64,000 nucleotides of DNA from Arthrobacter sp. APC 3897. GTDB taxonomy: Bacteria > Actinomycetota > Actinomycetes > Actinomycetales > Micrococcaceae. The stretch is from NCBI RefSeq assembly GCF_030407495.1, contig NZ_JASDDG010000007.1:1-64000 (forward strand), in the 5' to 3' direction. This document shows positions 1 through 64,000 of the stretch, piece by piece. The position numbers were made by a program, and so were the translations under genes. The notes beneath the pieces were generated by a model. That model did no database searches, was not told the origin of the DNA, and saw only the letters and a program-made list of their open reading frames with translations. Numbering within the stretch: the stretch's first letter is position 1; the number at the start of each line of letters is the position of its first letter.

Positions 1-135
1 CGGAAACAACCAGTTCAACCAATTAAAATAATTGGTATCAATAAACTTGGCACACTATTGAGTTCTCAAACAACAGATGCATCCGAAATACTCGGAAAAA
101 CAATGAATGTTTTTCTTTTCTCTTCGCTGCAGTGT
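1..135 (-). promoter_or_regulatory. rRNA operon leader with boxA antitermination element
   Basis: Read on the minus strand, positions 75 to 49 give TGTTGTTTGAGAACTCAATA followed by GTGTGCC. This is the boxA region found in actinobacterial 16S rRNA leaders, where Nus factors load to stop premature termination. Beyond it, toward position 1, an AT-rich stretch contains AATTAAAATAATT at 21-33, able to form part of the RNase III processing stem that flanks 16S. No rRNA sequence itself is in the window, so the 16S gene should lie just left of position 1, transcribed leftward. The identification rests on recalled leader sequences from Arthrobacter and Mycobacterium; the missing rRNA is inference. 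Confidence 0.75.
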
Positions 136-141
136 TTCTTT

Positions 142-171
142 ATTCTATTTCATCCGGACCGTATTTGGCAA
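142..171 (-). promoter_or_regulatory. Promoter of the leftward rRNA operon
   Basis: On the minus strand TTGCCA (171-166) and TAGAAT (147-142) are separated by 18 bases, a good housekeeping sigma promoter about 70 bases upstream of boxA. A second weaker candidate, TTGCGC followed by TATGAA, lies near 205-225. Multiple promoters are usual for rrn operons. From 172 to 454 I see no other gene; the reading frames there are short and lack ribosome binding sites. Confidence 0.55.
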
Positions 172-454
172 TTCGGTGTATTTCCGAAGCGTGCTTCATA
201 TTGTCCGGCTGACCCCGCGCAAAAGCCCCGGCTTTCCGCTCCCGGGCCGTGAGGCGCAGGGTGGATCACCAGGATGTTTTTGGTGGGGTTTGGCCGCCCT
301 GCTCGGGATGTTTTCCAACTCCCGGCCGCGGCGACTTAGAAGACTTTACACAGGTTTCCACCCACCCGCAAATCGGCTCCAAACCAGCCCGAAACCGCCT
401 CCCAGAGGACCCTATAGAGGGACCATAGATAGAGGACCACTGGAAGGGAGCACC

Positions 455-1048
455 ATGCCATCGGCCGGTATGCGGGGACTGGGCAATCCGCTCGAACTCC
501 CTGCCCTCACTACCCCTGCCTCCACTGCCGGCACCCGGGTGACACTGCGCGCCTTCATAGCCGCCGACGTCGGACTCATCCAATCTGCGTCCCGCGATCC
601 GCTGATTCCCCTCATCACCTCTGTACCCGCCACTTCCGGACGCACCGAAGCGCTGGCCTTCATGGAACGCCAGCATCAGCGGCTGAAGAGCGGATCCGGC
701 TGGTCCTTTGCCGTTGCCGATGCCGCTTCGAATGTTGCCGTCGGCCAGATCGGCTTGTGGCCCGGGCAATCCTCACGCCGGACCAGCAACCCGGACACGA
801 TCGGATATTGGATTGGCCCGGATCACCGGAGGCAGGGCTATGCAGGTGCAGCACTGGCCCTGCTGACGGAGTGGGCGCTCACGGAGGCGGACATGCGCCG
901 AATCCACCTGTATATAGAGCCGTGGAATGAAGGGTCGTGGCGAACAGCGGAACGGGCCGGCTACAGAAGGGATGCACTGCTGCCCTCCTGGCAGAAGGTG
1001 GGATCCCAGTGGAAGGACATGTACCGCTACATCCGGACGCCGCTCTGA
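455..1048 (+). CDS. GNAT family N-acetyltransferase (RimJ/RimL-like)
   Basis: A 197-residue protein of the GNAT superfamily, which moves an acetyl group from acetyl-CoA to an amine. The acetyl-CoA loop is visible as IGPDHRRQGYAGAAL near residues 118-132, preceded by the beta strand containing DTIGYW, and followed by the C-terminal PWNEGSWRTAERAGY element typical of RimJ/RimL-type enzymes that act on protein N-termini or small amines. The frame stays open back to 107, but ATG 455 is chosen because GGAAGGGAG lies four bases upstream and the extra N-terminus has no homologous look. The gene stands alone between the rrn leader and the SRP RNA. The substrate cannot be told from sequence. Confidence 0.85.
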   Translation: MPSAGMRGLGNPLELPALTTPASTAGTRVTLRAFIAADVGLIQSASRDPLIPLITSVPATSGRTEALAFMERQHQRLKSGSGWSFAVADAASNVAVGQIGLWPGQSSRRTSNPDTIGYWIGPDHRRQGYAGAALALLTEWALTEADMRRIHLYIEPWNEGSWRTAERAGYRRDALLPSWQKVGSQWKDMYRYIRTPL

Positions 1049-1067
1049 CCTCTGGGGCTGTCTCCTG

Positions 1068-1124
1068 TGCGGCTCCCTATATACGGCGCGCCCCACTACG
1101 GCTTCCTTCTATAGGAGAGCCGTA
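1068..1124. repeat. Inverted-repeat segment downstream of the GNAT gene
   Basis: TACGGCT-TCCT (1097-1107) can pair with AGGA-GAGCCGTA (1113-1124), apart from a one-base bulge, around a short loop. A related arm, CGGCTCCCTATATACGG, lies just before it at 1069-1085. No T-run follows, so a role as terminator for the GNAT gene is possible but unproven. The rest of 1049-1230 holds no gene. Confidence 0.4.
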
Positions 1125-1217
1125 TATGCACAGACCGTCTACAGAGACCGTGAGCGGCGCAAAAGGCACACTGAATGCCCTGAAACCAGCCGCCGCATAA
1201 GCACTCAAAAAATCGGG

Positions 1218-1223
1218 TAGACT
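1218..1223 (+). promoter_or_regulatory. -10 box of the SRP RNA gene
   Basis: TAGACT ends seven bases before the first base of the SRP RNA at 1231. The same hexamer recurs before lysC, purS and the DUF2804 gene in this window, so it appears to be the common -10 form of this genome. Confidence 0.5.
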
Positions 1224-1230
1224 GGTTCGC

Positions 1231-1317
1231 GGCCCCTCATGTGGTGTCATCCTGTGAACTCCCCCAGGACCGGAAGGTAGCAAGGGTAAGCGGGCTCTGG
1301 CAGGTGCATGAGGGGTC
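1231..1317 (+). ncRNA. ffs: Signal recognition particle RNA (4.5S, small bacterial type)
   Basis: The RNA scaffold of the signal recognition particle, which with Ffh directs nascent membrane and secreted proteins to the translocon. The ends pair as GGCCCCTCATG (1231-1241) with CATGAGGGGTC (1307-1317). The apical region carries the invariant Ffh-binding core: CAGGACCGGAAGGTAGCAAG at 1265-1284, with the GGAA tetraloop and the asymmetric internal loop. At about 87 bases it is the short form without an Alu domain. A T-rich run, TTTAATTTTTT, follows directly at 1318-1328 and likely ends transcription. Position just upstream of dnaX is common in actinobacteria. Confidence 0.93.
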
Positions 1318-1400
1318 TTTAATTTTTTAGGATCAACAGGTTTTCCCCGCCCCAGGTGCCGGGATGCAAACCGTCAGTGCCAACCGATAGGGTTCTATCT

Positions 1401-4361
1401 GTGAGTACAGCCCTTTACCGCCGCTACCGTCCCGAGAGCTTCGCGGATGTGATCGGGCAGGAGCACGTCACTGAACCGCTGATGGCGGCGCTCTCCAAAA
1501 ACCGCGTGAATCACGCCTACCTTTTCTCCGGCCCCCGCGGCTGCGGCAAGACAACTTCCGCGCGCATCCTCGCGCGCTGCCTGAACTGCGCCGAAGGCCC
1601 GACGCCGGTTCCCTGCGGCAAGTGCGACAGCTGCGTTGAGCTGGCACGCAACGGCTCCGGCAGCCTCGATGTCATCGAGATTGACGCCGCCAGCCACGGC
1701 GGCGTCGACGACGCCCGGGACCTGCGCGAACGCGCCACCTTCGCCCCGGTCCGCGACCGCTACAAGATTTTCATCATTGACGAAGCCCACATGGTGACCT
1801 CGGCCGGCTTCAATGCACTGCTCAAGATCGTGGAAGAGCCCCCGGAGCACATCAAGTTCATCTTCGCCACCACGGAGCCGGACAAGGTCATCGGCACCAT
1901 CCGCTCGCGCACCCACCACTACCCGTTCCGCCTGGTTCCCCCGGAGCCGCTGCTGGCGTACCTGGACCGGCTCTGCCAGCAGGAAAACGTGCCCGTGGCC
2001 CCCGGCGTCCTGTCCCTGGTCATCCGGGCCGGCGGCGGATCCGTCCGTGACTCGCTTTCAGTGCTGGACCAGCTGATGGCCGGCGCCGGAGAATCAGGGC
2101 TGGACTACGAACTGGCCGTGAACCTCCTGGGCTACACGCCCATCTCACTGCTCGACGACGTCGTGGACGCCTTTGCGGCCGGCGACGCCGCCACCGTCTT
2201 CCGCGCGGTGGACCGGGTCATCCAAACCGGACAGGATCCACGGCGGTTTGTCGAGGACCTGCTGGAACGCTTCCGCGACCTCATCATTGTCCATGCCATG
2301 CCGGACAGCGCCGCCGCGGTACTGCGCGGCATGCCGGAGGACCAGATCAGCCGGATGAGCACGCAGGCCACCCAGCTCGGCGGCGCCGAACTGTCCCGCG
2401 CCGCAGACATCACCAACACCGCGCTGACGGAAATGACCGGCGCCACGTCCCCGCGGCTGCACCTGGAACTGCTGTGCGCACGCATCCTGCTGCCCGCCTC
2501 AGACCAGACCGAACGCGGCACCGCTGCACGCGTTGACCGGATCGAACGTCGCCTGAGCTACGCCGGGGACAGCGCCGAAGCTGTAGGCCGGGCGGCAGCT
2601 GCCTCGTCGCCGGTTGAATCCATTCCGGCGGCACGCCCGACGGCGGCACCGGAGACCCCCGCAGTGGTTGCGGATGCCCCGGCTGAACATCAGCCGGACG
2701 CCGTGCCCGCTGCGGTTGCGCCCGGTGCCTCGAACGCTTCGGCTGCTTCGGCTGCTTCGGACAGTTCACCCCTGGACTGGGGCGGAACCTGGGCCACCGC
2801 GCCGGAACCGCCGAACACAGCAAATACCGGCAACGGATCCGCAGGAACCGCACCGGCCGGATTTGCCGGCAATGGTGCCGCGTCTCCGGCGCCTCCTGCC
2901 GGTCCTGCCGCTTCTCCCGCTGCAGAACCGGATCAGCGCCGGGCACCTTCCGCTCCGGAGCCGGCCCAGGCAGCACCGGCCCCGGCAGCACAGCAGCCCG
3001 CCGGCGCCGCGCCTCAGGCCGGCGGTGCCGGTGATGCTTCGGGCGGCCAGATTGAAATGATCCGCCGTGCCTGGCCCGAGATCATGGAGGCCCTCACGGG
3101 AATCCGCCGTGCCACCTGGTTGAACGTCAGCAAGAACGCCAGCCCCAAGTCCTTCGACGGACGCATCCTGCAGTTGGCGTTCAGCAACCAGGGAGCCGCC
3201 ACAAACTTCAACCGCCCGGACCATCTGGAGAACCTCCGGAAGGCGGTCAGCCAGGTCCTTGGAGTGGATTGCCAGGTCAATGTGGTGCATGACAGTTCGG
3301 CGGGTGAGTCGGGCCCAAAAGCAGGTAGCCGGTTAACCCCGGCGCCGGCTTCCGCTCAGGTCCAGGCTCCGTCCCAGCAACCCGCCGTCCGTTCGGCACC
3401 GGCCCCGGCTGTGCCGTCGGCATCGGCTGTGTCATCACCTGCGGCAGCTGTGCCGTCCGCGCCTGCCGTTTCCACAGCCCCCGCGGCTGGGCCCGCCGCT
3501 CCGGCTGCCCGGGTTTCTTCCGACCGTCCGGCACCGTCTGACATCTCGGCACCGTCCGACAGTCCGGCATCGTCAGGACCAGCGGCTCACCCGCAGCGTG
3601 CCCATGGCTCCTCGGCTGTTACCTCCGGTCCCGCGGCTGCCGCTGCACTGAACCGCCGCCGCGGACAAAACCCCCAACAGGGTTCAGCGCAGCAGGGTTC
3701 AGCGCAGCAGGGTTCGGGCCATCCGGGTTCCGGACAGCAGCGTTCCAGCCAGCAGCACTCGTCCTCTTCACGGTTCCCCGCCCGGGGCGGGCGAGGTACT
3801 GCTGCGGCCGAACCCGGTCCGCTTCCGGACGACTGGCAGCAGGAGCCGCCGGAGGATCCGTATGCCGGCGGTCCGGAAAGTAACGCCTGGGAGCAGGCCG
3901 AACCGCCCGCTGACGTGTATTCGTCCGGCAATCTGTCCGACAGCGAATGGGCTGCCACAAACTGGGCCGGAACAGGGTCATCGCCGGCACAAACAAGACA
4001 GGCCCAAACAACACCGGCCCCAACAGCGTCGGTTCAGACAGCACCGGCTCCGGCCTCGTCGTCGGCCGCGCCCGCAACGGCGCAGCCGCAGGTACAGCGC
4101 CCTGCCCCATCTCCCGCCGCCGGTCCCGGACCGGGCAACGACGGGCGGCCGCTGAGCCGGTACCAAAAACTGCTCAACGAAGCCGCCGCGCGCAGCGGTT
4201 CGGCGCACCCCTCCCCCGGGCGCAGCGCAGTAAACTCGGTGGAGGACATCCCCAGCGCGGATGACATCCGGCTCGAAGATTCCGGGCTGGTGGGCAGGAA
4301 AGCCATCGAGCGGATCCTGGGCGGCCGGCTGATCGAAGAACGCAGCCTCGACGGCCGGTAA
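1401..4361 (+). CDS. dnaX: DNA polymerase III subunits gamma and tau
   Basis: The AAA+ clamp-loader subunit of the replicative polymerase. From GTG 1401 the protein has 986 residues. Walker A GPRGCGKT is at 44-51, the zinc module cysteines at 63, 72, 75 and 78, and Walker B IIDEAH around 125-130, followed by sensor 1 FIFATTEPDKV. Domain III helices follow to about residue 370. The rest is a very long Ala/Pro/Ser-rich linker with one folded island (about 550-640, IEMIRRAWPEIMEAL to QVNVVHD) that resembles the tau polymerase-binding domain. Actinobacterial DnaX is typically long and Ala/Pro-rich. GTG 1401 is preferred to the in-frame ATG at 1356 because homologues begin with (M)STALYRRYRP. A threefold 15-base tandem repeat sits at 3678-3719. 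No frameshift signal for a separate gamma form was evident. Confidence 0.96.
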   Translation: MSTALYRRYRPESFADVIGQEHVTEPLMAALSKNRVNHAYLFSGPRGCGKTTSARILARCLNCAEGPTPVPCGKCDSCVELARNGSGSLDVIEIDAASHGGVDDARDLRERATFAPVRDRYKIFIIDEAHMVTSAGFNALLKIVEEPPEHIKFIFATTEPDKVIGTIRSRTHHYPFRLVPPEPLLAYLDRLCQQENVPVAPGVLSLVIRAGGGSVRDSLSVLDQLMAGAGESGLDYELAVNLLGYTPISLLDDVVDAFAAGDAATVFRAVDRVIQTGQDPRRFVEDLLERFRDLIIVHAMPDSAAAVLRGMPEDQISRMSTQATQLGGAELSRAADITNTALTEMTGATSPRLHLELLCARILLPASDQTERGTAARVDRIERRLSYAGDSAEAVGRAAAASSPVESIPAARPTAAPETPAVVADAPAEHQPDAVPAAVAPGASNASAASAASDSSPLDWGGTWATAPEPPNTANTGNGSAGTAPAGFAGNGAASPAPPAGPAASPAAEPDQRRAPSAPEPAQAAPAPAAQQPAGAAPQAGGAGDASGGQIEMIRRAWPEIMEALTGIRRATWLNVSKNASPKSFDGRILQLAFSNQGAATNFNRPDHLENLRKAVSQVLGVDCQVNVVHDSSAGESGPKAGSRLTPAPASAQVQAPSQQPAVRSAPAPAVPSASAVSSPAAAVPSAPAVSTAPAAGPAAPAARVSSDRPAPSDISAPSDSPASSGPAAHPQRAHGSSAVTSGPAAAAALNRRRGQNPQQGSAQQGSAQQGSGHPGSGQQRSSQQHSSSSRFPARGGRGTAAAEPGPLPDDWQQEPPEDPYAGGPESNAWEQAEPPADVYSSGNLSDSEWAATNWAGTGSSPAQTRQAQTTPAPTASVQTAPAPASSSAAPATAQPQVQRPAPSPAAGPGPGNDGRPLSRYQKLLNEAAARSGSAHPSPGRSAVNSVEDIPSADDIRLEDSGLVGRKAIERILGGRLIEERSLDGR
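3678..3719 (+). repeat. 15-base tandem repeat inside dnaX
   Basis: The unit CAGGGTTCAGCGCAG occurs twice in full (3678-3692, 3693-3707) and once in part (3708-3719), encoding QGSAQ-QGSAQ-QGSG in the disordered linker of tau. The repeats keep the frame, so copy-number change would only alter linker length. Confidence 0.85.
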
Positions 4362-4475
4362 CCCCCGAGTTCCGCAACCAGCCTGAACCCCGCCGGTTTG
4401 CCGGCGGGACCATCCGGTACCGGCAGCACCAACGCAGCCTCAGCGGCGGCGCACCAATCCAGCAGAGAAGGTCAC

Positions 4476-5072
4476 GTGTACGAAGGCGCAGTTCAGGAAC
4501 TGATTGATGAGCTGGGACGGCTTCCGGGGATTGGCCCCAAATCCGCCCAGCGCATTGCCTTCCACATTCTGGAAGCTGATCCGGAGGATATGCGGAAACT
4601 GGCGTCCTCCATCGTCACGGTCAAGGACAAGGTGAAGTTCTGCAGCATCTGCGGCAACGTCACCGAGCATGAAACGTGCGCCATCTGCCGGGACAGCCGC
4701 CGGGATCCGACCATGATCTGTGTGGTTGAAGAGTCCAAGGACGTCATTGCCGTGGAACGCACGCGATCCTTCCGCGGCCGGTACCACGTACTGGGCGGCG
4801 CCATTAATCCCATTGCGGGGATTGGACCGGACCAGCTGCGCATCCGTGAGCTCCTGAGCCGGCTCTCGGACGAGCAGATCTCCGAAATCATCATTGCCAC
4901 GGACCCCAACCTTGAGGGCGAGGCCACCGCCACCTACCTGTCGCGGATGCTCAAGACCCTGGGCATCAACGTGACCCGGCTGGCATCCGGCCTGCCGGTG
5001 GGCGGAGACCTGGAATATGCCGACGAAATTACGCTGGGCCGCGCTTTTGAGGGCCGGCGCAGCATGTCCTAG
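4476..5072 (+). CDS. recR: Recombination mediator RecR
   Basis: RecR works with RecO and RecF to load RecA at gaps. From GTG 4476 the protein is 198 residues, the standard length. The helix-hairpin-helix motif [11 protein letters not shown] is at 16-26, the C4 zinc finger uses Cys 56, 59, 68 and 71, and a Toprim domain follows with [10 protein letters not shown] and [12 protein letters not shown]. The frame is open to 4398, but GTG 4476 has AGAGAAGG five bases upstream and matches the family start. It follows dnaX by about 115 bases. The YbaB/EbfC gene that often lies between dnaX and recR is absent here. Confidence 0.96.
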
Positions 5073-5164
5073 CCGCTTCTTCCCGTTCCGGGTGTTTTCC
5101 GGCAGTTCCGGGCAACCCCGTGAATCTGCCGAAGCGTGACATTAAGTGCATATGTCCCTTATAT

Positions 5165-5194
5165 TTCGGCGCGTTCAGGCTCCAACGCTAGACT
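5165..5194 (+). promoter_or_regulatory. Probable lysC promoter
   Basis: TAGACT at 5189-5194 with TTCGGC 18 bases upstream (5165-5170). The -35 match is weak. It would give a leader of roughly 120 bases before lysC. I saw no lysine riboswitch or other recognisable structure in that leader. Confidence 0.35.
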
Positions 5195-5319
5195 TTTGAT
5201 GATTGGCCACACAGTATCCGTGGCCCGGCTTCCCTGGACTGCCGGGGATGACATCAGATGCACCGCGCCGAGGACGTCGCCGGGCAGCAAACCGGAAGTG
5301 ATTCAGAGAGCGTGTACGC

Positions 5320-6606
5320 ATGAGCCTGATTGTTCAGAAATTCGGCGGTTCCTCCGTGTCGGACGCCGAAGGCATCAAGCGCGTTGCCCAGCGGGTGGTG
5401 GACACACATGCCGCAGGCAACGAGGTAGTGGTGGTGGTTTCCGCCATGGGTGACAGCACTGACGAGCTGCTGGACCTGGCCGGACAGATCACCAGCGGAG
5501 GCAACGCCCGCGAAATGGACATGCTGCTGAGCGCCGGGGAACGCATTTCCATGGCACTGCTGGCCATGGCCATCAACGAACGCGGCGGATCGGCCCAGTC
5601 CTTCACCGGCAGCCAGGCCGGCATGATTACCGATGCCATCCACGGCAAGGCCCGCATCATCGACGTTTCCCCGCACCGGATCAAGACGGCCATTGAGAAG
5701 GGCGACGTCGCCATTGTTGCGGGCTTCCAGGGCATGAGCCGGGACAGCCACGACATCACCACGCTGGGCCGCGGCGGATCAGACACCACCGCCGTCGCAC
5801 TGGCTGCCGCGCTGGGCGCCGACGTTTGCGAGATCTACACGGACGTGGACGGCATTTACACGGCGGATCCGCGCGTGGCACCCACCGCCCAGAAGATTGA
5901 CACCATCTCCAGCGAGGAAATGCTGGAAATGGCGGCTTCCGGCGCCAAGATCCTGCACCTGCGCTGCGTGGAGTACGCCCGCCGCTTCGGCGTTCCGCTG
6001 CATGTACGCTCCTCCTTCAGCCAGCACGAGGGAACCTGGGTTCTGCCCAGCCCCGATGACAAGATCAAGATTCAAGAGGGAGAACCCTTGGAACAGCCCA
6101 TCATTTCCGGCGTTGCGCATGACCGCTCCGAAGCCAAGCTCACCGTAGTGGGCGTCCCGGATATCCCCGGCAAGGCGGCGGAGATTTTCGGCATCGTGGC
6201 CGGAGCCAACACGAACATCGACATGATCGTGCAGAACGTCTCGACCCAGGGCTCAGGAAAGACGGACATCTCCTTCACCCTGCCGATCGTTGACGGCCAG
6301 GCCGCCATGGCAGCCCTGAATGAGGCCAAAGCGGAGGTGGGCTTCGACAGCATCGACTACAACGAGCAGATCGGCAAGCTCTCGCTGATCGGCGCCGGCA
6401 TGCGCTCCAACCCGGGCGTCTCGCACCGTTTCTTCCAGGCGCTGCATGAGGCCGGGGTGAACATCGACATGATTTCCACCTCGGAGATCCGCATTTCAGT
6501 GGTTACCGACGCCGCACTTCTGGACACGGCTGTCCGCGCCGTCCACGCGGCGTTCGGGCTCGACGGCGAGGACGAGGCTACCGTATACGGCGGCACCGGC
6601 CGCTAG
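5320..6606 (+). CDS. lysC: Aspartate kinase
   Basis: Phosphorylates aspartate in the first step toward lysine, threonine, methionine and, in this group, diaminopimelate for the cell wall. The 428-residue protein has the amino-acid kinase domain with KFGGSSV at residues 7-13, the [18 protein letters not shown] segment near residues 168-185, and two C-terminal ACT regions (from about residue 265) that bind lysine/threonine for feedback control. Length and layout match the class with alpha2beta2 structure, as in Corynebacterium glutamicum. The start has only a weak GAGAG ribosome site. The next gene is not asd, which follows lysC in several relatives. Confidence 0.96.
6088..6606 (+). CDS. Aspartate kinase beta subunit from an internal in-frame start
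   Basis: Inside lysC, codon 257 is TTG (6088), preceded at five bases by AAGAGGGAG (6074-6082), one of the best ribosome sites in this region. Starting here gives a 172-residue protein with only the two ACT regulatory regions, beginning [13 protein letters not shown]. glutamicum makes its LysC beta subunit from an internal start at the same place in the protein. The ribosome site and position are seen; production of the short form is inferred from that precedent. Confidence 0.6.
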   Translation: MEQPIISGVAHDRSEAKLTVVGVPDIPGKAAEIFGIVAGANTNIDMIVQNVSTQGSGKTDISFTLPIVDGQAAMAALNEAKAEVGFDSIDYNEQIGKLSLIGAGMRSNPGVSHRFFQALHEAGVNIDMISTSEIRISVVTDAALLDTAVRAVHAAFGLDGEDEATVYGGTGR

Positions 6607-6668
6607 CAGCGGCACAACCGATTCCGCCCGGCTGCTGCCTCCTGCCCCGGGCCGGTCCCAAAGCCGGC

Positions 6669-6980
6669 TCAGGCGTCCGGGGACAGGGGCGGGCGGAGCG
6701 AGTAGTTTCGGTAGGACAGCTCGGGCCACGGCGGCTCAGGGTCCTTCGGGGCGGTGATTTGGACCCCGTAATGCCTGCCGGACGCATCCGTTTCAACCCG
6801 GATTGTCCGCAGCTGTTCATCGATCTCATTTTCCAGATCATCGTGCAGGTGCCGGACCGGCTCCGTGAACCGGTTACGTTCGGCGTCGCCGTAAAACACC
6901 GAGACCAGGCGGGCAACGCGGCCGGCCAGCGAGGTGCCGTGGACCAGGGGGTCCGGCCGGGCAGGGATTTCAGCGCTCAT
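6669..6980 (-). CDS. Conserved hypothetical protein, 103 aa
   Basis: A soluble, acidic 103-residue protein with no recognised domain, transmembrane segment or signal peptide. Its start ATG (6980) is preceded by AAGGAACTCTCC on the minus strand. The central part, VFYGDAERNRF then LHDDLENEIDEQL, looks helical, and the C-terminus is proline-rich with PEPPWPELSYRNY. It converges with lysC (gap about 60 bases). Codon use is like the neighbours. I do not recognise a family and assign no function. Confidence 0.6.
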   Translation of the reverse strand: MSAEIPARPDPLVHGTSLAGRVARLVSVFYGDAERNRFTEPVRHLHDDLENEIDEQLRTIRVETDASGRHYGVQITAPKDPEPPWPELSYRNYSLRPPLSPDA

Positions 6981-7126
6981 GGAGAGTTCCTTGTGCGGTT
7001 GAGACCGGAAGTCCGTCCAGGTGCAGGGCGCCTGAATTCCGGGTCAGTCAACCGTACGCGCTCATTGGCATGCTGCGGGTGTATTCCGCAAACCTTTAGT
7101 GCCGGGATTTTTCCGCGGCTGGATTG

Positions 7127-7339
7127 CTAGGGCTTGCGCGAAACGATGTAGCTGCTTCCGTCCGGCCGGGTGACGGTTTCCCACAGGGCCTTCTCCTGCG
7201 CCTGCTGATCCTTGAGCAGCTGCTGGTTTTCATCGGTCATGGGGTGGTCCAGGGAACTGGTCTGGGCAGGGCCAAAGATCAACCGCACCTTGCCTGTGGT
7301 CCGCATGAATTTCGATGTGAAGCTCTCTTTGTCAGCCAT
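7127..7339 (-). CDS. Small conserved hypothetical protein, 70 aa
   Basis: A 70-residue protein starting MADKESFTSKFMRTTGK. The frame extends to 7378, but ATG 7339 has GGAAAGG at a good distance. It contains a Gln/Lys-rich helix (ENQQLLKDQQAQEKALWE) and ends with GSSYIVSRKP. No cysteine or membrane segment is present. It is divergent from the OhrR-type regulator, and the palindromic operator at 7391-7404 lies between them, so it may be under peroxide control. Function unknown. Confidence 0.6.
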   Translation of the reverse strand: MADKESFTSKFMRTTGKVRLIFGPAQTSSLDHPMTDENQQLLKDQQAQEKALWETVTRPDGSSYIVSRKP

Positions 7340-7384
7340 GTCCTGCACCTTTCCGCAACATTTTCGCCTGCAGCCCATAGTACG

Positions 7385-7404
7385 CTAATCATTAGTGCAC
7401 TAAT
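7385..7404. promoter_or_regulatory. Palindromic operator for the OhrR-type regulator
   Basis: ATTAGTGCACTAAT (7391-7404) is a perfect 14-base palindrome, overlapped by a second imperfect one, CTAATCATTAG, at 7385-7395. It sits between the divergent 70-aa gene (start 7339) and the regulator (start 7427), 23 bases before the latter. MarR/OhrR dimers bind such AT-rich palindromes. Autoregulation is inferred. Confidence 0.6.
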
Positions 7405-7426
7405 GGTTTTAAGAAGGGATGAGGAC

Positions 7427-7897
7427 ATGGGCCGGGTTGATGAGGACCTTTTGCTGGAACATCAGCTGTGCTTTGCCCTGTCGGTGGCTTCCCGGAGCGT
7501 TGTTGGCGCCTACAAGCCCGTGCTGGAAAAACTGGGCCTCACCCACCCGCAGTATCTGGTCATGCTTGCCCTGTGGGAAGAGAGCCCGCGAAGCGTCCGC
7601 AGCCTCGGCGCCGCCCTGGCCATGGAGCCGGCCACGCTTTCGCCGATGCTCAAGCGGCTGGAGACGGCCGGGCTCCTCACCCGCAACCGCGCACCGGGAG
7701 ATGACCGGTCCCTGGCCGTGGAGCTGACAGCAGCCGGACACTCCCTGCGGGGACAGGCCGCTGAAGTTCCGGGCACCATGATGGAACGCTTGAACCTGAC
7801 CCGGGACCAGGTGCAGGAGCTCAATGAAGCCATGCGGCGGTTGATCGAGGCCGCACAGCCTGCAGCGGCAGCAAATGAGAACTCATTCGTGCCTTAA
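7427..7897 (+). CDS. ohrR: OhrR-type MarR family organic peroxide sensor
   Basis: A 156-residue winged-helix repressor that closely follows Bacillus subtilis OhrR: LEHQLCFALSVASR, then YKPVLEKLGLTHPQYLVML. With ATG 7427 the single cysteine is Cys15, the same number as the reactive Cys15 of B. subtilis OhrR, and Tyr29 is kept while the residue matching Tyr19 is Ser. Oxidation of this cysteine by organic hydroperoxides releases DNA. ATPTLSPMLKRLE-type recognition helix is present as PATLSPMLKRLETAG. An alternative ATG at 7403 lies inside the palindrome and lacks a ribosome site; GAAGGG serves 7427. No ohr peroxidase gene is adjacent, which is unusual. Confidence 0.88.
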   Translation: MGRVDEDLLLEHQLCFALSVASRSVVGAYKPVLEKLGLTHPQYLVMLALWEESPRSVRSLGAALAMEPATLSPMLKRLETAGLLTRNRAPGDDRSLAVELTAAGHSLRGQAAEVPGTMMERLNLTRDQVQELNEAMRRLIEAAQPAAAANENSFVP

Positions 7898-7910
7898 GGG
7901 GCCCGGCAAC

Positions 7911-7941
7911 GCTCCCGCTCCCCACACCCGGGAGCGGGAGC
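7911..7941 (+). terminator. Perfect 12-bp hairpin after ohrR
   Basis: GCTCCCGCTCCC (7911-7922) pairs without mismatch with GGGAGCGGGAGC (7930-7941) around a 7-base loop. It lies 13 bases after the ohrR stop and runs directly into the -10 box of the next gene (GATAAT, 7944-7949). There is no T-run, so it may end ohrR transcription weakly or act as an upstream element for the next promoter. Confidence 0.55.
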
Positions 7942-7955
7942 GGGATAATGGGTGC

Positions 7956-8936
7956 GTGACTTCCTCCGCTTTTTCCGCCGTCCTCCGAGAGGATCAGTGG
8001 CTGCCCCTGGTTCAGCAGCACCATGAACGCGCGCAGCCTTTCGTGGAGGGATTTTTGTCCCGCAGGTCGGCGGGACAAAAACATCCTGTGGAAGATTTCC
8101 TCTTCACCTACTACTCACAGAAGCCCGGACAGCTGCTGCGCTGGCATCCGGGAGCCGGCGTCGTCCTGGCCGGAGAGGCGGCAGGCGAGCGCAGGGACTG
8201 GAAGTTCTACCGCCCCCTCAGCGAACCGGAACTTGCGGCGGCGGGCCTCGACGCCGGCACGACGGCGGTGACCGTGGACCTGCCCGCCTTTGCGGCGGCG
8301 CGGGGAGACGCCACGGCTTTCACTGCAAGGCTGCTTGCCCGCACTGCCGCACGGAAAGCAACCCTGGGCTGTTTCGGCATGCATGAGTGGGCAATGGCCT
8401 ATAAGTCGGACACCAACGGTGTCCGGCATGAATACCTGCAGCTCCGCCTGGGTGCGCAGGGAACCGACGAGCTCGTGGAGCGGAGCAAGATCCGGTGCAC
8501 CCACTTCGACGCATTCCGTTTCTATGCACCGCAGGCCGCGCCCCTGAACGAACTCCGCCCTACCCGCGAAAACCAGATTGACCTTGAGCAGCCCGGCTGC
8601 CTGCACGCCAACATGGACCTCTACAAGTGGGCCTACAAGCTGGTGCCGCTGCTGCCGAGCGAACTCGTCATGGACTGCTTCGAACTGTCCTGGCGCATCC
8701 GGACCATGGACATGCAGGCCTCCCCCTATGACCTTCAGGATTGGGGCTACTCCCCCATCCGCGTGGAAACCCCGGGCGGCCGGAGCGAATACGCTGCCGC
8801 CCAGCGACAGTTCAGTGAAGAGTCACAACTGCTGCGGGCCCGCATCCTTGGCCTGCTGGAACCCCTTCAGGAGCAGCTATGGATCCACAACCCACCGGCA
8901 GAATCACCTGTACCGGACCGGAATCGTACAACCTGA
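7956..8936 (+). CDS. Conserved actinobacterial protein, often annotated as 3-methyladenine DNA glycosylase
   Basis: A 326-residue soluble protein of a family common in actinobacteria and often named 3-methyladenine DNA glycosylase in databases; I know of no experimental proof. Recognisable segments are GQLLRWHPGAGVVL, ATLGCFGMHEWAM, the DTNGVRHEYLQLR region and CLHANMDLYKWAYKL. It lacks a helix-hairpin-helix-Gly/Pro-Asp motif, so it is not an AlkA/MutY-type glycosylase. The start is GTG 7956: GATAAT ends six bases upstream and there is no ribosome site, so the mRNA is probably leaderless. The 3' end overlaps the next gene by 58 bases, so the two are probably co-transcribed. Confidence 0.75.
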   Translation: MTSSAFSAVLREDQWLPLVQQHHERAQPFVEGFLSRRSAGQKHPVEDFLFTYYSQKPGQLLRWHPGAGVVLAGEAAGERRDWKFYRPLSEPELAAAGLDAGTTAVTVDLPAFAAARGDATAFTARLLARTAARKATLGCFGMHEWAMAYKSDTNGVRHEYLQLRLGAQGTDELVERSKIRCTHFDAFRFYAPQAAPLNELRPTRENQIDLEQPGCLHANMDLYKWAYKLVPLLPSELVMDCFELSWRIRTMDMQASPYDLQDWGYSPIRVETPGGRSEYAAAQRQFSEESQLLRARILGLLEPLQEQLWIHNPPAESPVPDRNRTT

Positions 8937-9403
8937 CCTTTTCCCGGCTGTTTTCCGAACCGCCGGATGCCGTCTGGTCCAGTTTCACTGATCCCGCCCA
9001 AACAGCTTCCTGGTTTGGACGCTGGCAGGGCTCCCCGGCCCGGGGAGCCCGGCTGGATCTTCAGATGCTCTACGAGGACGGCCTGCCGTGGAGCCGGGTG
9101 CAGGTTTCCGAGTGCGCAGCCGCGGAACTGCTTCGCCTGCTGGTGGAGGACGAATACGGCAGCTGGGACCTGGAGATCCGCTTACAGGACCGCTCCGGCG
9201 GAACCCGGCTGGATTTCATTCACCACCTCGACAATCCGCTGATTGCGGAGAGCGTGGGACCGGGCTGGGAATACTATCTGGACCGGCTGGCGGCGGTCCG
9301 CGGGGGCGGCACCCTCCCGGAATTCGGTGACTACTATCCCGGGCAGGGCCCGTACTTCCTGGCTCAGGCGCGGGCGGCGGCCGACGAGAACCAAACCGGC
9401 TGA
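8879..9403 (+). CDS. SRPBCC (START-like/AHSA1) domain protein
   Basis: A 174-residue protein with the START-like fold used to bind hydrophobic ligands or to assist chaperones. Hallmarks are FSEPPDAVWSSFTDPAQTASWFG near the N-terminus, the SWDLEIRLQDRSGGTRLDF strands and the long C-terminal helix GPGWEYYLDRLAAV. The start overlaps the upstream gene by 58 bases; AGGAGC lies six bases before ATG 8879. The tail after residue 140 is specific and unmatched. The ligand is unknown. Overlap with the putative repair protein suggests joint expression. Confidence 0.8.
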   Translation: MDPQPTGRITCTGPESYNLTFSRLFSEPPDAVWSSFTDPAQTASWFGRWQGSPARGARLDLQMLYEDGLPWSRVQVSECAAAELLRLLVEDEYGSWDLEIRLQDRSGGTRLDFIHHLDNPLIAESVGPGWEYYLDRLAAVRGGGTLPEFGDYYPGQGPYFLAQARAAADENQTG

Positions 9404-9445
9404 GAATTGACTAGGCTGGGGCCACCCTATCCGGAGGTCTCGCTC

Positions 9446-9952
9446 ATGTTCCGTCCACTCAAAGGACTGTCGATCCTGGCGCTTGCCGCCCTGGCCCTGT
9501 CAGCGTGCGGCGACTCCGCCGGCGCACCTTCGGCAGACTCTGCCTCCCCGTCCGTATCCGTTTCCGCTTCCCCGACAGCTACCGGAACCACAGCACCGGA
9601 CGCTTCCTCCAGCGCCACCTCGCTCACCGTGGAGTACCGGGAAGACGGCGAGACCGCCAGCGCCGGCTGGACCCTGAACTGTGACGGCGCATCCCTCACC
9701 GGGAGTTCGGACGCACCGGATCCGGCCGCAGCCTGCGCCGTGCTGGCGGAGAAAGGAACCGCCCTCTTCGCAGCTCCCGATGCCAACCTGATGTGCACCC
9801 AGATGATCAAGGGGCAGCAGCGCGCACGGGTCACCGGCACCGTGAACGGCGAAGCCGTGGACCAAACCTTCTCGCTGCGGGACGGCTGCCAGATTGGCCG
9901 CTGGGAAAGCCTCGCCGCACTGCTGGGCCCGGCGGAGGGAAAGCTCCGGTAG
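9446..9952 (+). CDS. Lipoprotein with subtilisin-inhibitor-like (SSI) domain
   Basis: A 168-residue secreted lipoprotein. The signal peptide ends in the lipobox LSAC, followed by a Ser/Ala/Thr-rich linker to about residue 55. The folded part has the pattern of Streptomyces subtilisin inhibitors: a first Cys in WTLNCDG, then PDPAAACAVLAEKG, LMCTQMIKGQQRARVTGTVNG and a last Cys in RDGCQIGRW, giving four cysteines able to form two disulfides. ATG 9446 is chosen because GGAGG precedes it and the signal peptide starts there; the frame is open to 9407. A membrane-anchored protease inhibitor is the likely role; the usual P1 loop is not certain. Confidence 0.72.
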   Translation: MFRPLKGLSILALAALALSACGDSAGAPSADSASPSVSVSASPTATGTTAPDASSSATSLTVEYREDGETASAGWTLNCDGASLTGSSDAPDPAAACAVLAEKGTALFAAPDANLMCTQMIKGQQRARVTGTVNGEAVDQTFSLRDGCQIGRWESLAALLGPAEGKLR

Positions 9953-10048
9953 TCCGCCGGCGCCAGGACAAGCGGGCCTGACACAGCTCTTCTCCGGAAC
10001 CGCTGCCTGGGGAGACTTGTTGCCTGTCCCCTCACTGCGTAAAATCAT

Positions 10049-10060
10049 TAAGCATGCTTA
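10049..10060. promoter_or_regulatory. Perfect palindrome TAAGCATGCTTA
   Basis: A 12-base perfect palindrome 52 bases before the zinc-ribbon gene, in an AT-rich patch (10040-10066) within GC-rich surroundings, next to TAGTAT at 10059-10064, which could serve as a -10 box. It could be a repressor site covering the promoter. No cognate regulator is adjacent. Confidence 0.35.
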
Positions 10061-10111
10061 GTATGCGATCCGGCCGGAAATCTTCCGCCCGGGCTATATC
10101 TGGAGGCACGA

Positions 10112-10522
10112 ATGTCAACGCAGGCAAGATCCGAAGGCGAAGCAGACCCTGCGCCGGAACCCTACGTTCCGTGGTGCACACACTGCGGAACGGATGACTA
10201 TCTCATTATTGAATCCGTGGAACCGGCCGTTGGCGATGATGCAACGGAGTTCCTGGAAATTAGCTACACCTGTTCGGAATGCCACCGTTTCTACGGCCAT
10301 CCGGTGCGGCATTCCTCCGTACGGGCACGGGAGCTGCAGCCGGACAGCACCACGGCACAGTACCTGCACTGCGGGGAGCCGATGCAGCCCAGGGACAGCA
10401 CCGTGTCGTCCATTTTTGAACCGGTCTTCACCGATCCGGACGGCCCGCCGGCTCCTGAAGTCCAACTGGACACCACACTGCTGCGGTGCCGCTGCGGGTT
10501 CCAGATCAGCGTTCCGGCCTGA
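10112..10522 (+). CDS. Zinc-ribbon conserved hypothetical protein
   Basis: A 136-residue soluble protein. Four knuckle-like elements are visible: CTHC near residue 22, CSEC near 54, HCGE near 85 and CRC near 126. The first two are spaced like a treble-clef or rubredoxin-type ribbon. GGAGG lies seven bases before ATG 10112. The protein has no catalytic motif that I recognise; similar small Cys-pair proteins occur through Arthrobacter and relatives. It is monocistronic between two divergently unrelated units. Role unknown; a metal-binding or nucleic-acid-binding adaptor is possible. Confidence 0.7.
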   Translation: MSTQARSEGEADPAPEPYVPWCTHCGTDDYLIIESVEPAVGDDATEFLEISYTCSECHRFYGHPVRHSSVRARELQPDSTTAQYLHCGEPMQPRDSTVSSIFEPVFTDPDGPPAPEVQLDTTLLRCRCGFQISVPA

Positions 10523-10615
10523 CCCGGCAACCGGCGGATCTACACGCGGCGTAACAGGACGCGTGCGGATCCGCCGGCCAGTGCGTAATGTGGCTGCGAC
10601 ACCCTGAGGAGATCC

Positions 10616-11422
10616 ATGCGCATCCACAAGACTTTCGCAGCACTGACTCTGGCCGCCGGCACCCTGATGGTGGCTGCGTGCGGATCAGGCGCGGCCGACG
10701 ACGCTGCCACCGCTCCCACCGGACTTGAGGCCATTCAGGAAGCCGGCACCATTGTGGTGGGCACCGAGGGCACCTACCGTCCGTTCAGCTTCCACGCTGA
10801 CGGATCCGGTGACCTGACCGGGTATGACGTCGAAATCACTGAGGCCGTGGCGGATAAACTCGGCCTGGACGTGCAGTTCGAAGAGACGCAGTGGGACGCC
10901 ATTTTCGCCGGGCTGGAAGCCAACCGTTTTGCCATGATCGCCAATCAGGTGTCCATTGATCCCGGGCGCGAGGAGTCCTACGAGTTCTCGGAGCCGTACA
11001 CCGTAAGCCCGGGCGTCATTGTGGTGCCTGCCGGCGAAAAGTCGATCAGCTCCTTCGCGGACCTGAAGGACAAGACCACCGCGCAGTCCCTGACCAGCAA
11101 CTGGTACACGCTGGCCAAGGACAATGGAGCAAACGTCGAGGCGGTGGAGGGATGGGCCCAGGCAGTGGCCCTGCTGGAACAGGGACGCGTTGACGCGACG
11201 GTCAATGACAAGCTCACCTACCTGGATTACATGCAGCAGGTCCCTGATGCCCCGCTGGAGGTGGCCGCGGAAACCGATGATCCGGCCCTTTCCGCCTTCG
11301 CCTTCGCGAAGGGCAACACCGAACTGCGCGACGCCGTCAACGAGGCCCTGGCCGAACTGCGCGCGGACGGCACGCTCGCCGAGATTTCGGAGAAGTACTT
11401 CGGCGAAAACGTCTCCGGGTAG
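10616..11422 (+). CDS. Amino-acid ABC transporter substrate-binding lipoprotein
   Basis: A 268-residue family 3 solute-binding protein. The signal peptide ends at the lipobox VAAC. The mature part opens with IQEAGTIVVGTEGTYRPFSF and carries GYDVEITEAVADKLGL, ANQVSIDPGREESYEFSEPY and a C-terminal GTLAEISEKYFGENV, all typical of cystine, glutamine and other polar amino-acid binders. The ATG follows TGAGGAGATCC. The wording of the central region most resembles cystine binders (FliY/TcyA type), but substrate cannot be fixed. It forms one operon with the permease and ATPase that follow. Confidence 0.92.
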   Translation: MRIHKTFAALTLAAGTLMVAACGSGAADDAATAPTGLEAIQEAGTIVVGTEGTYRPFSFHADGSGDLTGYDVEITEAVADKLGLDVQFEETQWDAIFAGLEANRFAMIANQVSIDPGREESYEFSEPYTVSPGVIVVPAGEKSISSFADLKDKTTAQSLTSNWYTLAKDNGANVEAVEGWAQAVALLEQGRVDATVNDKLTYLDYMQQVPDAPLEVAAETDDPALSAFAFAKGNTELRDAVNEALAELRADGTLAEISEKYFGENVSG

Positions 11423-11430
11423 CTCAGCCC

Positions 11431-12099
11431 ATGGATGAGTCGACGCGGGATCTGGTCCTCCGCTCATTCCTGCCCCTGGTTGAGGGAGCGGTCAAGGGCA
11501 CCATTCCGCTCGCGCTGTTCTCCTTCGCCCTGGGGCTTGTCATTGCCCTGGGCATAGCGCTCCTGCGCCTGTCCAAGGTTCGGATCCTCTCCGGGATTGC
11601 CCGCGTCTACGTGTCGATTATCCGTGGAACCCCACTGCTGGTGCAGCTCTTCGTCATCTTTTACGGGCTGCCCTCCATCGGCATTGTTGTTCCATCGTGG
11701 CCCAGCGCGGCCATTGCCTTCTCCCTCAACGTGGGCGGCTACGCGGCGGAAATCATCAGAGCCGCCATCCTCTCCGTCCCGCGCGGACAGTGGGAAGCTG
11801 CCTACACCATCCGGATGTCCCGGGCGCAGACCATGATCCGCGTCATCCTCCCCCAGGCGGCACGGGTATCGGTTCCGCCGCTTTCGAACACCTTCATCAG
11901 CCTGGTCAAGGACACATCCCTGGCCTCACTCATCCTTGTCACCGAACTGTTCCGGCAGGCACAGGAGATAGCAGCCTTCAGCCGCGAGTTCATGACCATC
12001 TACATTGAGGCCGCCTTCATTTACTGGCTGATCTGCCTTGTCCTGTCGACAGGACAATCTGCACTTGAAAGGAGGCTGGACCGCCATGTCGCCAAATGA
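11431..12099 (+). CDS. Amino-acid ABC transporter permease
   Basis: A 222-residue inner-membrane permease of the His/Glu/Gln/Arg/opine family with about five membrane helices. The EAA cytoplasmic loop that docks the ATPase is AAYTIRMSRAQTMIRVILPQ. VSIIRGTPLLVQLFVIFYGLP is the conserved early segment (VSIIRGTPLLVQ onward). It starts nine bases after the binding-protein stop, and its end overlaps the ATPase start by 14 bases. The ribosome site is poor, so translation may be coupled. Confidence 0.93.
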   Translation: MDESTRDLVLRSFLPLVEGAVKGTIPLALFSFALGLVIALGIALLRLSKVRILSGIARVYVSIIRGTPLLVQLFVIFYGLPSIGIVVPSWPSAAIAFSLNVGGYAAEIIRAAILSVPRGQWEAAYTIRMSRAQTMIRVILPQAARVSVPPLSNTFISLVKDTSLASLILVTELFRQAQEIAAFSREFMTIYIEAAFIYWLICLVLSTGQSALERRLDRHVAK

Positions 12100-12862
12100 G
12101 AACCCGGCCCGCGCAGACGTCCTGGCTGTCCGCGGGTTGCACAAGCGCTTCGGCCCGGTGGAAGTGCTCAAGGGAATTGACCTGGACATCCGCCGCGGCC
12201 AAGTGGTTGCACTGATTGGGCCCAGCGGATCAGGCAAAACCACCGTCCTGCGCTGCCTCAACGGGCTGGAGGTGCCTGACTCGGGGACGGTCCAGTTTGC
12301 CGAAGGGGCCGCAGTGGACTTCGGCAGCAAACCTCCGCGCCGCACGGTGTCCGGACTGCGGGAGCACAGCGCCATGGTTTTCCAGCACTACAACCTGTTT
12401 CCGCACCGCACGGTGCTGGAGAACGTAACGGAGGGCCCCGTTCGGGTGCAGCGGCGCCCCCGGGACGAAGCCGCAGCTGATGCGCTGGCCCTGCTGGAAC
12501 GCGTGGGGCTTGCAGACAAGAGCGGCTCTTATCCCTATCAGCTCTCCGGCGGGCAGCAGCAGCGGGTGGGCATAGCCCGGGCACTCGCCCTCAAGCCGCG
12601 GCTGCTGCTTTTTGACGAGCCCACCTCCGCGCTGGATCCGGAACTCGTGGGTGAAGTCCTGGAGGCCATTCGTGAACTCGCAGCGGAGGGTTGGACCATG
12701 CTGCTAGTGACCCACGAGCTCCGCTTCGCCAGGGATGTGGCGGACCGCGTCATCTTCATGGACGGCGGCGTTGTGGTGGAGGAGGGCCCGCCGTCGGAGG
12801 TTCTTGCGGCCCCCAAACAGGAGCGCACCCGACAGTTTGTGCAGCGGTTGCTGGACCACTAG
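12086..12862 (+). CDS. Amino-acid ABC transporter ATP-binding protein
   Basis: A 258-residue ATPase of the GlnQ/HisP type. Walker A GPSGSGKTT, Q-loop MVFQHYNLFPH, signature LSGGQQQR, Walker B LLLFDEPTSALDPEL and switch His in VTHELRFARDVADR are all intact. ATG 12086 follows AAAGGAGG and overlaps the permease stop, so the unit binding protein-permease-ATPase is complete. The earlier in-frame ATG at 12038 lies inside the permease and has no ribosome site. Confidence 0.94.
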   Translation: MSPNENPARADVLAVRGLHKRFGPVEVLKGIDLDIRRGQVVALIGPSGSGKTTVLRCLNGLEVPDSGTVQFAEGAAVDFGSKPPRRTVSGLREHSAMVFQHYNLFPHRTVLENVTEGPVRVQRRPRDEAAADALALLERVGLADKSGSYPYQLSGGQQQRVGIARALALKPRLLLFDEPTSALDPELVGEVLEAIRELAAEGWTMLLVTHELRFARDVADRVIFMDGGVVVEEGPPSEVLAAPKQERTRQFVQRLLDH

Positions 12863-12930
12863 CGGGCATGCCGCCCGGCAGCCTTTCCGGACCCCGAATG
12901 ACACGAAAGGACGGGCGCGGAAAACGCCGC

Positions 12931-12936
12931 TAGACT
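12931..12936 (+). promoter_or_regulatory. -10 box of the pur operon
   Basis: TAGACT about 88 bases before purS, matching the -10 form seen elsewhere in the window. The -35 region is not clear. The leader of about 80 bases ends in a T-rich patch (CCATTTTTTCTCTC) before AGGAG; no purine riboswitch was seen. Confidence 0.4.
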
Positions 12937-13023
12937 GGACAGTGCAAGCTCGCGGAGCGCTGAATCAGCGTGAGACGGCAGGGTCCGCGGCCACCCATTT
13001 TTTCTCTCACAGGAGTTGCCCGG

Positions 13024-13278
13024 ATGCCCCGGATCGTTGTTGACGTTATGCCCAAACCCGAAATCCTCGATCCCCAGGGCAAGGCTATCGCCGGCGCCCT
13101 GCCGCGGCTTGGCCTGACCGGATTTACCGGTGTCCGGCAGGGCAAGCGCTTCGAGCTGACCGTAGACGGCGACGTGACTGAAGAAGTCCTCGAGCAGGCC
13201 CGCACGGCAGCCGCAACGCTGCTGTCCAACCCCGTCATCGAAGATGTCACCCGCGTTGAAGTAATCCCGGAGGCCTGA
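13024..13278 (+). CDS. purS: Phosphoribosylformylglycinamidine synthase subunit PurS
   Basis: An 84-residue subunit that joins PurL and PurQ for step four of purine synthesis. The sequence MPRIVVDVMPKPEILDPQGK and the GFTGVRQGKRFEL strand are diagnostic. ATG 13024 follows CAGGAG; the frame is open to 12970 but the family begins here. PurQ starts two bases after the stop region, and the three genes overlap or abut, so the complex is made from one mRNA. Confidence 0.95.
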   Translation: MPRIVVDVMPKPEILDPQGKAIAGALPRLGLTGFTGVRQGKRFELTVDGDVTEEVLEQARTAAATLLSNPVIEDVTRVEVIPEA

Positions 13279-13280
13279 TT

Positions 13281-14057
13281 TTGAGCACTCCCCTGATCGG
13301 CGACTTCTCGGTCGCCCCCGACAACGATGCCCTGCGAGCAATCCGGATCGGCATCATCACGTTCCCCGGCACCCTGGATGACCGCGACGCCGCCCGTGCC
13401 GTCACGCTCGCCGGCGGCACCGCCGTCGGCCTCTGGCACAACGAAGCGAATCTGCAAAGCGTTGACGCCGTCATTGTTCCCGGCGGTTTCTCCTACGGTG
13501 ACTACCTCCGTGCCGGCGCCATTGCCCGCTTTGCGCCGCTCATGGACAAGGTGGTGGATGCTTCCAAGGGCGGTATGCCCGTGCTGGGCATCTGCAACGG
13601 CTTCCAGATCCTCACCGAGGCGCACCTGCTGCCCGGCTCCATGATCAAGAACAACCACCTGAAGTTCTCCTGCGCGGACCAGCTGCTGCGCGTGGAAAAC
13701 AACACCACTGCCTGGACCGGTTCCTACGCCAAGGACTCCGGCATGGTCATCCCGCTGAAAAACCAGGACGGCCAGTACGTCGCTGATGAAAAGACGCTGG
13801 ATGAACTCGAGGGGGAAGGCCGCGTGGTGTTCCGCTACGACGGCGCCAACCCCAACGGCTCGCGCCGCAACATTGCCGGCATCTCCAACGCCGCCGGCAA
13901 CGTCGTCGGCCTCATGCCGCACCCTGAACACGCAGTGGAACCGGGTTTCGGCCCGGATTCCTCCGCCTACGGCGAGGTTGGGCTGGGTTACGGCACCGAC
14001 GGCCTGGGCATCTTCACCTCAGTTCTCACCTCGCTTGTTGCCGGAGGCAAATCATGA
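13281..14057 (+). CDS. purQ: Phosphoribosylformylglycinamidine synthase glutaminase subunit PurQ
   Basis: A 258-residue class I glutamine amidotransferase that frees ammonia for PurL. The nucleophile Cys lies in [11 protein letters not shown], and the His-Glu pair in [10 protein letters not shown]. The start is TTG 13281 with CGGAGG seven to eight bases upstream. About 20 extra residues precede the usual beginning [16 protein letters not shown], so TTG is chosen on the ribosome site. Its stop overlaps the purL start as ATGA. Confidence 0.95.
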
Positions 14058-16363
14058 CAGTTTCCGCAGACTCCACGGCCGGCGCGAAGAAGTTCCGCAT
14101 CGACACCGTTGAACACGCCGCCGCCACTCCGGAGACGGACCTGCCCTGGGCCGAACTCGGCCTGAAGGAAGACGAATTCAACCGCGTCGTCGAGATCCTC
14201 GGCCGCCGCCCCACCGCCGCGGAACTGGCCATGTACTCGGTCATGTGGTCCGAGCACTGCTCCTACAAGTCCTCCAAGGTGCACCTCTCCCAGTTCGGTG
14301 AAAAGGTCACCGAGAAGATGAAGGAACACCTGCTGGTGGGCATCGGCGAGAACGCCGGCGTCGTGGACATCGGTGAAGGCTGGGCCGTGACCTTCAAGGT
14401 CGAGTCCCACAACCACCCCTCCTTCGTGGAGCCCTATCAGGGTGCGGCAACCGGCGTCGGCGGCATTGTCCGCGACATCATCTCCATGGGCGCCCGCCCC
14501 GTTGCCGTGATGGATCCGCTGCGCTTCGGCGCCATCGACCACCCCGACACCGCCCGCCTGGTGCACGGCATCGTCTCCGGCATCGGCGGCTACGGCAACT
14601 CGCTGGGCCTGCCGAACATTGGCGGCGAGCTGGTCTTCGACTCCGTGTACCAGGGCAATCCGCTGGTTAACGCCCTGGCTGTGGGCGTCATGCGGCACGA
14701 GGACATCCGGCTGGCCAACGCCTCCGGCGCCGGCAACAAGGTGGTGCTCTTCGGCGCCCGGACCGGCGGCGACGGCATTGGCGGCGCCTCGGTGCTGGCC
14801 TCCGAGTCCTTCGACGCGGACAAGCCCTCCAAGCGGCCCGCCGTGCAGGTGGGCGACCCGTTCGCCGAAAAGGTGCTCATCGAGTGCTGCCTGGAACTGT
14901 TCAAGTCCTCCGTGGTGGAGGGCATCCAGGATCTGGGCGCGGCGGGCATCTCCTGCGCGACGTCGGAGCTGGCGTCCAACGGCGACGGCGGCATGCACGT
15001 GGAACTGACCAAGGTGCTGCTGCGCGATCCCACCCTGACGCCGGGCGAAATCCTCATGTCCGAGTCCCAGGAACGCATGATGGCCGTGGTCACGCCGGAG
15101 AACGTTGAGGCGTTCGAAGCGATCATGGACAAGTGGAACGTGGAGTACTCCTGGCTCGGCGAGGTCACCGGCACCGGCCGGCTGATCATCGACTGGGACG
15201 GCGAGACGATCGTTGACGTCGATCCGAAAACCGTGGCGCACGAGGGCCCGGTCTACCACCGCCCGTTCCACCGCCCCGAGTGGCAGGACCAGCTGCAGTC
15301 GGATTCCTTCGCGGCGGAGCGCCCGTTTGGTGCCGAAGCCATCAAGAAATCCATCCTGGAACTGATGGCCTCCCCCAACATGTGCGACAAGTCCTGGGTC
15401 ACCAACCAGTTTGACCGCTATGTGCAGGGCAACACCGCCCTGGCAATGCCCGACGACGCCGGCGTCATCCGCGTGGATGAGGCCAGCGGGCTGGGCGTGG
15501 CCATCTCCACCGACGCCAACGGCCGGTACACCTACCTCAACCCGTACGAGGGTGCCCGCCTGGCACTGGCGGAGTCCTACCGCAACGTGGCCACGTCCGG
15601 CGCCACCCCGCTGGCGGTCACCGACTGCCTGAACTTCGGCTCTCCCGAGGATCCGGAGGTCATGTGGCAGTTCGCCGAGGCCGTCCGCGGCCTGGCGGAC
15701 GGCTGCCAGGAACTGGGCATTCCGGTTACCGGCGGCAACGTCTCCCTCTACAACCAGACCGGCGGCGTTGCCATCCACCCCACCCCCGTGGTGGGCGTGC
15801 TGGGCGTGTTCGACGACGTCGCCCGCCGCACGCCGTCGGGGTGGCGCGAGGACGGCCAGGCTATCTACCTGATGGGCGTCACGAGGGACGAGCTGGACGG
15901 CTCGGAATTCGCCAACCTGCACGGCCACCTGGGCGGACAGCCTCCCGCTCTGGACCTGAAGACGGAGAAGCTGCTCGGCGAACTGCTGGTCAACGCCTCC
16001 CGCGACGGCATGATCGATGCCGCGCACGATCTCTCCGAGGGCGGCCTCGCCGCGGCCCTGTCCGAGATGGCGCTGCGCTTCGGCGTGGGTGCCCGGATTG
16101 GCCTGGACGAGGTCTGCGAGCGCGACGGCGTGGACCTGTTCACCCTGCTGTTCTCCGAGTCCCAGTCCCGCGCCCTGGTGTCCGTGGCCCGCAGCGAAGA
16201 GGTCCGGTTCAAGGACATGTGCGGTGCCCGCGGCTACGCACATATGCGCATTGGCGTAGTGGACACCGAGATTGAGGCACTGGACTTCCAGGGCCACTTC
16301 TCCCTGCCGCTGTCCGAGCTGAAGGACGCCTACGAGGGAACCCTGCCGAAGCACTTCGGCTAG
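14054..16363 (+). CDS. purL: Phosphoribosylformylglycinamidine synthase subunit PurL
   Basis: A 769-residue synthetase of the small (PurSQL) type. It uses ATP and the ammonia from PurQ to convert FGAR to FGAM. Visible motifs include the early [23 protein letters not shown], the Gly-rich GVGGIVRDI, and in the second half [13 protein letters not shown] with [12 protein letters not shown]. It overlaps purQ by four bases. A strong hairpin at 16386-16437 follows. The long open frame on the opposite strand here is a codon-bias shadow. Confidence 0.97.
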
Positions 16364-16385
16364 CCTCCTTCGAGTCTTGCAGCCG

Positions 16386-16437
16386 CTGAGGGCGGCAGGT
16401 GCCCGTCCCGTTCCGGGCGGGTGCCTGCCGCCCTCAG
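16386..16437 (+). terminator. Long hairpin terminator after purL
   Basis: CTGAGGGCGGCAGGTGCCCG (16386-16405) pairs with CGGGTGCCTGCCGCCCTCAG (16418-16437), 20 base pairs with two G-U wobbles, and the loop can extend with CCCG/CGGG. No T-run follows. Being symmetric it would act on both strands. Confidence 0.75.
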
Positions 16438-16504
16438 CCGCAATGTGTGCAAGACCTCTTTCTCCGAGTGGGAGCATGGGCCGCCCGACGTGCACAATTA
16501 TGCT

Positions 16505-17038
16505 GTGACTCTTACCCCGGAACGTTCGGCACCGTCCACCAGTGTCCTCACAGAACGCCTGCGCCTGGACATTCTGGCTCCCGCGGAGACGGACGCCCTC
16601 ATTGGCCTTTCCCGCCTGCCCGGCTGGGCAGAGGACTTTCCCCAGCCCACCGACCTGGACGCTGCCCGGCAGTATTTTGAACAGGGCCTCCACAGCGTCC
16701 CCCCAGCCCTGGCAACGCGGCTGATCCGTGAGCGGGCAACCGGCGAGGTGGTGGGAACCATCGGTTTCCTGATACTGCCTGAGGCTGGTGACACGGAAGT
16801 GAGCTACAGCGTGGTCCCTTCCCGCCGGAACCGGGGCTATGCGACTGAATCGCTGGCAGCACTTGCCCGGATGGCTCTGGACGAGCCGGCAGTCTCCAGG
16901 GTCCTTGCCCACACGGAGGAAGAGAACACCGCCTCCCAGGAACTCCTGCTGACCGCCGGTTTTATGCCGGTGGAAATCCAGGGCCCGGGACTGGCATTTG
17001 TCCTTCAGGCTCCTCAGGTGCCCGACGCCAGCTTGTAG
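16505..17038 (+). CDS. GNAT family N-acetyltransferase
   Basis: A 177-residue acetyltransferase. The core is EVSYSVVPSRRNRGYATESL, with the R-x-x-G-Y-A acetyl-CoA loop, and ends with HTEEENTASQELLLTAGF, like the RimJ/RimL group. The frame is open to 16421, but that point lies inside the purL terminator hairpin. GTG 16505 is chosen because CACAAT ends six bases before it with no ribosome site, fitting a leaderless start. The gene converges with the DUF1990 gene and their 3' ends overlap by 25 bases. Confidence 0.85.
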   Translation: MTLTPERSAPSTSVLTERLRLDILAPAETDALIGLSRLPGWAEDFPQPTDLDAARQYFEQGLHSVPPALATRLIRERATGEVVGTIGFLILPEAGDTEVSYSVVPSRRNRGYATESLAALARMALDEPAVSRVLAHTEEENTASQELLLTAGFMPVEIQGPGLAFVLQAPQVPDASL

Positions 17039-17583
17039 GCCGCCGCAAGGTACCGCCGGGTAATGAACTGCTGTACGGCCCGGTTGGCAAAATCCCCGGC
17101 GGCAATCAGCCGGTTGGCGGGACGGCTGTAGGCCGCCAGACGAAAAATCAGCCTGCCGTCCCCGTCCAGTTCCGCATAGAACCCCTCTTCACCCTGCTCC
17201 GGGTGTCCGCGAAGCGTTCCGTAGCCAAACCCGGCCCGCTGCCCCGGCACCGGGACGCCGCCGTCGTCCAGTGCGGGTTCCTCGGCCCACAGCACGCGGC
17301 ACGGAGCGTAGTAGCGCAGCGGTCCCACGCCGACTCCCGACGCCATCTCCACTCCCGGAGCAGCTCGCGGCGTGCCCGCGGCCACGCGAAGTCCGCTTCG
17401 GCGGTGCAGATCCCAGTTCAGAATCCCGTTGGCCAGCCGCAGGTATCCGGCCGCCGGGTCCGGAACTTCGAGACGTTCCCGGCGCAGCACCAGCCGGTAA
17501 CCCTCCGGCCAGCGGTGAGTCAGCGGCTGCGGATAAGGCCGGCGGGTGTATCCGCTTTCCGAATAGCTCAGCTGCCGCGTCAT
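17014..17583 (-). CDS. DUF1990 family protein
   Basis: A 189-residue protein of the DUF1990 family found mainly in actinobacteria. Typical parts are MTRQLSYSESGYTRR at the start, GVGPLRYYAPCRVLW, the FGYGTLRGHPEQGEEGFY strand and AYSRPANRLIAAG with a basic C-terminus. No catalytic role is established. The ATG at 17583 overlaps the stop of the MmcQ/YjbR gene as ATGA, so the pair is translationally coupled; GGAAAGG lies further upstream inside that gene. Confidence 0.85.
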   Translation of the reverse strand: MTRQLSYSESGYTRRPYPQPLTHRWPEGYRLVLRRERLEVPDPAAGYLRLANGILNWDLHRRSGLRVAAGTPRAAPGVEMASGVGVGPLRYYAPCRVLWAEEPALDDGGVPVPGQRAGFGYGTLRGHPEQGEEGFYAELDGDGRLIFRLAAYSRPANRLIAAGDFANRAVQQFITRRYLAAAYKLASGT

Positions 17584-17966
17584 CCGCCTGCCAAACCTTT
17601 CCACATCAATGCTTCACGGTCCCGCCGCGGCAGAGACGCCACCACCAGGTCATAGGAGTCCTCAACGAGGTCCCTGAACAGGTCTGCCGCCAGTACCCCG
17701 TCCAGCAGGACGGAATTCCAGTGTTTCTTGTTCATGTGCCATGCCCCGTTGATCTGGGGATGGGCGGCCCGCAGCTGCACCGCCAGTTCGGGTTCGCACT
17801 TGAGGCTGACGGTCAGCGGCGGCTCGCCCAGCCAGCACAGGGCGAACATTTTCGCCTTTCCCCCGGCGGCCTGGACCTTGAACACGGCTGCATCCGGTCC
17901 GAACGGAAAGTCCTCATACGTCCCCGGGAACTGCAGGCACACCCGCTTTACCTCTGCCGCGTCCAT
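17580..17966 (-). CDS. MmcQ/YjbR family protein
   Basis: A 128-residue protein of the YjbR fold (CyaY-like, DNA-binding in some members). The hallmarks are FPGTYEDFPFGPDAAVFKV, KMFALCWLGEPPLTVSLKC, HMNKKHWNSVLLDG and the final helix with LVEDSYDLVVASL. Upstream TAGGCT ends six bases before ATG 17966, so the transcript may be leaderless, though CGGAGA could also serve as a weak ribosome site. Function in vivo is unknown. Confidence 0.88.
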   Translation of the reverse strand: MDAAEVKRVCLQFPGTYEDFPFGPDAAVFKVQAAGGKAKMFALCWLGEPPLTVSLKCEPELAVQLRAAHPQINGAWHMNKKHWNSVLLDGVLAADLFRDLVEDSYDLVVASLPRRDREALMWKGLAGG

Positions 17967-18079
17967 TCTCCGAGCCTAGTCCGCCGCCCCGCGGACACGC
18001 CACAAGTGACAGGATGGAGGGCGGAGAACTCATCAACCCGGCACACACCCGCTGTGTGCCCGCCCGACGGAGGACAGCT

Positions 18080-18910
18080 TTGGCTCGAACAGGACATGGG
18101 GACCGGCTCGCTTCGGCAGCGGAGAAAGCGGCTGACTCAAAGGGCTTTGAACGGGCCGCCCGCGTTGGATACGTCGCCAGCGGGGTACTGCACCTGCTCA
18201 TTGGCGTGATTGCCCTGCAGATTGCCTCCGGCAGCGGCGGCGGCAGCGCGGATTCCTCCGGTGCGGTTGCTGCCCTGGCTGCCCAGCCAGGCGGGCTGGT
18301 CCTGCTGTGGATCTGTTTCCTGGGCTGCCTGGCGCTGGCACTGTTCCAGGCGTCCCGGGTCTGGCTGGACGGCCGCGGGCTGCAGGGGAAGGATGCCTGG
18401 AAGGCACGCGGTTCGGCGGCCGCCCAGGCTGTCACGTACGGTGCCATCGGCGTGTCCTTCGGCACGTTTGCCCTGGGCGGCGCCAAGGACAGCGGCGAGA
18501 GTACGGCCGGCTGGAGCGCCACGCTGATGGCACAGCCTGCCGGCGCCGTCCTGCTCGGGCTTGTGGGACTTGGCATCGTCGTCGTTGGCGGTTACTTCAT
18601 CTTCAAGGGCGCAACCGGCCGGTTCCGCAAGGACCTCAAGCCGGTTCCGGCGGGCGCCTGGGACCGTGCCGTCACCGTTACCGGAACGCTGGGCTTTGTC
18701 GCCAAGGGGGTGTCGCTGGCCATCCTGGGCATCCTGGTGATGACTGCCGCCTTCACAGCCGACCCGGAGAAATCCACCGGGCTCGACGGCGCACTCCACG
18801 CCCTGCGCGGGCAGCCCTTCGGCTGGCTGGCGCTGGGGGCCGTGGGGGCCGGGCTGATCTGTTACGGGCTGTACACCGGGATCCTGCGCGCCCGGTTCGC
18901 CAAGCTGTAG
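18080..18910 (+). CDS. DUF1206 membrane protein
   Basis: A 276-residue integral membrane protein with six predicted helices arranged as three two-helix repeats, the DUF1206 signature: ARVGYVASGVLHLLIGVIAL, then AVTYGAIGVSFGTFALGG and TVTGTLGFVAKGVSLAILG. The start TTG 18080 has GGAGG six bases upstream (18069-18073); ATG 18014 gives an extra segment without family match. It converges with the CoA-binding protein gene 24 bases away. Function unknown. Confidence 0.85.
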   Translation: MARTGHGDRLASAAEKAADSKGFERAARVGYVASGVLHLLIGVIALQIASGSGGGSADSSGAVAALAAQPGGLVLLWICFLGCLALALFQASRVWLDGRGLQGKDAWKARGSAAAQAVTYGAIGVSFGTFALGGAKDSGESTAGWSATLMAQPAGAVLLGLVGLGIVVVGGYFIFKGATGRFRKDLKPVPAGAWDRAVTVTGTLGFVAKGVSLAILGILVMTAAFTADPEKSTGLDGALHALRGQPFGWLALGAVGAGLICYGLYTGILRARFAKL

Positions 18911-18934
18911 GCTCCGGGCAACCGGCGGGACCGG

Positions 18935-19354
18935 TCAGAGGACGAAGCGGGGTGCCTCAATGACCGGGCAGGTATCCATGACAACGTCCAGCCCGGCGTC
19001 GGCAGCCCGCTGTGCAGCCGCCTCGTCGATCACGCCCAGCTGCAGCCAGACGGCCTTGGCACCCACCTCAATGGCCTGGTCCACGATGTCCCCGACGCGG
19101 GACGAATTCACGAAGCAGTCGACGACGTCGATCCGCCCGGGAACGTCGCTGAGCCGCCGGTAGCCCTTGTTTCCGTGGACGTCGTCTCCCTTGAGACTCA
19201 CCGGAATGATCTCCATGCCCAGGTGGTCCTGGACGTAGCGGGAAACGCCGACGGCGGTGCGGCGCGGATTGCTGGACAGGCCCACCACCGCCCAGCGGGC
19301 ACCCTTGTTGGTCAGGAGCGCTTCGACAACTGCGGGGTCATTGACGTGTGGCAT
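18935..19354 (-). CDS. CoA-binding (YccU-like) protein
   Basis: A 139-residue Rossmann-fold protein of the CoA-binding family. WAVVGLSSNPRRTAVGVSRY holds the nucleotide loop, followed by GYRRLSDVPGRIDVVDCFVN and AVWLQLGVIDEAAAQRAADAGL. ATG 19354 has AAGGACGGCAG upstream. Members bind CoA in crystals, but their role is unclear. A second paralogue lies at 29481-29984 behind metY. The larger minus-strand frame to 19846 is not used, as it overlaps the hydrolase gene. Confidence 0.88.
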   Translation of the reverse strand: MPHVNDPAVVEALLTNKGARWAVVGLSSNPRRTAVGVSRYVQDHLGMEIIPVSLKGDDVHGNKGYRRLSDVPGRIDVVDCFVNSSRVGDIVDQAIEVGAKAVWLQLGVIDEAAAQRAADAGLDVVMDTCPVIEAPRFVL

Positions 19355-19409
19355 CTGCCGTCCTTCAGTGGGGGTCTGGATCGGGCACCAGCTTACGCCC
19401 CTGCGTTCC

Positions 19410-20027
19410 TCAGCTGAGGAAGGATTCAATGGCCTCGGCCAGGGCGGCCTCCGGAACACTGGCCGTGTTGCCTTCCAGCAGCTGGAACTCCCCCTCTTCC
19501 AGGGCATCGGCGGCACGGCGGGCCAGATCCTGCGTGTCCTCGCCGCTGGAGCTGCCCGCCAGCACCAGCACGGGCACCTGCACGCCGCCGAGTCCCTCCA
19601 GTTCCGTCTGCAGCACCAGCATCTCGTCTTCGCCCTCGTCCAGGGCCAGAGCTGGTTCCAGCGCAACCACCCGCGTGATGACAGCGGATTCCTCGGCAGC
19701 GCGCAGCGCCAGGAAGGCGCCCGACGCGAAGCCGTAGAGGTCAGCCCGTCCGCCGGCCACCTGCACCACCGCCAGCAGGTCATCAACGTCGGACTCCGCC
19801 GTGTACTCTTCCCCCACGTCGCTCTCGCCCAGCCCCCGGCGGTCATATGTGTAGACGGTGTGGTTTCCGGAGAGCAGCTGCGCCAGCGCCCGGGTACTGG
19901 AACTGTTGCGGTCAGCTGTCAGCGGATCAACGATCACCAGGGGCGGGCCGTCTCCCTGCCGGGACCAGGCGATGCGGGTGCCGTCGGCGGAAAGGGCCTT
20001 GCCGCTGGCGCTGGGTGAGGGTTCCAT
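19410..20027 (-). CDS. Alpha/beta hydrolase with altered nucleophile elbow
   Basis: A 205-residue alpha/beta hydrolase fold protein. TYDRRGLGESD is the conserved strand-4 turn, and the nucleophile elbow is LYGFASGAFLAL, confirmed by translating 19711-19740. The pattern G-x-S-x-G becomes G-F-A-S-G: the nucleophile position holds Ala and Ser follows it. The expected acid lies in VLVLAG and the C-terminal His is not obvious. The protein may be a non-enzymatic homologue or use the shifted Ser. AGGAGC precedes ATG 20027. The neighbour downstream is the CoA-binding gene. Confidence 0.82.
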   Translation of the reverse strand: MEPSPSASGKALSADGTRIAWSRQGDGPPLVIVDPLTADRNSSSTRALAQLLSGNHTVYTYDRRGLGESDVGEEYTAESDVDDLLAVVQVAGGRADLYGFASGAFLALRAAEESAVITRVVALEPALALDEGEDEMLVLQTELEGLGGVQVPVLVLAGSSSGEDTQDLARRAADALEEGEFQLLEGNTASVPEAALAEAIESFLS

Positions 20028-20098
20028 GGCGGGCTCCTGCTCGCTGAAAGGGGTTCCTGCGCGGACCCTTCAAACGTAAGGAGGCGGGCTGTTCCCGG

Positions 20099-21523
20099 TC
20101 AATGGCTCCGCCCGGAACCTGCCGGCTGCAGGCGGAAGGATGCACCGCGGTGGCTTTCCGGCAGCTTGTCCCCCGCTCCGAAGAGTTTGTTCCGCAGCGT
20201 CCCGGGAGTGTACTCCGTGGGATATGCCCCGCGCTTCTGCAGCTCCGGCACCACAAATTCCACCACGTCCTCGAACGTACCCGGGGTCACGGCGTAGGCC
20301 AGGTTGAAGCCGTCCACATCGGTCTCCTCCACCCACCTGATCAGCTCTTCGGCGACGTCGGAACCCGAGCCCACCAGCCGGGGACCCAGCCCGCCGATCC
20401 CCGCGGATTCGGCGATGTCGCGCACCGTCCAGGGTTCGCCGTCGTCCTTTGCTTTCTGGAAGTTGGCGGCCGCTGACTGGATGGCGTTGGATTTCACCGA
20501 ACCCAGCGGCTCATCCAGGTTGTAGGAGGACAGATCAACGCCCATCCAGCCGGACATCAGGGCAAGGGCACCCTCGTCGCTGATGTAGCTCTGATAGTCC
20601 AGATGCTTGGCATCGGCTTCCTCGGTTGTGGCAGCGGTAATGATGGTCAGCAGGGTGTAGATCCGGATGGAGTGCCGGTCCCGGCCGGCGGCCTCGGCGG
20701 CATCGCGGATTTTCGTGACGGTGGATTTGAGCTTCTCCACCGTGGACGCGCCGACAAATACCGCCTCGGCGTTCCCGGCAGCGAATTCAATGCCCCTCGG
20801 TGAAGCACCGGCCTGGAAGATCACCGGTGTCCGCTGCGGCGAAGGTTCGGAAATGTGGATGCCGGGGACCTTGAAGTACTTACCTTCGTGGTTGATGTCA
20901 TGGACCTTGGCCGGATCCGTGAACACGCCGGTTTCCCGGTCCCGGACCACGGCGTCATCCTCCCAGGAACCTTCGAGGAGCTTGTAGACCACCTCAAGGT
21001 ACTCATCGGCGTGGTTGTAGCGCTCGTCGTGTTCCAGCTGGTCCTCGGCGCCCATGTTCCGCGCGGCGGAAGGCAGGTAACCGGTCACCACATTCCAGCC
21101 GACCCTGCCGTTGGTGAGGTGGTCAAGCGTCGAAAGCCTGCGGGCGAACGGGTACGGATGCTCATACGCGGTGCCGGCCGTGACACCGAAGCCGAGGTGT
21201 TCGGTGACCAGGGCCATGGCGGAGACCAGCAGCAGCGGGTCATTGACCGGAACCTGGGTGCCCTGGCGCAGGGTCGCTTCGTTGGAGGCCCCGTAGACGT
21301 CGTAGGTGCCCAGGACATCGGCGATAAAAATGCCGTCGAACAGGCCTCGTTCGCAGGTTTTCGCCAGATGGGTCCAGTAGGAGAGCTTGGTGTAGTCGGC
21401 GGAGCGGTCTGCGGGGTGGCGCCAGAGCCCGGGCGACTGGTGGCCCACGCAGTTCATGTCAAAGGCGTTGAACCGGATCTGCCGGCGCGTGTTCCGGGCT
21501 GTTGAAGAAGATGAATCGGACAC
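20099..21523 (-). CDS. LLM-class flavin-dependent monooxygenase (NtaA/SnaA/DszA type)
   Basis: A 474-residue FMNH2-dependent monooxygenase of the luciferase-like fold, the group that includes nitrilotriacetate monooxygenase and the sulfone monooxygenase DszA. Segments seen are LFDGIFIADVLGTYDVYG, FGVTAGTAYEHPYPFARR, GRVGWNVVTGY, the EYLEVVYKLLEGSWEDDAV insertion and VIFQAGASPRGIEFA. The start GTG 21523 has GAAGGG seven bases upstream; the frame runs on to 21697 without support. Substrate unknown, but it sits beside the SAM-riboswitch sulfur block, so organosulfur scavenging is a reasonable guess. A flavin reductase partner is not encoded nearby. Confidence 0.9.
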   Translation of the reverse strand: MSDSSSSTARNTRRQIRFNAFDMNCVGHQSPGLWRHPADRSADYTKLSYWTHLAKTCERGLFDGIFIADVLGTYDVYGASNEATLRQGTQVPVNDPLLLVSAMALVTEHLGFGVTAGTAYEHPYPFARRLSTLDHLTNGRVGWNVVTGYLPSAARNMGAEDQLEHDERYNHADEYLEVVYKLLEGSWEDDAVVRDRETGVFTDPAKVHDINHEGKYFKVPGIHISEPSPQRTPVIFQAGASPRGIEFAAGNAEAVFVGASTVEKLKSTVTKIRDAAEAAGRDRHSIRIYTLLTIITAATTEEADAKHLDYQSYISDEGALALMSGWMGVDLSSYNLDEPLGSVKSNAIQSAAANFQKAKDDGEPWTVRDIAESAGIGGLGPRLVGSGSDVAEELIRWVEETDVDGFNLAYAVTPGTFEDVVEFVVPELQKRGAYPTEYTPGTLRNKLFGAGDKLPESHRGASFRLQPAGSGRSH

Positions 21524-21840
21524 GGGAACCCTTCGGGAACGGGACGCACCCGCCAGGGAGCGCCGTACTTGCCGTTCGCGGACGCGACACGGCCGGATCC
21601 TCATCTGGGGCACCCCGCTACGGAAAGAGGGTTGCCGCCCAACCAGCCAGAGCTTCGCGTTGGGACTCATGATCCTTCGGAACCAGTATTTGCACACCCG
21701 GACGGGCAGGGGAAATACATGACCCTGTGTGAACCGCGGCCGTTAACTTTCGGTCATGAACCGGCCCGGCTGTCTGCCGCACTTATCCACAACCGTCGCT
21801 TTCTCTTACCCAAACCCGCAGACAGCGCTACGGTCACACC
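21524..21840. other. 317-base intergenic region, divergent promoters
   Basis: This gap separates the monooxygenase (leftward) from a membrane protein (rightward). The only sites I can point to are TACGGT at 21829-21834, six bases before ATG 21841, and an AT-richer patch around 21660-21760. No RNA gene or credible small frame was found. Confidence 0.4.
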
Positions 21841-22665
21841 ATGAAGAATCATCTCGGCTGGATAATGCCGCTGGCAGGAATAGCGGCGGTTTGGCACTTT
21901 GGCCCCCTTGTCCTGAATGCCGTGGCCGTTTCCTCCCTGGGTGTCATTCCCAAGGGGCTGTTAGTGCTGGTGCTCTTCGCCGGATGCATATTCCTGGGTA
22001 TTTATCTGCTGATAAAGGTCATCAGCAATTGGTACCGAACATTCCGTGCCCACCGCCGCTCCGGAGGTCATCTCAACAAAGCTGAGAGGGCCCAGGCAGA
22101 TTTACAGCGGACGCATGAGGATGCATGGTCGGCGGCACGGGCGCTGACGGCCGGGCTCCGCCGGGGGCAGTCCCCGCCGGCTCAGGAGGTGTGGGGAGTT
22201 GTACCGGAACCGGGGGAATCGGTTCACCTTTTCATCAACGCCGACTATGCGCGTTTTTACGGTCTTAACGGAACGTACGTCCACACGTCCGGCTTTTTCT
22301 GGGGCCGGCCTTCCTTTGTCCTCGCAGGTGCTGGGCTGACCGCCCTCGCCAACCGTTCCCGGCGGCGCGCAGCCCAGGCCGCATCGCTTCAACAATGGCG
22401 GGAAAAGCAACGCACGCAAATGTTCCTGACCAACCGCAAAATTATCGCCCAGGTGAACGGGCAATGGCTCAGCTTTCCCTATTCGCAGATTTCCGCCTGC
22501 TACCCGGAACCTGAAAACTGCAGTCTGGTCCTGGAATTCTATTCTTGTGAGCCCCTCCTGATCGGCGGCCCCGAAGCACCCCTGGCCGTCGCGTATCTGG
22601 TCTGGGCCCTGTACGGCGAGCACGGGCTGGCCGCACACCCAGCCCTGCAGAGCCTGCGCTCCTGA
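21841..22665 (+). CDS. Membrane-anchored hypothetical protein
   Basis: A 274-residue protein with two N-terminal membrane helices (about residues 7-30 and 38-60), then a basic helical stretch and a soluble C-terminal region. That region contains FLTNRKIIAQVNGQWLSFPY and SQISACYPEPENCSLVLEFY, resembling PH-like or bacterial PH-type modules that read whether a surface is in use, but the match is weak. There is no ribosome site; TACGGT with a six-base gap suggests a leaderless start. It lies between the monooxygenase and the SAM element. Function unknown. Confidence 0.65.
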   Translation: MKNHLGWIMPLAGIAAVWHFGPLVLNAVAVSSLGVIPKGLLVLVLFAGCIFLGIYLLIKVISNWYRTFRAHRRSGGHLNKAERAQADLQRTHEDAWSAARALTAGLRRGQSPPAQEVWGVVPEPGESVHLFINADYARFYGLNGTYVHTSGFFWGRPSFVLAGAGLTALANRSRRRAAQAASLQQWREKQRTQMFLTNRKIIAQVNGQWLSFPYSQISACYPEPENCSLVLEFYSCEPLLIGGPEAPLAVAYLVWALYGEHGLAAHPALQSLRS

Positions 22666-22694
22666 CCGGCACGTCGAAATATTACGGCGGGGAC

Positions 22695-22723
22695 TTGCCG
22701 GTTTCCGCAATCACGCGTTTAGT
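22695..22723 (+). promoter_or_regulatory. Promoter of the SAM-controlled operon
   Basis: TTGCCG (22695-22700) and TTTAGT (22718-22723) with a 17-base gap, placing the transcription start near 22730, right at the first riboswitch helix. Confidence 0.5.
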
Positions 22724-22728
22724 AGCAG

Positions 22729-22892
22729 GTGACCATCCCGAGCGGCTGAGAGACCTGGATCAGTGAAGCCGCAGCAACCCTGGTTGCCGTACCTCCTCCT
22801 TGAGGAACGGCAATAGCGAGGACAACACCGCAGGAGGCCTTTGTGGCCCAAGGTGTTATCCGTAGGGTGCTACTGCCAGGACCGATGGAGAG
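22729..22892 (+). promoter_or_regulatory. S-adenosylmethionine riboswitch (SAM-I/IV clan)
   Basis: P1 pairs CCATC (22733-22737) with GATGG (22884-22888). P2 pairs GCGGCT (22742-22747) with AGCCGC (22767-22772), with the GAGA and GTGA kink-turn sides between. The conserved joining sequence AGCAACC follows at 22772-22778. Next is a hairpin with arms TTGCCGT (22783-22789) and ACGGCAA (22807-22813), and then GGGTGCTACTGCC, equivalent to the conserved GGUGCUAnnnCC. The 3' strand of P1 carries the GGAG ribosome site of the next gene (22887-22890), so SAM binding should block translation. The sulfur genes behind it support the ligand. It departs from the strict SAM-I consensus, so a SAM-I/IV variant is possible. 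Confidence 0.75.
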
Positions 22893-22897
22893 TTAAC

Positions 22898-23734
22898 ATG
22901 ACCGCTCTGGCTTCACAGTCCCCTGCCGCCGCGCCGCCCGCTGCACCGAACCCTGCCGCGCCGGCCGGCTCCGCCCTTCCCGTCACGTTTTCCGCGCTGG
23001 GCCGCAGCTTCGGCTCCGGCGGAGAAACACACCAGGTGCTGCGGGACATCACCTTTGACGTACATGCCGGGGAAGTCCTGGCGATCCTGGGCTCCAGCGG
23101 CTGCGGAAAGTCCACCCTCCTGCGCGCCGCAGCCGGCTTGGACGCCCCGACCGCCGGGGAGGTCCTGATCAACGGGACACCCGTCCGCGGCATTGATGAC
23201 CGCTGCGCCGTAGCGTTCCAGGAACCGCGGCTGCTGCCCTGGCAAACACTGCAGGCCAACATCGCCATGGGGTTGCCCAAGGGCATCAGCGCCAGGAACG
23301 GCAAAGCCAAGGTGGCCGAGCTGCTGGAGCTGGTGGAGCTGACAGCCTTTGCCAAACACCGTCCCCGGGCGGTTTCCGGCGGCATGGCGCAGCGGGCTTC
23401 CCTGGCGCGGGCGCTGGCCCGCACACCCGGTGTGCTCCTGCTGGATGAGCCCTTCGGCGCGCTGGATGCGCTGACCCGGCTGAAGATGCAGGACCTGCTG
23501 CTTTCGGTTCACCGGGCAACCCCCACCACGGTGCTGCTGGTCACCCACGACGTGGACGAAGCCCTGCAGCTGGCAGACCGCATTATCATCCTGGGGAAAG
23601 AGCCCGGAAAGCACGGAGCCACCATCACGGACGCCGTTACCGTCCCCGGCACCCGGCCGCGCGACCGCTCTTCGGCTGAGCTGGCCCGAATGCGCGGCGA
23701 GCTCCTGGCCCGCCTCGGCGTCGACCGCCACTAA
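22898..23734 (+). CDS. NitT/TauT-type ABC transporter ATP-binding protein
   Basis: A 278-residue ATPase related to SsuB/TauB, which power uptake of sulfonates and similar small acids. Walker A GSSGCGKST, Q-loop VAFQEPRLLPWQ, signature VSGGMAQRASLARAL, Walker B VLLLDEPFGALDALTR and switch VTHDVDEALQLADR are intact. About 35 Pro/Ala-rich residues precede the domain. ATG 22898 uses the GGAG that lies in the riboswitch P1 helix. Being first in the operon and under SAM control points to import of a methionine precursor or sulfur source. Confidence 0.93.
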   Translation: MTALASQSPAAAPPAAPNPAAPAGSALPVTFSALGRSFGSGGETHQVLRDITFDVHAGEVLAILGSSGCGKSTLLRAAAGLDAPTAGEVLINGTPVRGIDDRCAVAFQEPRLLPWQTLQANIAMGLPKGISARNGKAKVAELLELVELTAFAKHRPRAVSGGMAQRASLARALARTPGVLLLDEPFGALDALTRLKMQDLLLSVHRATPTTVLLVTHDVDEALQLADRIIILGKEPGKHGATITDAVTVPGTRPRDRSSAELARMRGELLARLGVDRH

Positions 23735-23840
23735 GACTCCCCCTCGGCGGCACTTTTCCCGGACCGCTTCGCCGGCTGTTCTGTGCCCTTTTGCGCACGA
23801 ACCGCGGCTTTTACAGACACCCTCATCAGAAAGATTTCCC

Positions 23841-24902
23841 ATGAACAGCCGTTCCCTCAACTCCCGTCCCGCCTCCCGCGCCGCGCTGAAGGCCCTGGCC
23901 GCAGCCGCTGCCGCAGCTTCCCTGCTGCTGACCGGCTGCGTGGCCGGTGAGGATTCCGATGCCGCCGCCAACGGCGGAACGGCCGACGGCGGAACCCTCA
24001 CCCTGGACTTCGCCACCTACAACCCCCTCAGCCTGATCATCAAAGACCAGGGGTGGCTGGAATCCACCCTCGCCGAGGAGGGCGTCACGGTGGAGTGGGT
24101 GCAGTCGGCCGGTTCCAACAAGGCCAATGAAAACCTGCGCTCCGGGGCGATCGATGTCGGCTCCACGGCCGGGTCCGCAGCCCTGCTCCACCGCGCCAAC
24201 GGATCCCCGATCAGGGCCATTGATGTTTTCTCGCAGCCGGAGTGGTCCGCCCTGGTGGTGGGCGCCGAGTCCGGCATCAGCTCGGTGGCGGACCTCAAGG
24301 GCAAGTCCGTGGCGGCCACCAAGGGCACCGACCCTTACTTCTTCCTGGTCCAGGCCCTGGACGAGGCAGGGCTGAGCCTGGATGACGTCACGGTGGAACA
24401 GCTGCAGCACGCGGACGGCCGCAGCGCCCTGGAAAACGGATCTGTGGATGCCTGGGCAGGGCTGGACCCCATCATGGCCGGTGCCGAACAAAACGGTGCC
24501 CGGCTCATCCACCGCAACCTGGATTTCAACACCTACGGCATCCTCGCCGCCAACGAATCCTTCCTGGAAGAGGATCCGGAACTGGCACAGGCGGTAGTCA
24601 ACGCGTATGAAAAGGCCCGCGCCTGGGCGGCGGAGAACCCGGAGGAAACCGCGCAGATCCTGGCCGACGTGGCCGGCCTTGACCTGGCGGTGGCGCAGAC
24701 CGTGGTGCTGGAACGCAGCAACCTTGACGTTGATCCGGCTCCCGGCGAGGCCCAGCGCAGCGTGCTCGAAAAGATTGGCCCCACGCTGGTGGAGACCGGG
24801 GACGTTGCCGGCCAGGCCGCCGTGGATGCGGCACTGGAGGGGTTGTTCGATGACTCCTTCGTGAAGTCAGCTGATCCCGAGTCCGTTTCGGAGACAAAGT
24901 GA
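23841..24902 (+). CDS. NitT/TauT-type ABC transporter substrate-binding lipoprotein
   Basis: A 353-residue periplasmic-type binding protein anchored as a lipoprotein. The signal peptide ends in the lipobox LLTGC at about residue 32. The mature part has LDFATYNPLSLIIKDQGWLE, the GAIDVGSTAGSAALL turn, VAATKGTDPYFFL and LENGSVDAWAGLDP, which match SsuA/TauA-type binders. The spacing from the ATPase is 106 bases, and the ribosome site is weak (AGAAAG). Its stop overlaps the permease GTG start. The ligand may be an alkanesulfonate or another small organosulfur acid. Confidence 0.92.
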   Translation: MNSRSLNSRPASRAALKALAAAAAAASLLLTGCVAGEDSDAAANGGTADGGTLTLDFATYNPLSLIIKDQGWLESTLAEEGVTVEWVQSAGSNKANENLRSGAIDVGSTAGSAALLHRANGSPIRAIDVFSQPEWSALVVGAESGISSVADLKGKSVAATKGTDPYFFLVQALDEAGLSLDDVTVEQLQHADGRSALENGSVDAWAGLDPIMAGAEQNGARLIHRNLDFNTYGILAANESFLEEDPELAQAVVNAYEKARAWAAENPEETAQILADVAGLDLAVAQTVVLERSNLDVDPAPGEAQRSVLEKIGPTLVETGDVAGQAAVDAALEGLFDDSFVKSADPESVSETK

Positions 24903-25726
24903 GCACCGTCCTGAAGACGTCTGCGTCCGCGGGCACCGGCACCGGAAACACGGCGGCGGCCGGCACCATCCTGGCCAGCCGCTGGACCCGTGCCGGCCTG
25001 GGCCTGGTGGTGCCCGTCCTGGTACTGGCCGCCTGGCAGATCACCACGGCAGCCGGCATCTTTTCCCCGGTCCAGCTCCCGTCGCCGTCGGCCGTCTACA
25101 CCGCCGCGGCTGACCTGCTCAGCCGCGGCCAGCTGGGGAACCACGTGGCCATCTCCACCCAGCGGGTCCTCATCGGCTTCGCGGTCGGCGGGGTGCTGGG
25201 CCTGGCGCTGGGTGCCCTGCTGGGGCTGTCCCGGCTGGCCGACATCCTGCTCGGTCCGATGATCGGCGCACTGCGGGCCGTACCGTCGCTGGCCTGGGTT
25301 CCCCTGCTCATCCTGTGGCTGAAGATCGGTGAGGACTCCAAAATCACGCTGATCGCAATCGGCGCCTTCTTCCCGGTGTTCACCACCGTGTCACTGGCCC
25401 TGCGCCACGTGGACCGGAACCTGGTGGAAGCCGCCCGCGCCTTCGGACTCAACGGTCTGAAGCTCCTGACCACGGTGCAGCTGCCCGCCGTCGTACCGGC
25501 GGTGTTCTCCGGGCTGCGCCTGGCACTGGCTCAGTCCTGGCTGTTCCTCGTGGCTGCGGAGCTCATCGCCTCCTCCATGGGGCTCGGCTTCCTGCTGACC
25601 GATTCGCAAAACAACGGGCGCACCGACAGGCTGCTGCTGGCCATCATCCTGCTGGCAGTTATCGGCAAGGCAACCGATGCCCTGCTGGGACTGGCAGAAA
25701 AGAAGGCGGTGGCCAAATGGGCCTGA
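24899..25726 (+). CDS. NitT/TauT-type ABC transporter permease
   Basis: A 275-residue inner-membrane permease with about six helices, of the SsuC/TauC type. The EAA loop is NLVEAARAFGLNGLKLLTTV, preceded by IGAFFPVFTTVSLALRHVD. GTG 24899 overlaps the stop of the binding protein, and its own stop overlaps the next gene start by ten bases, so the transporter and the acyl-CoA synthetase are one translational unit. The N-terminal 25 residues are Thr/Ala/Gly-rich and probably cytoplasmic. Confidence 0.93.
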   Translation: MSTVLKTSASAGTGTGNTAAAGTILASRWTRAGLGLVVPVLVLAAWQITTAAGIFSPVQLPSPSAVYTAAADLLSRGQLGNHVAISTQRVLIGFAVGGVLGLALGALLGLSRLADILLGPMIGALRAVPSLAWVPLLILWLKIGEDSKITLIAIGAFFPVFTTVSLALRHVDRNLVEAARAFGLNGLKLLTTVQLPAVVPAVFSGLRLALAQSWLFLVAAELIASSMGLGFLLTDSQNNGRTDRLLLAIILLAVIGKATDALLGLAEKKAVAKWA

Positions 25727-27738
25727 GGACAGCAGCGCAGGAAACGTTCGAAGCAGCCCTGCAGGACGGGCACGGCACGGCCTCGGACCCGCAGACCGGC
25801 GCCGAACGAATCGCCTTCTGGGAAGACGCCGCCCGGCGGCTGCAGTGGGAGCAGCCCTGGCACACGGCGCACACGTTTATTCCGCCGCAGCGGCTGAGCG
25901 GCCCGGAAGTTCCGGAAGCCGACGCCGACTATTCAGTGCCGCAGATCGAATGGTTCGCCGGCGGCAGGCTCAACGTCGCAGTGAACTGCGTGGACCGGCA
26001 TGTGGCCGCCGGACGCGGCAACAAAATCGCCCTGCACTGTGAGGGTGAGCCCGGAGACCGGCGCAGCATCACCTACGGACAGCTGCAGCAGGAAGTCTCC
26101 AAGGCTGCCAACGCCCTTCTGGCACTCGGCATCGGAAAGGGAGACCGGGTGGTGATTTACCTGCCCGTCATCGCCGAAACCATTATTATCACGCTGGCCT
26201 GCGCCCGGATCGGCGCCGTCCATTCGCTGGTTTTTGGCGGTTTCTCCGCCGAGGCGCTGAAGTTCCGGGTGGAGGACACCGGCGCCAAGCTGCTGGTCAC
26301 CACGGACGGCCAGTTCCGCCGCGGCACCGCCGTGCCGGTGAAGGAGAATGCCGACGCAGCCGTGTCCGGCACCAACGCCGTCGAGCATGTTCTGGTGGTC
26401 CGCCGCACGGGCTGCGACATTGCCTGGACCGAAGGCCGCGACCTCTGGTGGCATGAGACCGTGGACACCGCCTCCGACGTTCACGAGCCGGAGGCCTTCG
26501 ACGCCGAAACACCGCTGTTCATCATGTATACCTCGGGGACCACCGGACGCCCCAAGGGCCTGGTGCACACCATGGGCGGCTACCTGACCCAGGCGTCCTG
26601 GAGCTATGAGTACCTTTTCGCGAATCCCGATCCGGAGGCCCGCGGGCACGATGTCCATTGGTGCACCGCAGACTTGGCCTGGGTCACCGCGCATACCTAT
26701 GAGATCTATGGTCCGCTCTCTAACGGTGTCACCCAGGTGATCTTCGAGGGCACCCCAAACACCCCGCATCCGGGACGGCACTTCGAGATCATTGAACGTT
26801 ACAAGGTGACCAGCTACTACACCGCGCCCACCCTGGTCCGGTCGCTGATGGGCTGGTTCCCGGACGGTGTGCCGGACACCTGGGATCTGTCCTCCATCCG
26901 CCTGCTGGGCACCGTGGGCGAAGCCGTAAACCCGGAGGCGTGGCGCTGGATGCGGGAGAATATCGGCCGCGGTGAAGTTCCGGTGATTGACACCTGGTGG
27001 CAGTCGGAAACCGGCGCCACCATCCTGTCGCCGCGTCCCGCAGACACCGCTTTCAAGCCCGGCTGTGCCTCCCGGGCCCTGCCCGGGGTGTCCACCCGGA
27101 TTGTGGATGAAGCCGGCAACGCGGTTCCCCCGCACACCCAGGGCTTTATCGTGGTGGACAGCATCGGCCCGGCCATGGCCCGCACGGTCTGGGGTGATCC
27201 GCAGCGCTACCTGGCGTCCTACTGGCGGCAGTACGCACGGCAGGGCTGGTTCCTGGCCGGGGACGGCGCCAAATACGACGACGACGGCGACACCTGGATC
27301 CTGGGCCGCACCGATGACGTCCTCAACGTCTCCGGGCACCGGCTGTCCACGATTGAAATTGAGTCCGCGCTGGTGTCCCATCCCTGGGTGACCGAAGCCG
27401 GCGTCTGTCCCGTCGCGGACCCCAAGACCGGGCACGCGATTGCCGCGTTTGTTGTGCTCTCGACAGCCGCGCCGGCCGCCGGTACCGATCTCAGCCGGCA
27501 GGTCACGGCTGAACTCAGGGCACACGTTGCCCGGCAGATCGGGCCGATCGCCAAGCCGGCCGCCGTCGTCGTGGTCCCTGACGTTCCCAAGACGCGTTCC
27601 GGGAAAATCATGCGCCGCCTGCTGACGCAGCTGTTCGAGCGCACACCGCTGGGCGATACCACCAGCCTGCAGAATGAACCCTGCATCGCTGACATTGCGG
27701 AGGTATGCGAATCCCGCCGCCGCGGGGTTCCTCAGTGA
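25717..27738 (+). CDS. acs: Acetyl-CoA synthetase-like AMP-forming ligase
   Basis: A 673-residue ligase that activates a short carboxylic acid with ATP and CoA. The order is an N-terminal ACAS_N segment (DYSVPQIEWFAGGRLNVAVN), the AMP-binding loop YTSGTTGRPKGLVHT, the acyl-pocket motif IDTWWQSETG, the DDVLNVSGHRLSTIE hinge and the catalytic Lys in SGKIMRRLL. The Trp pair in DTWWQ limits the pocket to acetate in known enzymes, so acetate is the best guess; propionate is possible. The overlap with the permease places it under the SAM riboswitch. One coherent idea is re-use of acetate released when MetY consumes O-acetylhomoserine. The 3' end overlaps the opposing 86-aa gene by seven bases. Confidence 0.9.
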   Translation: MGLRTAAQETFEAALQDGHGTASDPQTGAERIAFWEDAARRLQWEQPWHTAHTFIPPQRLSGPEVPEADADYSVPQIEWFAGGRLNVAVNCVDRHVAAGRGNKIALHCEGEPGDRRSITYGQLQQEVSKAANALLALGIGKGDRVVIYLPVIAETIIITLACARIGAVHSLVFGGFSAEALKFRVEDTGAKLLVTTDGQFRRGTAVPVKENADAAVSGTNAVEHVLVVRRTGCDIAWTEGRDLWWHETVDTASDVHEPEAFDAETPLFIMYTSGTTGRPKGLVHTMGGYLTQASWSYEYLFANPDPEARGHDVHWCTADLAWVTAHTYEIYGPLSNGVTQVIFEGTPNTPHPGRHFEIIERYKVTSYYTAPTLVRSLMGWFPDGVPDTWDLSSIRLLGTVGEAVNPEAWRWMRENIGRGEVPVIDTWWQSETGATILSPRPADTAFKPGCASRALPGVSTRIVDEAGNAVPPHTQGFIVVDSIGPAMARTVWGDPQRYLASYWRQYARQGWFLAGDGAKYDDDGDTWILGRTDDVLNVSGHRLSTIEIESALVSHPWVTEAGVCPVADPKTGHAIAAFVVLSTAAPAAGTDLSRQVTAELRAHVARQIGPIAKPAAVVVVPDVPKTRSGKIMRRLLTQLFERTPLGDTTSLQNEPCIADIAEVCESRRRGVPQ

Positions 27739-27992
27739 ACGCGGGCCAGGGTCACCCGGTCCAGCACCACTACGCCGCCCATCAGGCGGTAGATGCGCAC
27801 AAATTCCGTCGGCGAGACTTCCAGCATGGTGGTGTCAGCTTTCGGCGGCAGCAGATCGGCGTGCATGCCGTCCAGGAGTTCCACGAACAACCGGCTCGCC
27901 TCCACCTGCGGCATCGGGTCGGTGGCGGTCACTTTGTGGGTGGCGGCGGCAACTTTGTAGCCGGTCTCGATGATTACCACGTATTGGTCCAT
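27732..27992 (-). CDS. Conserved hypothetical protein, 86 aa, opposing acs
   Basis: An 86-residue protein starting MDQYVVIIETGYKVAAATHK, with ATG 27992 preceded by AAGGA nine bases upstream; the longer frame to 28112 lacks support. It is predicted to be alpha/beta and soluble, with ASRLFVELLDGMHADLLPP in the middle and VVVLDRVTLARVH at the end. It lies on the minus strand between acs and metY, converging on acs and divergent from metY. No family recognised. The good ribosome site and codon use make it more likely real than not. Confidence 0.6.
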   Translation of the reverse strand: MDQYVVIIETGYKVAAATHKVTATDPMPQVEASRLFVELLDGMHADLLPPKADTTMLEVSPTEFVRIYRLMGGVVVLDRVTLARVH

Positions 27993-28162
27993 TGGGATCA
28001 TTTCCTTCGTCGTGCCGTCCGGCTCCCCCGCCGCTGTCCGTCGCAGATCTGCGGTCCTGACCGGCCACGCAGTCCTGTTCCCCATTGTTGGTCCGCCGTA
28101 CCCCACTTGCAACGATTCTCAGGCCGCTTTGCCGCGGCACACCAGAAAGGAGCACTCATTCC

Positions 28163-29491
28163 ATGAGTGATCGCCAGTTTGGCTTCCGTACCCGTGCCCT
28201 GCACGCCGGCGGCACCCCCGATGCCACGCACGGCGCCCGTGCCGTGCCCATCTACCAGAGCACCTCATTTGTCTTCAAGGACACCGACGACGCCGCGAAC
28301 CTGTTTTCGCTGCAGAAGTACGGCAACATCTACTCACGGATTGGCAACCCCACGGTGGCGGCGTTCGAGGAGCGCATCGCCTCCCTTGAGGGCGGCATCG
28401 GTGCGGTGGCAACGGCGTCGGGCATGTCAGCGGAATTTGTCACTTTCGCCGCACTGTGCGGGGCCGGTGACCATATTGTTGCCGCCGCCCAGCTGTACGG
28501 CGGCACCGTCACCCAGCTGGACGTGACCCTGCGCCGCTTCGGGATCGACACCACGTTCGTGGCCGGCACCGACCCGGCCGACTATGCCGCGGTCATCCGG
28601 GAAAACACCAAGGCGGTGTATGCCGAGGTGGTGGCCAACCCCAGCGGCGAGGTCACCGATATTGCCGGGCTGGCGAAGGTGGCGCACGACGCCGGTGTGC
28701 CGCTGATCCTGGATGCCACCCTGAGCACTCCCTACCTGGTGCGGCCGTTTGAACACGGTGCGGACATTGTGATCCACTCCGCCACCAAGTTCCTGGGCGG
28801 GCACGGCACCACGCTGGGCGGCGTCGTCGTTGAATCCGGAAAGTTCAACTGGGGCAACGGTAAGTTCCCCGCCATGACCGAGCCCGTGGCCAGCTACGGC
28901 AACATTTCCTGGTGGGACAATTTCGGCGAGTACGGGTTCCTGACCAAGCTGCGCTCGGAGCAGCTGCGGGATATCGGCCCCTCCCTCAGCGCACAGTCGG
29001 CCTTCCAGCTGCTGCAGGGTGTGGAGACCCTGCCGCAGCGCCTCGACGAACACCTGCGCAACGCCCTGGCTGTGGCGCAGTGGCTGGAGGCAGATCCCCG
29101 GGTGTCCTGGGTCAGTTATGCCGGCCTGCCCTCCCACCCGCACTACGAACGGGCCCGGAAATACCTGCCCAAGGGTCCGGGATCAGTCTTCAGCTTTGGC
29201 GTGCGCGGCGGCCGGGAGGCTGGCCGGGCGTTCATTGAGGCACTGCAGCTGGCGTCGCATTTGGCGAACGTGGGTGATTCGCGCACCCTGGTGATCCATC
29301 CGGGTTCCACCACTCACGGCCAGCTCTCGCCTGAGCAGCTTGCCGCCGCGGGAGTTGCCGAGGACCTGGTGCGGATTTCCGTGGGGTTGGAGGACCTGGA
29401 AGACATCCTCTGGGATCTGGACCAGGCCCTTTCAGCTGCGGTTGTACCCGATGCTGTCCACGAACTTGAGGAGTCCGCCAATGTCCGCTGA
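28163..29491 (+). CDS. metY: O-acetylhomoserine aminocarboxypropyltransferase (sulfhydrylase)
   Basis: A 442-residue pyridoxal-phosphate enzyme of the Cys/Met metabolism family. It condenses O-acetylhomoserine with sulfide, or with methanethiol, to give homocysteine or methionine plus acetate. The PLP-binding Lys lies in IHSATKFLGGHGTTLGG, and GFRTRALHAGGTPDATHGAR with PIYQSTSFVF opens the protein as in MetY. Length fits MetY rather than the shorter MetB/MetC. ATG 28163 follows AAAGGAG. It is downstream of the SAM-controlled operon but separated by 424 bases with an opposing gene, so it probably has its own promoter. The next gene overlaps by 11 bases. Confidence 0.94.
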   Translation: MSDRQFGFRTRALHAGGTPDATHGARAVPIYQSTSFVFKDTDDAANLFSLQKYGNIYSRIGNPTVAAFEERIASLEGGIGAVATASGMSAEFVTFAALCGAGDHIVAAAQLYGGTVTQLDVTLRRFGIDTTFVAGTDPADYAAVIRENTKAVYAEVVANPSGEVTDIAGLAKVAHDAGVPLILDATLSTPYLVRPFEHGADIVIHSATKFLGGHGTTLGGVVVESGKFNWGNGKFPAMTEPVASYGNISWWDNFGEYGFLTKLRSEQLRDIGPSLSAQSAFQLLQGVETLPQRLDEHLRNALAVAQWLEADPRVSWVSYAGLPSHPHYERARKYLPKGPGSVFSFGVRGGREAGRAFIEALQLASHLANVGDSRTLVIHPGSTTHGQLSPEQLAAAGVAEDLVRISVGLEDLEDILWDLDQALSAAVVPDAVHELEESANVR

Positions 29492-29984
29492 AGCTGCCGC
29501 ACCGCGCATCTGGGAGGGGCCGAGCGCTCCGGAACGGCTGGCGCTGCTGCGCCGGGCCAAGTCGATTGCGATTGTGGGTGCCTCGGACAAACCGTCACGG
29601 GCGTCCTATTTCGTGGCGACTTATCTGCTTTCCTCGTCACCGTACACGGTCTATTTCGTGAACCCTGTGGCCAAGGAGATTCTGGGGCGGCCGGTCTACG
29701 CGTCCCTGGCTGACCTGCCGGAAGTGCCGGACATCGTGGATGTGTTCCGCCGCCACGATGATTTGCCCACCGTGCTGCAGGAGAGCATTGCCGTAGGCGC
29801 GAAGACGCTGTGGCTGCAGCTGGGGTCCTGGCATGAGCAGGTGGCCCGCGACGCGGAAGCTGCCGGCCTGGACGTGGTGATGGACCGCTGCGTGAAAATT
29901 GAACACGCCCGCTTCCACGGCGGACTGAACCTGGCCGGCTTCAACACCGGGGTCATTTCCTCCAAGCGGCAGCTGACCGTTTAG
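29481..29984 (+). CDS. CoA-binding (YccU-like) protein
   Basis: A 167-residue Rossmann-fold protein of the CoA-binding family. SIAIVGASDKPSRASYFVA carries the nucleotide loop, followed by VYFVNPVAKEILGRPVYASL, VDVFRRHDD and TLWLQLGSWHEQVARDAEAAG. GAGGAG precedes ATG 29481 within the metY tail, with an 11-base overlap, so it is coupled to metY. The C-terminal HARFHGGLNLAGFNTGVISSKR is longer than in the paralogue at 18935. A link to methionine synthesis is suggested by position only. Confidence 0.9.
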   Translation: MSAEAAAPRIWEGPSAPERLALLRRAKSIAIVGASDKPSRASYFVATYLLSSSPYTVYFVNPVAKEILGRPVYASLADLPEVPDIVDVFRRHDDLPTVLQESIAVGAKTLWLQLGSWHEQVARDAEAAGLDVVMDRCVKIEHARFHGGLNLAGFNTGVISSKRQLTV

Positions 29985-30907
29985 GAGTTGCCCGGGGCCA
30001 GGCTGCCTTCGGAGAACTTCTGGCCCGGGTTATGGGGCTGCTTGCCGGGATTCCCACGGTATCCGTGCCCGGCGCCGCCGCCGGAATCACGGCCGGGCAC
30101 TCCCGGGCGGCTAATTTCACCGGCTCCACGGTCCCGTCCGTGGGTTCCCGGCTGGTCGGGTTTCCCGGAGCCCCCCGGTTGGTCGGGTTTCCCGCGGTGT
30201 CCGGGATCGCCCGGTCCCCCGTGGTCATGCCCGCAGCCGGTTTCCGCCGAGGCGGGTGTCCGGGCGGCTGGGGCGGCGGCCGCGGCGGGATCCGGGACGC
30301 TGCCGGCAGAAGCTGAAGGACCCGGCAGGTTGGCGGGCGGCGCCGGCACTGCAGGCGGGATTGCGGGGTTGCCGTCCGCGGCGCCGACCGCCGCAGTGCC
30401 GGATCCAGCTCCGGATTCCGGGGCTGAATCCGGGCCGGATCCGGGCACGGCGGGTGTGCCCTCGGGGGAAGCCGCCTCCGGGACAACAGGCTCCGCAGCG
30501 GAGGGAGAAACCGGAGCTGCAGGGCCGGGCTGGCCGTCCTCGTCCGTTTCCTGTCCGCTGTCTTCCTGCACCGGAGATGCATCGCGAACCTCGGCGGGCG
30601 TCACGGATTCACTTGTCAGGCGCAGATCGGTGATGGTGCTGGCAGCCACACCCGATGCTCCCGCAGCCATGGCAGCAGCCAGCGTAAAGCTCAGGATGAG
30701 GCCGCGGTGGCGGCGCGGCTGCTTGGAGCGGTCCGGGGCCGGTTCCGACAGCAGCTCGGCCAGTTCGCCGGTTGGCACCGGCGCCGCGGTGCCGGTGAAT
30801 GAGCGCAGCTTTCGCAGCCCGTCCAGCAGCTCAGGAGTCTCGTCGACGCCTGATTCCTCAAGGAGCCGCCGGATCACGGCGTCGTCACGTTCAGGCAATT
30901 CGTTCAT
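29981..30907 (-). CDS. Single-pass membrane protein, putative anti-sigma factor
   Basis: A 308-residue protein. Residues 1-70 are soluble (MNELPERDDAVIRRLLEES onward), a membrane helix lies at about 70-92 (GLILSFTLAAAMAAGASGVA), and the outer part is a low-complexity Pro/Ala/Ser/Gly tail ending in GGP, GKPDQPG-type repeats and Gly/Arg-rich sequence. It starts inside the sigma-factor gene (17-base overlap), the usual pairing of ECF sigma factor and membrane anti-sigma, though no zinc-binding anti-sigma HxxxCxxC motif is present. Its last four bases overlap the opposing CoA-binding gene. Confidence 0.75.
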   Translation of the reverse strand: MNELPERDDAVIRRLLEESGVDETPELLDGLRKLRSFTGTAAPVPTGELAELLSEPAPDRSKQPRRHRGLILSFTLAAAMAAGASGVAASTITDLRLTSESVTPAEVRDASPVQEDSGQETDEDGQPGPAAPVSPSAAEPVVPEAASPEGTPAVPGSGPDSAPESGAGSGTAAVGAADGNPAIPPAVPAPPANLPGPSASAGSVPDPAAAAAPAARTPASAETGCGHDHGGPGDPGHRGKPDQPGGSGKPDQPGTHGRDRGAGEISRPGVPGRDSGGGAGHGYRGNPGKQPHNPGQKFSEGSLAPGNS

Positions 30908-31451
30908 GATCGGGAACCTCCCCTCGTTCCATCCGGCCCTTCAGGGCCCGCAGGGCCCTGGCCTGCAGCTGCTTGACGGCACCGGTGCTGCTGCCCATGA
31001 TGTTGGCTGTTTCTTCGATGGAGAGGTCCCCCACGACGCGCAGCAGCAGCACTTCCTGTTGACGGCGGGGCAGGCCCTCGAGCAGTGCTGTCACACCGGG
31101 GCCGGTTCCCAGAAAGGTTTCCTCAGCGGATGAGCTGAACCGGGAATCAGCCTGCGGATCAAACTGTGCCAGCACGGGTTGGCGTTTCCGCTGCCGGACA
31201 TCGTCGACCATGCGGGCATGGGCAACGGAAAAGGCAAAGGTCCGCAATCCGCTGATGCCGCCGGTGAGTTTCTCCAGCTTGCTGAAGACGGCCAGAAAAA
31301 CTTCCTGGCACAGTGCTTCCGGATCCTCGCAGCCCTTGCCGGTGAGATAGGCAAGAATTGACGGCGCAAGAGACTCATAGATTTCCCGCAGCGCCTGAGG
31401 CTCTCCACCACGCGCAGCGGAAAGAATCTCCTCTGTCAGGGTTATGGCCAA
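30891..31451 (-). CDS. ECF-type RNA polymerase sigma factor
   Basis: A 186-residue sigma-70 family regulator. Region 2 runs from ALREIYESLAPSILAYLTG to AHARMVDDVRQRKRQP, and region 4 from GLPRRQQEVLLLRVVGDLS through IEETANIMGSSTGAVKQLQ. The chosen start is TTG 31451 with GGGAAAG upstream; the frame reaches 31565 but the extra 38 residues are Arg/Pro-rich and not sigma-like. It is co-transcribed with the membrane protein that likely restrains it. Target promoters are unknown. Confidence 0.88.
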   Translation of the reverse strand: MAITLTEEILSAARGGEPQALREIYESLAPSILAYLTGKGCEDPEALCQEVFLAVFSKLEKLTGGISGLRTFAFSVAHARMVDDVRQRKRQPVLAQFDPQADSRFSSSAEETFLGTGPGVTALLEGLPRRQQEVLLLRVVGDLSIEETANIMGSSTGAVKQLQARALRALKGRMERGEVPDHERIA

Positions 31452-31513
31452 GGCTCGGTCTTTCCCTCGCGGAAGGATGGGCTTTTCACATCCTATCCTG
31501 CGGGCGCAGCGAA

Positions 31514-31560
31514 ACGGCCGCACCGGGGCTCGTTGGGGGGATAAGCCTCGGTGCGGCCGT
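31514..31560 (-). terminator. 17-bp hairpin terminator after the nitrilase gene
   Basis: On the plus strand ACGGCCGCACCGGGGCT (31514-31530) pairs with AGCCTCGGTGCGGCCGT (31544-31560), 17 pairs with one G-U wobble. It lies between the leftward nitrilase gene and the leftward sigma gene, so it should stop read-through into the sigma gene. Confidence 0.7.
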
Positions 31561-31671
31561 TCCAAGAGAGTAATCGCCAGGGACCGCCAAAAGGTAACGC
31601 GGCACCCGATATCTTTTTAATTCTTTCAGTTCAGCGGAACGTCCGGCCGGAATTCGAGCCCGGATTCGGCT

Positions 31672-32496
31672 TTACCCTGCTGAAGTTATCCGATCATTGG
31701 CCGCAAACCGCCGGTTCTTCAATACCGGCAGGAACTCGCGCACATCATCTATCCGTTTCCGGGTAACTTCCGCGGTGACCACGGCCTCGGGCTCGTCCTC
31801 GAGGAATGCCTGCGGCACTCCCATGGGGTCGAGGATGGCCGAGTGCCCCACCGTGTGGCGGCTGGAGGTTCCCGCCGCAGCCACCCACACCGTGTTTTCG
31901 ATGGCACGGGCCTTGAGCAGGGTTTCCCAGTGTTCAATCTTGTGTTCACCCTTGAACCACGCGGCGGGAACAGCCAGCAAATCAGCACCCTGGTCCGTCA
32001 GCGCGCGGGCGAGTTCGGGGAAGCGGATGTCATAACAGGTCATGAGGCCCACCCGGATGCCGCCCAGGTCAACAACCTTCACGCCGCCGTCGCCCGGTTT
32101 GATTCGGGTGGACTCGGAGTAACTGAAAGCGTCATAAAGATGCAGTTTGCGGTACGTGTCCACGATCCGTCCCGTGGAATCGATCAGCACCAGGGTGTTG
32201 TAGGGGCGTTCCTCCCCGCTGGACTCATAACCGCCGGCGACGACGGCGATGCCCAGTTCCGCTGCCAGCAGTGAGAGCTGCTGGACAAAGGTGGTCCAGC
32301 CGGCGTCCACCGCAGCGGCCAGGGAGCCTTCCACCTTGCCCACGCTGAACATGGACTCCTCAGGAAAGACGATCAGCTCGGAGCCGTCGGCCTTGGCCTT
32401 GGCCGCCAGCGAGCGCATCACCTCAAGGTTCTCTCCGACGTCGCCCGCCGGGCTGAACTGACCTACGCTCACCAACATTTGCGGCACCGCCCTCAT
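31672..32496 (-). CDS. Carbon-nitrogen hydrolase (nitrilase superfamily amidase)
   Basis: A 274-residue amidase-like enzyme. The catalytic triad is visible: Glu46 in IVFPEESMF, Lys117 in TYRKLHLYDAF and Cys154 in GLMTCYDIRFPELAR. The layout and length match the Nit/omega-amidase and deaminated-glutathione amidase group, rather than true nitrilases. ATG 32496 is chosen; the frame runs to 32664, overlapping the divergent DUF2804 gene. The ribosome site is weak. Substrate undetermined; repair of deaminated glutathione is unlikely in an organism expected to use mycothiol. Confidence 0.88.
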   Translation of the reverse strand: MRAVPQMLVSVGQFSPAGDVGENLEVMRSLAAKAKADGSELIVFPEESMFSVGKVEGSLAAAVDAGWTTFVQQLSLLAAELGIAVVAGGYESSGEERPYNTLVLIDSTGRIVDTYRKLHLYDAFSYSESTRIKPGDGGVKVVDLGGIRVGLMTCYDIRFPELARALTDQGADLLAVPAAWFKGEHKIEHWETLLKARAIENTVWVAAAGTSSRHTVGHSAILDPMGVPQAFLEDEPEAVVTAEVTRKRIDDVREFLPVLKNRRFAANDRITSAG

Positions 32497-32629
32497 CTGA
32501 TCCGAAGTTTTCTCCCCCAGCCTAGACCAGGACCGCAGGGCCCGGCACGGAAACGACGGGCGCAAATGCCGGCGCTGCGGACTCAGCGGTGCGCCGGCAG
32601 ATGCGCGGGCGGGCCTAGACTGGGGCCGC

Positions 32630-33622
32630 ATGAATGAACTCACGCTCCCGACGGACCTCACCACCGCCCGCGGAACCCTGAACCCGGAAGCCGTAGGCTA
32701 CTCCCGCTCACCGCTGCACCGCACTGCGCTCCCCGGCAACACTGCAGCCCGGCTGCGGACCAAGCGCTGGGAGTACTGGGGCGTGCTCACGCCTGACCTG
32801 GCACTCGGCATGACGATAGTGAATCTCGGCTACGCCGCCAGCCTGCAGATCTATGTCCTGGACCGGGCCACCGGTAAGGAAATCAGCATTGAGCCGCTGA
32901 AGATCCTGCCCTCCCCCGCCGACGTCCAGCTGCCGGACACCCTCCCGCCGCTGACGGCACTGGCCTCGGCAGGCGACGTCTCGCTGCGCTTCCACGATGA
33001 CGGCGGCGGCACCCGCCTGCGCGCCCGCTCCCCCCGCGTCGAGGTCGATTTGTATGCCCCGGCCGAAGGGGACGTCCTTGGCGTTGTGGTGCCGTGGTCC
33101 GAGCGCAGGTTCCAGTACACGCTGAAGGACGTGGCCCGCGCGGTGTCCGGCACTGTGACCGTGGACGGCAAAGTCTTCACCGTGGGGGCTGACGCATTTG
33201 CCGTTCTGGACCGCGGGCGTGGCCGCTGGCCGTACCGCACCACCTGGACCTGGGGTGCCGGATCAGGGACCGTGAACGGTACCCGGCTTGGCCTGCAGAT
33301 CGGCGGGCAGTGGACTGCCGGAACTCCGGCCACGGAAAACGCCCTGATCGTTGACGGCCGGCTGCACCATTACGACGGCGAGCTGGAGTTCACGTACGAC
33401 CTCTCGGACCCCCACTCCGCCTGGACCGTGCACGGTCCGTGGATCGACGCCGTGCTCACGCCCTTCCACCGCAGGGAGTCCGCCACCAAACTGGGCGTCA
33501 TTTCCTCAACGATCTGGCAGGCCTTCGGCACCTGGGCGGGAACGGCACGGACTCCGGACGGAACCGCATACTCACTCGACGGGCTGGGCGGCTGGATCGA
33601 GGAAGCCCGGCACCGCTGGTAG
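32630..33622 (+). CDS. DUF2804 family protein
   Basis: A 330-residue beta-rich protein of the DUF2804 family. Diagnostic parts are RLRTKRWEYWGVLTPDLALG at the start, the WTWGAGSGTVNGTRLGLQIG strand, TENALIVDGRLHHY and the terminal GWIEEARHRW. TAGACT ends eight bases before ATG 32630 and there is no ribosome site, so it may be leaderless. It is divergent from the amidase and converges with the TPR membrane protein. No enzymatic role is known. Confidence 0.88.
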   Translation: MNELTLPTDLTTARGTLNPEAVGYSRSPLHRTALPGNTAARLRTKRWEYWGVLTPDLALGMTIVNLGYAASLQIYVLDRATGKEISIEPLKILPSPADVQLPDTLPPLTALASAGDVSLRFHDDGGGTRLRARSPRVEVDLYAPAEGDVLGVVVPWSERRFQYTLKDVARAVSGTVTVDGKVFTVGADAFAVLDRGRGRWPYRTTWTWGAGSGTVNGTRLGLQIGGQWTAGTPATENALIVDGRLHHYDGELEFTYDLSDPHSAWTVHGPWIDAVLTPFHRRESATKLGVISSTIWQAFGTWAGTARTPDGTAYSLDGLGGWIEEARHRW

Positions 33623-33643
33623 GCCGGTTCCTGAGGAGCGGGC

Positions 33644-35176
33644 CTAAGGTCCGGCCGGCAGGCTCACCCGGGGAACAGGCGGAAATGACACCTCAGGCAT
33701 GGGCGGCAGCGTCACCGCAGGGAAGGGTGTGGGGTTGCCGAACGTGGGGGTCGGGATCCGGGGCGGCTCCTGCACCGGTGACGGCTCCGGCGGCTCCGGA
33801 AGACCGCCTGAACGCAGCAGATACGTCCCGTTGGTGCCCAGGACCGCGATGAGGATCAGCGCTGCGGCAACGAACACTGCGGAGCGCAGCGTCACGCCCG
33901 TGATGAGCCGCCGCCCCATCATCCCCGCGAGGGCCGCCGCCAGCATCAGGGCCAGGGACAGCAGCGAGGCTCCGGCAAACACCAGGCGGTCCGCATGGAC
34001 CAGCGTGAGGAGGCTGAGCAGGCACCCCGCCACAATGAGAGTGGCGTTGCTGCGGCGGGTGTCAGGCCGCTGGTACCGGACGCCGGCCGGTTGGCCGTCC
34101 CGCTCTTCACCGGCCAGCAGCAGTTGATAGCCCGCAGCTGCCGGCAGCAGCCCGGCCACGGTGAACACCAGGAACCACTGCAGCGGCTCCCCCGTTCCGG
34201 CGACGGCCGCGCCCAGCGTTCCGGCACTGACCGCGAGCATGCCCGCCAGGGTCAGCCGGCGGCTGAGCCGGGTGAGCGGTCCGGTACGCTGCAGGTCCTC
34301 GAGGTAGTCCCCCGGCAGTTCCTGCCGCAGCACCCGGTAGCGCCGCCGCGAACGCCAGGCGAAAACAAACGCCAGAAACAGGGCAACGGGAACGGCACCG
34401 CCCACGGCAGCTGCGGGCACAAACGGAGCCAGGAAACAGAAGAAGACCACCTGCAGCCAGGGCAGGATGGCCAGCCGCCGCAGGCGGGCGTAAGCCTGGG
34501 CGCGCAGGAGCAGATGCGCCTGGCTGTCCATGGGATCCTGTGCCAGCAGGGAGCGCAGCACCTCCGCTTCGCCGCCCACCACGTCCTGCCCGCCGGTAAG
34601 CCGGGTTCCCAGCATCAGCAGAGCACGGTTGCCGGGGTCCACGGCGAGCCCGCCGGAGAGGTACCTGGCGGCGTCCTCCCGCGCACCCATCCGACCGCTG
34701 GCCGAGGCGGCCAGCCAGTAGTAGTCCGCGTTGTCCGGGTTCAGTTCCATGGCCGTGCGGGCTGCGTCCCGGGCGGCTGCCCACTCCGGTTTCCCCCCTG
34801 ACGGTGTGTTCAGATGCATGACGCCCAGCCAGTAATGGCTCTCCGGATCATCAGGAGCCAGCTCCACGGTGCGCAGCGCGAGGTCAACGGCTTCCTCATG
34901 CCTGCCCTGGTACAGCACCGCGAGACTCAGGTTGGTCAGTACGCCGGTGTCCTCCGGACCCATGGCCAGCGCCTGCCGTCCGGCGGATTCGGCTTCCGGG
35001 TACCGTTCCAGGATCAGGAAGACGCGGCAGAACAGGTGCCAGATAAACGGTGCGTCCCGGTGCCCGGGCAGCTGCGACTGCAGCAGCTGCAGTGCCTCCC
35101 CGGGCCGCCGGGCGGAAAGGAGCGCCTCAAACCGCAGGTTCACCATGGCCGGCTCCAGCACGCCGGTGGCGCTCAC
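33644..35176 (-). CDS. TPR-repeat integral membrane protein
   Basis: A 510-residue protein. Residues 10-215 hold tetratricopeptide-type repeats (for example EEAVDLALRTVELAPDDPE and AARTAMELNPDNADYYWLA). Then come about seven hydrophobic helices between residues 240 and 460, and a Pro-rich tail (PEPPEPSPVQEPPRIPTPT onward). GTG 35176 overlaps the stop of the AAA ATPase gene by four bases, so the two are coupled. I do not recognise the pair as a named system; an ATPase that remodels or recruits proteins to this membrane scaffold is an inference from the coupling and shared TPRs. Confidence 0.75.
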   Translation of the reverse strand: MSATGVLEPAMVNLRFEALLSARRPGEALQLLQSQLPGHRDAPFIWHLFCRVFLILERYPEAESAGRQALAMGPEDTGVLTNLSLAVLYQGRHEEAVDLALRTVELAPDDPESHYWLGVMHLNTPSGGKPEWAAARDAARTAMELNPDNADYYWLAASASGRMGAREDAARYLSGGLAVDPGNRALLMLGTRLTGGQDVVGGEAEVLRSLLAQDPMDSQAHLLLRAQAYARLRRLAILPWLQVVFFCFLAPFVPAAAVGGAVPVALFLAFVFAWRSRRRYRVLRQELPGDYLEDLQRTGPLTRLSRRLTLAGMLAVSAGTLGAAVAGTGEPLQWFLVFTVAGLLPAAAGYQLLLAGEERDGQPAGVRYQRPDTRRSNATLIVAGCLLSLLTLVHADRLVFAGASLLSLALMLAAALAGMMGRRLITGVTLRSAVFVAAALILIAVLGTNGTYLLRSGGLPEPPEPSPVQEPPRIPTPTFGNPTPFPAVTLPPMPEVSFPPVPRVSLPAGP

Positions 35177-36486
35177 AGGATGCTGCGGGAGCGCAGGTAT
35201 TCAGCCAGGTCGTTGTACCGGCCGTGGTCGTTGCTGAATTTCACCACGTTCCGGGAGGACTCCAGCCAGGGCAGGGTGGACGGCCCAATTTCCTCCAGCG
35301 CCGCATCAATGTGCGTCATGCTGATGGGGCAGATCCGGTTGGCACTGATGGATTCCGTCATGGCTTTCTCAGCGGCTGTCACGCAGATGTGGGCCAGGTC
35401 CGCCCCCGAGAACAGCTCTGTCCGGGTGGCAATGGCGGTAAGGTCTATTCCGGCCAGCGGACGGTCCCGGAGGTGGTATTCGAGGATGGTCCTGCGCGCC
35501 TCAAAGTCCGGCGGGGTCACCAGCAGGGTGCGGTCCAGCCGTCCGGGGCGAAGCAGGGCCTCATCGAGGTCCCAGGGGTGGTTGGTGGCGGCCAGCAGGT
35601 ACAGGCCGTCATTGTTGCCCGCCATCGAATCCATCTCGATCAGCAGCTGATTGACCATCTGCCGGATCATGGCGTGGTGGCCCAGCCCGCTGCGCTTCAT
35701 GCCGATGGCGTCCACTTCGTCCAGGAACAGCACTGTCGGCGAGTGTGCGCGGGCCGAGTCGAAAACAGCCTTCATGTTCTTCTCGGTCACCCCGTGGTAG
35801 GGGTCGAGGATGTCCGTCATGGTGACGGACATGAAAACGGCCCCCAGTTCGCCAGCCACGGCACGCGCGAGGAACGTCTTGCCGCAGCCGGGCGGCCCGT
35901 AGAGCAACAGACCGCCGCGCAGGGATTTACCGAAAGCCTTGGCCAGCTCTGCATTCTTCATGGGCTGCATGAAGGATTCGTCCAACCGTTTCTTGACAGC
36001 GTCCAGTCCACCCACGTCCGCCAGGGTGATCGGCGGGGTTTCCGGTTCCAGGGGAGCGACGCCGTCGCGGCTTTCCCCTGCGGCCAGCTGCGGTTCCGCG
36101 ACGAAGGGCGGGGGAATATCCGAGCCCACCTCGCTTTCCGCGCGGGTCCAGTCGAAGGCTGCGTCCGCGGGGTCAATGTCGGCATGCGGGGAGGGGTCCG
36201 GCTGTGCTGCGGCTTTTTCTGCTTCCGCGGCCCGGGCGGCGGGTTCTTCAGCGGGTGCCGGAGCCGGTCCGGCGGCTTGGCCGGTCATTGCCGCCACGGT
36301 GCGGCTGAGGAGAGCAAGCGCCGGCCGGCTGCCCGGGTCCCGCTGCAGGACAGCGTTGACTTCGCCAACGGCGTCGGAATGCCGGCCGGATCCCAGCAGC
36401 ATCTCGGCCAGGTGCAGCCGCAGCCCTGAATCCTCCGGATTGGCGTCCACGGCCCGTCGAAGGCTGGCCAGTAAATCCTCGTTCAT
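35173..36486 (-). CDS. AAA ATPase with N-terminal TPR
   Basis: A 437-residue ATPase. Residues 1-65 form TPR-like helices (LRLHLAEMLLGSGRHSDAV), 70-150 are a disordered Ala/Pro/Glu linker, and the AAA domain follows: LADVGGLDAVKKRLDE, Walker A GPPGCGKT at 197-204, Walker B VLFLDEVDAIG near 252-262, AATNHPWDLDEALLRPGRLD with the arginine finger and the GADLAHIC lid. It is closest to the classic CDC48/FtsH-type AAA module, single copy, with no protease. ATG 36486 has a GGGGGGAC ribosome site. Coupled to the TPR membrane protein. Confidence 0.88.
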   Translation of the reverse strand: MNEDLLASLRRAVDANPEDSGLRLHLAEMLLGSGRHSDAVGEVNAVLQRDPGSRPALALLSRTVAAMTGQAAGPAPAPAEEPAARAAEAEKAAAQPDPSPHADIDPADAAFDWTRAESEVGSDIPPPFVAEPQLAAGESRDGVAPLEPETPPITLADVGGLDAVKKRLDESFMQPMKNAELAKAFGKSLRGGLLLYGPPGCGKTFLARAVAGELGAVFMSVTMTDILDPYHGVTEKNMKAVFDSARAHSPTVLFLDEVDAIGMKRSGLGHHAMIRQMVNQLLIEMDSMAGNNDGLYLLAATNHPWDLDEALLRPGRLDRTLLVTPPDFEARRTILEYHLRDRPLAGIDLTAIATRTELFSGADLAHICVTAAEKAMTESISANRICPISMTHIDAALEEIGPSTLPWLESSRNVVKFSNDHGRYNDLAEYLRSRSIL

Positions 36487-36596
36487 TTCCGCGGTCCCCC
36501 CAAGATGTCTACGGCACATCGCACTCTGCTTTGGTCCCATCCTGCCATGCGTCGACGGGATCCCGGCTCATGGCATGCACCGCATCCGGGTACGCG

Positions 36597-36629
36597 AAAG
36601 CCCCGCGGCCGCGGCGGCTGCGGGGCTTT
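36597..36629 (-). terminator. Hairpin terminator after purA
   Basis: AAAGCCCCGC (36597-36606) and GCGGGGCTTT (36620-36629) pair perfectly over 10 bases. On the minus strand this follows the purA stop by about 15 bases and ends in a short T-run, an intrinsic terminator form. Confidence 0.75.
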
Positions 36630-36644
36630 GCACAAGGTTCGGGA

Positions 36645-37934
36645 CTATTCGGAAATCAGGTCCCGCACCACAATGGTCTGATCCCGGTCCGGGCCTACGC
36701 CGATGGCGGAGAACCGCGTGCCGGACATCTTTTCCAGGGCCAGCACATAATCCCGGGCGTTCTTGGGCAGGTCGTCCAGGGTCCGGGCGCCGGTGATGTC
36801 CTCGGTCCAGCCGTCGAAGTACTCGAAGATCGGCTTGGCGTGGTGGAAATCGGTCTGCGTCATCGGCATCTCGTCGAACCGCACGCCGTCGACGTCGTAG
36901 GCCACGCACACCGGAATCTTCTCAATGCCCGTGAGCACGTCCAGCTTGGTCACGAAGTAGTCCGTGAAGCCGTTGACGCGGGAAGCGTGGCGCGCCAGCA
37001 CGGCGTCGTACCAGCCGCAGCGGCGCGGACGGCCGGTGTTCACGCCAAACTCGCCGCCGGTCTTCTGCAGGTACAGGCCCATGTCGTCGAACAGCTCGGT
37101 GGGGAACGGACCGGCACCCACACGGGTGGTGTACGCCTTGATGATGCCCACGGAACGGGTGATGCGGGTGGGGCCGATGCCCGAGCCCACTGACGCGCCG
37201 CCGGCCGTCGGGTTGGAGGAGGTCACAAACGGGTAGGTGCCGTGGTCCACGTCCAGGAACGTGGCCTGGCCGCCTTCCATCAGGACAACTTTGCCCTCGT
37301 CCAGTGCCCGGTTCAGCTCAAACGTGGAGTCGATGACCATGGGGCGCAGCCGGTCCGCGTAGGACAGGAAGTATTCGACAACCTCTTCGACGTCGACGTC
37401 GCGGCGGTTGTAGACCTTGACCAGCAGCTGGTTCTTCTGGCGCAGGGAGCCTTCAACCTTCTGGCGCAGGATGGATTCGTCGAAGATGTCCTGCACGCGG
37501 ATGCCGAGGCGGGCCACCTTGTCCATGTAGGCCGGGCCGATGCCGCGGCCGGTGGTGCCGATGGCGCGCTTGCCCAGGAAGCGTTCGGTGACCTTGTCCA
37601 TGACCTGGTGGAACGGGGCCACCAGGTGGGCGTTGGCGGAGATCCGCAGCTTGGAGGTGTCCGCCCCGCGTGCTTCCAGTCCGTCAATTTCGGTGAAGAG
37701 CGCCTCGAGGTTCACCACGCAGCCGTTGCCGATCACCGGAATGGCGTTGGGGCTCAGGATGCCGGCCGGCAGAAGCTTGAGTTCGTATTTTTCACCGCCG
37801 ACGACGACGGTGTGGCCGGCGTTGTTTCCGCCGTTGGGCTTGACGACATAGTCGACACGGCCCCCGAGCAGGTCAGTGGCCTTACCTTTACCTTCGTCGC
37901 CCCACTGGGCGCCGACGATGACAATTGCGGGCAT
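36645..37934 (-). CDS. purA: Adenylosuccinate synthetase
   Basis: A 429-residue enzyme that joins aspartate to IMP with GTP, the first committed step to AMP. The P-loop is [14 protein letters not shown] at residues 8-21, with [33 protein letters not shown] and the C-terminal [21 protein letters not shown] 37934 has GGGAGGA upstream; the frame is open five codons further. A -10-like TAAACT near 38087-38082 would give a leader of about 140 bases. Its location is separate from purSQL. Confidence 0.97.
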
Positions 37935-38165
37935 GGGATCCTCCCCCATTAGTTACGAAAGGGAGAATGACGCCGACGGCGCGATCCGCTTCCGTGCATG
38001 AGAACGCCCCTAAACTCCCAAGCCGGACCGGAAATGGCTGTGGGCCGGGTCTGGCCGGAGTCGCGGGGCTCTTACCTGTCAAGTTTAGCCGATTGTAGGT
38101 CCTGTGCCCTTTTGGAAGCGCCGTAGAAGGTATTCCGGCCGGTGTTACCCGGGTAGCGTGGCCGG

Positions 38166-38759
38166 ATGGAGCGTTTTGTGGGCTATATCGCCGGCGTTGG
38201 TACATCCTCCGGCACCCGGATGGTGGTGGGCCATTGGCTGGAGTCACCGTTTGGGGCCTTCACGGATGTCATGGTGGAGAACGCCGCCGGATCACGTCTG
38301 CTGCTGGCCCCCGGTTCCGAGGTCGCCGACTATGTGTCCGGCACCTATTCCTTTGATGCGGTGGACGTGGCCGACGTCGAGGCCCGGCTCACGGCGGACA
38401 GCCTCCTGCTCAGCGCGGGGCCGCTGCGGCTACGGGCTGAGCTGGGGCCGCGCACCGCCCTCGGGCAGCTGCTGGAGCGGATTCCGCCCGCCCTGGCTGT
38501 TCATCCGCGCTGGCTGGCTGCCGTCAGTCCCGTGGCCGGGCTGCTGGTACCCGGTGTCCGGACGTCGGGCTCAGCGGGCGGCGGGCGCCGCGAGTACTAC
38601 GGGGTCCGGTCCATCCGTTCCCTCACAGGAGCGCAGGCCAGCTGGGACGGCCGCGATTTGGGCGGCCTGTCACCCATAGATCCGCCGGTTCGCTTCGGTT
38701 TCAGCTCAGTGCCGCCGAAGCCGCAAATAGTGGCCGTGACTACCAGCATTGTTTCCTGA
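38166..38759 (+). CDS. Conserved hypothetical protein, 197 aa
   Basis: A 197-residue protein, probably soluble and beta-rich, starting MERFVGYIAGVGTSSGTRMV. It has repeated acidic/hydrophobic strands such as YSFDAVDVADVEARL and an Arg-rich loop RREYYGVRSI. No cysteine and no signal peptide. TAGCGT ends six bases before ATG 38166 and there is no ribosome site, so it is a good leaderless candidate. Similar proteins occur in Arthrobacter beside purA; I know no function. Confidence 0.72.
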   Translation: MERFVGYIAGVGTSSGTRMVVGHWLESPFGAFTDVMVENAAGSRLLLAPGSEVADYVSGTYSFDAVDVADVEARLTADSLLLSAGPLRLRAELGPRTALGQLLERIPPALAVHPRWLAAVSPVAGLLVPGVRTSGSAGGGRREYYGVRSIRSLTGAQASWDGRDLGGLSPIDPPVRFGFSSVPPKPQIVAVTTSIVS

Positions 38760-38896
38760 CGACCTTTTGGCCCGATTTAATCTGCGTGCCGCGTCGGCAT
38801 AAACGCCGGCTACCCGGGTGACAAAACTACCGTGTCCATACTCTCTTTCCTGTCACCGTCACTCGGATGACAACCCCACATGGAAAGCAGAGCACA

Positions 38897-39316
38897 ATGA
38901 AGAAACGCACTGCAGGACTCGCACTCGCAGCGGTAACCGGACTCTCGGCACTATCTGCGACGCCGGCTGTCGCTATGACCACGCCCTATGCAACCTGTGG
39001 CGAGGCCGAGGCTGACGGCGTCTACAACATTCCCGCCGGAGATCCTCGTTACGCTCCCAACCTGGATCGGGATGGAGACGGGATCGCCTGCGAAAACCCG
39101 GAGTCAACTCCGAGCGATCCTCCCTCACCGGAACCCACCCAACCACCCACACCAACAGACACCGGCATGCCAACTCCCAAGGGCGGAGTGGATGCCGGTG
39201 TGACGACTGAGAAGGGGACGGACTTGGGTTCAGTCGCCCTGGCCGGAGGACTCATGCTGGCAGCAGCCGGGGCCGGAACCTTCGTCGTTCGGCGCCGCAG
39301 CGGGAACCATGCCTAG
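38897..39316 (+). CDS. Secreted Excalibur-domain protein with C-terminal anchor
   Basis: A 139-residue exported protein. Residues 1-26 are a signal peptide ending TPAVA. Residues 31-66 form an Excalibur calcium-binding domain with the DxDxDGxxCE loop (LDRDGDGIACE). A Pro/Thr-rich spacer follows (PSPEPTQPPTPTDTGMPTP), then PKGGVDAGV, a hydrophobic helix at about 113-131 and the basic end VVRRRSGNHA. This is the shape of a sortase substrate, but no LPxTG is present. A class F sortase gene lies 36 bases downstream. ATG 38897 follows GGAAAG; the frame runs to 38867. Confidence 0.85.
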   Translation: MKKRTAGLALAAVTGLSALSATPAVAMTTPYATCGEAEADGVYNIPAGDPRYAPNLDRDGDGIACENPESTPSDPPSPEPTQPPTPTDTGMPTPKGGVDAGVTTEKGTDLGSVALAGGLMLAAAGAGTFVVRRRSGNHA

Positions 39317-39352
39317 TTCCAGGCGGCCAGGGGAGGCCGGAACAGGGCTCCA

Positions 39353-40063
39353 ATGCTCATGAGCCGGCTAACAGCTAAGACCGGCGGCGGCAGGAGTGCT
39401 CGGGCAACTGCCGCCGCCGGCATGCTTCTCACTACCTGTCTGCTGCTCCCGGGATGTGGAACCGGCTCTGGCGCTGAAGCGCTGCCGCCGGAAGCATCAG
39501 CGTCGTCCTGGCAGCTGACGCCGGCGCCCGCTCAGACCGCCAGCAGCACCGTCACCTCCGAGCCAACAGCACCCCCCAGTCCTGAGCCGGCGGATGGGAC
39601 GGCCGGCAAGTCGACGGCACTGCCCAAAACCCTGACGCTGCCGTCCATCGCTGCAGGGTCGGACCTGGTCCAGGTGGGCCTCCGGGAGGACGGCACCCTG
39701 GAAGTACCTCCCGGCAACCCAGGAGCACCCGCCGCCTGGTACAAAAGTTCACCCAAACCCGGAGACCCCGGACCGGCTGTGATTCTGGGGCACGTCAACG
39801 CCGATGACGGCGGGCCGGGAGTCTTCGCGGATCTGCGGGACCTGCAGCCGCATGAGGAAATCCAGGTTCAGCGTGAAGACGGTTCCACCGCGGTTTTTAC
39901 AGTGTTGTACGGCGAGCAGTATCCCAAGGACACCTTCCCCTCCGAGAAGGTCTACGGAAACACCGACGGGCCTGAACTCCGCCTGATTACCTGCGACGGA
40001 TACGATCCCGAGACCGGAACCTTCGGTGACAACTACGTTGTCTATGCGCGGCTTGCTTCCTAG
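39353..40063 (+). CDS. Class F sortase
   Basis: A 236-residue sortase, a transpeptidase that cleaves and attaches proteins to the cell surface. A signal region ends in a lipobox-like LLPGC at about residue 31-35, followed by a Ser/Thr/Pro linker. The catalytic residues are visible: His147 in ILGHVN, Cys214 in LITCDGYD and Arg233 in YVVYARLAS. The short catalytic domain and layout match class F of actinobacteria. The likely client is the Excalibur protein encoded just upstream. The ribosome site is weak for both ATG 39353 and ATG 39359. Confidence 0.88.
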   Translation: MLMSRLTAKTGGGRSARATAAAGMLLTTCLLLPGCGTGSGAEALPPEASASSWQLTPAPAQTASSTVTSEPTAPPSPEPADGTAGKSTALPKTLTLPSIAAGSDLVQVGLREDGTLEVPPGNPGAPAAWYKSSPKPGDPGPAVILGHVNADDGGPGVFADLRDLQPHEEIQVQREDGSTAVFTVLYGEQYPKDTFPSEKVYGNTDGPELRLITCDGYDPETGTFGDNYVVYARLAS

Positions 40064-40181
40064 GCCTTCTTCCTGCCGGAAGCACCCATCCCGCACGGCC
40101 CCAGCTCCGAATCACGGCATAACCCGGAACCTCCCAGTCCGGGCAGGAGCCACCCAAGGCCGCCAGGCGAAAGGGCTGATC

Positions 40182-40682
40182 ATGGAACAACACCCTCTGC
40201 ATCCGGAGCAGGAACGTGCCGCAGAATCCGTCTGGGACTATCCCCGGCCGCCGCGGCTAGAGCCGACGTCGGAGCATGTCCAGGTTTTCCTCGGCGGGCA
40301 GCTGATTGCCGACACCACCTCTGCCGTCCGCGTGCTGGAGACCAGCCATCCGCCGGTCTACTACCTTCCGTTCGAGGACTTCGCACCCGGTGCGCTGGTC
40401 CCTGCCCGCGGATCCACCTGGTGCGAGTACAAGGGAAAGGCTGCGTATTTTGACGTCCTCGGCGGAAACGAACGGGCAGCACGGGCGGCATGGACGTATC
40501 CCGATCCGGTGACCGGCTACGCACCCCTGGCCGACCGGGCAGCGGTGTATCCCGGACGGATGGACCGCTGCACCGTGGACGGAGAAGAGGTCCGGGCGCA
40601 GGAGGGCGATTTCTACGGAGGCTGGATCACCGGACGCATCACGGGCCCCTTCAAGGGAGCACCGGGCACCGGAGGCTGGTAA
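40182..40682 (+). CDS. DUF427 family protein
   Basis: A 166-residue soluble protein of the DUF427 family, common in actinobacteria. It shows SVWDYPRPPRLEPTSEHVQV, the VYYLPFEDFAPGALVPA strand with GSTWCEYKGKAAYFDV, and AAWTYPDPVTGYAPLADRAA. The Cys in TWCEYKG is conserved in this family. GAAAGGG precedes ATG 40182. It converges with the DUF3151 gene across a strong terminator hairpin. Biochemical role unknown. Confidence 0.88.
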   Translation: MEQHPLHPEQERAAESVWDYPRPPRLEPTSEHVQVFLGGQLIADTTSAVRVLETSHPPVYYLPFEDFAPGALVPARGSTWCEYKGKAAYFDVLGGNERAARAAWTYPDPVTGYAPLADRAAVYPGRMDRCTVDGEEVRAQEGDFYGGWITGRITGPFKGAPGTGGW

Positions 40683-40712
40683 CAGCCGCCAACCCGGGGA
40701 CGGCCCGGACAG

Positions 40713-40758
40713 GCCAAAGGCCGGGCACCCGGCAGAAGCTGGGTACCCGGCCTTTGGC
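40713..40758. terminator. Bidirectional terminator between DUF427 and DUF3151 genes
   Basis: GCCAAAGGCCGGGCACCC (40713-40730) pairs with GGGTACCCGGCCTTTGGC (40741-40758), 18 positions with one mismatch and a 10-base loop. It is placed symmetrically between two convergent genes. Confidence 0.8.
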
Positions 40759-40774
40759 ACGGATCAGCGCACGA

Positions 40775-41203
40775 TCAAGACTCGCGTCCTTCAATGGCAA
40801 TCTTCGCCTGCGGATCCGACTCGTTCAGGAACTTGGTGATCCGGTCCACTTCCTCGGCCTCGCCGATGGCCGCTGCCGCCCGGCCCAGGGCGTACAGCGA
40901 ACGCAGGAAACCCTGGTTCGGTACGTGCTCCCACGGGATGGGACCGGCACCCCGCCAGCCCGAGCGCCGCAGGGCGTCCAGGCCGCGGTGATAGCCAACC
41001 CGGGCGTACGCGTAGGACTCAATGGTCCGTCCCTCGTCGAAGGCCTCGTCGGCCAGAATGGCCCAGACCTGGGAGGAGGTGGGGTGTTTCGCTGCCAGGT
41101 CCACGGCTTCGTCACCGGCTTCGAGGCGGTCGACGACGTCGGTCTCCTCCGGCAGGTACGTGGGCTCCGGGCCTAGCAGGTTCTTGCGGAATTCATCTGA
41201 CAT
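40775..41203 (-). CDS. DUF3151 family protein
   Basis: A 142-residue helical protein of the DUF3151 family. The segments LLGPEPTYLPEETDVVDRL, ARVGYHRGLDALRRSGWRG and the PIPWEHVPNQGFLRSLYALG motif identify it. It starts with ATG 41203, sharing one base with the TAA stop of fba (TAATG), so it is translationally coupled to the aldolase. The pairing with class II aldolase is widely seen in actinobacteria, but the function is unknown. Confidence 0.88.
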   Translation of the reverse strand: MSDEFRKNLLGPEPTYLPEETDVVDRLEAGDEAVDLAAKHPTSSQVWAILADEAFDEGRTIESYAYARVGYHRGLDALRRSGWRGAGPIPWEHVPNQGFLRSLYALGRAAAAIGEAEEVDRITKFLNESDPQAKIAIEGRES

Positions 41204-42222
41204 TAGAGGGACTTGCCTGCCGATCCTAGGTTCTGGGCTGCTTCAACCACGCGGGCGGACATGCCGGCTTCCGCCGACGCGCCCCACACGCGGGGGTCAT
41301 ACTGTTTCTTGTTGCCAACTTCGCCGTCGACCTTAAGGACGCCGTCGTAGTTGCGGAACATGTGGTCCACCACCGGGCGGGTGTAGGCGTACTGCGTGTC
41401 GGTGTCGATGTTCATCTTCACCACGCCGTACGAAACGGCGTCGGCGATCTCCTGAGCGGAAGAACCCGAGCCGCCGTGGAAGACCAGGTCAAAGGGACGT
41501 TCCCGGCCAATGGATTCGCCTACGGCGTCCTGGATGTCCTTGAGGATTTCGGGGCGCAGCTTCACGCCGCCGGGCTTGTACACGCCATGCACGTTGCCGA
41601 AGGTGAGAGCCGTGATGTAGCGGCCCTTGTCACCGGTGCCGAGGGCCTCGATGGTCTTCATCCCGTCCGCCACGGTGGTGTAAAGCTTATCGTTGATGGC
41701 GTTTTCCACGCCGTCTTCCTCGCCGCCCACGGTGCCGATCTCCACCTCGAGGATCATCTTGGCGGCGTGGGTACGGGCAAGCAGTTCCTGGGCGATCCGC
41801 AGGTTGTCTTCGAGGGTTTCCGCGGAGCCGTCCCACATGTGGGAGTTGAAAATGGGGTCTTCGCCGCGCTTGACCGCGGCCTCGGAGGCCGCAAGCAGCG
41901 GCAGCACAAAGTCGTCCAGCTTGTCCTTGGGGCAGTGGTCCGTGTGCAGCGCAATGTTGACGTCATAGCTCTTCGCCACTTCGCGGGCATAGGCTGCGAA
42001 GGCCAGTGAACCGGTGACCATGTTCTTGATCGTGGCACCGGACCAGTACGCCGCACCGCCGGTGGACACCTGGATGATGCCGTCCGAGCCCGCCTCGGCG
42101 AACCCGGCGAGCGCGGCGTTCAGCGTCTGGGACGAGGTGACGTTCACTGCCGGATATGCGAATCCCCCGGCCTTTGCGCGGTCGATCATCTCGGCATAAA
42201 TCTCAGGGGTTGCAATAGGCAT
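41203..42222 (-). CDS. fba: Class II fructose-bisphosphate aldolase
   Basis: A 339-residue zinc aldolase of glycolysis and gluconeogenesis. The metal and active-site motifs are present: ALHTDHCPKDKLDDF with the catalytic Asp and His, EVEIGTVGGEEDGVEN, TFGNVHGVYKPG and VFHGGSGSSAQEI. Length fits the long class IIA form of actinobacteria. DUF3151 is coupled behind it. A second class II aldolase gene lies in the fructose island at 47812. Confidence 0.96.
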   Translation of the reverse strand: MPIATPEIYAEMIDRAKAGGFAYPAVNVTSSQTLNAALAGFAEAGSDGIIQVSTGGAAYWSGATIKNMVTGSLAFAAYAREVAKSYDVNIALHTDHCPKDKLDDFVLPLLAASEAAVKRGEDPIFNSHMWDGSAETLEDNLRIAQELLARTHAAKMILEVEIGTVGGEEDGVENAINDKLYTTVADGMKTIEALGTGDKGRYITALTFGNVHGVYKPGGVKLRPEILKDIQDAVGESIGRERPFDLVFHGGSGSSAQEIADAVSYGVVKMNIDTDTQYAYTRPVVDHMFRNYDGVLKVDGEVGNKKQYDPRVWGASAEAGMSARVVEAAQNLGSAGKSL

Positions 42223-42381
42223 GCTGACTCCTCGTGAAAGGTCGATCTACGGCAGGGCCAGGGCCCTCGTTGGCTTCCTACATCCTAGCCACAAGTATCC
42301 TGCGGGCAGTGCCCCGTGTCACGGTATAACGGGCTGCGGCCCCGCGCGGAGCCTGCAAGGGACCGGTTGGGGCGTCCCGGT

Positions 42382-43056
42382 TCAGTTCACCGTCTGGCCG
42401 AAAACATGCCGCCGGATCCAGCCGTGCATGGCGATGGCCGCAGCGGAGCCGGCGTTGATGGACCGGGTGGACCCGAACTGGGCGATGGACAGGGTGGCGT
42501 CGGCAGCGGCGTGCACCTCGGCGCTGAGCCCCGGACCTTCCTGCCCGAACACCAAGACGCAGTTCTGCGGCAGTTCGTAGGTTTCCAGGGGCACCGAATC
42601 CGGAAAGTTGTCGATTCCGATGATTCGCAGGCCTTCTCCGTGCGCCCACTGAACAAAATCTTCCACCGTGGGGTGGTGGCGCACATGCTGGTAGCGGTCG
42701 GTAACCATGGCGCCGCGGCGGTTCCAGCGCCGCCGTCCGATGATGTGCACTTCCTTGGCCATGAACGCGTTGGCGGTGCGGACCACGGTGCCGATATTGA
42801 AGTCGTGCTGCCAGTTCTCGATGGCCACGTGGAACGGATGCCGCTTGGTGTCCAGGTCCGCCACGATGGCATCGTGGTTCCAGTAGCGGTACTCGTCCAC
42901 CACATTGCGGGCGTCGCCGTTGGCCAGCAGTTCCGGATCCCAGTGGTCGCCCTCCGGGAGGGGGCCTTCCCACGGGCCTACGCCCACCTGGTGGGACGGT
43001 GCGGTCTCGGATGTTTCATCGGGCAGGTCCGGCAATTGTTCAGCGCTGTCTTTCAC
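42382..43056 (-). CDS. TrmH/SpoU-family RNA methyltransferase
   Basis: A 224-residue SPOUT methyltransferase that adds 2'-O-methyl groups to tRNA or rRNA. The three family motifs are NIGTVVRTANAF, LVFGQEGPGLS and SINAGSAAAIAMHGW, forming the trefoil knot and SAM site. The N-terminal 60 residues are acidic and specific. GTG 43056 has TAGGCT ending six bases upstream and no ribosome site, so it should be leaderless. It is divergent from the phosphatase gene with only a 31-base gap. Confidence 0.9.
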   Translation of the reverse strand: MKDSAEQLPDLPDETSETAPSHQVGVGPWEGPLPEGDHWDPELLANGDARNVVDEYRYWNHDAIVADLDTKRHPFHVAIENWQHDFNIGTVVRTANAFMAKEVHIIGRRRWNRRGAMVTDRYQHVRHHPTVEDFVQWAHGEGLRIIGIDNFPDSVPLETYELPQNCVLVFGQEGPGLSAEVHAAADATLSIAQFGSTRSINAGSAAAIAMHGWIRRHVFGQTVN

Positions 43057-43153
43057 CCTTCAAGCCTAAGGTGAAAGACTGGAAGGGATGACTTCGGGCA
43101 AACGGCGGCAACCGCCGGGAATACCCGATCCAGACGGCAAGAAAAGGAACAGC

Positions 43154-43945
43154 GTGGGCGAAAACGAGAACATTGAGTGCTGGCTGACAGACATGGACGG
43201 TGTCCTGGTTCACGAGAACAATCCCATTCCGGGTGCAGCCGAGCTCATTGACCGCTGGGTGGCCACGTCCAAGCGGTTCCTCGTCCTGACCAACAACTCG
43301 ATCTACACGCCCCGGGATCTTGCCGCGCGGCTGCACGCCTCGGGGCTGGAGATCCCCGAGGAGAACCTGTGGACGTCCGCGCTGGCCACGGCCGAGTTCC
43401 TGAAGGACCAGGTCAAGAACGCCGGCGTGCCGGGCCGCTGCTTTGTGGTGGGCGAGGCAGGGCTGACGACGGCGCTGCACGAGGCCGGCATGATCCTTAC
43501 GGACACCAATCCGGACTACGTGGTGCTGGGTGAAACCCGCACCTATTCCTTCGGCACCATCACCAAGGCCATCCGCCTGATCATGGGCGGCGCACGCTTC
43601 ATTGCCACCAACCCGGACGTCACCGGGCCTTCGCCGGAGGGGCCGCTGCCCGCCACCGGCGCCATCGCGGCCCTGATTACTGCGGCCACCAACATGAAGC
43701 CGTACATTGTCGGCAAGCCCAACCCGATGATGTTCCGTTCCGCCATGCGCAAGATCGACGCGCATTCCGAATCAACGGCCATGATCGGCGACCGGATGGA
43801 CACGGACATCATTGCGGGCATCGAAGCGGGCCTGACCACGGTCCTGGTCCTGAGCGGCATCACGCAGCGCGAGGACGTTAACGGCTATCCATTCCGTCCC
43901 ACCCAGATCGTCAACTCAGTGTCGGACCTGATCAGCACCGTCTGA
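43154..43945 (+). CDS. HAD-IIA family phosphatase (NagD-like)
   Basis: A 263-residue phosphatase. The nucleophile is in CWLTDMDGVLV (DxDG), motif II in VLTNNSIYTPRDLA, the Lys in GKPNPMMFRSAMRK and the final acids in MIGDRMDTDIIAGIEAGL. Two starts compete. GTG 43154 has AAAAGGA five bases upstream. ATG 43088 would add 22 basic residues and has only AAGACT seven bases before it, fitting a leaderless message. GTG is preferred because the domain starts ten residues later. Substrates of NagD-type enzymes are varied nucleotides and sugar phosphates. Confidence 0.9.
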   Translation: MGENENIECWLTDMDGVLVHENNPIPGAAELIDRWVATSKRFLVLTNNSIYTPRDLAARLHASGLEIPEENLWTSALATAEFLKDQVKNAGVPGRCFVVGEAGLTTALHEAGMILTDTNPDYVVLGETRTYSFGTITKAIRLIMGGARFIATNPDVTGPSPEGPLPATGAIAALITAATNMKPYIVGKPNPMMFRSAMRKIDAHSESTAMIGDRMDTDIIAGIEAGLTTVLVLSGITQREDVNGYPFRPTQIVNSVSDLISTV

Positions 43946-43974
43946 GCCGCGGACCGGCAACCGGGCGGCCGGCC

Positions 43975-44973
43975 TCAGAACACGGATTTCAGGCCGCCGC
44001 CCTTTTCCGGCGGAGAATACTGCCGCAGCACCTCGCGCACCACCCGCTGGTAGACCCCGGGATTCCACTGCGGGCTGGCATGCGCCGGGCTGGCTCCTTC
44101 GGTCACCAGGTCATTGGAGACCAGGTTGCGCGGGAACACGGAAGCCCAGGCACTCCTGGCGCCGAAGTAGTTGACCGTTTTGTCATCCGGGTTGCCGATG
44201 AATGCCAGCGAGGTTCCGCCCAGCGCGCGTGAGTAGCGCCAGGCATCGTAGCGGAAGATATAGGATGCCTCGGACTGGATCAGCGTGGTGGAAGGCGCCA
44301 GCGGTGAGAGCTGTTCAAGGGTCTGGTCCACGACGGTGCGCCATGTCCGCTCGTCCTTATGCAGAACCCGCTCGCCCAGTTCGTAGCCGCCGCGGACCAC
44401 GCTGGGAATCCGGTAGCCGGCGTCATACAGGGCCACCGCCCCCTGGAACATGGCACGGTCCAGGACGTCCTGCCGACCGGCGGGACTGGAGTCCAGGATG
44501 ATGAGCTCGACGGCGACACCGCGCCCGAGCAGCCGGGCCGCCACCTCGACGGCGAGCATACCGCCGAAACTGTGCCCGTAAAAGTAGATGCGGCGCAGCT
44601 GATGGTTGCGGATGTAGCGGTAGACGGCAGCCACAATGTCATCGACGTCCAGCCCCCGGTTGGAGTAGCCCACGCCGGCCAGCTGCCCGCGGGTGGCCAG
44701 GACCGGCCGCAGGGAGTTCAAAATCCAGACCGTTTCTTCCCAGCTGGTCTTGTACCCGGGAAACAGGATCCAGGAAGCCGTGGGAAACCGCCGTTCCGCG
44801 GTGTCGTCGCGGACCCGGAGGATTTCCAGGTCCTCCCGGTAGCGCTGGATCCGCTGAGTGACCAGCAGATCCGCGGCCAGGGTCAGCCCCAGTGCACTGC
44901 CGGTCAAAAAACGCCGCCGGGAGAACCGCTTGAGGTCAGCGGCGGCCCGGAGGAACTCTGCCGGATCACTCAC
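43975..44973 (-). CDS. Tat-type exported alpha/beta hydrolase
   Basis: A 332-residue protein. Near the N-terminus FSRRRFLTGSALGLTLAADL has the twin-arginine S-R-R-x-F-L pattern and a hydrophobic stretch, so it is probably exported folded, perhaps staying anchored. The hydrolase core has the strand SWILFPGYKTSW and the nucleophile elbow FYGHSFGGMLA with an intact Ser. A later acid and His (FIGNPDDKTV; PAHASPQWNPG) could complete the triad. GTG 44973 has a poor ribosome site. Substrate unknown; it resembles secreted esterase-like proteins. Confidence 0.8.
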   Translation of the reverse strand: MSDPAEFLRAAADLKRFSRRRFLTGSALGLTLAADLLVTQRIQRYREDLEILRVRDDTAERRFPTASWILFPGYKTSWEETVWILNSLRPVLATRGQLAGVGYSNRGLDVDDIVAAVYRYIRNHQLRRIYFYGHSFGGMLAVEVAARLLGRGVAVELIILDSSPAGRQDVLDRAMFQGAVALYDAGYRIPSVVRGGYELGERVLHKDERTWRTVVDQTLEQLSPLAPSTTLIQSEASYIFRYDAWRYSRALGGTSLAFIGNPDDKTVNYFGARSAWASVFPRNLVSNDLVTEGASPAHASPQWNPGVYQRVVREVLRQYSPPEKGGGLKSVF

Positions 44974-45027
44974 GGAAGCCCGGTTCCCGTGCCCGCCGCA
45001 GCGGATCCCGCCGTATTGGCCCCAGCC

Positions 45028-45597
45028 TTAGTCCAGGCCCAGTTCATCCTTGCCGAAGGCATACAGGTACGGCACACCAGCTTCCGCTTCAATACGTTCC
45101 TTTGAACCTGTGTCCCGGTCCACGATGACGGCAACGGCCACCACGTTTCCGCCGGCACGCCGGACGCCCTCCACGGCGGTGAGCGCCGAACCGCCGGTGG
45201 TGGACGTGTCTTCCAGGACCACCACGTTGCGTCCGGCAACGTCGGGGCCCTCAACCTGGCGGCCCATGCCGTAGGACTTCTGTGCCTTGCGCACCACGAA
45301 CGCGTCGATGGGACGGCCGGCCCGGGCACCGGCATTCATCACCGCTGTGGCCACCGGGTCAGCACCCATGGTCAGCCCGCCGGCGCTCTCGAAGGAAATG
45401 CCGGCCGCATCTATGAGGTCCAGCATCACGTCACCCACGAGCTGGGAGGCCTCGTGGTGCAGCGTGACGCGGCGCAGATCAATGTAGTAATCAGCTTCGG
45501 CGCCTGAGGACAGCGTAACCTTTCCGCGGACCACCGCCAGCTCACCGATCAGTTCCAGGAGGCGGGCACGGGCAGCAGGCAAAACGGGCGCAGTCAT
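45028..45597 (-). CDS. pyrE: Orotate phosphoribosyltransferase
   Basis: A 189-residue enzyme that makes orotidine monophosphate from orotate and PRPP. The start RARLLELIGELAVVRGKVTL, the YYIDLRRVTLHHEA region, the Lys-rich loop VRKAQKSYGMG and the PRPP motif VVVLEDTSTTGGSAL are diagnostic. ATG 45597 has TACGAT ending six bases upstream and no ribosome site, another leaderless candidate. It stands apart from other pyr genes. Confidence 0.95.
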   Translation of the reverse strand: MTAPVLPAARARLLELIGELAVVRGKVTLSSGAEADYYIDLRRVTLHHEASQLVGDVMLDLIDAAGISFESAGGLTMGADPVATAVMNAGARAGRPIDAFVVRKAQKSYGMGRQVEGPDVAGRNVVVLEDTSTTGGSALTAVEGVRRAGGNVVAVAVIVDRDTGSKERIEAEAGVPYLYAFGKDELGLD

Positions 45598-45708
45598 GGC
45601 CTAATCGTATCCGGCAGGCCCTGCAGGTCTCGATTTAAGCCGTTTTGCGACGCTGCCGGGCGGGCGGCAGGTACCGCCCCGCCCGGCGCAGCCCGCGTGC
45701 CGGGACTC

Positions 45709-45987
45709 TTAGGCTGCGTCGTGGTCGGTTTCGAGGACCTGGACCAGCGCATCCAGGGCTTGGTCGGCGCCGGCACCCTCTGCACGCAACACGAGTTCCT
45801 CACCCTGGGCAGCCCCGAGCGCCATCAGGGACAGAATGCTGGCTGCGTCCATGGCGTCTTCCCTCGGGTCACCCGTTCTCGCGACAGTGACCTGCACACC
45901 GGTATCCTGTGCCGCCTCGGTAAAGATGGCCGCCGGTCGGGCGTGCAAACCGGAACGGCTGGCAACGATGGCAATACGTTCGGACAT
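45709..45987 (-). CDS. ptsH: Phosphocarrier protein HPr
   Basis: A 92-residue phosphocarrier of the sugar phosphotransferase system. His15 in SGLHARPAA takes phosphate from Enzyme I and passes it to IIA. The regulatory-serine region reads DAASILSLMALGAAQGEEL, with Ser in the expected position, although HPr kinase is generally absent in actinobacteria. AAGGAG precedes ATG 45987. It follows ptsI by 25 bases in the unit aldolase-ptsI-ptsH. Confidence 0.95.
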   Translation of the reverse strand: MSERIAIVASRSGLHARPAAIFTEAAQDTGVQVTVARTGDPREDAMDAASILSLMALGAAQGEELVLRAEGAGADQALDALVQVLETDHDAA

Positions 45988-46012
45988 GATTCTCCTTGAT
46001 GGTGATATTTGG

Positions 46013-47773
46013 TTACAAACCTAGTTCAGACAGAAGCGGAAGCGCGGAACGGACTGCGGACCGGGCAGCCGCAGCGGTGGGCGCTCTCAGTGCGACAGCG
46101 GCCAGCTCCCGGGCCTGGGCCACAGTGACGCTGCTGAGAACGGCGGACACCGGACCCAGCGCGCGGGCGCTCATCGACAGGGTGGTGATTCCCAGCCCCA
46201 CCAGGACAACAGCGAGGGCAGGATCCGCTGCGGCCTCACCACAGACTCCGACACTCTTCGGTTTGCCGTCGGCGGCGCCTGCAGCGGCCGCCCCTTCGAC
46301 GGTGAGCCGCACAAGCTGCAGCACCGCAGGCTGCCAAGGATCGTTGAGAGCTGCCAGGGACCCGAGCTGCCGGTCCGCTGCCATGGCGTATTGGGTGAGG
46401 TCATTCGTACCGATGGAGGCGAAGTCCACCTCCCCTAAGACCGAGGACGCCGTCAAGGCGGCTGAGGGCACTTCCACCATGACGCCCGGCGTGGCCAGTC
46501 CCAACCCGAGGCACAGGGACGCGAACTCGGCGGCTTCTTCGGCCGTCGAGATCATGGGCGCCATAACCCACACCTCGGCGGTGTGCGACGCTGCCGCAGT
46601 GGCGATTGCTTGCAGTTGGCGCTCGAGGACACCGGGGAAACCGGCATGGGCACGATAGCCCCGGACACCCAGCGCAGGGTTGGGCTCATCCAGGTTCGAC
46701 AGGAACGGCAGCGGTTTGTCCGCTCCCGCATCCAGAGTCCGCACCACGACTTTCCTTCCGGGGAAAGCCTCGAACACCCCACCGTATGCTTCCACCTGGT
46801 CGGCGATTGTGGGTTCCGTGTCTCGATTCAAGAAACAGAATTCGGTGCGGAGCAGGCCAACGCCCTCAGCACATGCCACCGCCGCCAAGGCGGCATCGGC
46901 GGCACTACCTACGTTGGCCAGCAGCGGGACACTGAAGCCGTCCGCCGTCCTGCCGGAGCCGCTGAATGCCTTTAACGAGGAAGCCGACGCCGCCCATGAC
47001 TCAGCAGCACGTTGCTGTTCCTCACCCGGAGAGCTGTTGACGATGCCGACCGCACCGTCAACGTAGACTGGCTGGCCGTCCGGTATTTCCTGGACCCCTG
47101 GTGCGGCCACAACGGCTGGAAGCCCGAGCGCGCGAGCCAGGATGGCAGTATGTGACTGGGGTCCGCCACTGGCGGTGACCAGGGCCAGCACTTTTCGCGG
47201 ATCCAGTGTTGCAGTGTCCGCCGGCGCCAGATCTTCCGCAACGAGGATGAAGGGCTGCTCCGAGTATGGAATGCCCGGAGCAGGCTCGCCGCGCAGTTCG
47301 CACACGATCCTCGCTCGCACATCCAGAATGTCGGATACACGTTCGGCCATGTATCCGCCGAGCCCGCTGAGCATTTCCGCCACGCCCGAACCGGCTTCCC
47401 AGACGGCTCGCTCCGGGGTGCGGGCTCCGTCGGGACTGCTAAGCAACTTTATGGCCGACGTTACGAGCATCGGGTCCGTGGCCATCAATGCGGTCGCGGA
47501 AAGGATATTCTTCGCCTCTCCGCTCGCTGTCGCTGCGCGGGAGCGAAGATCGGCCTGCACTGCCTTGGCCGCGTCTTTGATTCGCTGGCTCTGGGATTCG
47601 AGTGTCCCTTGTGCCGGACTTCCGCCCGGGAAGGGGGGCTCCTGTACCGCTGCGGTCATCTGCCGCACAGGTGCCAGGACCCGTCCCGGAACTACTCCGA
47701 CGCCCATATATGGTGTGCGCCTCGGGGCGTCTGCCGAACCGTTGCTGGGAAAGGTGGAGCTGGCTTCAAGCAC
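46013..47773 (-). CDS. ptsI: Phosphoenolpyruvate-protein phosphotransferase (Enzyme I)
   Basis: A 586-residue enzyme that transfers phosphate from PEP to HPr. The active His is about residue 208 in GGPQSHTAILARALGLP. The PEP site shows GVGLLRTEFCFLNRDTEP, RKVVVRTLDAGADKPLPFL, the FASIGTNDLTQYAMAADR strand and the C-terminal Cys in VGVCGEAAADP. The start GTG 47773 has AGAAGGA upstream and adds about 22 residues before the usual GVGVVPG. The gene begins 38 bases after the aldolase. Confidence 0.95.
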   Translation of the reverse strand: MLEASSTFPSNGSADAPRRTPYMGVGVVPGRVLAPVRQMTAAVQEPPFPGGSPAQGTLESQSQRIKDAAKAVQADLRSRAATASGEAKNILSATALMATDPMLVTSAIKLLSSPDGARTPERAVWEAGSGVAEMLSGLGGYMAERVSDILDVRARIVCELRGEPAPGIPYSEQPFILVAEDLAPADTATLDPRKVLALVTASGGPQSHTAILARALGLPAVVAAPGVQEIPDGQPVYVDGAVGIVNSSPGEEQQRAAESWAASASSLKAFSGSGRTADGFSVPLLANVGSAADAALAAVACAEGVGLLRTEFCFLNRDTEPTIADQVEAYGGVFEAFPGRKVVVRTLDAGADKPLPFLSNLDEPNPALGVRGYRAHAGFPGVLERQLQAIATAAASHTAEVWVMAPMISTAEEAAEFASLCLGLGLATPGVMVEVPSAALTASSVLGEVDFASIGTNDLTQYAMAADRQLGSLAALNDPWQPAVLQLVRLTVEGAAAAGAADGKPKSVGVCGEAAADPALAVVLVGLGITTLSMSARALGPVSAVLSSVTVAQARELAAVALRAPTAAAARSAVRSALPLLSELGL

Positions 47774-47811
47774 TGCGTGTCCTTCTATCGAGTGCCTCTT
47801 TTGGAGGCTGC

Positions 47812-48666
47812 CTAAACGGAGATGGATGTTGCGCCCGACGCAAGGGTTGTCAGGCTGTGTTCCACAGTGGAGGCAATTGCGTCCCGTGAGAGCGTGAGGT
47901 ACTTGCGCGGATCTACAACGGACGGATTACCGTCGAGGAACAGGCGGGTTGCCGTGGTGTAGGCGATATTCAGCGCGGTGCCGATATTGATCTTGACCAT
48001 GCCGGACCGGGCAGCCAGCGTCAGTTCTTCGTCCGGCACTCCTGAGGAACCATGGAGAACCAGGGGGACGGGCACTATCGAGCTCAGCGCCCTAATCAGC
48101 TCATGGTCCAGAGCCGCCGATTTGGAGGTCATGGCATGGCTGGACCCGACTGCCACCGCCAGGGCCGCCACCCCCGTAGCTTTCACGAATTCCAGCGCTT
48201 CACCGGGGTCAGTCCGTACGCCGGGAGCATGCGCGCCATCCTTCCCGCCAACCTCTCCCAGTTCTGCTTCTATCCAGATGCCGTGCTTCCGCCCCCATTC
48301 CACGGCTTCGCGGGTGTTACGGACGTTCTCGGCGTAGCCGAAATGGGAGCCGTCATACATCACGGAACTTACGTCCAGCTCCGGAGCCATCTGCATCAGC
48401 GACATATCAGTGACGTGGTCCAGGTGCAGGGAGATATCTGACTTGGAATTCCGGGCAACGGCGGCACTCGCTGCCGCCAGGGCGTGCGGAAATCCGTGGA
48501 ACCTGAGTGCATTTTCGCTGAGCTGCAGAATGACCGGCAGGCCGGCACTTTCCGCGCCCAGAGCGATGCCTTCAGCGTGCTCGAGCGTAATGACGTTGAA
48601 GGCGGCGACGGCGCAGCCTGCGGCACGCGCCTGCTCGACGAGGTCTCCGGTGGGGACAAGCGGCAT
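47812..48666 (-). CDS. Class II aldolase of the fructose island
   Basis: A 284-residue zinc aldolase, related to GatY/AgaY/FbaA. The motifs are AAFNVITLEHAEGI, HLDHVTDMSLMQM with the catalytic Asp-His, EAELGEVGGKDG, LVLHGSSGVPDEEL and KINIGTALNIAYT. ATG 48666 follows AGGAGG; the open frame continuing to 49779 is a shadow of fruK. Placed between fruK and ptsI, it most likely cleaves the fructose 1,6-bisphosphate made by FruK. It is only distantly like the housekeeping fba at 41203, being 55 residues shorter. Tagatose bisphosphate is an alternative substrate. Confidence 0.9.
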   Translation of the reverse strand: MPLVPTGDLVEQARAAGCAVAAFNVITLEHAEGIALGAESAGLPVILQLSENALRFHGFPHALAAASAAVARNSKSDISLHLDHVTDMSLMQMAPELDVSSVMYDGSHFGYAENVRNTREAVEWGRKHGIWIEAELGEVGGKDGAHAPGVRTDPGEALEFVKATGVAALAVAVGSSHAMTSKSAALDHELIRALSSIVPVPLVLHGSSGVPDEELTLAARSGMVKINIGTALNIAYTTATRLFLDGNPSVVDPRKYLTLSRDAIASTVEHSLTTLASGATSISV

Positions 48667-48687
48667 TGCAGGCCTCCTAGGCAAACG

Positions 48688-48714
48688 GTGATCCGGCTCA
48701 CCTAAATGTTGACA
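48688..48714. promoter_or_regulatory. Operator and promoter region between aldolase and fruK
   Basis: GGTGATCCGGCTCACC (48688-48703) is a 16-base palindrome broken at a single base pair, next to TTGACA at 48709-48714, a consensus -35 for the rightward fru genes, with AAGTAT 17 bases downstream (48732-48737). It lies 22 bases before the aldolase start. A DeoR-type repressor bound here could control both directions. The remaining gap to fruK holds no gene. Confidence 0.5.
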
Positions 48715-48906
48715 CAAATCCAAGAAAGCGCAAGTATGTCCATGCAATGCCAACATGATCACGCAGCCCACCAACCTTCCCGGCTTACTGCCGGACCGGG
48801 TAGGCATGCTGTTCATTTCCGCCGATCCGGACCGATATACCGCAGTCAAGACGCCCCAACACTGCCGGGCACCGGGGGCATCGACCAAGTTGAAAGTGGA
48901 GCCAGC

Positions 48907-49932
48907 GTGATAGTAACGGTTACCCCCAGTCCCTCCATCGACTGGACCGTCAACGTAAATTCCTTTGAGTTTGCCGCGGTCAACATCGTGGCCTCCAAAA
49001 GCCGGGAGGCCAGCGGTAAGGGAATCAATGTTTCCGTGGCTCTCCACCGCAACGGAGTGGAGACCCTCGCCGTGTTTCCGGCGGGAAAGGAAACCGGACG
49101 GTTCCTGGTGACCGAGCTCCAGGCCCAGGACGTCCGGATAGTGAGCGTGGAGTCCGGGCAGGATGTTCGAACCAACATCACCCTGCTGGTTCCGGGTCAC
49201 TCCGGAACCAAAATCAACGAAACCGGAACCGCACTCCCCGGACACATTCTTGAGCAGATTCTCTCTACCTGCCGGACCACCCTGAAACAGGGGATCGATG
49301 CGGGGCAGCCCGTCATGATGGCCATCTGCGGCAGCCTTCCGCCGGGTACACCCGAGCAATTCCATCGGAAGCTGATCCGCCTGGGCCGGGAACTGAGTGT
49401 GCCGACGGTAGTCGACGCTTCCGGTGAAGTCCTGAGCGCGGCCATCACGGAGCAGCCTGACCTGATCAAACCCAACGTGCACGAACTCGCGCATGAAGCC
49501 GGACGAAACATTGAGACCCTCGGGGATGTCATGGCCGCGGCGCAGGACCTGCGTGCCCGCGGGGTGGGATCCGTCCTGGCGAGCCTGGGAGCGGACGGCA
49601 TGATGCTGATTGACGCTGACGGAGCACTCCATGGACAGGCAGACCGAGTCAAAGTGGTTAACACCGTGGGAGCAGGGGATGCCGCGCTGGCCGGGTTCCT
49701 GGCCGGGCTGGCAGTCCAAGGCGACCGTGCGGCCTGCCTGCGCAGTGCACTGCTCTATGCTTCCTCCGCCGTCGGACATGAAACAACGCTGTTCGAAGTT
49801 GATCCTTCCATTGCTCGAAGAATCACCATCGACGCAGGTTTTGACACCGCTTTCCGGCTCACGGAGCCCTCCGCAGGCCCATCCCGCTCAGCTATCCAGT
49901 CAACCAACCGCGCCGTCGCGGCCAACATTTAA
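48907..49932 (+). CDS. fruK: 1-phosphofructokinase
   Basis: A 341-residue PfkB-family kinase that converts fructose 1-phosphate to the 1,6-bisphosphate. It opens with VIVTVTPSPSIDWTV, and has ASGKGINVSVALHRNG, ICGSLPPGTPEQF, LIKPNVHEL and the catalytic GAGDAALAGFLAGL. GTG 48907 follows GGAG at six bases; the frame reaches 48706 without support. It is eight bases from the IIBC gene and is part of fruK-IIBC-IIA. The 30-residue tail after the domain is Ser/Ala-rich. Confidence 0.93.
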   Translation: MIVTVTPSPSIDWTVNVNSFEFAAVNIVASKSREASGKGINVSVALHRNGVETLAVFPAGKETGRFLVTELQAQDVRIVSVESGQDVRTNITLLVPGHSGTKINETGTALPGHILEQILSTCRTTLKQGIDAGQPVMMAICGSLPPGTPEQFHRKLIRLGRELSVPTVVDASGEVLSAAITEQPDLIKPNVHELAHEAGRNIETLGDVMAAAQDLRARGVGSVLASLGADGMMLIDADGALHGQADRVKVVNTVGAGDAALAGFLAGLAVQGDRAACLRSALLYASSAVGHETTLFEVDPSIARRITIDAGFDTAFRLTEPSAGPSRSAIQSTNRAVAANI

Positions 49933-49940
49933 GGAAAGAC

Positions 49941-51413
49941 ATGGCACCCATCCATATCGTCGCCGCCACCGGTTGCCCCACTGGTATCGCGCATACATTC
50001 ATGGCCCAGGAGGCCCTTCAGCAGGCCGCTGAACGCCTCGGCGTGAGCATCAAGGTGGAAACCCACGGCCAGGTCGGCATCGAGAATGCCCTGACCGCGG
50101 AAGAGATTGCAGCAGCTGACGGCGTAATCATTGCTGCGGACAAAGACGTCAATGCAGCACGTTTCGACGGAAAGCGCGTCGTGGATGTGGGCGTTAAGGC
50201 CGGCATCAGCAGGCCCGATGCGCTGATTCAGGAAATCATAGACGGAACGGCACCTGTCCGCGGGAAACGCCCCGCGGCGCCGGTTGATGCCGCCGAGACC
50301 GAGGACCACAGCTTTTTCGGTGACACGACCGTGCAGATCGGCGCCGGATTCCAGATCCGTGACCTCTACAAACACCTGATGAACGGTGTCTCGTACATGC
50401 TGCCGTTCGTTGTCGGCGGCGGCGTCCTGGTGGCACTTTCCTTCCTATGGGGAATCTACTCGGCGGATCCCGAGCACCCGGAGCAGTACAACGAATTCGC
50501 TGCGATGCTTAATACCATCGGCGGAACCGCCATGGGCCTGATGGTGCCGGTTCTTTCCGCCTTCATTGCCGACTCGATCGGCAAGCGTCCGGCCCTGGTA
50601 GTCGGCCTGATCACCGGCCTGGTCGCCTCCAACGGGGGCACCGGTTTCCTGGGCGGCATCATCACCGGTTTCCTCTCCGGCTACGGCATGCTGTTGCTGG
50701 CAAAACTGCTGGACAGGCTGCCCCGTGCCCTGGGCGGCCTGAAGGCAATCTTCATCTTCCCCGTCCTGGGTACCTTCATCTTCGGGTCCATCACCTACCT
50801 GATCGCCTCACCCATGAAGGGAATCAACGCTTCCCTGCAGGACTTCCTGTCCGGCTTCCAAGACTCGAACCCCATCCTCCTTGGCCTGATTATCGGCGCC
50901 ATGTGCGCTTTCGACATGGGCGGGCCGGTCAATAAGGCCGCCTACGTCACAGGTGTGGCACTTCTCGGAGACGGCAACTTCTTCTTCATGGCCGCCGTAT
51001 CAGCAGCGTGCATCACCCCACCCCTCGTCACCGGATTTGCTGCTCTCTTTTTCCGCAAAGCGTTTGACCCCAAGACCCGGGATGCCGCCTACGTGAACTT
51101 CGCATTGGGAGCGACCCACATCACCGAAGGCGCCATTCCTTTCGCGGCCCGAAACCCGCTGCTCGTCATTCCGATCCTGATGGTTTCCTCGGCCGTCTCC
51201 GCCATTCTGACCTTCCTGTTCCAGGTTCAGGTGCCGGCTCCTCACGGCGGGTTCCTGGTCCTTCCCGTGGTCACCAATGGGCTGCAGTGGGTCGGAGCCA
51301 TCTTGGCCGGATCAATCCTCGGCGGGCTCATCTACGGCTACGCCATGCAACGCCGCACCAACACCGCGCAAGTGAAGCCATCTATCGAATCTGAAAAGGA
51401 AGTCCTTGTATGA
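49941..51413 (+). CDS. fruA: Fructose PTS permease, IIB-IIC fusion
   Basis: A 490-residue permease. The IIB domain (1-100) has the phosphocysteine Cys12 in ATGCPTGIAHTFMAQEAL. After a short linker, the IIC domain (about 135-475) has eight or more membrane helices, starting YKHLMNGVSYMLPFVVGGGV and including GLIIGAMCAFDMGGPVNKAA and the HITEGAIPFAARNP loop, the typical fructose-family signature. No IIA domain is fused; that function is the next gene, overlapping by four bases. It imports fructose as fructose 1-phosphate. Confidence 0.95.
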   Translation: MAPIHIVAATGCPTGIAHTFMAQEALQQAAERLGVSIKVETHGQVGIENALTAEEIAAADGVIIAADKDVNAARFDGKRVVDVGVKAGISRPDALIQEIIDGTAPVRGKRPAAPVDAAETEDHSFFGDTTVQIGAGFQIRDLYKHLMNGVSYMLPFVVGGGVLVALSFLWGIYSADPEHPEQYNEFAAMLNTIGGTAMGLMVPVLSAFIADSIGKRPALVVGLITGLVASNGGTGFLGGIITGFLSGYGMLLLAKLLDRLPRALGGLKAIFIFPVLGTFIFGSITYLIASPMKGINASLQDFLSGFQDSNPILLGLIIGAMCAFDMGGPVNKAAYVTGVALLGDGNFFFMAAVSAACITPPLVTGFAALFFRKAFDPKTRDAAYVNFALGATHITEGAIPFAARNPLLVIPILMVSSAVSAILTFLFQVQVPAPHGGFLVLPVVTNGLQWVGAILAGSILGGLIYGYAMQRRTNTAQVKPSIESEKEVLV

Positions 51414-51871
51414 GCAACATCCTCGCTCCCGAAAACGTCACGCTCAACGCGTCTGCGGCCAGCCGGGCGGAAGTGTTCAGCCTTATAGCCGCAAAGGCCG
51501 TGGAGCTGGGAATCACCGCTGACGAAGCCACCGTGGTCGCCGGACTGGAAAGCCGTGAGCAACAGGGCACCACGGGCCTGATGGACGGCATCGCCATCCC
51601 GCACGCCAAGTCCGCCGGCATCGATAGCCCCGCGTTGGTCATCGTGCGCCTGCGCGACAGCGTGGAATGGGAAAGCCTGGATGGCCAGCCCATCAAGATG
51701 GCAATCTCACTTTTGATTCCGGAAGGTGAAGCGGGGACCACACACCTTTCGCTTTTGTCGCAGGTTGCCCGCACCCTCATGAAACCCGGGGTGCGTGCGG
51801 AGCTTCTGGCCGCTGGATCCCCGGAAGCGGTCATCGATCTGCTCAGCGAGCACGTGCTGACCGGCAGCTAA
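51410..51871 (+). CDS. Fructose PTS IIA component
   Basis: A 153-residue soluble IIA of the fructose/mannitol type. The phosphorylated residue is His65 in GLMDGIAIPHAKSAG, and the fold continues with LVIVRLRDSVEWESLDGQP and LLIPEGEAGTTHLSLLSQVA. The start overlaps the IIBC stop as ATGA. It receives phosphate from HPr, encoded in the same island, and passes it to Cys12 of IIB. The terminator at 51901-51947 follows. Confidence 0.94.
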   Translation: MSNILAPENVTLNASAASRAEVFSLIAAKAVELGITADEATVVAGLESREQQGTTGLMDGIAIPHAKSAGIDSPALVIVRLRDSVEWESLDGQPIKMAISLLIPEGEAGTTHLSLLSQVARTLMKPGVRAELLAAGSPEAVIDLLSEHVLTGS

Positions 51872-51900
51872 GCCTCAACGAACCGTTATCCCCGGAGTCA

Positions 51901-51947
51901 ACACAGAAGGGGCGCTCCGCTGTCACGGCGGAGCGCCCCTTCCGTGT
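51901..51947. terminator. Strong bidirectional terminator
   Basis: ACACAGAAGGGGCGCTCCGC (51901-51920) pairs with GCGGAGCGCCCCTTCCGTGT (51928-51947): 20 positions with one mismatch and a 7-base loop, followed by TTTTT. It ends the fruK-IIBC-IIA unit and the opposing repressor gene. Confidence 0.88.
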
Positions 51948-51954
51948 TTTTGGC

Positions 51955-52752
51955 TTAGACGCACTCCACGTGCACGCCGGCCGCCCGGAGCGCCTTAAGG
52001 TCCTTGTTCGCAATGCCCGTATCCGTGATAAGCACATCCACGTTAGACAGTTTGGCGTGCTGAACCGTACTCACCACATTGATTTTGCTGTGGTCGCATA
52101 GGAACACCCGGCGCCGTGCGCTGTTGAGCATGGCCCGCTTGATATGCGCTTCGGCGGCGTCCGGTGTTGTCAGCCCGCGTTCAATACTGATGCCGTTGGT
52201 CCCCAGAAACGCAACGTCGGCGTTCAATTCCGCGAGCGAGCGGAGCGCCCATTCATCAACTTCTGCCAGGGTGCGGCTGCGCAGCCTGCCACCGAGCGTG
52301 AAAACCGTCAGCAAGGGACGGTTCACAAGCGCCATGGCTATGGGCAGGGCATTGGTGAAAACTGTCAGTTCACGGTCGCCGGGGAACGTGTCAGCCAGCT
52401 TTTCCGTTGTAGAACCCGCTTCGATGAGCACGGACCCCTGATGGGGAAGGTACTCCAGGGCAGCCCTGGCGATTCTGGCTTTTTCGCTTGAGTACTCGGT
52501 ACGGGCCGAAACCGCGGGCTCGAATGACAGCGAGTCTGCGGGAATTGCGCCGCCATGCACCCGTTTGAGCTGTCCGTGGCGCTCCAGATGGATTAGGTCC
52601 TTGCGGATACTCTCGCCGCTGACACCCAAGGCCGAGGCAAGCTCTGCTGTATCCACGCGTTGTTCCGCGCGCAGCTTGAGCAGAATCTGCTGCTGCCGCT
52701 GGACGGCATAGGCTGCACGTGCCACCGCATCTTCGTCGGAGGCCGTCGCCAT
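51955..52752 (-). CDS. fruR: DeoR-family repressor of the fructose genes
   Basis: A 265-residue regulator. The N-terminal helix-turn-helix is RVDTAELASALGVSGESIRKDL followed by LERHGQLKRVHGGAI (both hallmarks of DeoR proteins). The effector domain has VLIEAGSTTEKLADTF, TVFTNALPIAMAL and VAFLGTNGISIERGLTTPD, the sugar-phosphate binding fold. Such proteins release DNA when fructose 1-phosphate or the bisphosphate binds. It converges on the fru operon; the palindrome at 48688 is a candidate site. The name is inferred from context. No clear ribosome site beyond GGAGCAGGAAAT (52753-52764). Confidence 0.88.
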   Translation of the reverse strand: MATASDEDAVARAAYAVQRQQQILLKLRAEQRVDTAELASALGVSGESIRKDLIHLERHGQLKRVHGGAIPADSLSFEPAVSARTEYSSEKARIARAALEYLPHQGSVLIEAGSTTEKLADTFPGDRELTVFTNALPIAMALVNRPLLTVFTLGGRLRSRTLAEVDEWALRSLAELNADVAFLGTNGISIERGLTTPDAAEAHIKRAMLNSARRRVFLCDHSKINVVSTVQHAKLSNVDVLITDTGIANKDLKALRAAGVHVECV

Positions 52753-52895
52753 ATTTCCTGCTCCTTCTTACCGGATCTGCTGCTGGTCGACACGGAAATC
52801 CGTCCGTCCGGTTTCGGAAGCAGTTTCCGGATTACCTGCCCCGTCCTGTATAGCACGCCCGGCTCGCCTCAGCAGTGGCATGTAGGCTGAGGTCC

Positions 52896-53720
52896 ATGCG
52901 TGAACTACAAAAGGAAATCATCGCGGAAATGGGCGTGCAGCCCACCATTGAACCGACTGCGGAAATCCGGCGTCGTGTGGATTTCCTCAAGGCCTACATG
53001 GCTGCCTCCCGCACGGGCGGATTTGTCCTGGGAATCAGCGGCGGCATCGACTCCACCCTTGCCGGCCGGCTGGCCCAGCTGGCCGTGGACGAGCTCAACG
53101 CCCAGGGCACCGAGGCGCAGTTCATCGCCCTGCGTCTGCCGTATCAGGTCCAGCATGACGAAGCTGACGCCCAGGCCGCGCTGGAATTCATCCAGCCCAC
53201 GCTCTCCTGGGTCTACAACGTGGCGCCCGCCGTGGACGGTTATGAAGACGAATACGTCAAAATGACCGGCGAGCGGATCAGCGACTTCAATAAGGGCAAC
53301 ATCAAGGCCCGCGCCCGGATGACGGCGCAGTATGCAGTGGCCGGCCAGCATAACCTGCTGGTGATCGGCACGGACCACGGCGCCGAATCCGTGACCGGTT
53401 TCTTCACCAAGTACGGTGACGGCGGCGCTGACGTCCTGCCCCTGTTCGGCTTAAACAAGCGCCAGAACCGGCAGTTGCTGGCCGAACTCGGAGCGCCGGA
53501 CTCCCTGGTCCACAAGGCTCCCACCGCGGACCTCCTGGATGACGCCCCCGGCCAGACGGATGAAACCGAACTGGGCATTTCCTACGACACCATTGATGAC
53601 TATCTGGAAGGCAGGGATGTTCCGGCGGAGGATGCGGAGAAGATTGAACGCCGTTTCCTGATGACCCGGCACAAGCGCACTGTGCCCGTCAGCGTCCTGG
53701 ACACATGGTGGAAGCCCTGA
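52896..53720 (+). CDS. nadE: Ammonia-dependent NAD synthetase
   Basis: A 274-residue enzyme that converts nicotinate adenine dinucleotide to NAD with ammonia and ATP. The P-loop is [15 protein letters not shown], followed by [37 protein letters not shown] and [17 protein letters not shown]. The length shows it lacks the glutaminase domain. ATG 52896 has TAGGCT ending seven bases upstream, so the message is likely leaderless; the frame is open seven codons further. Confidence 0.96.
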
Positions 53721-53762
53721 GGCATGCCCTGAACCGGCGCCGCATTCGGTAACGTAGCAAGG

Positions 53763-54566
53763 GTGAAGATTGCTACCTGGAACGTGAACTCCATCCGTGC
53801 CCGTGCAGACCGCGTTGAGGCGTGGCTGCAGCGCTCCGACGTCGACGTCCTGGCGATTCAGGAAACCAAAGCCAAGGACGAGAATTTCCCCTGGGAAGTT
53901 TTTGAAAACAACGGTTACGAAGTGGCGCACTTCGGCGTGAACCAGTGGAACGGGGTGGCCGTTGCCTCCCGGGTGGGGCTCGACGACGTCGAGCGCACCT
54001 TTCCGGGGCAGCCCGCCTTCGGCAAGACCGAAACCACCACCGCCACCGAGGCACGCGCCATCGGGGCAACCTGCAACGGTGTCCGGGTGTGGAGCCTGTA
54101 TGTCCCCAACGGCCGGGCCGTGGGAGATCCCCACATGCCGTACAAGCTGCAGTGGCTGGACATCCTTAAGGACCAGGCCGCAGGCTGGGTGAAGGACAAC
54201 CCGGATCTGCCGCTGGCGCTGATGGGTGACTGGAATATTGCCCCGCAGGATGACGACGTGTGGGACATCGACTGGTTCCGCGCACAAAACGCCACCCACG
54301 TCACGGACCCCGAGCGGGCAGCATTTCAGGCGTTCCTGGACGCCGGATTCACCGACGTCGTGCGGCCCTATACCCCGGGACCCGGCGTGTACACGTACTG
54401 GGATTACACCCAGCTGCGGTTCCCCAAGAAGGAAGGCATGCGCATCGACTTCGTCCTTGCCTCCCCGGCACTTGCCGCCCGCGTCACCGGCGCGTCCATT
54501 GACCGCGAGGAACGCAAAGGCAAGGGCGCATCGGACCACGCCCCCGTCATCGTGGAGCTGGACTGA
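53763..54566 (+). CDS. xthA: Exodeoxyribonuclease III (AP endonuclease)
   Basis: A 267-residue DNA repair nuclease of the exonuclease III family that cuts at abasic sites. The start KIATWNVNSIRARADRVEAW, the metal-binding Glu in AIQETKAKDENF, GDWNIAPQDDDVWD and the terminal SDHAPVIVEL with the catalytic Asp-His are intact. GTG 53763 has TAACGT ending seven bases upstream and no ribosome site, so it is probably leaderless. The next gene starts two bases after the stop. Confidence 0.95.
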   Translation: MKIATWNVNSIRARADRVEAWLQRSDVDVLAIQETKAKDENFPWEVFENNGYEVAHFGVNQWNGVAVASRVGLDDVERTFPGQPAFGKTETTTATEARAIGATCNGVRVWSLYVPNGRAVGDPHMPYKLQWLDILKDQAAGWVKDNPDLPLALMGDWNIAPQDDDVWDIDWFRAQNATHVTDPERAAFQAFLDAGFTDVVRPYTPGPGVYTYWDYTQLRFPKKEGMRIDFVLASPALAARVTGASIDREERKGKGASDHAPVIVELD

Positions 54567-54568
54567 CC

Positions 54569-55423
54569 ATGGCACGGCGGCCCGGAGGTCCCCTGCACCA
54601 CACGTTTCCCTACGTGTCGCATCTGCGTGTCTACGAGCCGTTGGACGCGTTTGAGGATGACCAGCAGCTGGCCATCCTAGAGCAGCGGGCACGCGGACGC
54701 CAGGAGACCGAGGTCCTGGAACGCAGCGACGCCGTGCGGCGTTTGGTCCGTGCCGTGTCGGATCCGTTCCCGCACACTTCAACTGATCTGGTGCGGGTGC
54801 TGCACTACCCGGGCCATCAGGGCTCAACGCGCCGGCTGTACTGCCCCAACCAGCTAGCCGTCCGGGCTTCCCTGGCCGCGGAGTCGCTGGGCGAGAGCAT
54901 CCGCGGACCCCTGGTCGATGTCCTGGTGCCCGAAGTAGCCCGCGAAGCGCACGCCGCCCGGATTGACCCGGACTCCTTTGCGGACTCGCTGGCCCGCCTG
55001 CACACCCGCTCCGCCACCTGGGGCGTACCGTTCGGCTGGTTTGTGCTGCTCCACGAAGATGACCACAGCGAGGTGGTGGAAGATGACGGCAAGGTGCAGA
55101 CCGTCCGGCTGGCGGCACCCGTGAGCCAGTGCCTGGAGCGGGCACGCGCCGCCGCTGCGTCCCTGGCGCTCGCCGCGCCCGAACTGGACCTGCTGGATGA
55201 ACTGGAAGAGCTGACTAACTGGCTGGAAATCTTCTCCGAGGACGCGGTGCTGGAACTGGATTACGGCTCGGTGGCGGATCTCGTGTTCCCTGACGATTCA
55301 CCCTCGGATGTCCGGCTCGGCATTGAATCCCTCGCAGACGGCGACATGACCGGTGCTGCCGCCTCCTACCGGAGGCTGGCCAACCGCTGGATTCCCATCC
55401 GCCAGCTGGCCCGGGCCAGCTAA
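54569..55423 (+). CDS. Conserved actinobacterial protein, 284 aa
   Basis: A 284-residue soluble protein that begins MARRPGGPLHHTFPYVSHLR and has a helical, acidic middle and end (LDLLDELEELTNWLEIFSED). The segment ATWGVPFGWFVLLHEDDHSE resembles proteins of unknown function that sit beside xthA in Arthrobacter and relatives. It is two bases from xthA and probably co-transcribed, which suggests but does not show a repair-related role. No catalytic motif is evident. Confidence 0.75.
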   Translation: MARRPGGPLHHTFPYVSHLRVYEPLDAFEDDQQLAILEQRARGRQETEVLERSDAVRRLVRAVSDPFPHTSTDLVRVLHYPGHQGSTRRLYCPNQLAVRASLAAESLGESIRGPLVDVLVPEVAREAHAARIDPDSFADSLARLHTRSATWGVPFGWFVLLHEDDHSEVVEDDGKVQTVRLAAPVSQCLERARAAAASLALAAPELDLLDELEELTNWLEIFSEDAVLELDYGSVADLVFPDDSPSDVRLGIESLADGDMTGAAASYRRLANRWIPIRQLARAS

Positions 55424-55516
55424 AGCCACCGGCCGCCCCGGCTGCAACTCTTAGGGACGTTGTGAACCGCGCGGCAGATGTCAGTCAGGCGGGGCTCTGC
55501 GGAATAAACACGGGCA

Positions 55517-55548
55517 GCGGGGCCAGCCCTTGTTGGGGCCGGCCCCGC
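55517..55548. terminator. Hairpin terminator between convergent genes
   Basis: GCGGGGCC (55517-55524) pairs with GGCCCCGC (55541-55548), and after one mismatch the stem continues with GCCC/GGGC around a small loop. It separates the rightward 284-aa gene from the leftward TIM-barrel gene. Confidence 0.7.
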
Positions 55549-55570
55549 CCTCACCGGATTGCGTGCGGTC

Positions 55571-56545
55571 CTAGAAGCGCACGTTGCGCAGATACCGGTA
55601 GCCCACCTTTGCTGTCTGCAGGGGCGTGACATCCGGCTGATCATTCTCGACGATGTACTCCTTCGGCTGGTGTGCCTTGAAGATGCGGGAGAAATCGATG
55701 GTTCCGGTGCCCAGGTCAGCGAAATCTCCAGCGCCGTCCCGGTCCTTCACGTGGTACTGCAGGACCTTCTGTGGAGCCTGTTTGATCGTGTCGATGGCGA
55801 ACTGGACCGGGTCGGCGGCACCAACCCCGACGCCGCCTGTAACCACCCAATAAAGGTCAACTTCCAGGTGGACAAGCTTTGGGTCAAGACGGCTGGTGAA
55901 GATGTCCCACGGCGTAAGCCCCCCGCCGAGGTCCGTGGTGAACTCGTGAGCATGGTTGTGGTAGCCGTATTTAATGCCGGCCCTGCGCACGACGGCCGCT
56001 TCTGCATTCATCTGGTCCGCCCACCTGTACCAGTCGTCTGCGTTATCCGAGGCGAGATACGGAACGTTCATGTAGGTCTGGCAGAGCGTCAGTGCGTTGG
56101 AGATCTTAATATCCAGGTCCGCCGGAGTGGCGCTGATCCCCTCATGGCTGGAAGAGGCTCGGATCCCCAAACGGTTCAGTGTCTTCCGGATGTCTTTAGC
56201 AGTGCGTCCGTACAGCCCCGCCAGTTCGACCCGGTCGTATCCGTACCTGGCAAGCTTCGCAAAATTCGCGTCGATGTTTTCGCCGGCCATAATGGACCGC
56301 AGGGTGTACATCTGAATGCTGATCTGTCCGGGAGGAACCGGCCGGTTGCCCTTGTGGCCAGGTTTTCCGTGATGTCCGGGCTTGCCCTTATGATCAGGGT
56401 GGGCCACCGCAGGAGCCGCACCGATGCTGGCGAGGCCGACACCCGCGCCCGCAGCCAATGCCCCGCGGATAAAATTGCGCCGGTCTACCCCCTTCTTTTC
56501 CAGAGATCGATTCAGCGAACCTTTTGCGTCAAATCCGAAGCACAT
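55571..56545 (-). CDS. Tat-exported xylose-isomerase-like TIM barrel protein
   Basis: A 324-residue protein. The N-terminus has DRRNFIRGALAAGAGVGLAS, a twin-arginine signal, followed by a His/Lys/Gly-rich stretch (HPDHKGKPGHHGKPGHKGNR) before the fold. The AP-endonuclease-2/xylose-isomerase-like barrel runs from QISIQMYTLRSIM to the end, with YDRVELAGLYG, ASSSHEGIS, KYGYHNHAHEF, LEVDLYWVVTGG and the final YIVENDQPD, which together give the His, Glu and Asp metal ligands of sugar-phosphate isomerase/epimerase relatives. AGGAAGG precedes ATG 56545. It follows the ROK gene on the same strand. An extracellular sugar isomerase or hydrolase-like role is inferred. Confidence 0.85.
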   Translation of the reverse strand: MCFGFDAKGSLNRSLEKKGVDRRNFIRGALAAGAGVGLASIGAAPAVAHPDHKGKPGHHGKPGHKGNRPVPPGQISIQMYTLRSIMAGENIDANFAKLARYGYDRVELAGLYGRTAKDIRKTLNRLGIRASSSHEGISATPADLDIKISNALTLCQTYMNVPYLASDNADDWYRWADQMNAEAAVVRRAGIKYGYHNHAHEFTTDLGGGLTPWDIFTSRLDPKLVHLEVDLYWVVTGGVGVGAADPVQFAIDTIKQAPQKVLQYHVKDRDGAGDFADLGTGTIDFSRIFKAHQPKEYIVENDQPDVTPLQTAKVGYRYLRNVRF

Positions 56546-56907
56546 GCTGTTGCCTTCCTGACAGTTGGACGCCTTCCGCCGCCTTCATTGGCACTGGCGG
56601 AAATGCGCGCGGGGTCACTGGGGAATTCACTGGACTGATATCGATGGCTCATCGTCGCCGATGAGCAATCTGAACTGATTCAGCACCAGTACCAGGTAGA
56701 TATGTCCGTTTTGTTTTCTGAAACCACTGCCAGGCGCTTGGGCGCACCTTAGGGCGAGATCGAAAAAGCATGCCTGCTATCCGTCGAGCCCTGTGCAAGG
56801 TGACGAGTGTGGAACAAGAGCGGTGACTGGAAATGAGTCCGTCGCATGAGGCTATGGCGGGGTTTTGGTGTCTGTCAAGCAAAAGTCGCCGATAAAGTGC
56901 CGTTAGC
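56546..56907. other. 362-base intergenic region with a short hairpin
   Basis: Between the leftward ROK gene and the leftward TIM-barrel gene. GCTCATCG (56647-56654) and CGATGAGC (56659-56666) form a perfect 8-pair hairpin with a 4-base loop, either a terminator for the ROK gene or a regulator site for the downstream gene. The only reading frame here (56649-56882, minus) has no support. The stretch is less GC-rich than its surroundings. Confidence 0.5.
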
Positions 56908-58167
56908 TCAGTCGGCGTTGCTTAATCCGGAGACCATGGCGTCGATGCGCTGGGGAGACATAGCGTGGTGAATTGCCAGCATGCTGGCACCCAGTACACC
57001 GGCGTCGAGGCCGGAGCCGGAATGGACAATCTGCAGATGCTGGGTTGCAAGCGGGATGGTGCGCGAGTACACCGTCTCCCGAATGCCGGCAATGAAGTGT
57101 TCGCCAGTCAGGGCCATGGATCCCCCAATAACTATTACCGAAGGATTGATGAGACTAATACATGCTGAAAGGATATCCCCAACGTCTCGTCCGGCCTGCC
57201 TGACTGCGTGGATGGCTTCCGTGTTTCCGGCGCCCACCAGTGCCACGATGTCTTCACTACCGCTGGCCTCAATGCCCAGCTGGCGCAGCTTTGAGGCAAT
57301 GGCCGGCCCGGATGCTATGGCTTCCAGACAGTCAGTGTTGCCGCAGTGACAGGGGACTCCGGTCCCGCCGTGCACGCGAATATGCCCGATGTCGCCGGCC
57401 ACTCCGTCCGCCCCCCGCTGAAGCATCCCGCTTGAGACAATGCCTGAACCGATCCCGGTGGCAACTTTAACGAACAATAGATTGTCCACCTGCGGCCAGG
57501 ACATATTGCGTTCGCCCAGGGCCATAATGTTGACGTCATTGTCGACCAGGACAGGAACATGGAATCGTGCCTGAAGGTATCCAGGCACGTCGTAGCCGTT
57601 CCATCCGGGCATGATGGGCGGATTGATGGGCCGTCCGGTGCGGTGCTCCACAGGACCCGGCAGCCCGATCCCAACGGCCAGGAGATCATCTAATGACCGT
57701 CCGGTCCCGCTGAGCAATTCCGTGCCGAGTTCAACAACCGCTTCGAGGACAGCATCTGGACCCCGAGTGATTTCCAGTGCTCGGGCAGATTGGGAAAGCA
57801 GGTGCCCGGTGAGGTCCGTAACCGCCACTTGGAGGTGGGATGCACCGATGTCCACTCCGAGCACAACCCGGCTGCCTGCTTTAAGCGCGATGCGGGAGGA
57901 CGGGCGGCCCCCGGTGGAGACGGCATCCTGAACGAACCCTACGAGGCCCAGATCCATAAGTGCTTCGATCCGGAGGGTGACTGTTGAGCGGGCCAGTCCT
58001 AATTGTGCAGCCAGCTCGGACCGGGTCCGAGGTTTCCCGTCGCGAAGGATTTGGAAGAGCTCGCTCGCTCCGGACGTTGCAAGGCCGCCAACACTACTTA
58101 TGTCACTCACCGACTCATTACAGCATACAGCCGACGGAACTATTGACTTGGTATCTTCGCATGACAT
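56908..58167 (-). CDS. ROK-family transcriptional regulator
   Basis: A 419-residue regulator of the NagC/XylR group. The helix-turn-helix lies near residues 45-85 (TRSELAAQLGLARSTVTLRI). The sugar-kinase fold follows: VVLGVDIGASHLQVAVTDL, GIGLPGPVEHRTG, VLVDNDVNIMALGER, TGIGSGIV and the zinc motif CHCGNTDCLEAIASG. The start is uncertain: ATG 58167 has no ribosome site, TTG 58197 is earlier and GTG 58110 later. It is divergent from the inositol-phosphate-synthase/ebo operon, the likely target, and upstream of the exported TIM-barrel gene. The effector is probably a sugar or cyclitol. Confidence 0.9.
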   Translation of the reverse strand: MSCEDTKSIVPSAVCCNESVSDISSVGGLATSGASELFQILRDGKPRTRSELAAQLGLARSTVTLRIEALMDLGLVGFVQDAVSTGGRPSSRIALKAGSRVVLGVDIGASHLQVAVTDLTGHLLSQSARALEITRGPDAVLEAVVELGTELLSGTGRSLDDLLAVGIGLPGPVEHRTGRPINPPIMPGWNGYDVPGYLQARFHVPVLVDNDVNIMALGERNMSWPQVDNLLFVKVATGIGSGIVSSGMLQRGADGVAGDIGHIRVHGGTGVPCHCGNTDCLEAIASGPAIASKLRQLGIEASGSEDIVALVGAGNTEAIHAVRQAGRDVGDILSACISLINPSVIVIGGSMALTGEHFIAGIRETVYSRTIPLATQHLQIVHSGSGLDAGVLGASMLAIHHAMSPQRIDAMVSGLSNAD

Positions 58168-58306
58168 AGGTCTGCCAGTTTTATTTGAGCCGTCCAAAGC
58201 GGCCGGAGACCAGTTTGCTTATCACGAAACCCGTTACCGCCCGCCGCCATTCGACTTAATAGTGGCAATGCCAAGCGTAGATATATCGGAATAGCTCATA
58301 AGTGCG

Positions 58307-58335
58307 TTGTGGCCTGACATTACCTGTGCTAGGTT
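58307..58335 (+). promoter_or_regulatory. Promoter of the inositol/ebo operon
   Basis: TTGTGG (58307-58312) and TAGGTT (58330-58335) with a 17-base gap, giving a start near 58342 and a leader of about 85 bases that contains the inverted repeats at 58351-58385. Confidence 0.5.
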
Positions 58336-58350
58336 CCCTGTGATCAGCGT

Positions 58351-58385
58351 CTCATTCATGGATTCAGATTCTAATTCTGAATGAG
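58351..58385. promoter_or_regulatory. Nested inverted repeats, candidate ROK operator
   Basis: CTCATTCA (58351-58358) and TGAATGAG (58378-58385) are perfect 8-base arms. Inside them ATTCAGA (58362-58368) and TCTGAAT (58376-58382) are perfect 7-base arms with 7 bases between; the right arms overlap, so the two pairings exclude each other. The element is AT-rich and lies just after the presumed transcription start. It could be a repressor site or alternative RNA hairpins. Confidence 0.55.
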
Positions 58386-58427
58386 GCGCGGGCACGCCGG
58401 TGATACATGAAGCTTCGAGGAGGAAGT

Positions 58428-59693
58428 TTGATCAGGGACACCCACGAGGGGATGCCAGTCAAGGCGGAGCCAGAATCGGCACTCGGTGCCGGGCCGGAGG
58501 ACTGGGACTACGGCCGGACAGGAATCTGGCTCATCGGCGCACGGGGCTCGGTGGCAACAACAGCAGCAATCGGACTGGCGGCCATCGCCGCCAGACTGGT
58601 GAAACCCGTGGGATGCGTGACGGAACAGGACACCTTCCACGGCGTATGCCTCCCGGACTACGCAGACTTTGTGGTGGGTGGTCATGACATCAGCGGCGTT
58701 TCCATGATCAAGCGGGCGGAGAAACTTGTTGATGCAGGCATGCTCCCTGGCCATCTCCTTGAATCAGTCAGAGCCCAACTCCTTGAAGCGGACGGCCGGG
58801 TGCGTTCTGGATATGATCCCGCTGGTTCTGCAGAGTCGCAGGCCGATGCCGCAAGCCGCCTGTCCAGCGACATCGTTGCGTTTAAGGAAGCAAATGGGCT
58901 GCAGCGGGTCATTGTCTTGGACGTAGCCTCCACAGAGGCACCGCTGGACCAGCTCGCCGAGTACCACGACATTGAGCTCCTGAAGTCGGCGCTCGTGGAT
59001 CCGGCACGGCCTGTGTTGCCCGCCAGCTCAGTAGCGGCCTACGCAGCCGTTATGGCGGGCTCTCCATACATATGTTTCACGCCGTCAACTGCCCTGAACG
59101 TTCCTGCTCTGTATGAGCTTGCTGGCGCCTCGCGGGTTCCCACGGCAGGCCAGGACGGCAAAACGGGCCAGACCTGGCTGCGCTCGGTGCTGGCTCCGGC
59201 GCTTTCCGCACGCGGACTGAAGGTCCTGTCCTGGGCCGGGACCAATTTGCTGGGTGGCGGGGACGGAGCCACGCTTGCCGACAGCCGCGCTGTCTCCGCA
59301 AAGCTGCTGTCAAAGAACCGCGGATTGCACGACCTCACAGGAGGTGCCGTTACCCCGCTGCATATTGACAACGTGCCGGACTTGGGCGAGACCAAAGTTG
59401 CGTGGGATCACATCCATGTAGAGGGATTCCTAGGTTCCCGCCTGACAATCCAAACAACGTGGAGCGCCTACGATTCCATGCTGGCAGCTCCGATGATCCT
59501 CGACCTCGCCCGCCTCATGACCCTTGCAGACGCGGCAGGAGAAACTGGGCATCTTGGGGCCCTTGGCTTCTTCTTCAAGGATCCCTGGGGCAGTGTCGAG
59601 CATTCCTTCGCACAGCAGACACACGACCTTGCGGAATGGGCGCTCGCCGCCAGTGGGCGCCTCCTCTCGGACACGGGAGGTGAACAGCTGTGA
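58428..59693 (+). CDS. Inositol-3-phosphate synthase-like enzyme
   Basis: A 421-residue NAD-dependent enzyme of the myo-inositol-1-phosphate synthase family, which cyclises glucose 6-phosphate. The nucleotide loop is GIWLIGARGSVATTAAIG, followed by VTEQDTFHGVCLPDYADFVV, VVGGHDISGVSMIKRAE, YICFTPSTALNVPAL, the SWAGTNLLGGGDGATLAD region and FFFKDPWGSVEHSF. It belongs to the subgroup found with SCO3242-type prenyltransferases. TTG 58428 is chosen because GAGGAGG lies four bases upstream; ATG 58407 and ATG 58452 are alternatives. The stop overlaps the eboC GTG. It probably supplies a cyclitol phosphate to the cluster. Confidence 0.85.
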   Translation: MIRDTHEGMPVKAEPESALGAGPEDWDYGRTGIWLIGARGSVATTAAIGLAAIAARLVKPVGCVTEQDTFHGVCLPDYADFVVGGHDISGVSMIKRAEKLVDAGMLPGHLLESVRAQLLEADGRVRSGYDPAGSAESQADAASRLSSDIVAFKEANGLQRVIVLDVASTEAPLDQLAEYHDIELLKSALVDPARPVLPASSVAAYAAVMAGSPYICFTPSTALNVPALYELAGASRVPTAGQDGKTGQTWLRSVLAPALSARGLKVLSWAGTNLLGGGDGATLADSRAVSAKLLSKNRGLHDLTGGAVTPLHIDNVPDLGETKVAWDHIHVEGFLGSRLTIQTTWSAYDSMLAAPMILDLARLMTLADAAGETGHLGALGFFFKDPWGSVEHSFAQQTHDLAEWALAASGRLLSDTGGEQL

Positions 59694-60571
59694 CCAAGGC
59701 CGGTGATTACCTGGAATTGGTTAGGGCTCCCGCTGTCCTCACCGTCTTGGGGGACTCCGTGGCGGGCGGGGCTGCTGCCGGCCGGCCACTCGCCGGACGT
59801 CGCTTGTGGATGCCGCTGGCGAGCGCGTTCCTCTATGCCGGCGGAATGGCCCTCAACGATTACGCAGACCGGGACATCGATGCGCGCGAACGACCACAGC
59901 GGCCCATTCCTTCCGGAAGGGTGAGCCCCCGGAATGCCCTGGCCGCAGCATCTGCCCTCACAGCCGCCGGACTGGGGCTGTGCGCTGCGGCCGGCGGCCG
60001 GAACTCCTTGGCTGTGGGGATTCCGCTTGCGGTGTCGATTTGGACTTATGACCTGGTGACTAAGGAACATGCCATGGCTGGATCCGTCTCGATGGGCGCA
60101 TGCCGGGCACTTGACGTCCTGATGGGTGCGGGAGCAGGCCATGTCAGGCCGGCACTGGGAGCTGCAGGCATCATGGGTGGCCATACCGTCGCCGTGACTT
60201 TCCTTTCTCGAGGTGAAGTCGATGGAACAGATGCCGCCACAGCCTCCGGCGTTGCAGCAGCGACCGGGCTGCTGGCCGCATCACTCGTGGCAGGATCCGC
60301 TGGACCGCCGACCAGAACGCTCGCCGCTATCGCAGCCGCGGCTGCTTATGCCCTGAGATGCGGACCTGCCCAAATCAGGGCGGCGCGGGACCCTGCGGCC
60401 GTTAACGCCCTGAACGCGACCAAGGCGGGCATCCGGGCGATGGTTCCGCTTCAGGCAGCACTCGCAGTACGGCACGGAGACCCGGTGGGTGCGGGTGCGC
60501 TGCTTGGGGTGGACATCTTAGGCAGGATCATCCGTTCCCGTCCCGGGGGCAGGAAGGTGAGCGAGTCATGA
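59690..60571 (+). CDS. eboC: UbiA-type prenyltransferase EboC (SCO3242 family)
   Basis: A 293-residue integral membrane protein of the UbiA superfamily with about eight helices. The first Asp-rich motif is NDYADRDIDARERPQRPIPSG, with the conserved N-D-x-x-D-x-x-x-D and R-P-I-P-S-G (residues about 62-82). It begins YLELVRAPAVLTVLGDSVAG and ends in a basic tail. Such enzymes attach isoprenoid chains to aromatic or cyclic acceptors in the membrane. GTG 59690 overlaps the stop of the previous gene and uses GGGAGG. The acceptor is unknown; a cyclitol made by the upstream enzyme is a testable idea. Confidence 0.9.
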   Translation: MTKAGDYLELVRAPAVLTVLGDSVAGGAAAGRPLAGRRLWMPLASAFLYAGGMALNDYADRDIDARERPQRPIPSGRVSPRNALAAASALTAAGLGLCAAAGGRNSLAVGIPLAVSIWTYDLVTKEHAMAGSVSMGACRALDVLMGAGAGHVRPALGAAGIMGGHTVAVTFLSRGEVDGTDAATASGVAAATGLLAASLVAGSAGPPTRTLAAIAAAAAYALRCGPAQIRAARDPAAVNALNATKAGIRAMVPLQAALAVRHGDPVGAGALLGVDILGRIIRSRPGGRKVSES

Positions 60572-62073
60572 CCACCACGCCCTCTTTCCCGGCCTTCAGC
60601 ATCGGGTATGGCACCAACGGCTTCACGGATCATCCGCTTCCGGACGTACTGGAGCTGCTGCACGAACTGGGTTACGGAGCTGTCGCTCTGACTCTCGGCC
60701 ACCCTCATCTGGACCCTTTCGACCCAGACTTGGAAGCCCGGCTTAAGTGTCTGCGCAGCCGCCTCCAGGACCTGGACCTTCGGATTGTCATAGAGACCGG
60801 TACCCGTTTCCTGCTCAACCGGCGGGAGAAACATCGGCCGACCCTTGTGGACGAAGACGCCGCAACCCGGGTCGATTTTCTTCGCCGGGCAATAGACATC
60901 GCCGCGGTACTGAACGCCGAATGCGTTTCTTTCTTCTCAGGGATCCTGCCTCCCGAAGCCAGCCCCGAGTCCGGTTGGAAGCGGCTGGAAACCCGGGTTG
61001 CTGACGTACTTGGGCATGCTGCCGGGAAAGGGGTACTGCTCGCGGTTGAACCGGAGCCCGGAATGCTGGTGGAGACCGTTGCTGATGCCCTTGAGCTTCG
61101 GAACCGCCTTGGCAATCCGGAAGGACTCGGGGTGACGGTGGACATCGGACACTGCGTGGTGGTTGAGCCCGGCGGGGTGCGCGGTGCGCTGATGGAAGCC
61201 GGAGCACTTTTGGCGAACGTCCAGCTCGACGACATGCGGTCCGTTGCCCATGAGCACCTTCCCTTCGGTGAAGGGGAGGTCGATGTTGCGCTTGCCCTGA
61301 AAACGCTCGCAGAACTGGATTACCGTGGGGTGGCCGCCGTCGAGCTCCCTCGGCACTCCTATGATGCACCAGGCTTAGCCACCCGAAGCATGGCCGCCCT
61401 GCAGGCTGCCTGGCGGGAAGCCCAGGCAGGCAAAGCGGCGGAAGAATGGCTACAGGAAAGCGTGGCACGGATCGCGGCAGATCCCGGTGCGTTGCCAGCA
61501 GTTTTCGCCACAGCCAGCCGTACTGTTGGCCGCGGTCCTCTCCAGCCGGCCACGGATCCCACCGCGGTCCTCCATGGCAGCAACAGCGACTACGCCCGCG
61601 GCGAGCTCATTCGGCGACTGCGGGAGTTCCGCCCTCCCGAAGACCTGGCTGAATCTCTCCTTTCGCTGTACAGCAGGGGAGACTCCTCGGAACGGCGGGG
61701 GGTGTTGAGGGGCCTGGGCTCGATGGCCGTTGATGAGCCGGATCTCCCGGTTCCGGTCATCACAGCGGGCCTGCGGCTGACCGCCGAGGCACTTCGGACG
61801 AATGAGACCGGACTGGTCGCGGCCGCCGTCGGCCCCTTCGCTGCCGCCTTCCTCGATCAGCACAACTGGCGCCACGCAGTCCTGAAGCTTATCTTCATGG
61901 GCGTCAGCATTGCCGCCGTCACCGACCTCGACGAGCGGGCGGATGACGAACTGGCGCGCATGGCCGCCGATTTCGCAGCTGAACGGCAAGCAGCGGGACG
62001 CCCGGTACCGGACGACGTCGGTCTCCTGCTGGGCCGTGCCGCCAGCCCCTCCATCTCTCGTAAGGAGTCCTAA
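60568..62073 (+). CDS. eboA: Fusion of xylose-isomerase-like TIM barrel and EboA domain
   Basis: A 501-residue two-domain protein. Residues about 10-275 are a TIM barrel of the AP-endonuclease-2 type: IGYGTNGFTDHPLPDVLELL, LRIVIETG, LAVEPEPGMLVET, VTVDIGHCVVVEPGG, NVQLDDMRSVAHEHLPFGEG and VAAVELPRHSY, retaining the Glu, Asp and His metal ligands. After a linker, residues about 290-495 match the helical EboA domain: SNSDYARGELIRRLREFRPP, AESLLSLYSRGDSSERRGVL, FAAAFLDQHNWRHAVLKLIFMG and the LARMAADFAAERQAAGRPVP end. In cyanobacteria EboA is a stand-alone protein of unknown function. ATG overlaps the eboC stop. Confidence 0.85.
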   Translation: MTTTPSFPAFSIGYGTNGFTDHPLPDVLELLHELGYGAVALTLGHPHLDPFDPDLEARLKCLRSRLQDLDLRIVIETGTRFLLNRREKHRPTLVDEDAATRVDFLRRAIDIAAVLNAECVSFFSGILPPEASPESGWKRLETRVADVLGHAAGKGVLLAVEPEPGMLVETVADALELRNRLGNPEGLGVTVDIGHCVVVEPGGVRGALMEAGALLANVQLDDMRSVAHEHLPFGEGEVDVALALKTLAELDYRGVAAVELPRHSYDAPGLATRSMAALQAAWREAQAGKAAEEWLQESVARIAADPGALPAVFATASRTVGRGPLQPATDPTAVLHGSNSDYARGELIRRLREFRPPEDLAESLLSLYSRGDSSERRGVLRGLGSMAVDEPDLPVPVITAGLRLTAEALRTNETGLVAAAVGPFAAAFLDQHNWRHAVLKLIFMGVSIAAVTDLDERADDELARMAADFAAERQAAGRPVPDDVGLLLGRAASPSISRKES

Positions 62074-62075
62074 CC

Positions 62076-62954
62076 ATGCGCATCTTTGACCCGCATATTC
62101 ACATGACAAGCCGTACGACCGACGATTACGCCGCTATGTATGACAGCGGGGTGCGGGCACTGGTTGAGCCCGCCTTCTGGTTGGGACAGCCAAGAACCAG
62201 CATTGGATCCTTCATTGACTACTTTGATTCCCTGCTGGGCTGGGAACGGTTCCGGGCCGCCCAGTACGGCATCCGGCACCACGCCACGATCGCCCTGAAT
62301 CCCAAGGAGGCCAACGATCCCAGATGCGTGCCGGTCTTGGATGAGATTCCCCGATACCTGACCAAAGAGGGGGTCGTTGCAGTCGGAGAGATCGGTTTTG
62401 ATTCCATGACTCCAGCCGAAGACGAGGCTTTCAGCCGCCAGCTGGAGCTGGCCGGCGAATTCTCCCTGCCCGCACTGGTGCACACCCCGCATCGGGAGAA
62501 GCTCCGGGGCACCCAGCGGACACTCGACCTTGTCCGCGAGTCGAAGGTTGATCCCTCGATGGTTGTTGTTGACCACCTTAATGAAACCAACGTGCACATG
62601 GTGAAGGACTTCGGAGCTTGGATGGGTTTCTCCATCTATCCGGACACCAAGATGGATGAGGAACGCCTGGTCGCAATCCTCCATGAGTACGGAACCGAGA
62701 AGGTGCTGGTTAACTCTGCCGCGGATTGGGGGAAATCCGATCCGCTCAAGACAGCGAGCACAGCGAAAGCTATGCTCGCCGGCGGGTTCTCGGAAGACGA
62801 CGTCGACCGCGTCCTTTGGCAGAACCCGATCGCATTCTATGGCCAGAGCGGTGCGCTGATCCTCGATCCGATCCCCGGTTTTGACGGAGCGGAACTCGGC
62901 GGAGCCGGGGAGACGTTCGAGGGCAACTCACTTCTGCGGGGAGTCCGCGCCTGA
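62076..62954 (+). CDS. eboB: TatD-type metal-dependent hydrolase EboB
   Basis: A 292-residue amidohydrolase-fold protein. The metal ligands follow the TatD order: HxH in FDPHIHMTSR, Glu in VAVGEIGFDS, His in ALVHTPHREKL, His in VVVDHLNETNV and the final Asp in NSAADWGKSDPLK. It differs from housekeeping TatD nucleases in its VEPAFWLGQPRTSIGSFIDY insertion, which identifies the Ebo-associated branch. Start ATG 62076 follows AAGGAG, two bases after the previous stop. The substrate is unknown. Confidence 0.88.
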   Translation: MRIFDPHIHMTSRTTDDYAAMYDSGVRALVEPAFWLGQPRTSIGSFIDYFDSLLGWERFRAAQYGIRHHATIALNPKEANDPRCVPVLDEIPRYLTKEGVVAVGEIGFDSMTPAEDEAFSRQLELAGEFSLPALVHTPHREKLRGTQRTLDLVRESKVDPSMVVVDHLNETNVHMVKDFGAWMGFSIYPDTKMDEERLVAILHEYGTEKVLVNSAADWGKSDPLKTASTAKAMLAGGFSEDDVDRVLWQNPIAFYGQSGALILDPIPGFDGAELGGAGETFEGNSLLRGVRA

Positions 62955-64000
62955 TGCAGCTTTCCTACTGCACCAACGTGCATCCGGCCGAGGACCTTGA
63001 CGGGGTAATCCGTCAGCTCCGCGAATACGCCGGTCCCATCCGCCGCAGGGCGGGACTGGACGTTCTCGGCGTCGGGCTCTGGCTGCCGGCAGGGCTGGCC
63101 AGCCGTCTGTCGGGAAGCGCCGCGGACGTGGCTTTGCTTGGTGAGGTACTCTCCGAGCTGGGACTACAAATCCATACCCTGAATGCTTTTCCCTACGGCG
63201 GCTTCCACAACGAGGTAGTCAAGAAAGACGTCTATCAGCCTACCTGGGCACAGCGGGAGCGCCTGCAGTACACCCTGGAATGTGCAAACGTCCTAGCGGC
63301 CCTGCTTCCCGAAGGGATGCCGGGATCCATCTCCACGCTGCCCCTGGCCTGGCGTGATCCCTGGACCGGAGACGACGACGAGTCCGCCATCACCGCGTTC
63401 GTGGAATTGTCTGAAGGCCTGAGAGCACTGAAGGAGCGCACCGGAAAGACAGTTCGGATAGCGGTGGAACCGGAACCGGGATGCGTACTCGACACCGTCT
63501 CGGATGTGACAGCATGGCTGGCAGCGGGGCTCCCCAGAGGCATCGACTCCGATTACATCGGCCTGTGCATAGACACCTGCCATCTGGCGGTGTCTTTTGC
63601 CGACCCGGCAGCTGCAGTTCGCAGCGTCGCTGCAGCCGGCCTGCGCATCGTAAAAGTTCAGGCTTCCACCGCGCTGCATGTGGCTGCACCCTCAGAAGCA
63701 GCGGCCCGCAGCGCGCTTGAAGCGTTCGCGGAACCGCGGTACCTACACCAGGTCCGGGAGCTGGGACGTGATGGAAATGTCCTGATGGCTGATGACCTGC
63801 CGCAGGCACTGGCTGAACTTCCCGGGCGGGGCCCTTGGAGGGTCCATTTCCACATGCCCCTCCACGTGGTGCCGGTGCTTCCGCTGGAGACCACCGCCAA
63901 GGTGCTGGAAACGACTGTGGATGAAGTGAACAGCCTGCCGTACAGGCAGGAAGTGCATCTGGATATAGAAACCTACACGTGGAGTGTTCTGCCCGGGAAA
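62954..64000 (+). CDS. eboE: EboE, metabolite traffic protein (partial, cut by window end)
   Basis: At least 349 residues of a protein that is still open at the right edge. It is a xylose-isomerase-like TIM barrel: MQLSYCTNVHPAEDLDGVIR, IHTLNAFPYGGFHNEVVKKD, PTWAQRERLQYTLECANVLA, VRIAVEPEPGCVLDTVSDV, IGLCIDTCHLAVSF, IVKVQASTALH and RVHFHMPLHV, ending VHLDIETYTWSVLPG. NVHPAEDL and NAFPYGGFH are hallmarks of EboE. ATG 62954 overlaps the eboB stop (TGATG). In Nostoc the ebo genes are needed to move scytonemin precursors to the periplasm. The next gene expected beyond the edge is eboF, a nucleotide-pyrophosphatase/phosphodiesterase. Confidence 0.9.
   Translation, partial: MQLSYCTNVHPAEDLDGVIRQLREYAGPIRRRAGLDVLGVGLWLPAGLASRLSGSAADVALLGEVLSELGLQIHTLNAFPYGGFHNEVVKKDVYQPTWAQRERLQYTLECANVLAALLPEGMPGSISTLPLAWRDPWTGDDDESAITAFVELSEGLRALKERTGKTVRIAVEPEPGCVLDTVSDVTAWLAAGLPRGIDSDYIGLCIDTCHLAVSFADPAAAVRSVAAAGLRIVKVQASTALHVAAPSEAAARSALEAFAEPRYLHQVRELGRDGNVLMADDLPQALAELPGRGPWRVHFHMPLHVVPVLPLETTAKVLETTVDEVNSLPYRQEVHLDIETYTWSVLPGK

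Follow-up and report, generated by a model that had tools for sequence, protein, structure and literature searches.

A MIPS-like enzyme and a TIM-barrel protein probably take the place of EboD in actinobacterial ebo clusters

Introduction

The ebo operon, eboABCDEF, has been described from Bacteroidetes, Cyanobacteria and the plastids of eustigmatophytes (PMC5133447), and in Nostoc punctiforme the cluster is needed for the periplasmic scytonemin monomer (PMC6282210). Two ideas about its product are already in print, that of an isoprenoid-cyclitol (PMC5133447, section 3.7) and that of a lipid carrier (PMC6282210); the fusion of a TIM barrel to EboA is likewise already published. The ebo cluster is widespread and little understood, and the apparent exchange of one of its enzymes for others gives a concrete handle on its product. 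We found no published description, in the literature searched, of an exchange of EboD for a myo-inositol-phosphate synthase (MIPS) and a TIM barrel, the subject of this report.

Results

The window, a 64,000-nucleotide stretch from Arthrobacter sp. APC 3897, holds at its right end a run of overlapping or abutting plus-strand genes at 58407-64078. A preliminary description had proposed a five-gene ebo cluster here, and the ORF coordinates together with Pfam and NCBIfam profile matches confirm it, with the first start codon at 58407, some 100 bp after the proposed start of 58307. The run begins with a MIPS/Ino1-like cyclitol-phosphate synthase gene (58407..59693, 428 aa; PF07994, 1.3e-48, and PF01658, 1.5e-27), which is overlapped by 4 bp by the gene for a UbiA-family prenyltransferase of the SCO3242 family, the counterpart of EboC (59690..60571, 293 aa). 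A TIM::EboA fusion gene follows with a further 4-bp overlap (60568..62073, 501 aa), then, after a 2-bp gap, the gene for EboB, a TatD-like metallo-hydrolase (62076..62954, 292 aa; PF01026, 5e-14), and, overlapping it by 1 bp, that for the TIM-barrel protein EboE (62954..64078; its end falls at L003:1179 in the extended stretch L003, where it spans L003:55-1179), still open at the window end at 64000. A search to the right for eboF, as the preliminary description had suggested, found it wholly past the window on the same contig (64119..65519; L003:1220-2620), aligning at 49% identity with the EboF of locus L031.

On the minus strand lie a divergent ROK-family regulator gene (56908..58197; PF00480) and a gene for a Tat-signal TIM-barrel protein with distant similarity to IolE (55571..56545; PF01261; TIGR04379 at 32 bits, below cut-off). 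The regulator is conserved beside the cluster in all six further loci of the window's own family (L166-L171), and the Tat-signal protein has a strong homologue in each of the six. The weak ScyE-family match of a neighbouring dehydrogenase (19.7 bits, cut-off 80) was discarded as evidence. Of 19 further actinobacterial loci, 16 share the order MIPS-UbiA-TIM-EboA-EboB-EboE-EboF, as do 6/6 further own-family loci, so the arrangement is not a matter of chance.

Profile searches place most, though not all, of the proteins where the preliminary description had put them. EboE matches TIM_EboE (NF035939) at 412 bits against a cut-off of 250, and the C-terminal part of the fusion is indeed EboA, since residues 341-486 match EboA_domain (NF035938) at 139.5 bits against a cut-off of 50, while the whole-family model NF035937 is missed (58.5 versus 320 bits). 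The other half matches PF01261 at residues 29-279, within a xylose-isomerase-like barrel spanning residues 1 to about 285. The prenyltransferase, labelled EboC in the preliminary description, falls outside NCBI's EboC family: it scores 158 bits with the NCBI EboC equivalog model, below the cut-off of 250, and belongs instead to SCO3242_trans (NF045897; 314 bits, cut-off 260), and in a quick tree it splits from the EboC of other clusters at one branch (SH-aLRT 99). For EboB, which has been placed outside TatD proper (PMC5133447, section 18), no NCBIfam EboB model matched and the TatD/YchF model TIGR00010 stayed far below its cut-off (36.7 versus 206 bits); PF01026 passes (52.7 bits, cut-off 27), and a model of the actinobacterial EboB also recognises this protein in L031 and in clusters of Cyanobacteria and Bacteroidota.

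The absence of EboD, remarked on in the window, holds genome-wide: no gene passes the EboD-family cut-off, and the only PF01761 gene, on another contig, reaches 169 bits with NF004852 against a cut-off of 333. Above that cut-off NF004852 finds EboD in none of 23 MIPS-type genomes and in all four EboD-type genomes tested. Across 119 loci other than the window, 35 carry MIPS, 37 the TIM barrel and 74 EboD, and EboD never occurs with either of the other two; the TIM score reaches at most 51 bits in EboD loci versus at least 256 in those ebo loci that carry TIM. These 119 include L045, the best 80 of 583 confirmed loci from a scan with EboF (ten of them incomplete), and 14 ebo-free loci which, having been fetched for TIM or MIPS, are uninformative about the exclusion of EboD within ebo clusters. 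Because that scan ordered its loci by similarity to an EboD-type query, MIPS-type clusters outside Actinobacteria are under-sampled in it. When only the 70 full loci of that scan are counted, leaving aside L045, the ten incomplete loci and the window, 62 have EboD and EboA without TIM, and a single one, L109, shows no EboD. Another locus, L028, combines UbiA, TIM, EboA, EboB, EboE and EboF but has no MIPS or EboD gene in its vicinity; the same genome carries a MIPS-type cluster elsewhere, at L030. The earlier suggestion that the MIPS-like gene occupies the place of EboD is thus supported by their mutual exclusion.

The TIM barrel goes with MIPS. Of 37 loci with TIM, 35 also have MIPS, and the two exceptions are L028, a second cluster copy, and L204, a contig fragment of genome G173, in which MIPS lies on the other fragment (L205). 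The preliminary description had read the fusion as a sign that EboA acts on the product of the second barrel, a reading that found no support: of 24 related clusters, 16 encode TIM and EboA separately and eight as a fusion, EboA occurs without TIM, and in 13 genomes from three phyla ebo-free loci have TIM next to MIPS and no EboA. Since TIM tracks MIPS even at ebo-free loci, we reject the idea that it is dedicated to EboA, and it is most likely the pair of MIPS and TIM that replaces EboD. The MIPS of the ebo-free loci, whose gene mostly shares an operon with that of an IolG-like dehydrogenase, is of a different lineage, grouping with Bacteroides-type MIPS (SH-aLRT 99, quick tree). The barrel itself is distant kin of isomerases, epimerases and dehydratases, including ones that act on inosose. 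A search for its relatives in 201 Chloroflexota genomes returned none, an empty answer that shows little in a group with no known positive, and, judged by title, no paper on a MIPS/YcaO cluster was found.

The remaining enzymes scarcely distinguish the two cluster types. Among positions fixed in both, 57 are the same and none different in EboB, 46 and two in EboE, 102 and three in EboF, and 20 and one in EboC, although in quick trees of each of these four proteins the MIPS- and EboD-type sequences split at one branch (SH-aLRT 99-100). In these sets the MIPS type includes L028, the EboD type comprises L031 and every locus of the EboF scan (best 80 of 583) with the protein, a few of them without a detected EboD, and only rows spanning at least 75% of the window protein were kept. 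With nearly all fixed residues common to both, each of these four enzymes probably acts on very similar intermediates in the two types.

The first enzyme of the cluster has both MIPS Pfam domains and keeps the catalytic N/K/K/K/D/K residues, which places it in the MIPS family. Its nearest solved structure is Archaeoglobus fulgidus MIPS (1u1i, 3.6e-54), with Mycobacterium tuberculosis Ino1 at only 2.4e-4; by sequence it resembles the MIPS of archaea and Bacteroides more closely than mycobacterial Ino1. We rejected the possibility that it is simply a paralogue of the mycothiol-type Ino1 in this genome, as the tree separates the two at 100/100 and A. fulgidus MIPS is by far the better match; a single origin of the ebo MIPS clade is weakly supported (74/78 in one tree, 17 in another, by a quick method). 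Does this enzyme simply make ordinary myo-inositol phosphate, a C6 product different from that of the EboD type, with Ebo proteins that tolerate either headgroup? Eight of ten compared positions (D225, N255, D261, K274, K278, K306, D332 and K367 in A. fulgidus numbering) are canonical in 23/23 ebo copies, among them N255, K274, K306, D332 and K367, named as important for MIPS in PMC5614600, and two genomes, G268 and G318 (82% complete), have no other MIPS gene, so that the ebo enzyme could be their source of inositol. Against this, 15 of the 17 MIPS-type genomes examined already possess a second MIPS gene, and the active-site residues shared with A. fulgidus MIPS accompany a fixed, altered loop, glycine-rich GGGDG where A. 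fulgidus has GDYDG, with glycine occupying positions 253, 259 and 260 in 95% or more of the 23 rows. The near lack of type-specific fixed residues in EboB, EboE and EboF would also be unexpected if these handled a different ring. Overall, we regard an ordinary inositol product as unlikely, while giving it real weight.

Discussion

We consider it reasonably probable that in the actinobacterial form of the ebo cluster a MIPS-type enzyme has taken the place of EboD, with a TIM-barrel protein as its partner. From the observed gene content, mutual exclusion, linkage of TIM to MIPS and conservation of catalytic and shared-enzyme residues, we infer every reaction and substrate of the following pathway, and its prenylated-cyclitol product. 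The NAD-bound MIPS-like enzyme would oxidise a sugar phosphate and cyclise it through an intramolecular aldol reaction; the TIM enzyme would then isomerise, epimerise or eliminate on the ring, to yield either the product of EboD or something close to it. EboA, EboB, EboE and EboF, found in both types, would process this ring compound, and the membrane-bound UbiA protein would attach a prenyl chain; some genomes would supply this chain from a polyprenyl diphosphate synthase whose gene neighbours the cluster. Such a gene is present at 7/7 own-family clusters and 3/19 others (at L039 its ORF, as listed, overlaps the eboF ORF by 4 bp), which adds support to the membrane prenylation put forward in the preliminary description. 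A putative role in export or as a carrier is carried over by analogy from the published Nostoc work.

The canonical substrate of MIPS is glucose 6-phosphate, and MIPS leaves the ring phosphate on whereas EboD-type enzymes release it, so the two products could match only after a further step. The nearest characterised relatives of EboD use sedoheptulose 7-phosphate (PMC5133447), a difference in substrate that speaks against replacement. We also count on that side L028, L109, the weak support for the MIPS clade and the aromatic acceptor of Ubi-297.

This last observation leads to the view that no cyclitol is prenylated at all, UbiA acting on an aromatic acceptor and MIPS or EboD feeding a different branch. 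Ubi-297, a homologue of EboC, prenylates quinolines in vitro, and homologues from Maribacter, Zobellia and Algoriphagus farnesylate 8-hydroxyquinoline-2-carboxylate in vitro (PMC9235831). However, the available text of that study, which tested 14 aromatic acceptors, mentions no cyclitol acceptor; both exchangeable genes come from sugar-phosphate-cyclising families; and the best functionally named profile of the window protein after the two ebo models, geranylgeranylglycerol-phosphate geranylgeranyltransferase (64 bits, below cut-off), describes prenylation of an alcohol, with chlorophyll synthase (47 bits) and proteobacterial UbiA (34 bits) weaker and likewise below cut-off. We therefore think an aromatic acceptor improbable here. 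A locus for the breakdown of an inositol-like sugar is more doubtful still. In its favour, ROK regulators and proteins resembling glucose/sorbosone dehydrogenase and ThuA/3-keto-disaccharide hydrolase flank some clusters, and a sugar-type ABC transporter, judged by eye, lies past EboF (L003:7605-10168). Yet both a synthase and a prenyltransferase form part of the core, a polyprenyl synthase gene belongs to the own-family cluster, and the sugar genes vary, with no ThuA, dehydrogenase or ROK gene detected in L027, L028, L029, L032, L038, L041 and L043 (some cut by contig ends).

Replacement of EboD by MIPS and TIM would have a practical consequence. If the two are exchangeable while the fixed residues of the other enzymes stay the same, candidates for the headgroup are limited to rings reachable by both chemistries, and MIPS and TIM, being probably soluble, should be assayable. 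A bolder proposal, which we offer only tentatively, is that the glycine-loop MIPS closes sedoheptulose 7-phosphate to a phosphorylated C7 cyclitol, much as Ari2 closes fructose 6-phosphate, and that TIM finishes the work by moving the ketone and eliminating or repositioning groups, to yield the same valiolone-type ring as EboD, which the ebo enzymes common to both types would prenylate. Two unrelated folds would then converge on one molecule, and bacteria of many phyla, as well as algal plastids, would make a membrane lipid or carrier of a new class.

Comparison with known systems

Ari2 (6k96), a MIPS homologue that converts fructose 6-phosphate to a five-membered cyclitol phosphate (PMC11188666), offers a precedent for a MIPS-family enzyme acting on a different sugar phosphate; it is, however, much nearer the M. 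tuberculosis-type Ino1 (210 bits to L126, 32 bits to the window MIPS) and retains the GN-x-D motif. With the eboABCDEF operon the window cluster has in common the EboA domain, EboB, a UbiA protein, EboE and EboF, including their shared fixed residues, but EboD is missing, a MIPS-like enzyme and an extra TIM barrel are found instead, and the gene order differs. The Nostoc punctiforme cluster likewise has homologous EboA, EboB, EboC, EboE and EboF. In Streptomyces coelicolor, SCO3242 is the namesake of the NCBI family of the window prenyltransferase, and the remaining ebo genes presumably follow SCO3242 and SCO3243 there. SCO3243, adjacent to it by number, is annotated as a myo-inositol phosphate synthase, and both are counted in the cluster for the calcium-dependent antibiotic CDA (PMC3610822). 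Our comparison suggests that SCO3242 and SCO3243 belong to another pathway.

A six-gene series at the window's end

At the right end of the window, open reading frames read there and on the window's own contig give six plus-strand genes in series, and the window stops inside the series. A MIPS-like gene (58407-59693; Pfam MIPS domains at 1.3e-48 and 1.5e-27) is followed by UbiA, or EboC (59690-60571), an SCO3242-family prenyltransferase at 314 bits against an NCBIfam cut-off of 260, and by a fusion of a xylose-isomerase-like TIM barrel (TIM) to EboA (60568-62073), with PF01261 at residues 29-279 and the EboA domain at 341-486 (139.5 bits, cut-off 50). EboB, a TatD-like hydrolase, lies at 62076-62954, and EboE (412 bits, cut-off 250) at 62954-64078, running past the window end. 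The five-gene cluster of the preliminary description is thus real, its genes being backed by Pfam and NCBIfam profiles. Rightward, where eboF and eboD homologues were to be sought, the window's contig holds EboF at 64119-65519, 40 bp beyond EboE, and no EboD; clusters with a MIPS-like gene and TIM, like this one, are here called MIPS-type. The genome's sole PF01761 gene sits on another contig and scores 169 bits against the 333 required by the EboD-recognising model; the genome has a second MIPS, of the type usual in actinobacteria.

Profile searches detected EboE in 19 of the 396 Actinobacteriota genomes (18 above the cut-off) and in 7 of 197 genomes of the window's own family, the window's included in both counts, so the cluster is patchy. 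In 19 neighbourhoods taken from the 18 other EboE genomes of the Actinobacteriota set, EboB, EboC, EboE and EboF occur together in 18, and 16 of these 18 add MIPS, EboA and TIM, arranged as MIPS-UbiA-TIM-EboA-EboB-EboE-EboF. The own-family clusters besides the window are all MIPS-type (6/6). TIM and EboA form a single protein in 8 of 24 clusters (the window, locus L043 and own-family loci L166-L171) and are separate genes in 16. Of the other two of the 18 neighbourhoods, L031 carries EboD and a short EboG-like protein, with MIPS and TIM both absent. L028 has TIM without MIPS and is the second cluster of genome G128, whose other cluster has MIPS; this stretch (L028:11080-15333) lacks EboD as well, and an FAD-dependent amine-oxidase-like gene lies upstream of UbiA. 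An incomplete cluster in genome G279 (L045:7061-11646) comprises a UbiA fragment, EboA, EboB, EboE matched at its two ends only, and EboF; an adjacent MIPS-TIM pair sits elsewhere in that genome (L155).

Several neighbours recur. Glucose/sorbosone dehydrogenase-like proteins lie beside the MIPS-type cluster on the continuation of the window's contig (L003:2823-5048) and at L030, L033-L037, L039, L042, L044 and L166-L171; ThuA-like genes occur at L030, L033-L037 and L039, with Pfam ThuA and 3-keto-disaccharide hydrolase domains in L034 and L035. A Tat-signal TIM-barrel protein, distantly IolE-like (window 55571-56545), is conserved near the cluster in 6/6 own-family loci.

MIPS and TIM versus EboD

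A scan with an EboF alignment, one genome per species, gave at least 583 confirmed loci, of which the best 80 were used; judged by record titles, these span cyanobacteria, Bacteroidota, Pseudomonadota, Chloroflexota, Acidobacteriota and further groups. EboB, EboC, EboE and EboF are complete in 70 of these best 80, and among those 70 full loci EboD is present in 69 and MIPS or TIM in none. In a set of 119 loci that includes the best 80, as well as 14 fetched for TIM or MIPS and devoid of ebo genes (the window, with MIPS and TIM, is extra), MIPS occurs in 35, TIM in 37 and EboD in 74, and EboD never accompanies MIPS or TIM. Genome-wide, the EboD model exceeds its cut-off in 0 of 23 MIPS-type genomes, in 0 of 1 genome whose cluster is incomplete (G279), and in 4/4 EboD-type genomes tested; a MIPS of any kind is present in 4 of 20 genomes from the best 80 of the EboF scan. 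This lack of co-occurrence gives good support to the earlier proposal that the first enzyme takes the place of EboD.

In quick trees of EboE, EboB, EboF and EboC, MIPS-type rows (plus L028) were set against rows from the best 80 of the at least 583 EboF-scan loci (plus L031); one branch parts the two groups (SH-aLRT 100, 99, 100 and 99, respectively), a two-sided split that is consistent with one switch. At positions fixed in both groups (the same residue in at least 95% of rows), the residue is identical in both types at 57/57 positions in EboB, 46/48 in EboE, 102/105 in EboF and 20/21 in EboC. From this likeness we infer that the four enzymes would bind very similar molecules in both cluster types, and hence that MIPS (with TIM) and EboD would supply an identical or closely related intermediate.

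The MIPS-like enzyme

The nearest solved relative is A. fulgidus MIPS (3.6e-54; M. tuberculosis Ino1, 2.4e-4). N255, K274, K306, D332 and K367 (A. fulgidus numbers), named from earlier mutagenesis in PMC5614600, are conserved in 23/23 ebo MIPS copies, as are D225, D261 and K278. Positions 259-260 are Gly-Gly in 23/23 ebo copies, Asp-Tyr in A. fulgidus MIPS, and Asn at 259 with Arg, Met, Thr or Gly (2 rows) at 260 in 34 other bacterial rows from the loci and the Bacteroides enzyme; Ser253 to Gly is likewise fixed in ebo MIPS relative to 20 non-ebo rows. With the catalytic residues kept but these glycine changes fixed, ring-closing chemistry is probably retained, and the substrate or stereochemistry may differ. 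EboD is classed among sedoheptulose 7-phosphate cyclases in PMC5133447, and PMC11188666 describes Ari2, a MIPS homologue that closes fructose 6-phosphate, as a precedent for another substrate; the alternative is therefore that either EboD acts on a C6 sugar or ebo MIPS acts on a C7 sugar. In G268 (L143) and G318 (L142; 82% complete) no MIPS gene was found besides the ebo copy, which could therefore double as the inositol source in these genomes.

The TIM barrel

A search for TIM by itself detected it in 24 of the 396 Actinobacteriota genomes with an E limit of 1e-45; with a limit of 1e-40, the counts were 0/201, 4/249 and 2/247 genomes for the phyla of a Herpetosiphon, a Hyphomicrobium and an Algoriphagus, respectively. 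MIPS is present in 35 of the 37 TIM loci of the 119-locus set; the two others are L204, one of two contig fragments of a single locus, with MIPS on the other (L205), and the second cluster L028. Outside ebo clusters TIM occurs in 13 genomes, with MIPS at the locus in 13/13 and no ebo genes found in these stretches. In two of these genomes (L155, L217) MIPS and TIM lie side by side. The rest share a longer cluster; six belong to one actinobacterial family (in one of these it is split across L204/L205), four to the Hyphomicrobium phylum and one to that of the Algoriphagus. It contains MIPS, an unknown gene, in most cases also a methyltransferase gene, a Gfo/Idh dehydrogenase similar to the inositol dehydrogenase IolG (110 bits, under the cut-off of 355), YcaO, TIM, a glycosyltransferase of family GT4 and a PIG-L deacetylase. 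This cluster (L203:7777-17581, L199-L202, L204/L205, L212-L216; methyltransferase undetected in L205 and L216) looks like a pathway to a thiol or a glycosyl-inositol that includes YcaO chemistry; none of the papers listed in a search matches it. The MIPS of the ebo-free loci forms a clade beside Bacteroides-type MIPS (SH-aLRT 99), away from ebo MIPS, so TIM appears to have worked with two MIPS lineages.

On this distribution TIM is a partner of MIPS. The suggestion that the fusion has EboA acting on the second barrel's product is unsupported, since TIM tracks MIPS even in the ebo-free loci of 13 genomes. The best named profiles for TIM and its relatives are hydroxypyruvate isomerase, fructoselysine epimerase, IolO and IolE, all far under their cut-offs; E161, D192, H195 and E259 are invariant and resemble the xylose-isomerase-fold metal ligands.

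Prenylation

The acidic motif shared by UbiA proteins of both cluster types, N56 D57 xx D60 xxx D64, is intact in the window's UbiA, whose best functionally named match after the two ebo models is geranylgeranylglycerol-phosphate geranylgeranyltransferase (64 bits, under cut-off). A polyprenyl synthase gene lies near 7/7 own-family clusters and 3/19 other loci (L003:6466-7545, with homologues at L027, L039, L044 and L166-L171; confirmed by Pfam in L003, L027, L039 and L044), and at L039 its listed reading frame shares 4 bp with the end of eboF; it is a likely source of the prenyl donor. Counting against cyclitol prenylation, UbiA-homologous Ubi-297 enzymes farnesylate quinolines in vitro, according to PMC9235831.

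Relation to known ebo clusters

Parts of this picture have been anticipated: section 18 of PMC5133447 refers to actinobacterial TIM-EboA hybrids, with the data not shown, the same paper proposed an isoprenoid-cyclitol product, and PMC6282210 a lipid-carrier role. Among the papers listed in literature searches, of which some were opened, none is recognisably on MIPS in an ebo cluster, and the term 'myo-inositol' is absent from the main text of PMC5133447. S. coelicolor SCO3242 and SCO3243 are counted with the CDA antibiotic cluster in PMC3610822; as the family of the window's UbiA takes its name from SCO3242, the two probably belong to the same pathway as the window's cluster. The MIPS-type cluster is a variant of the known ebo clusters, and it makes the question of the ebo product more testable.
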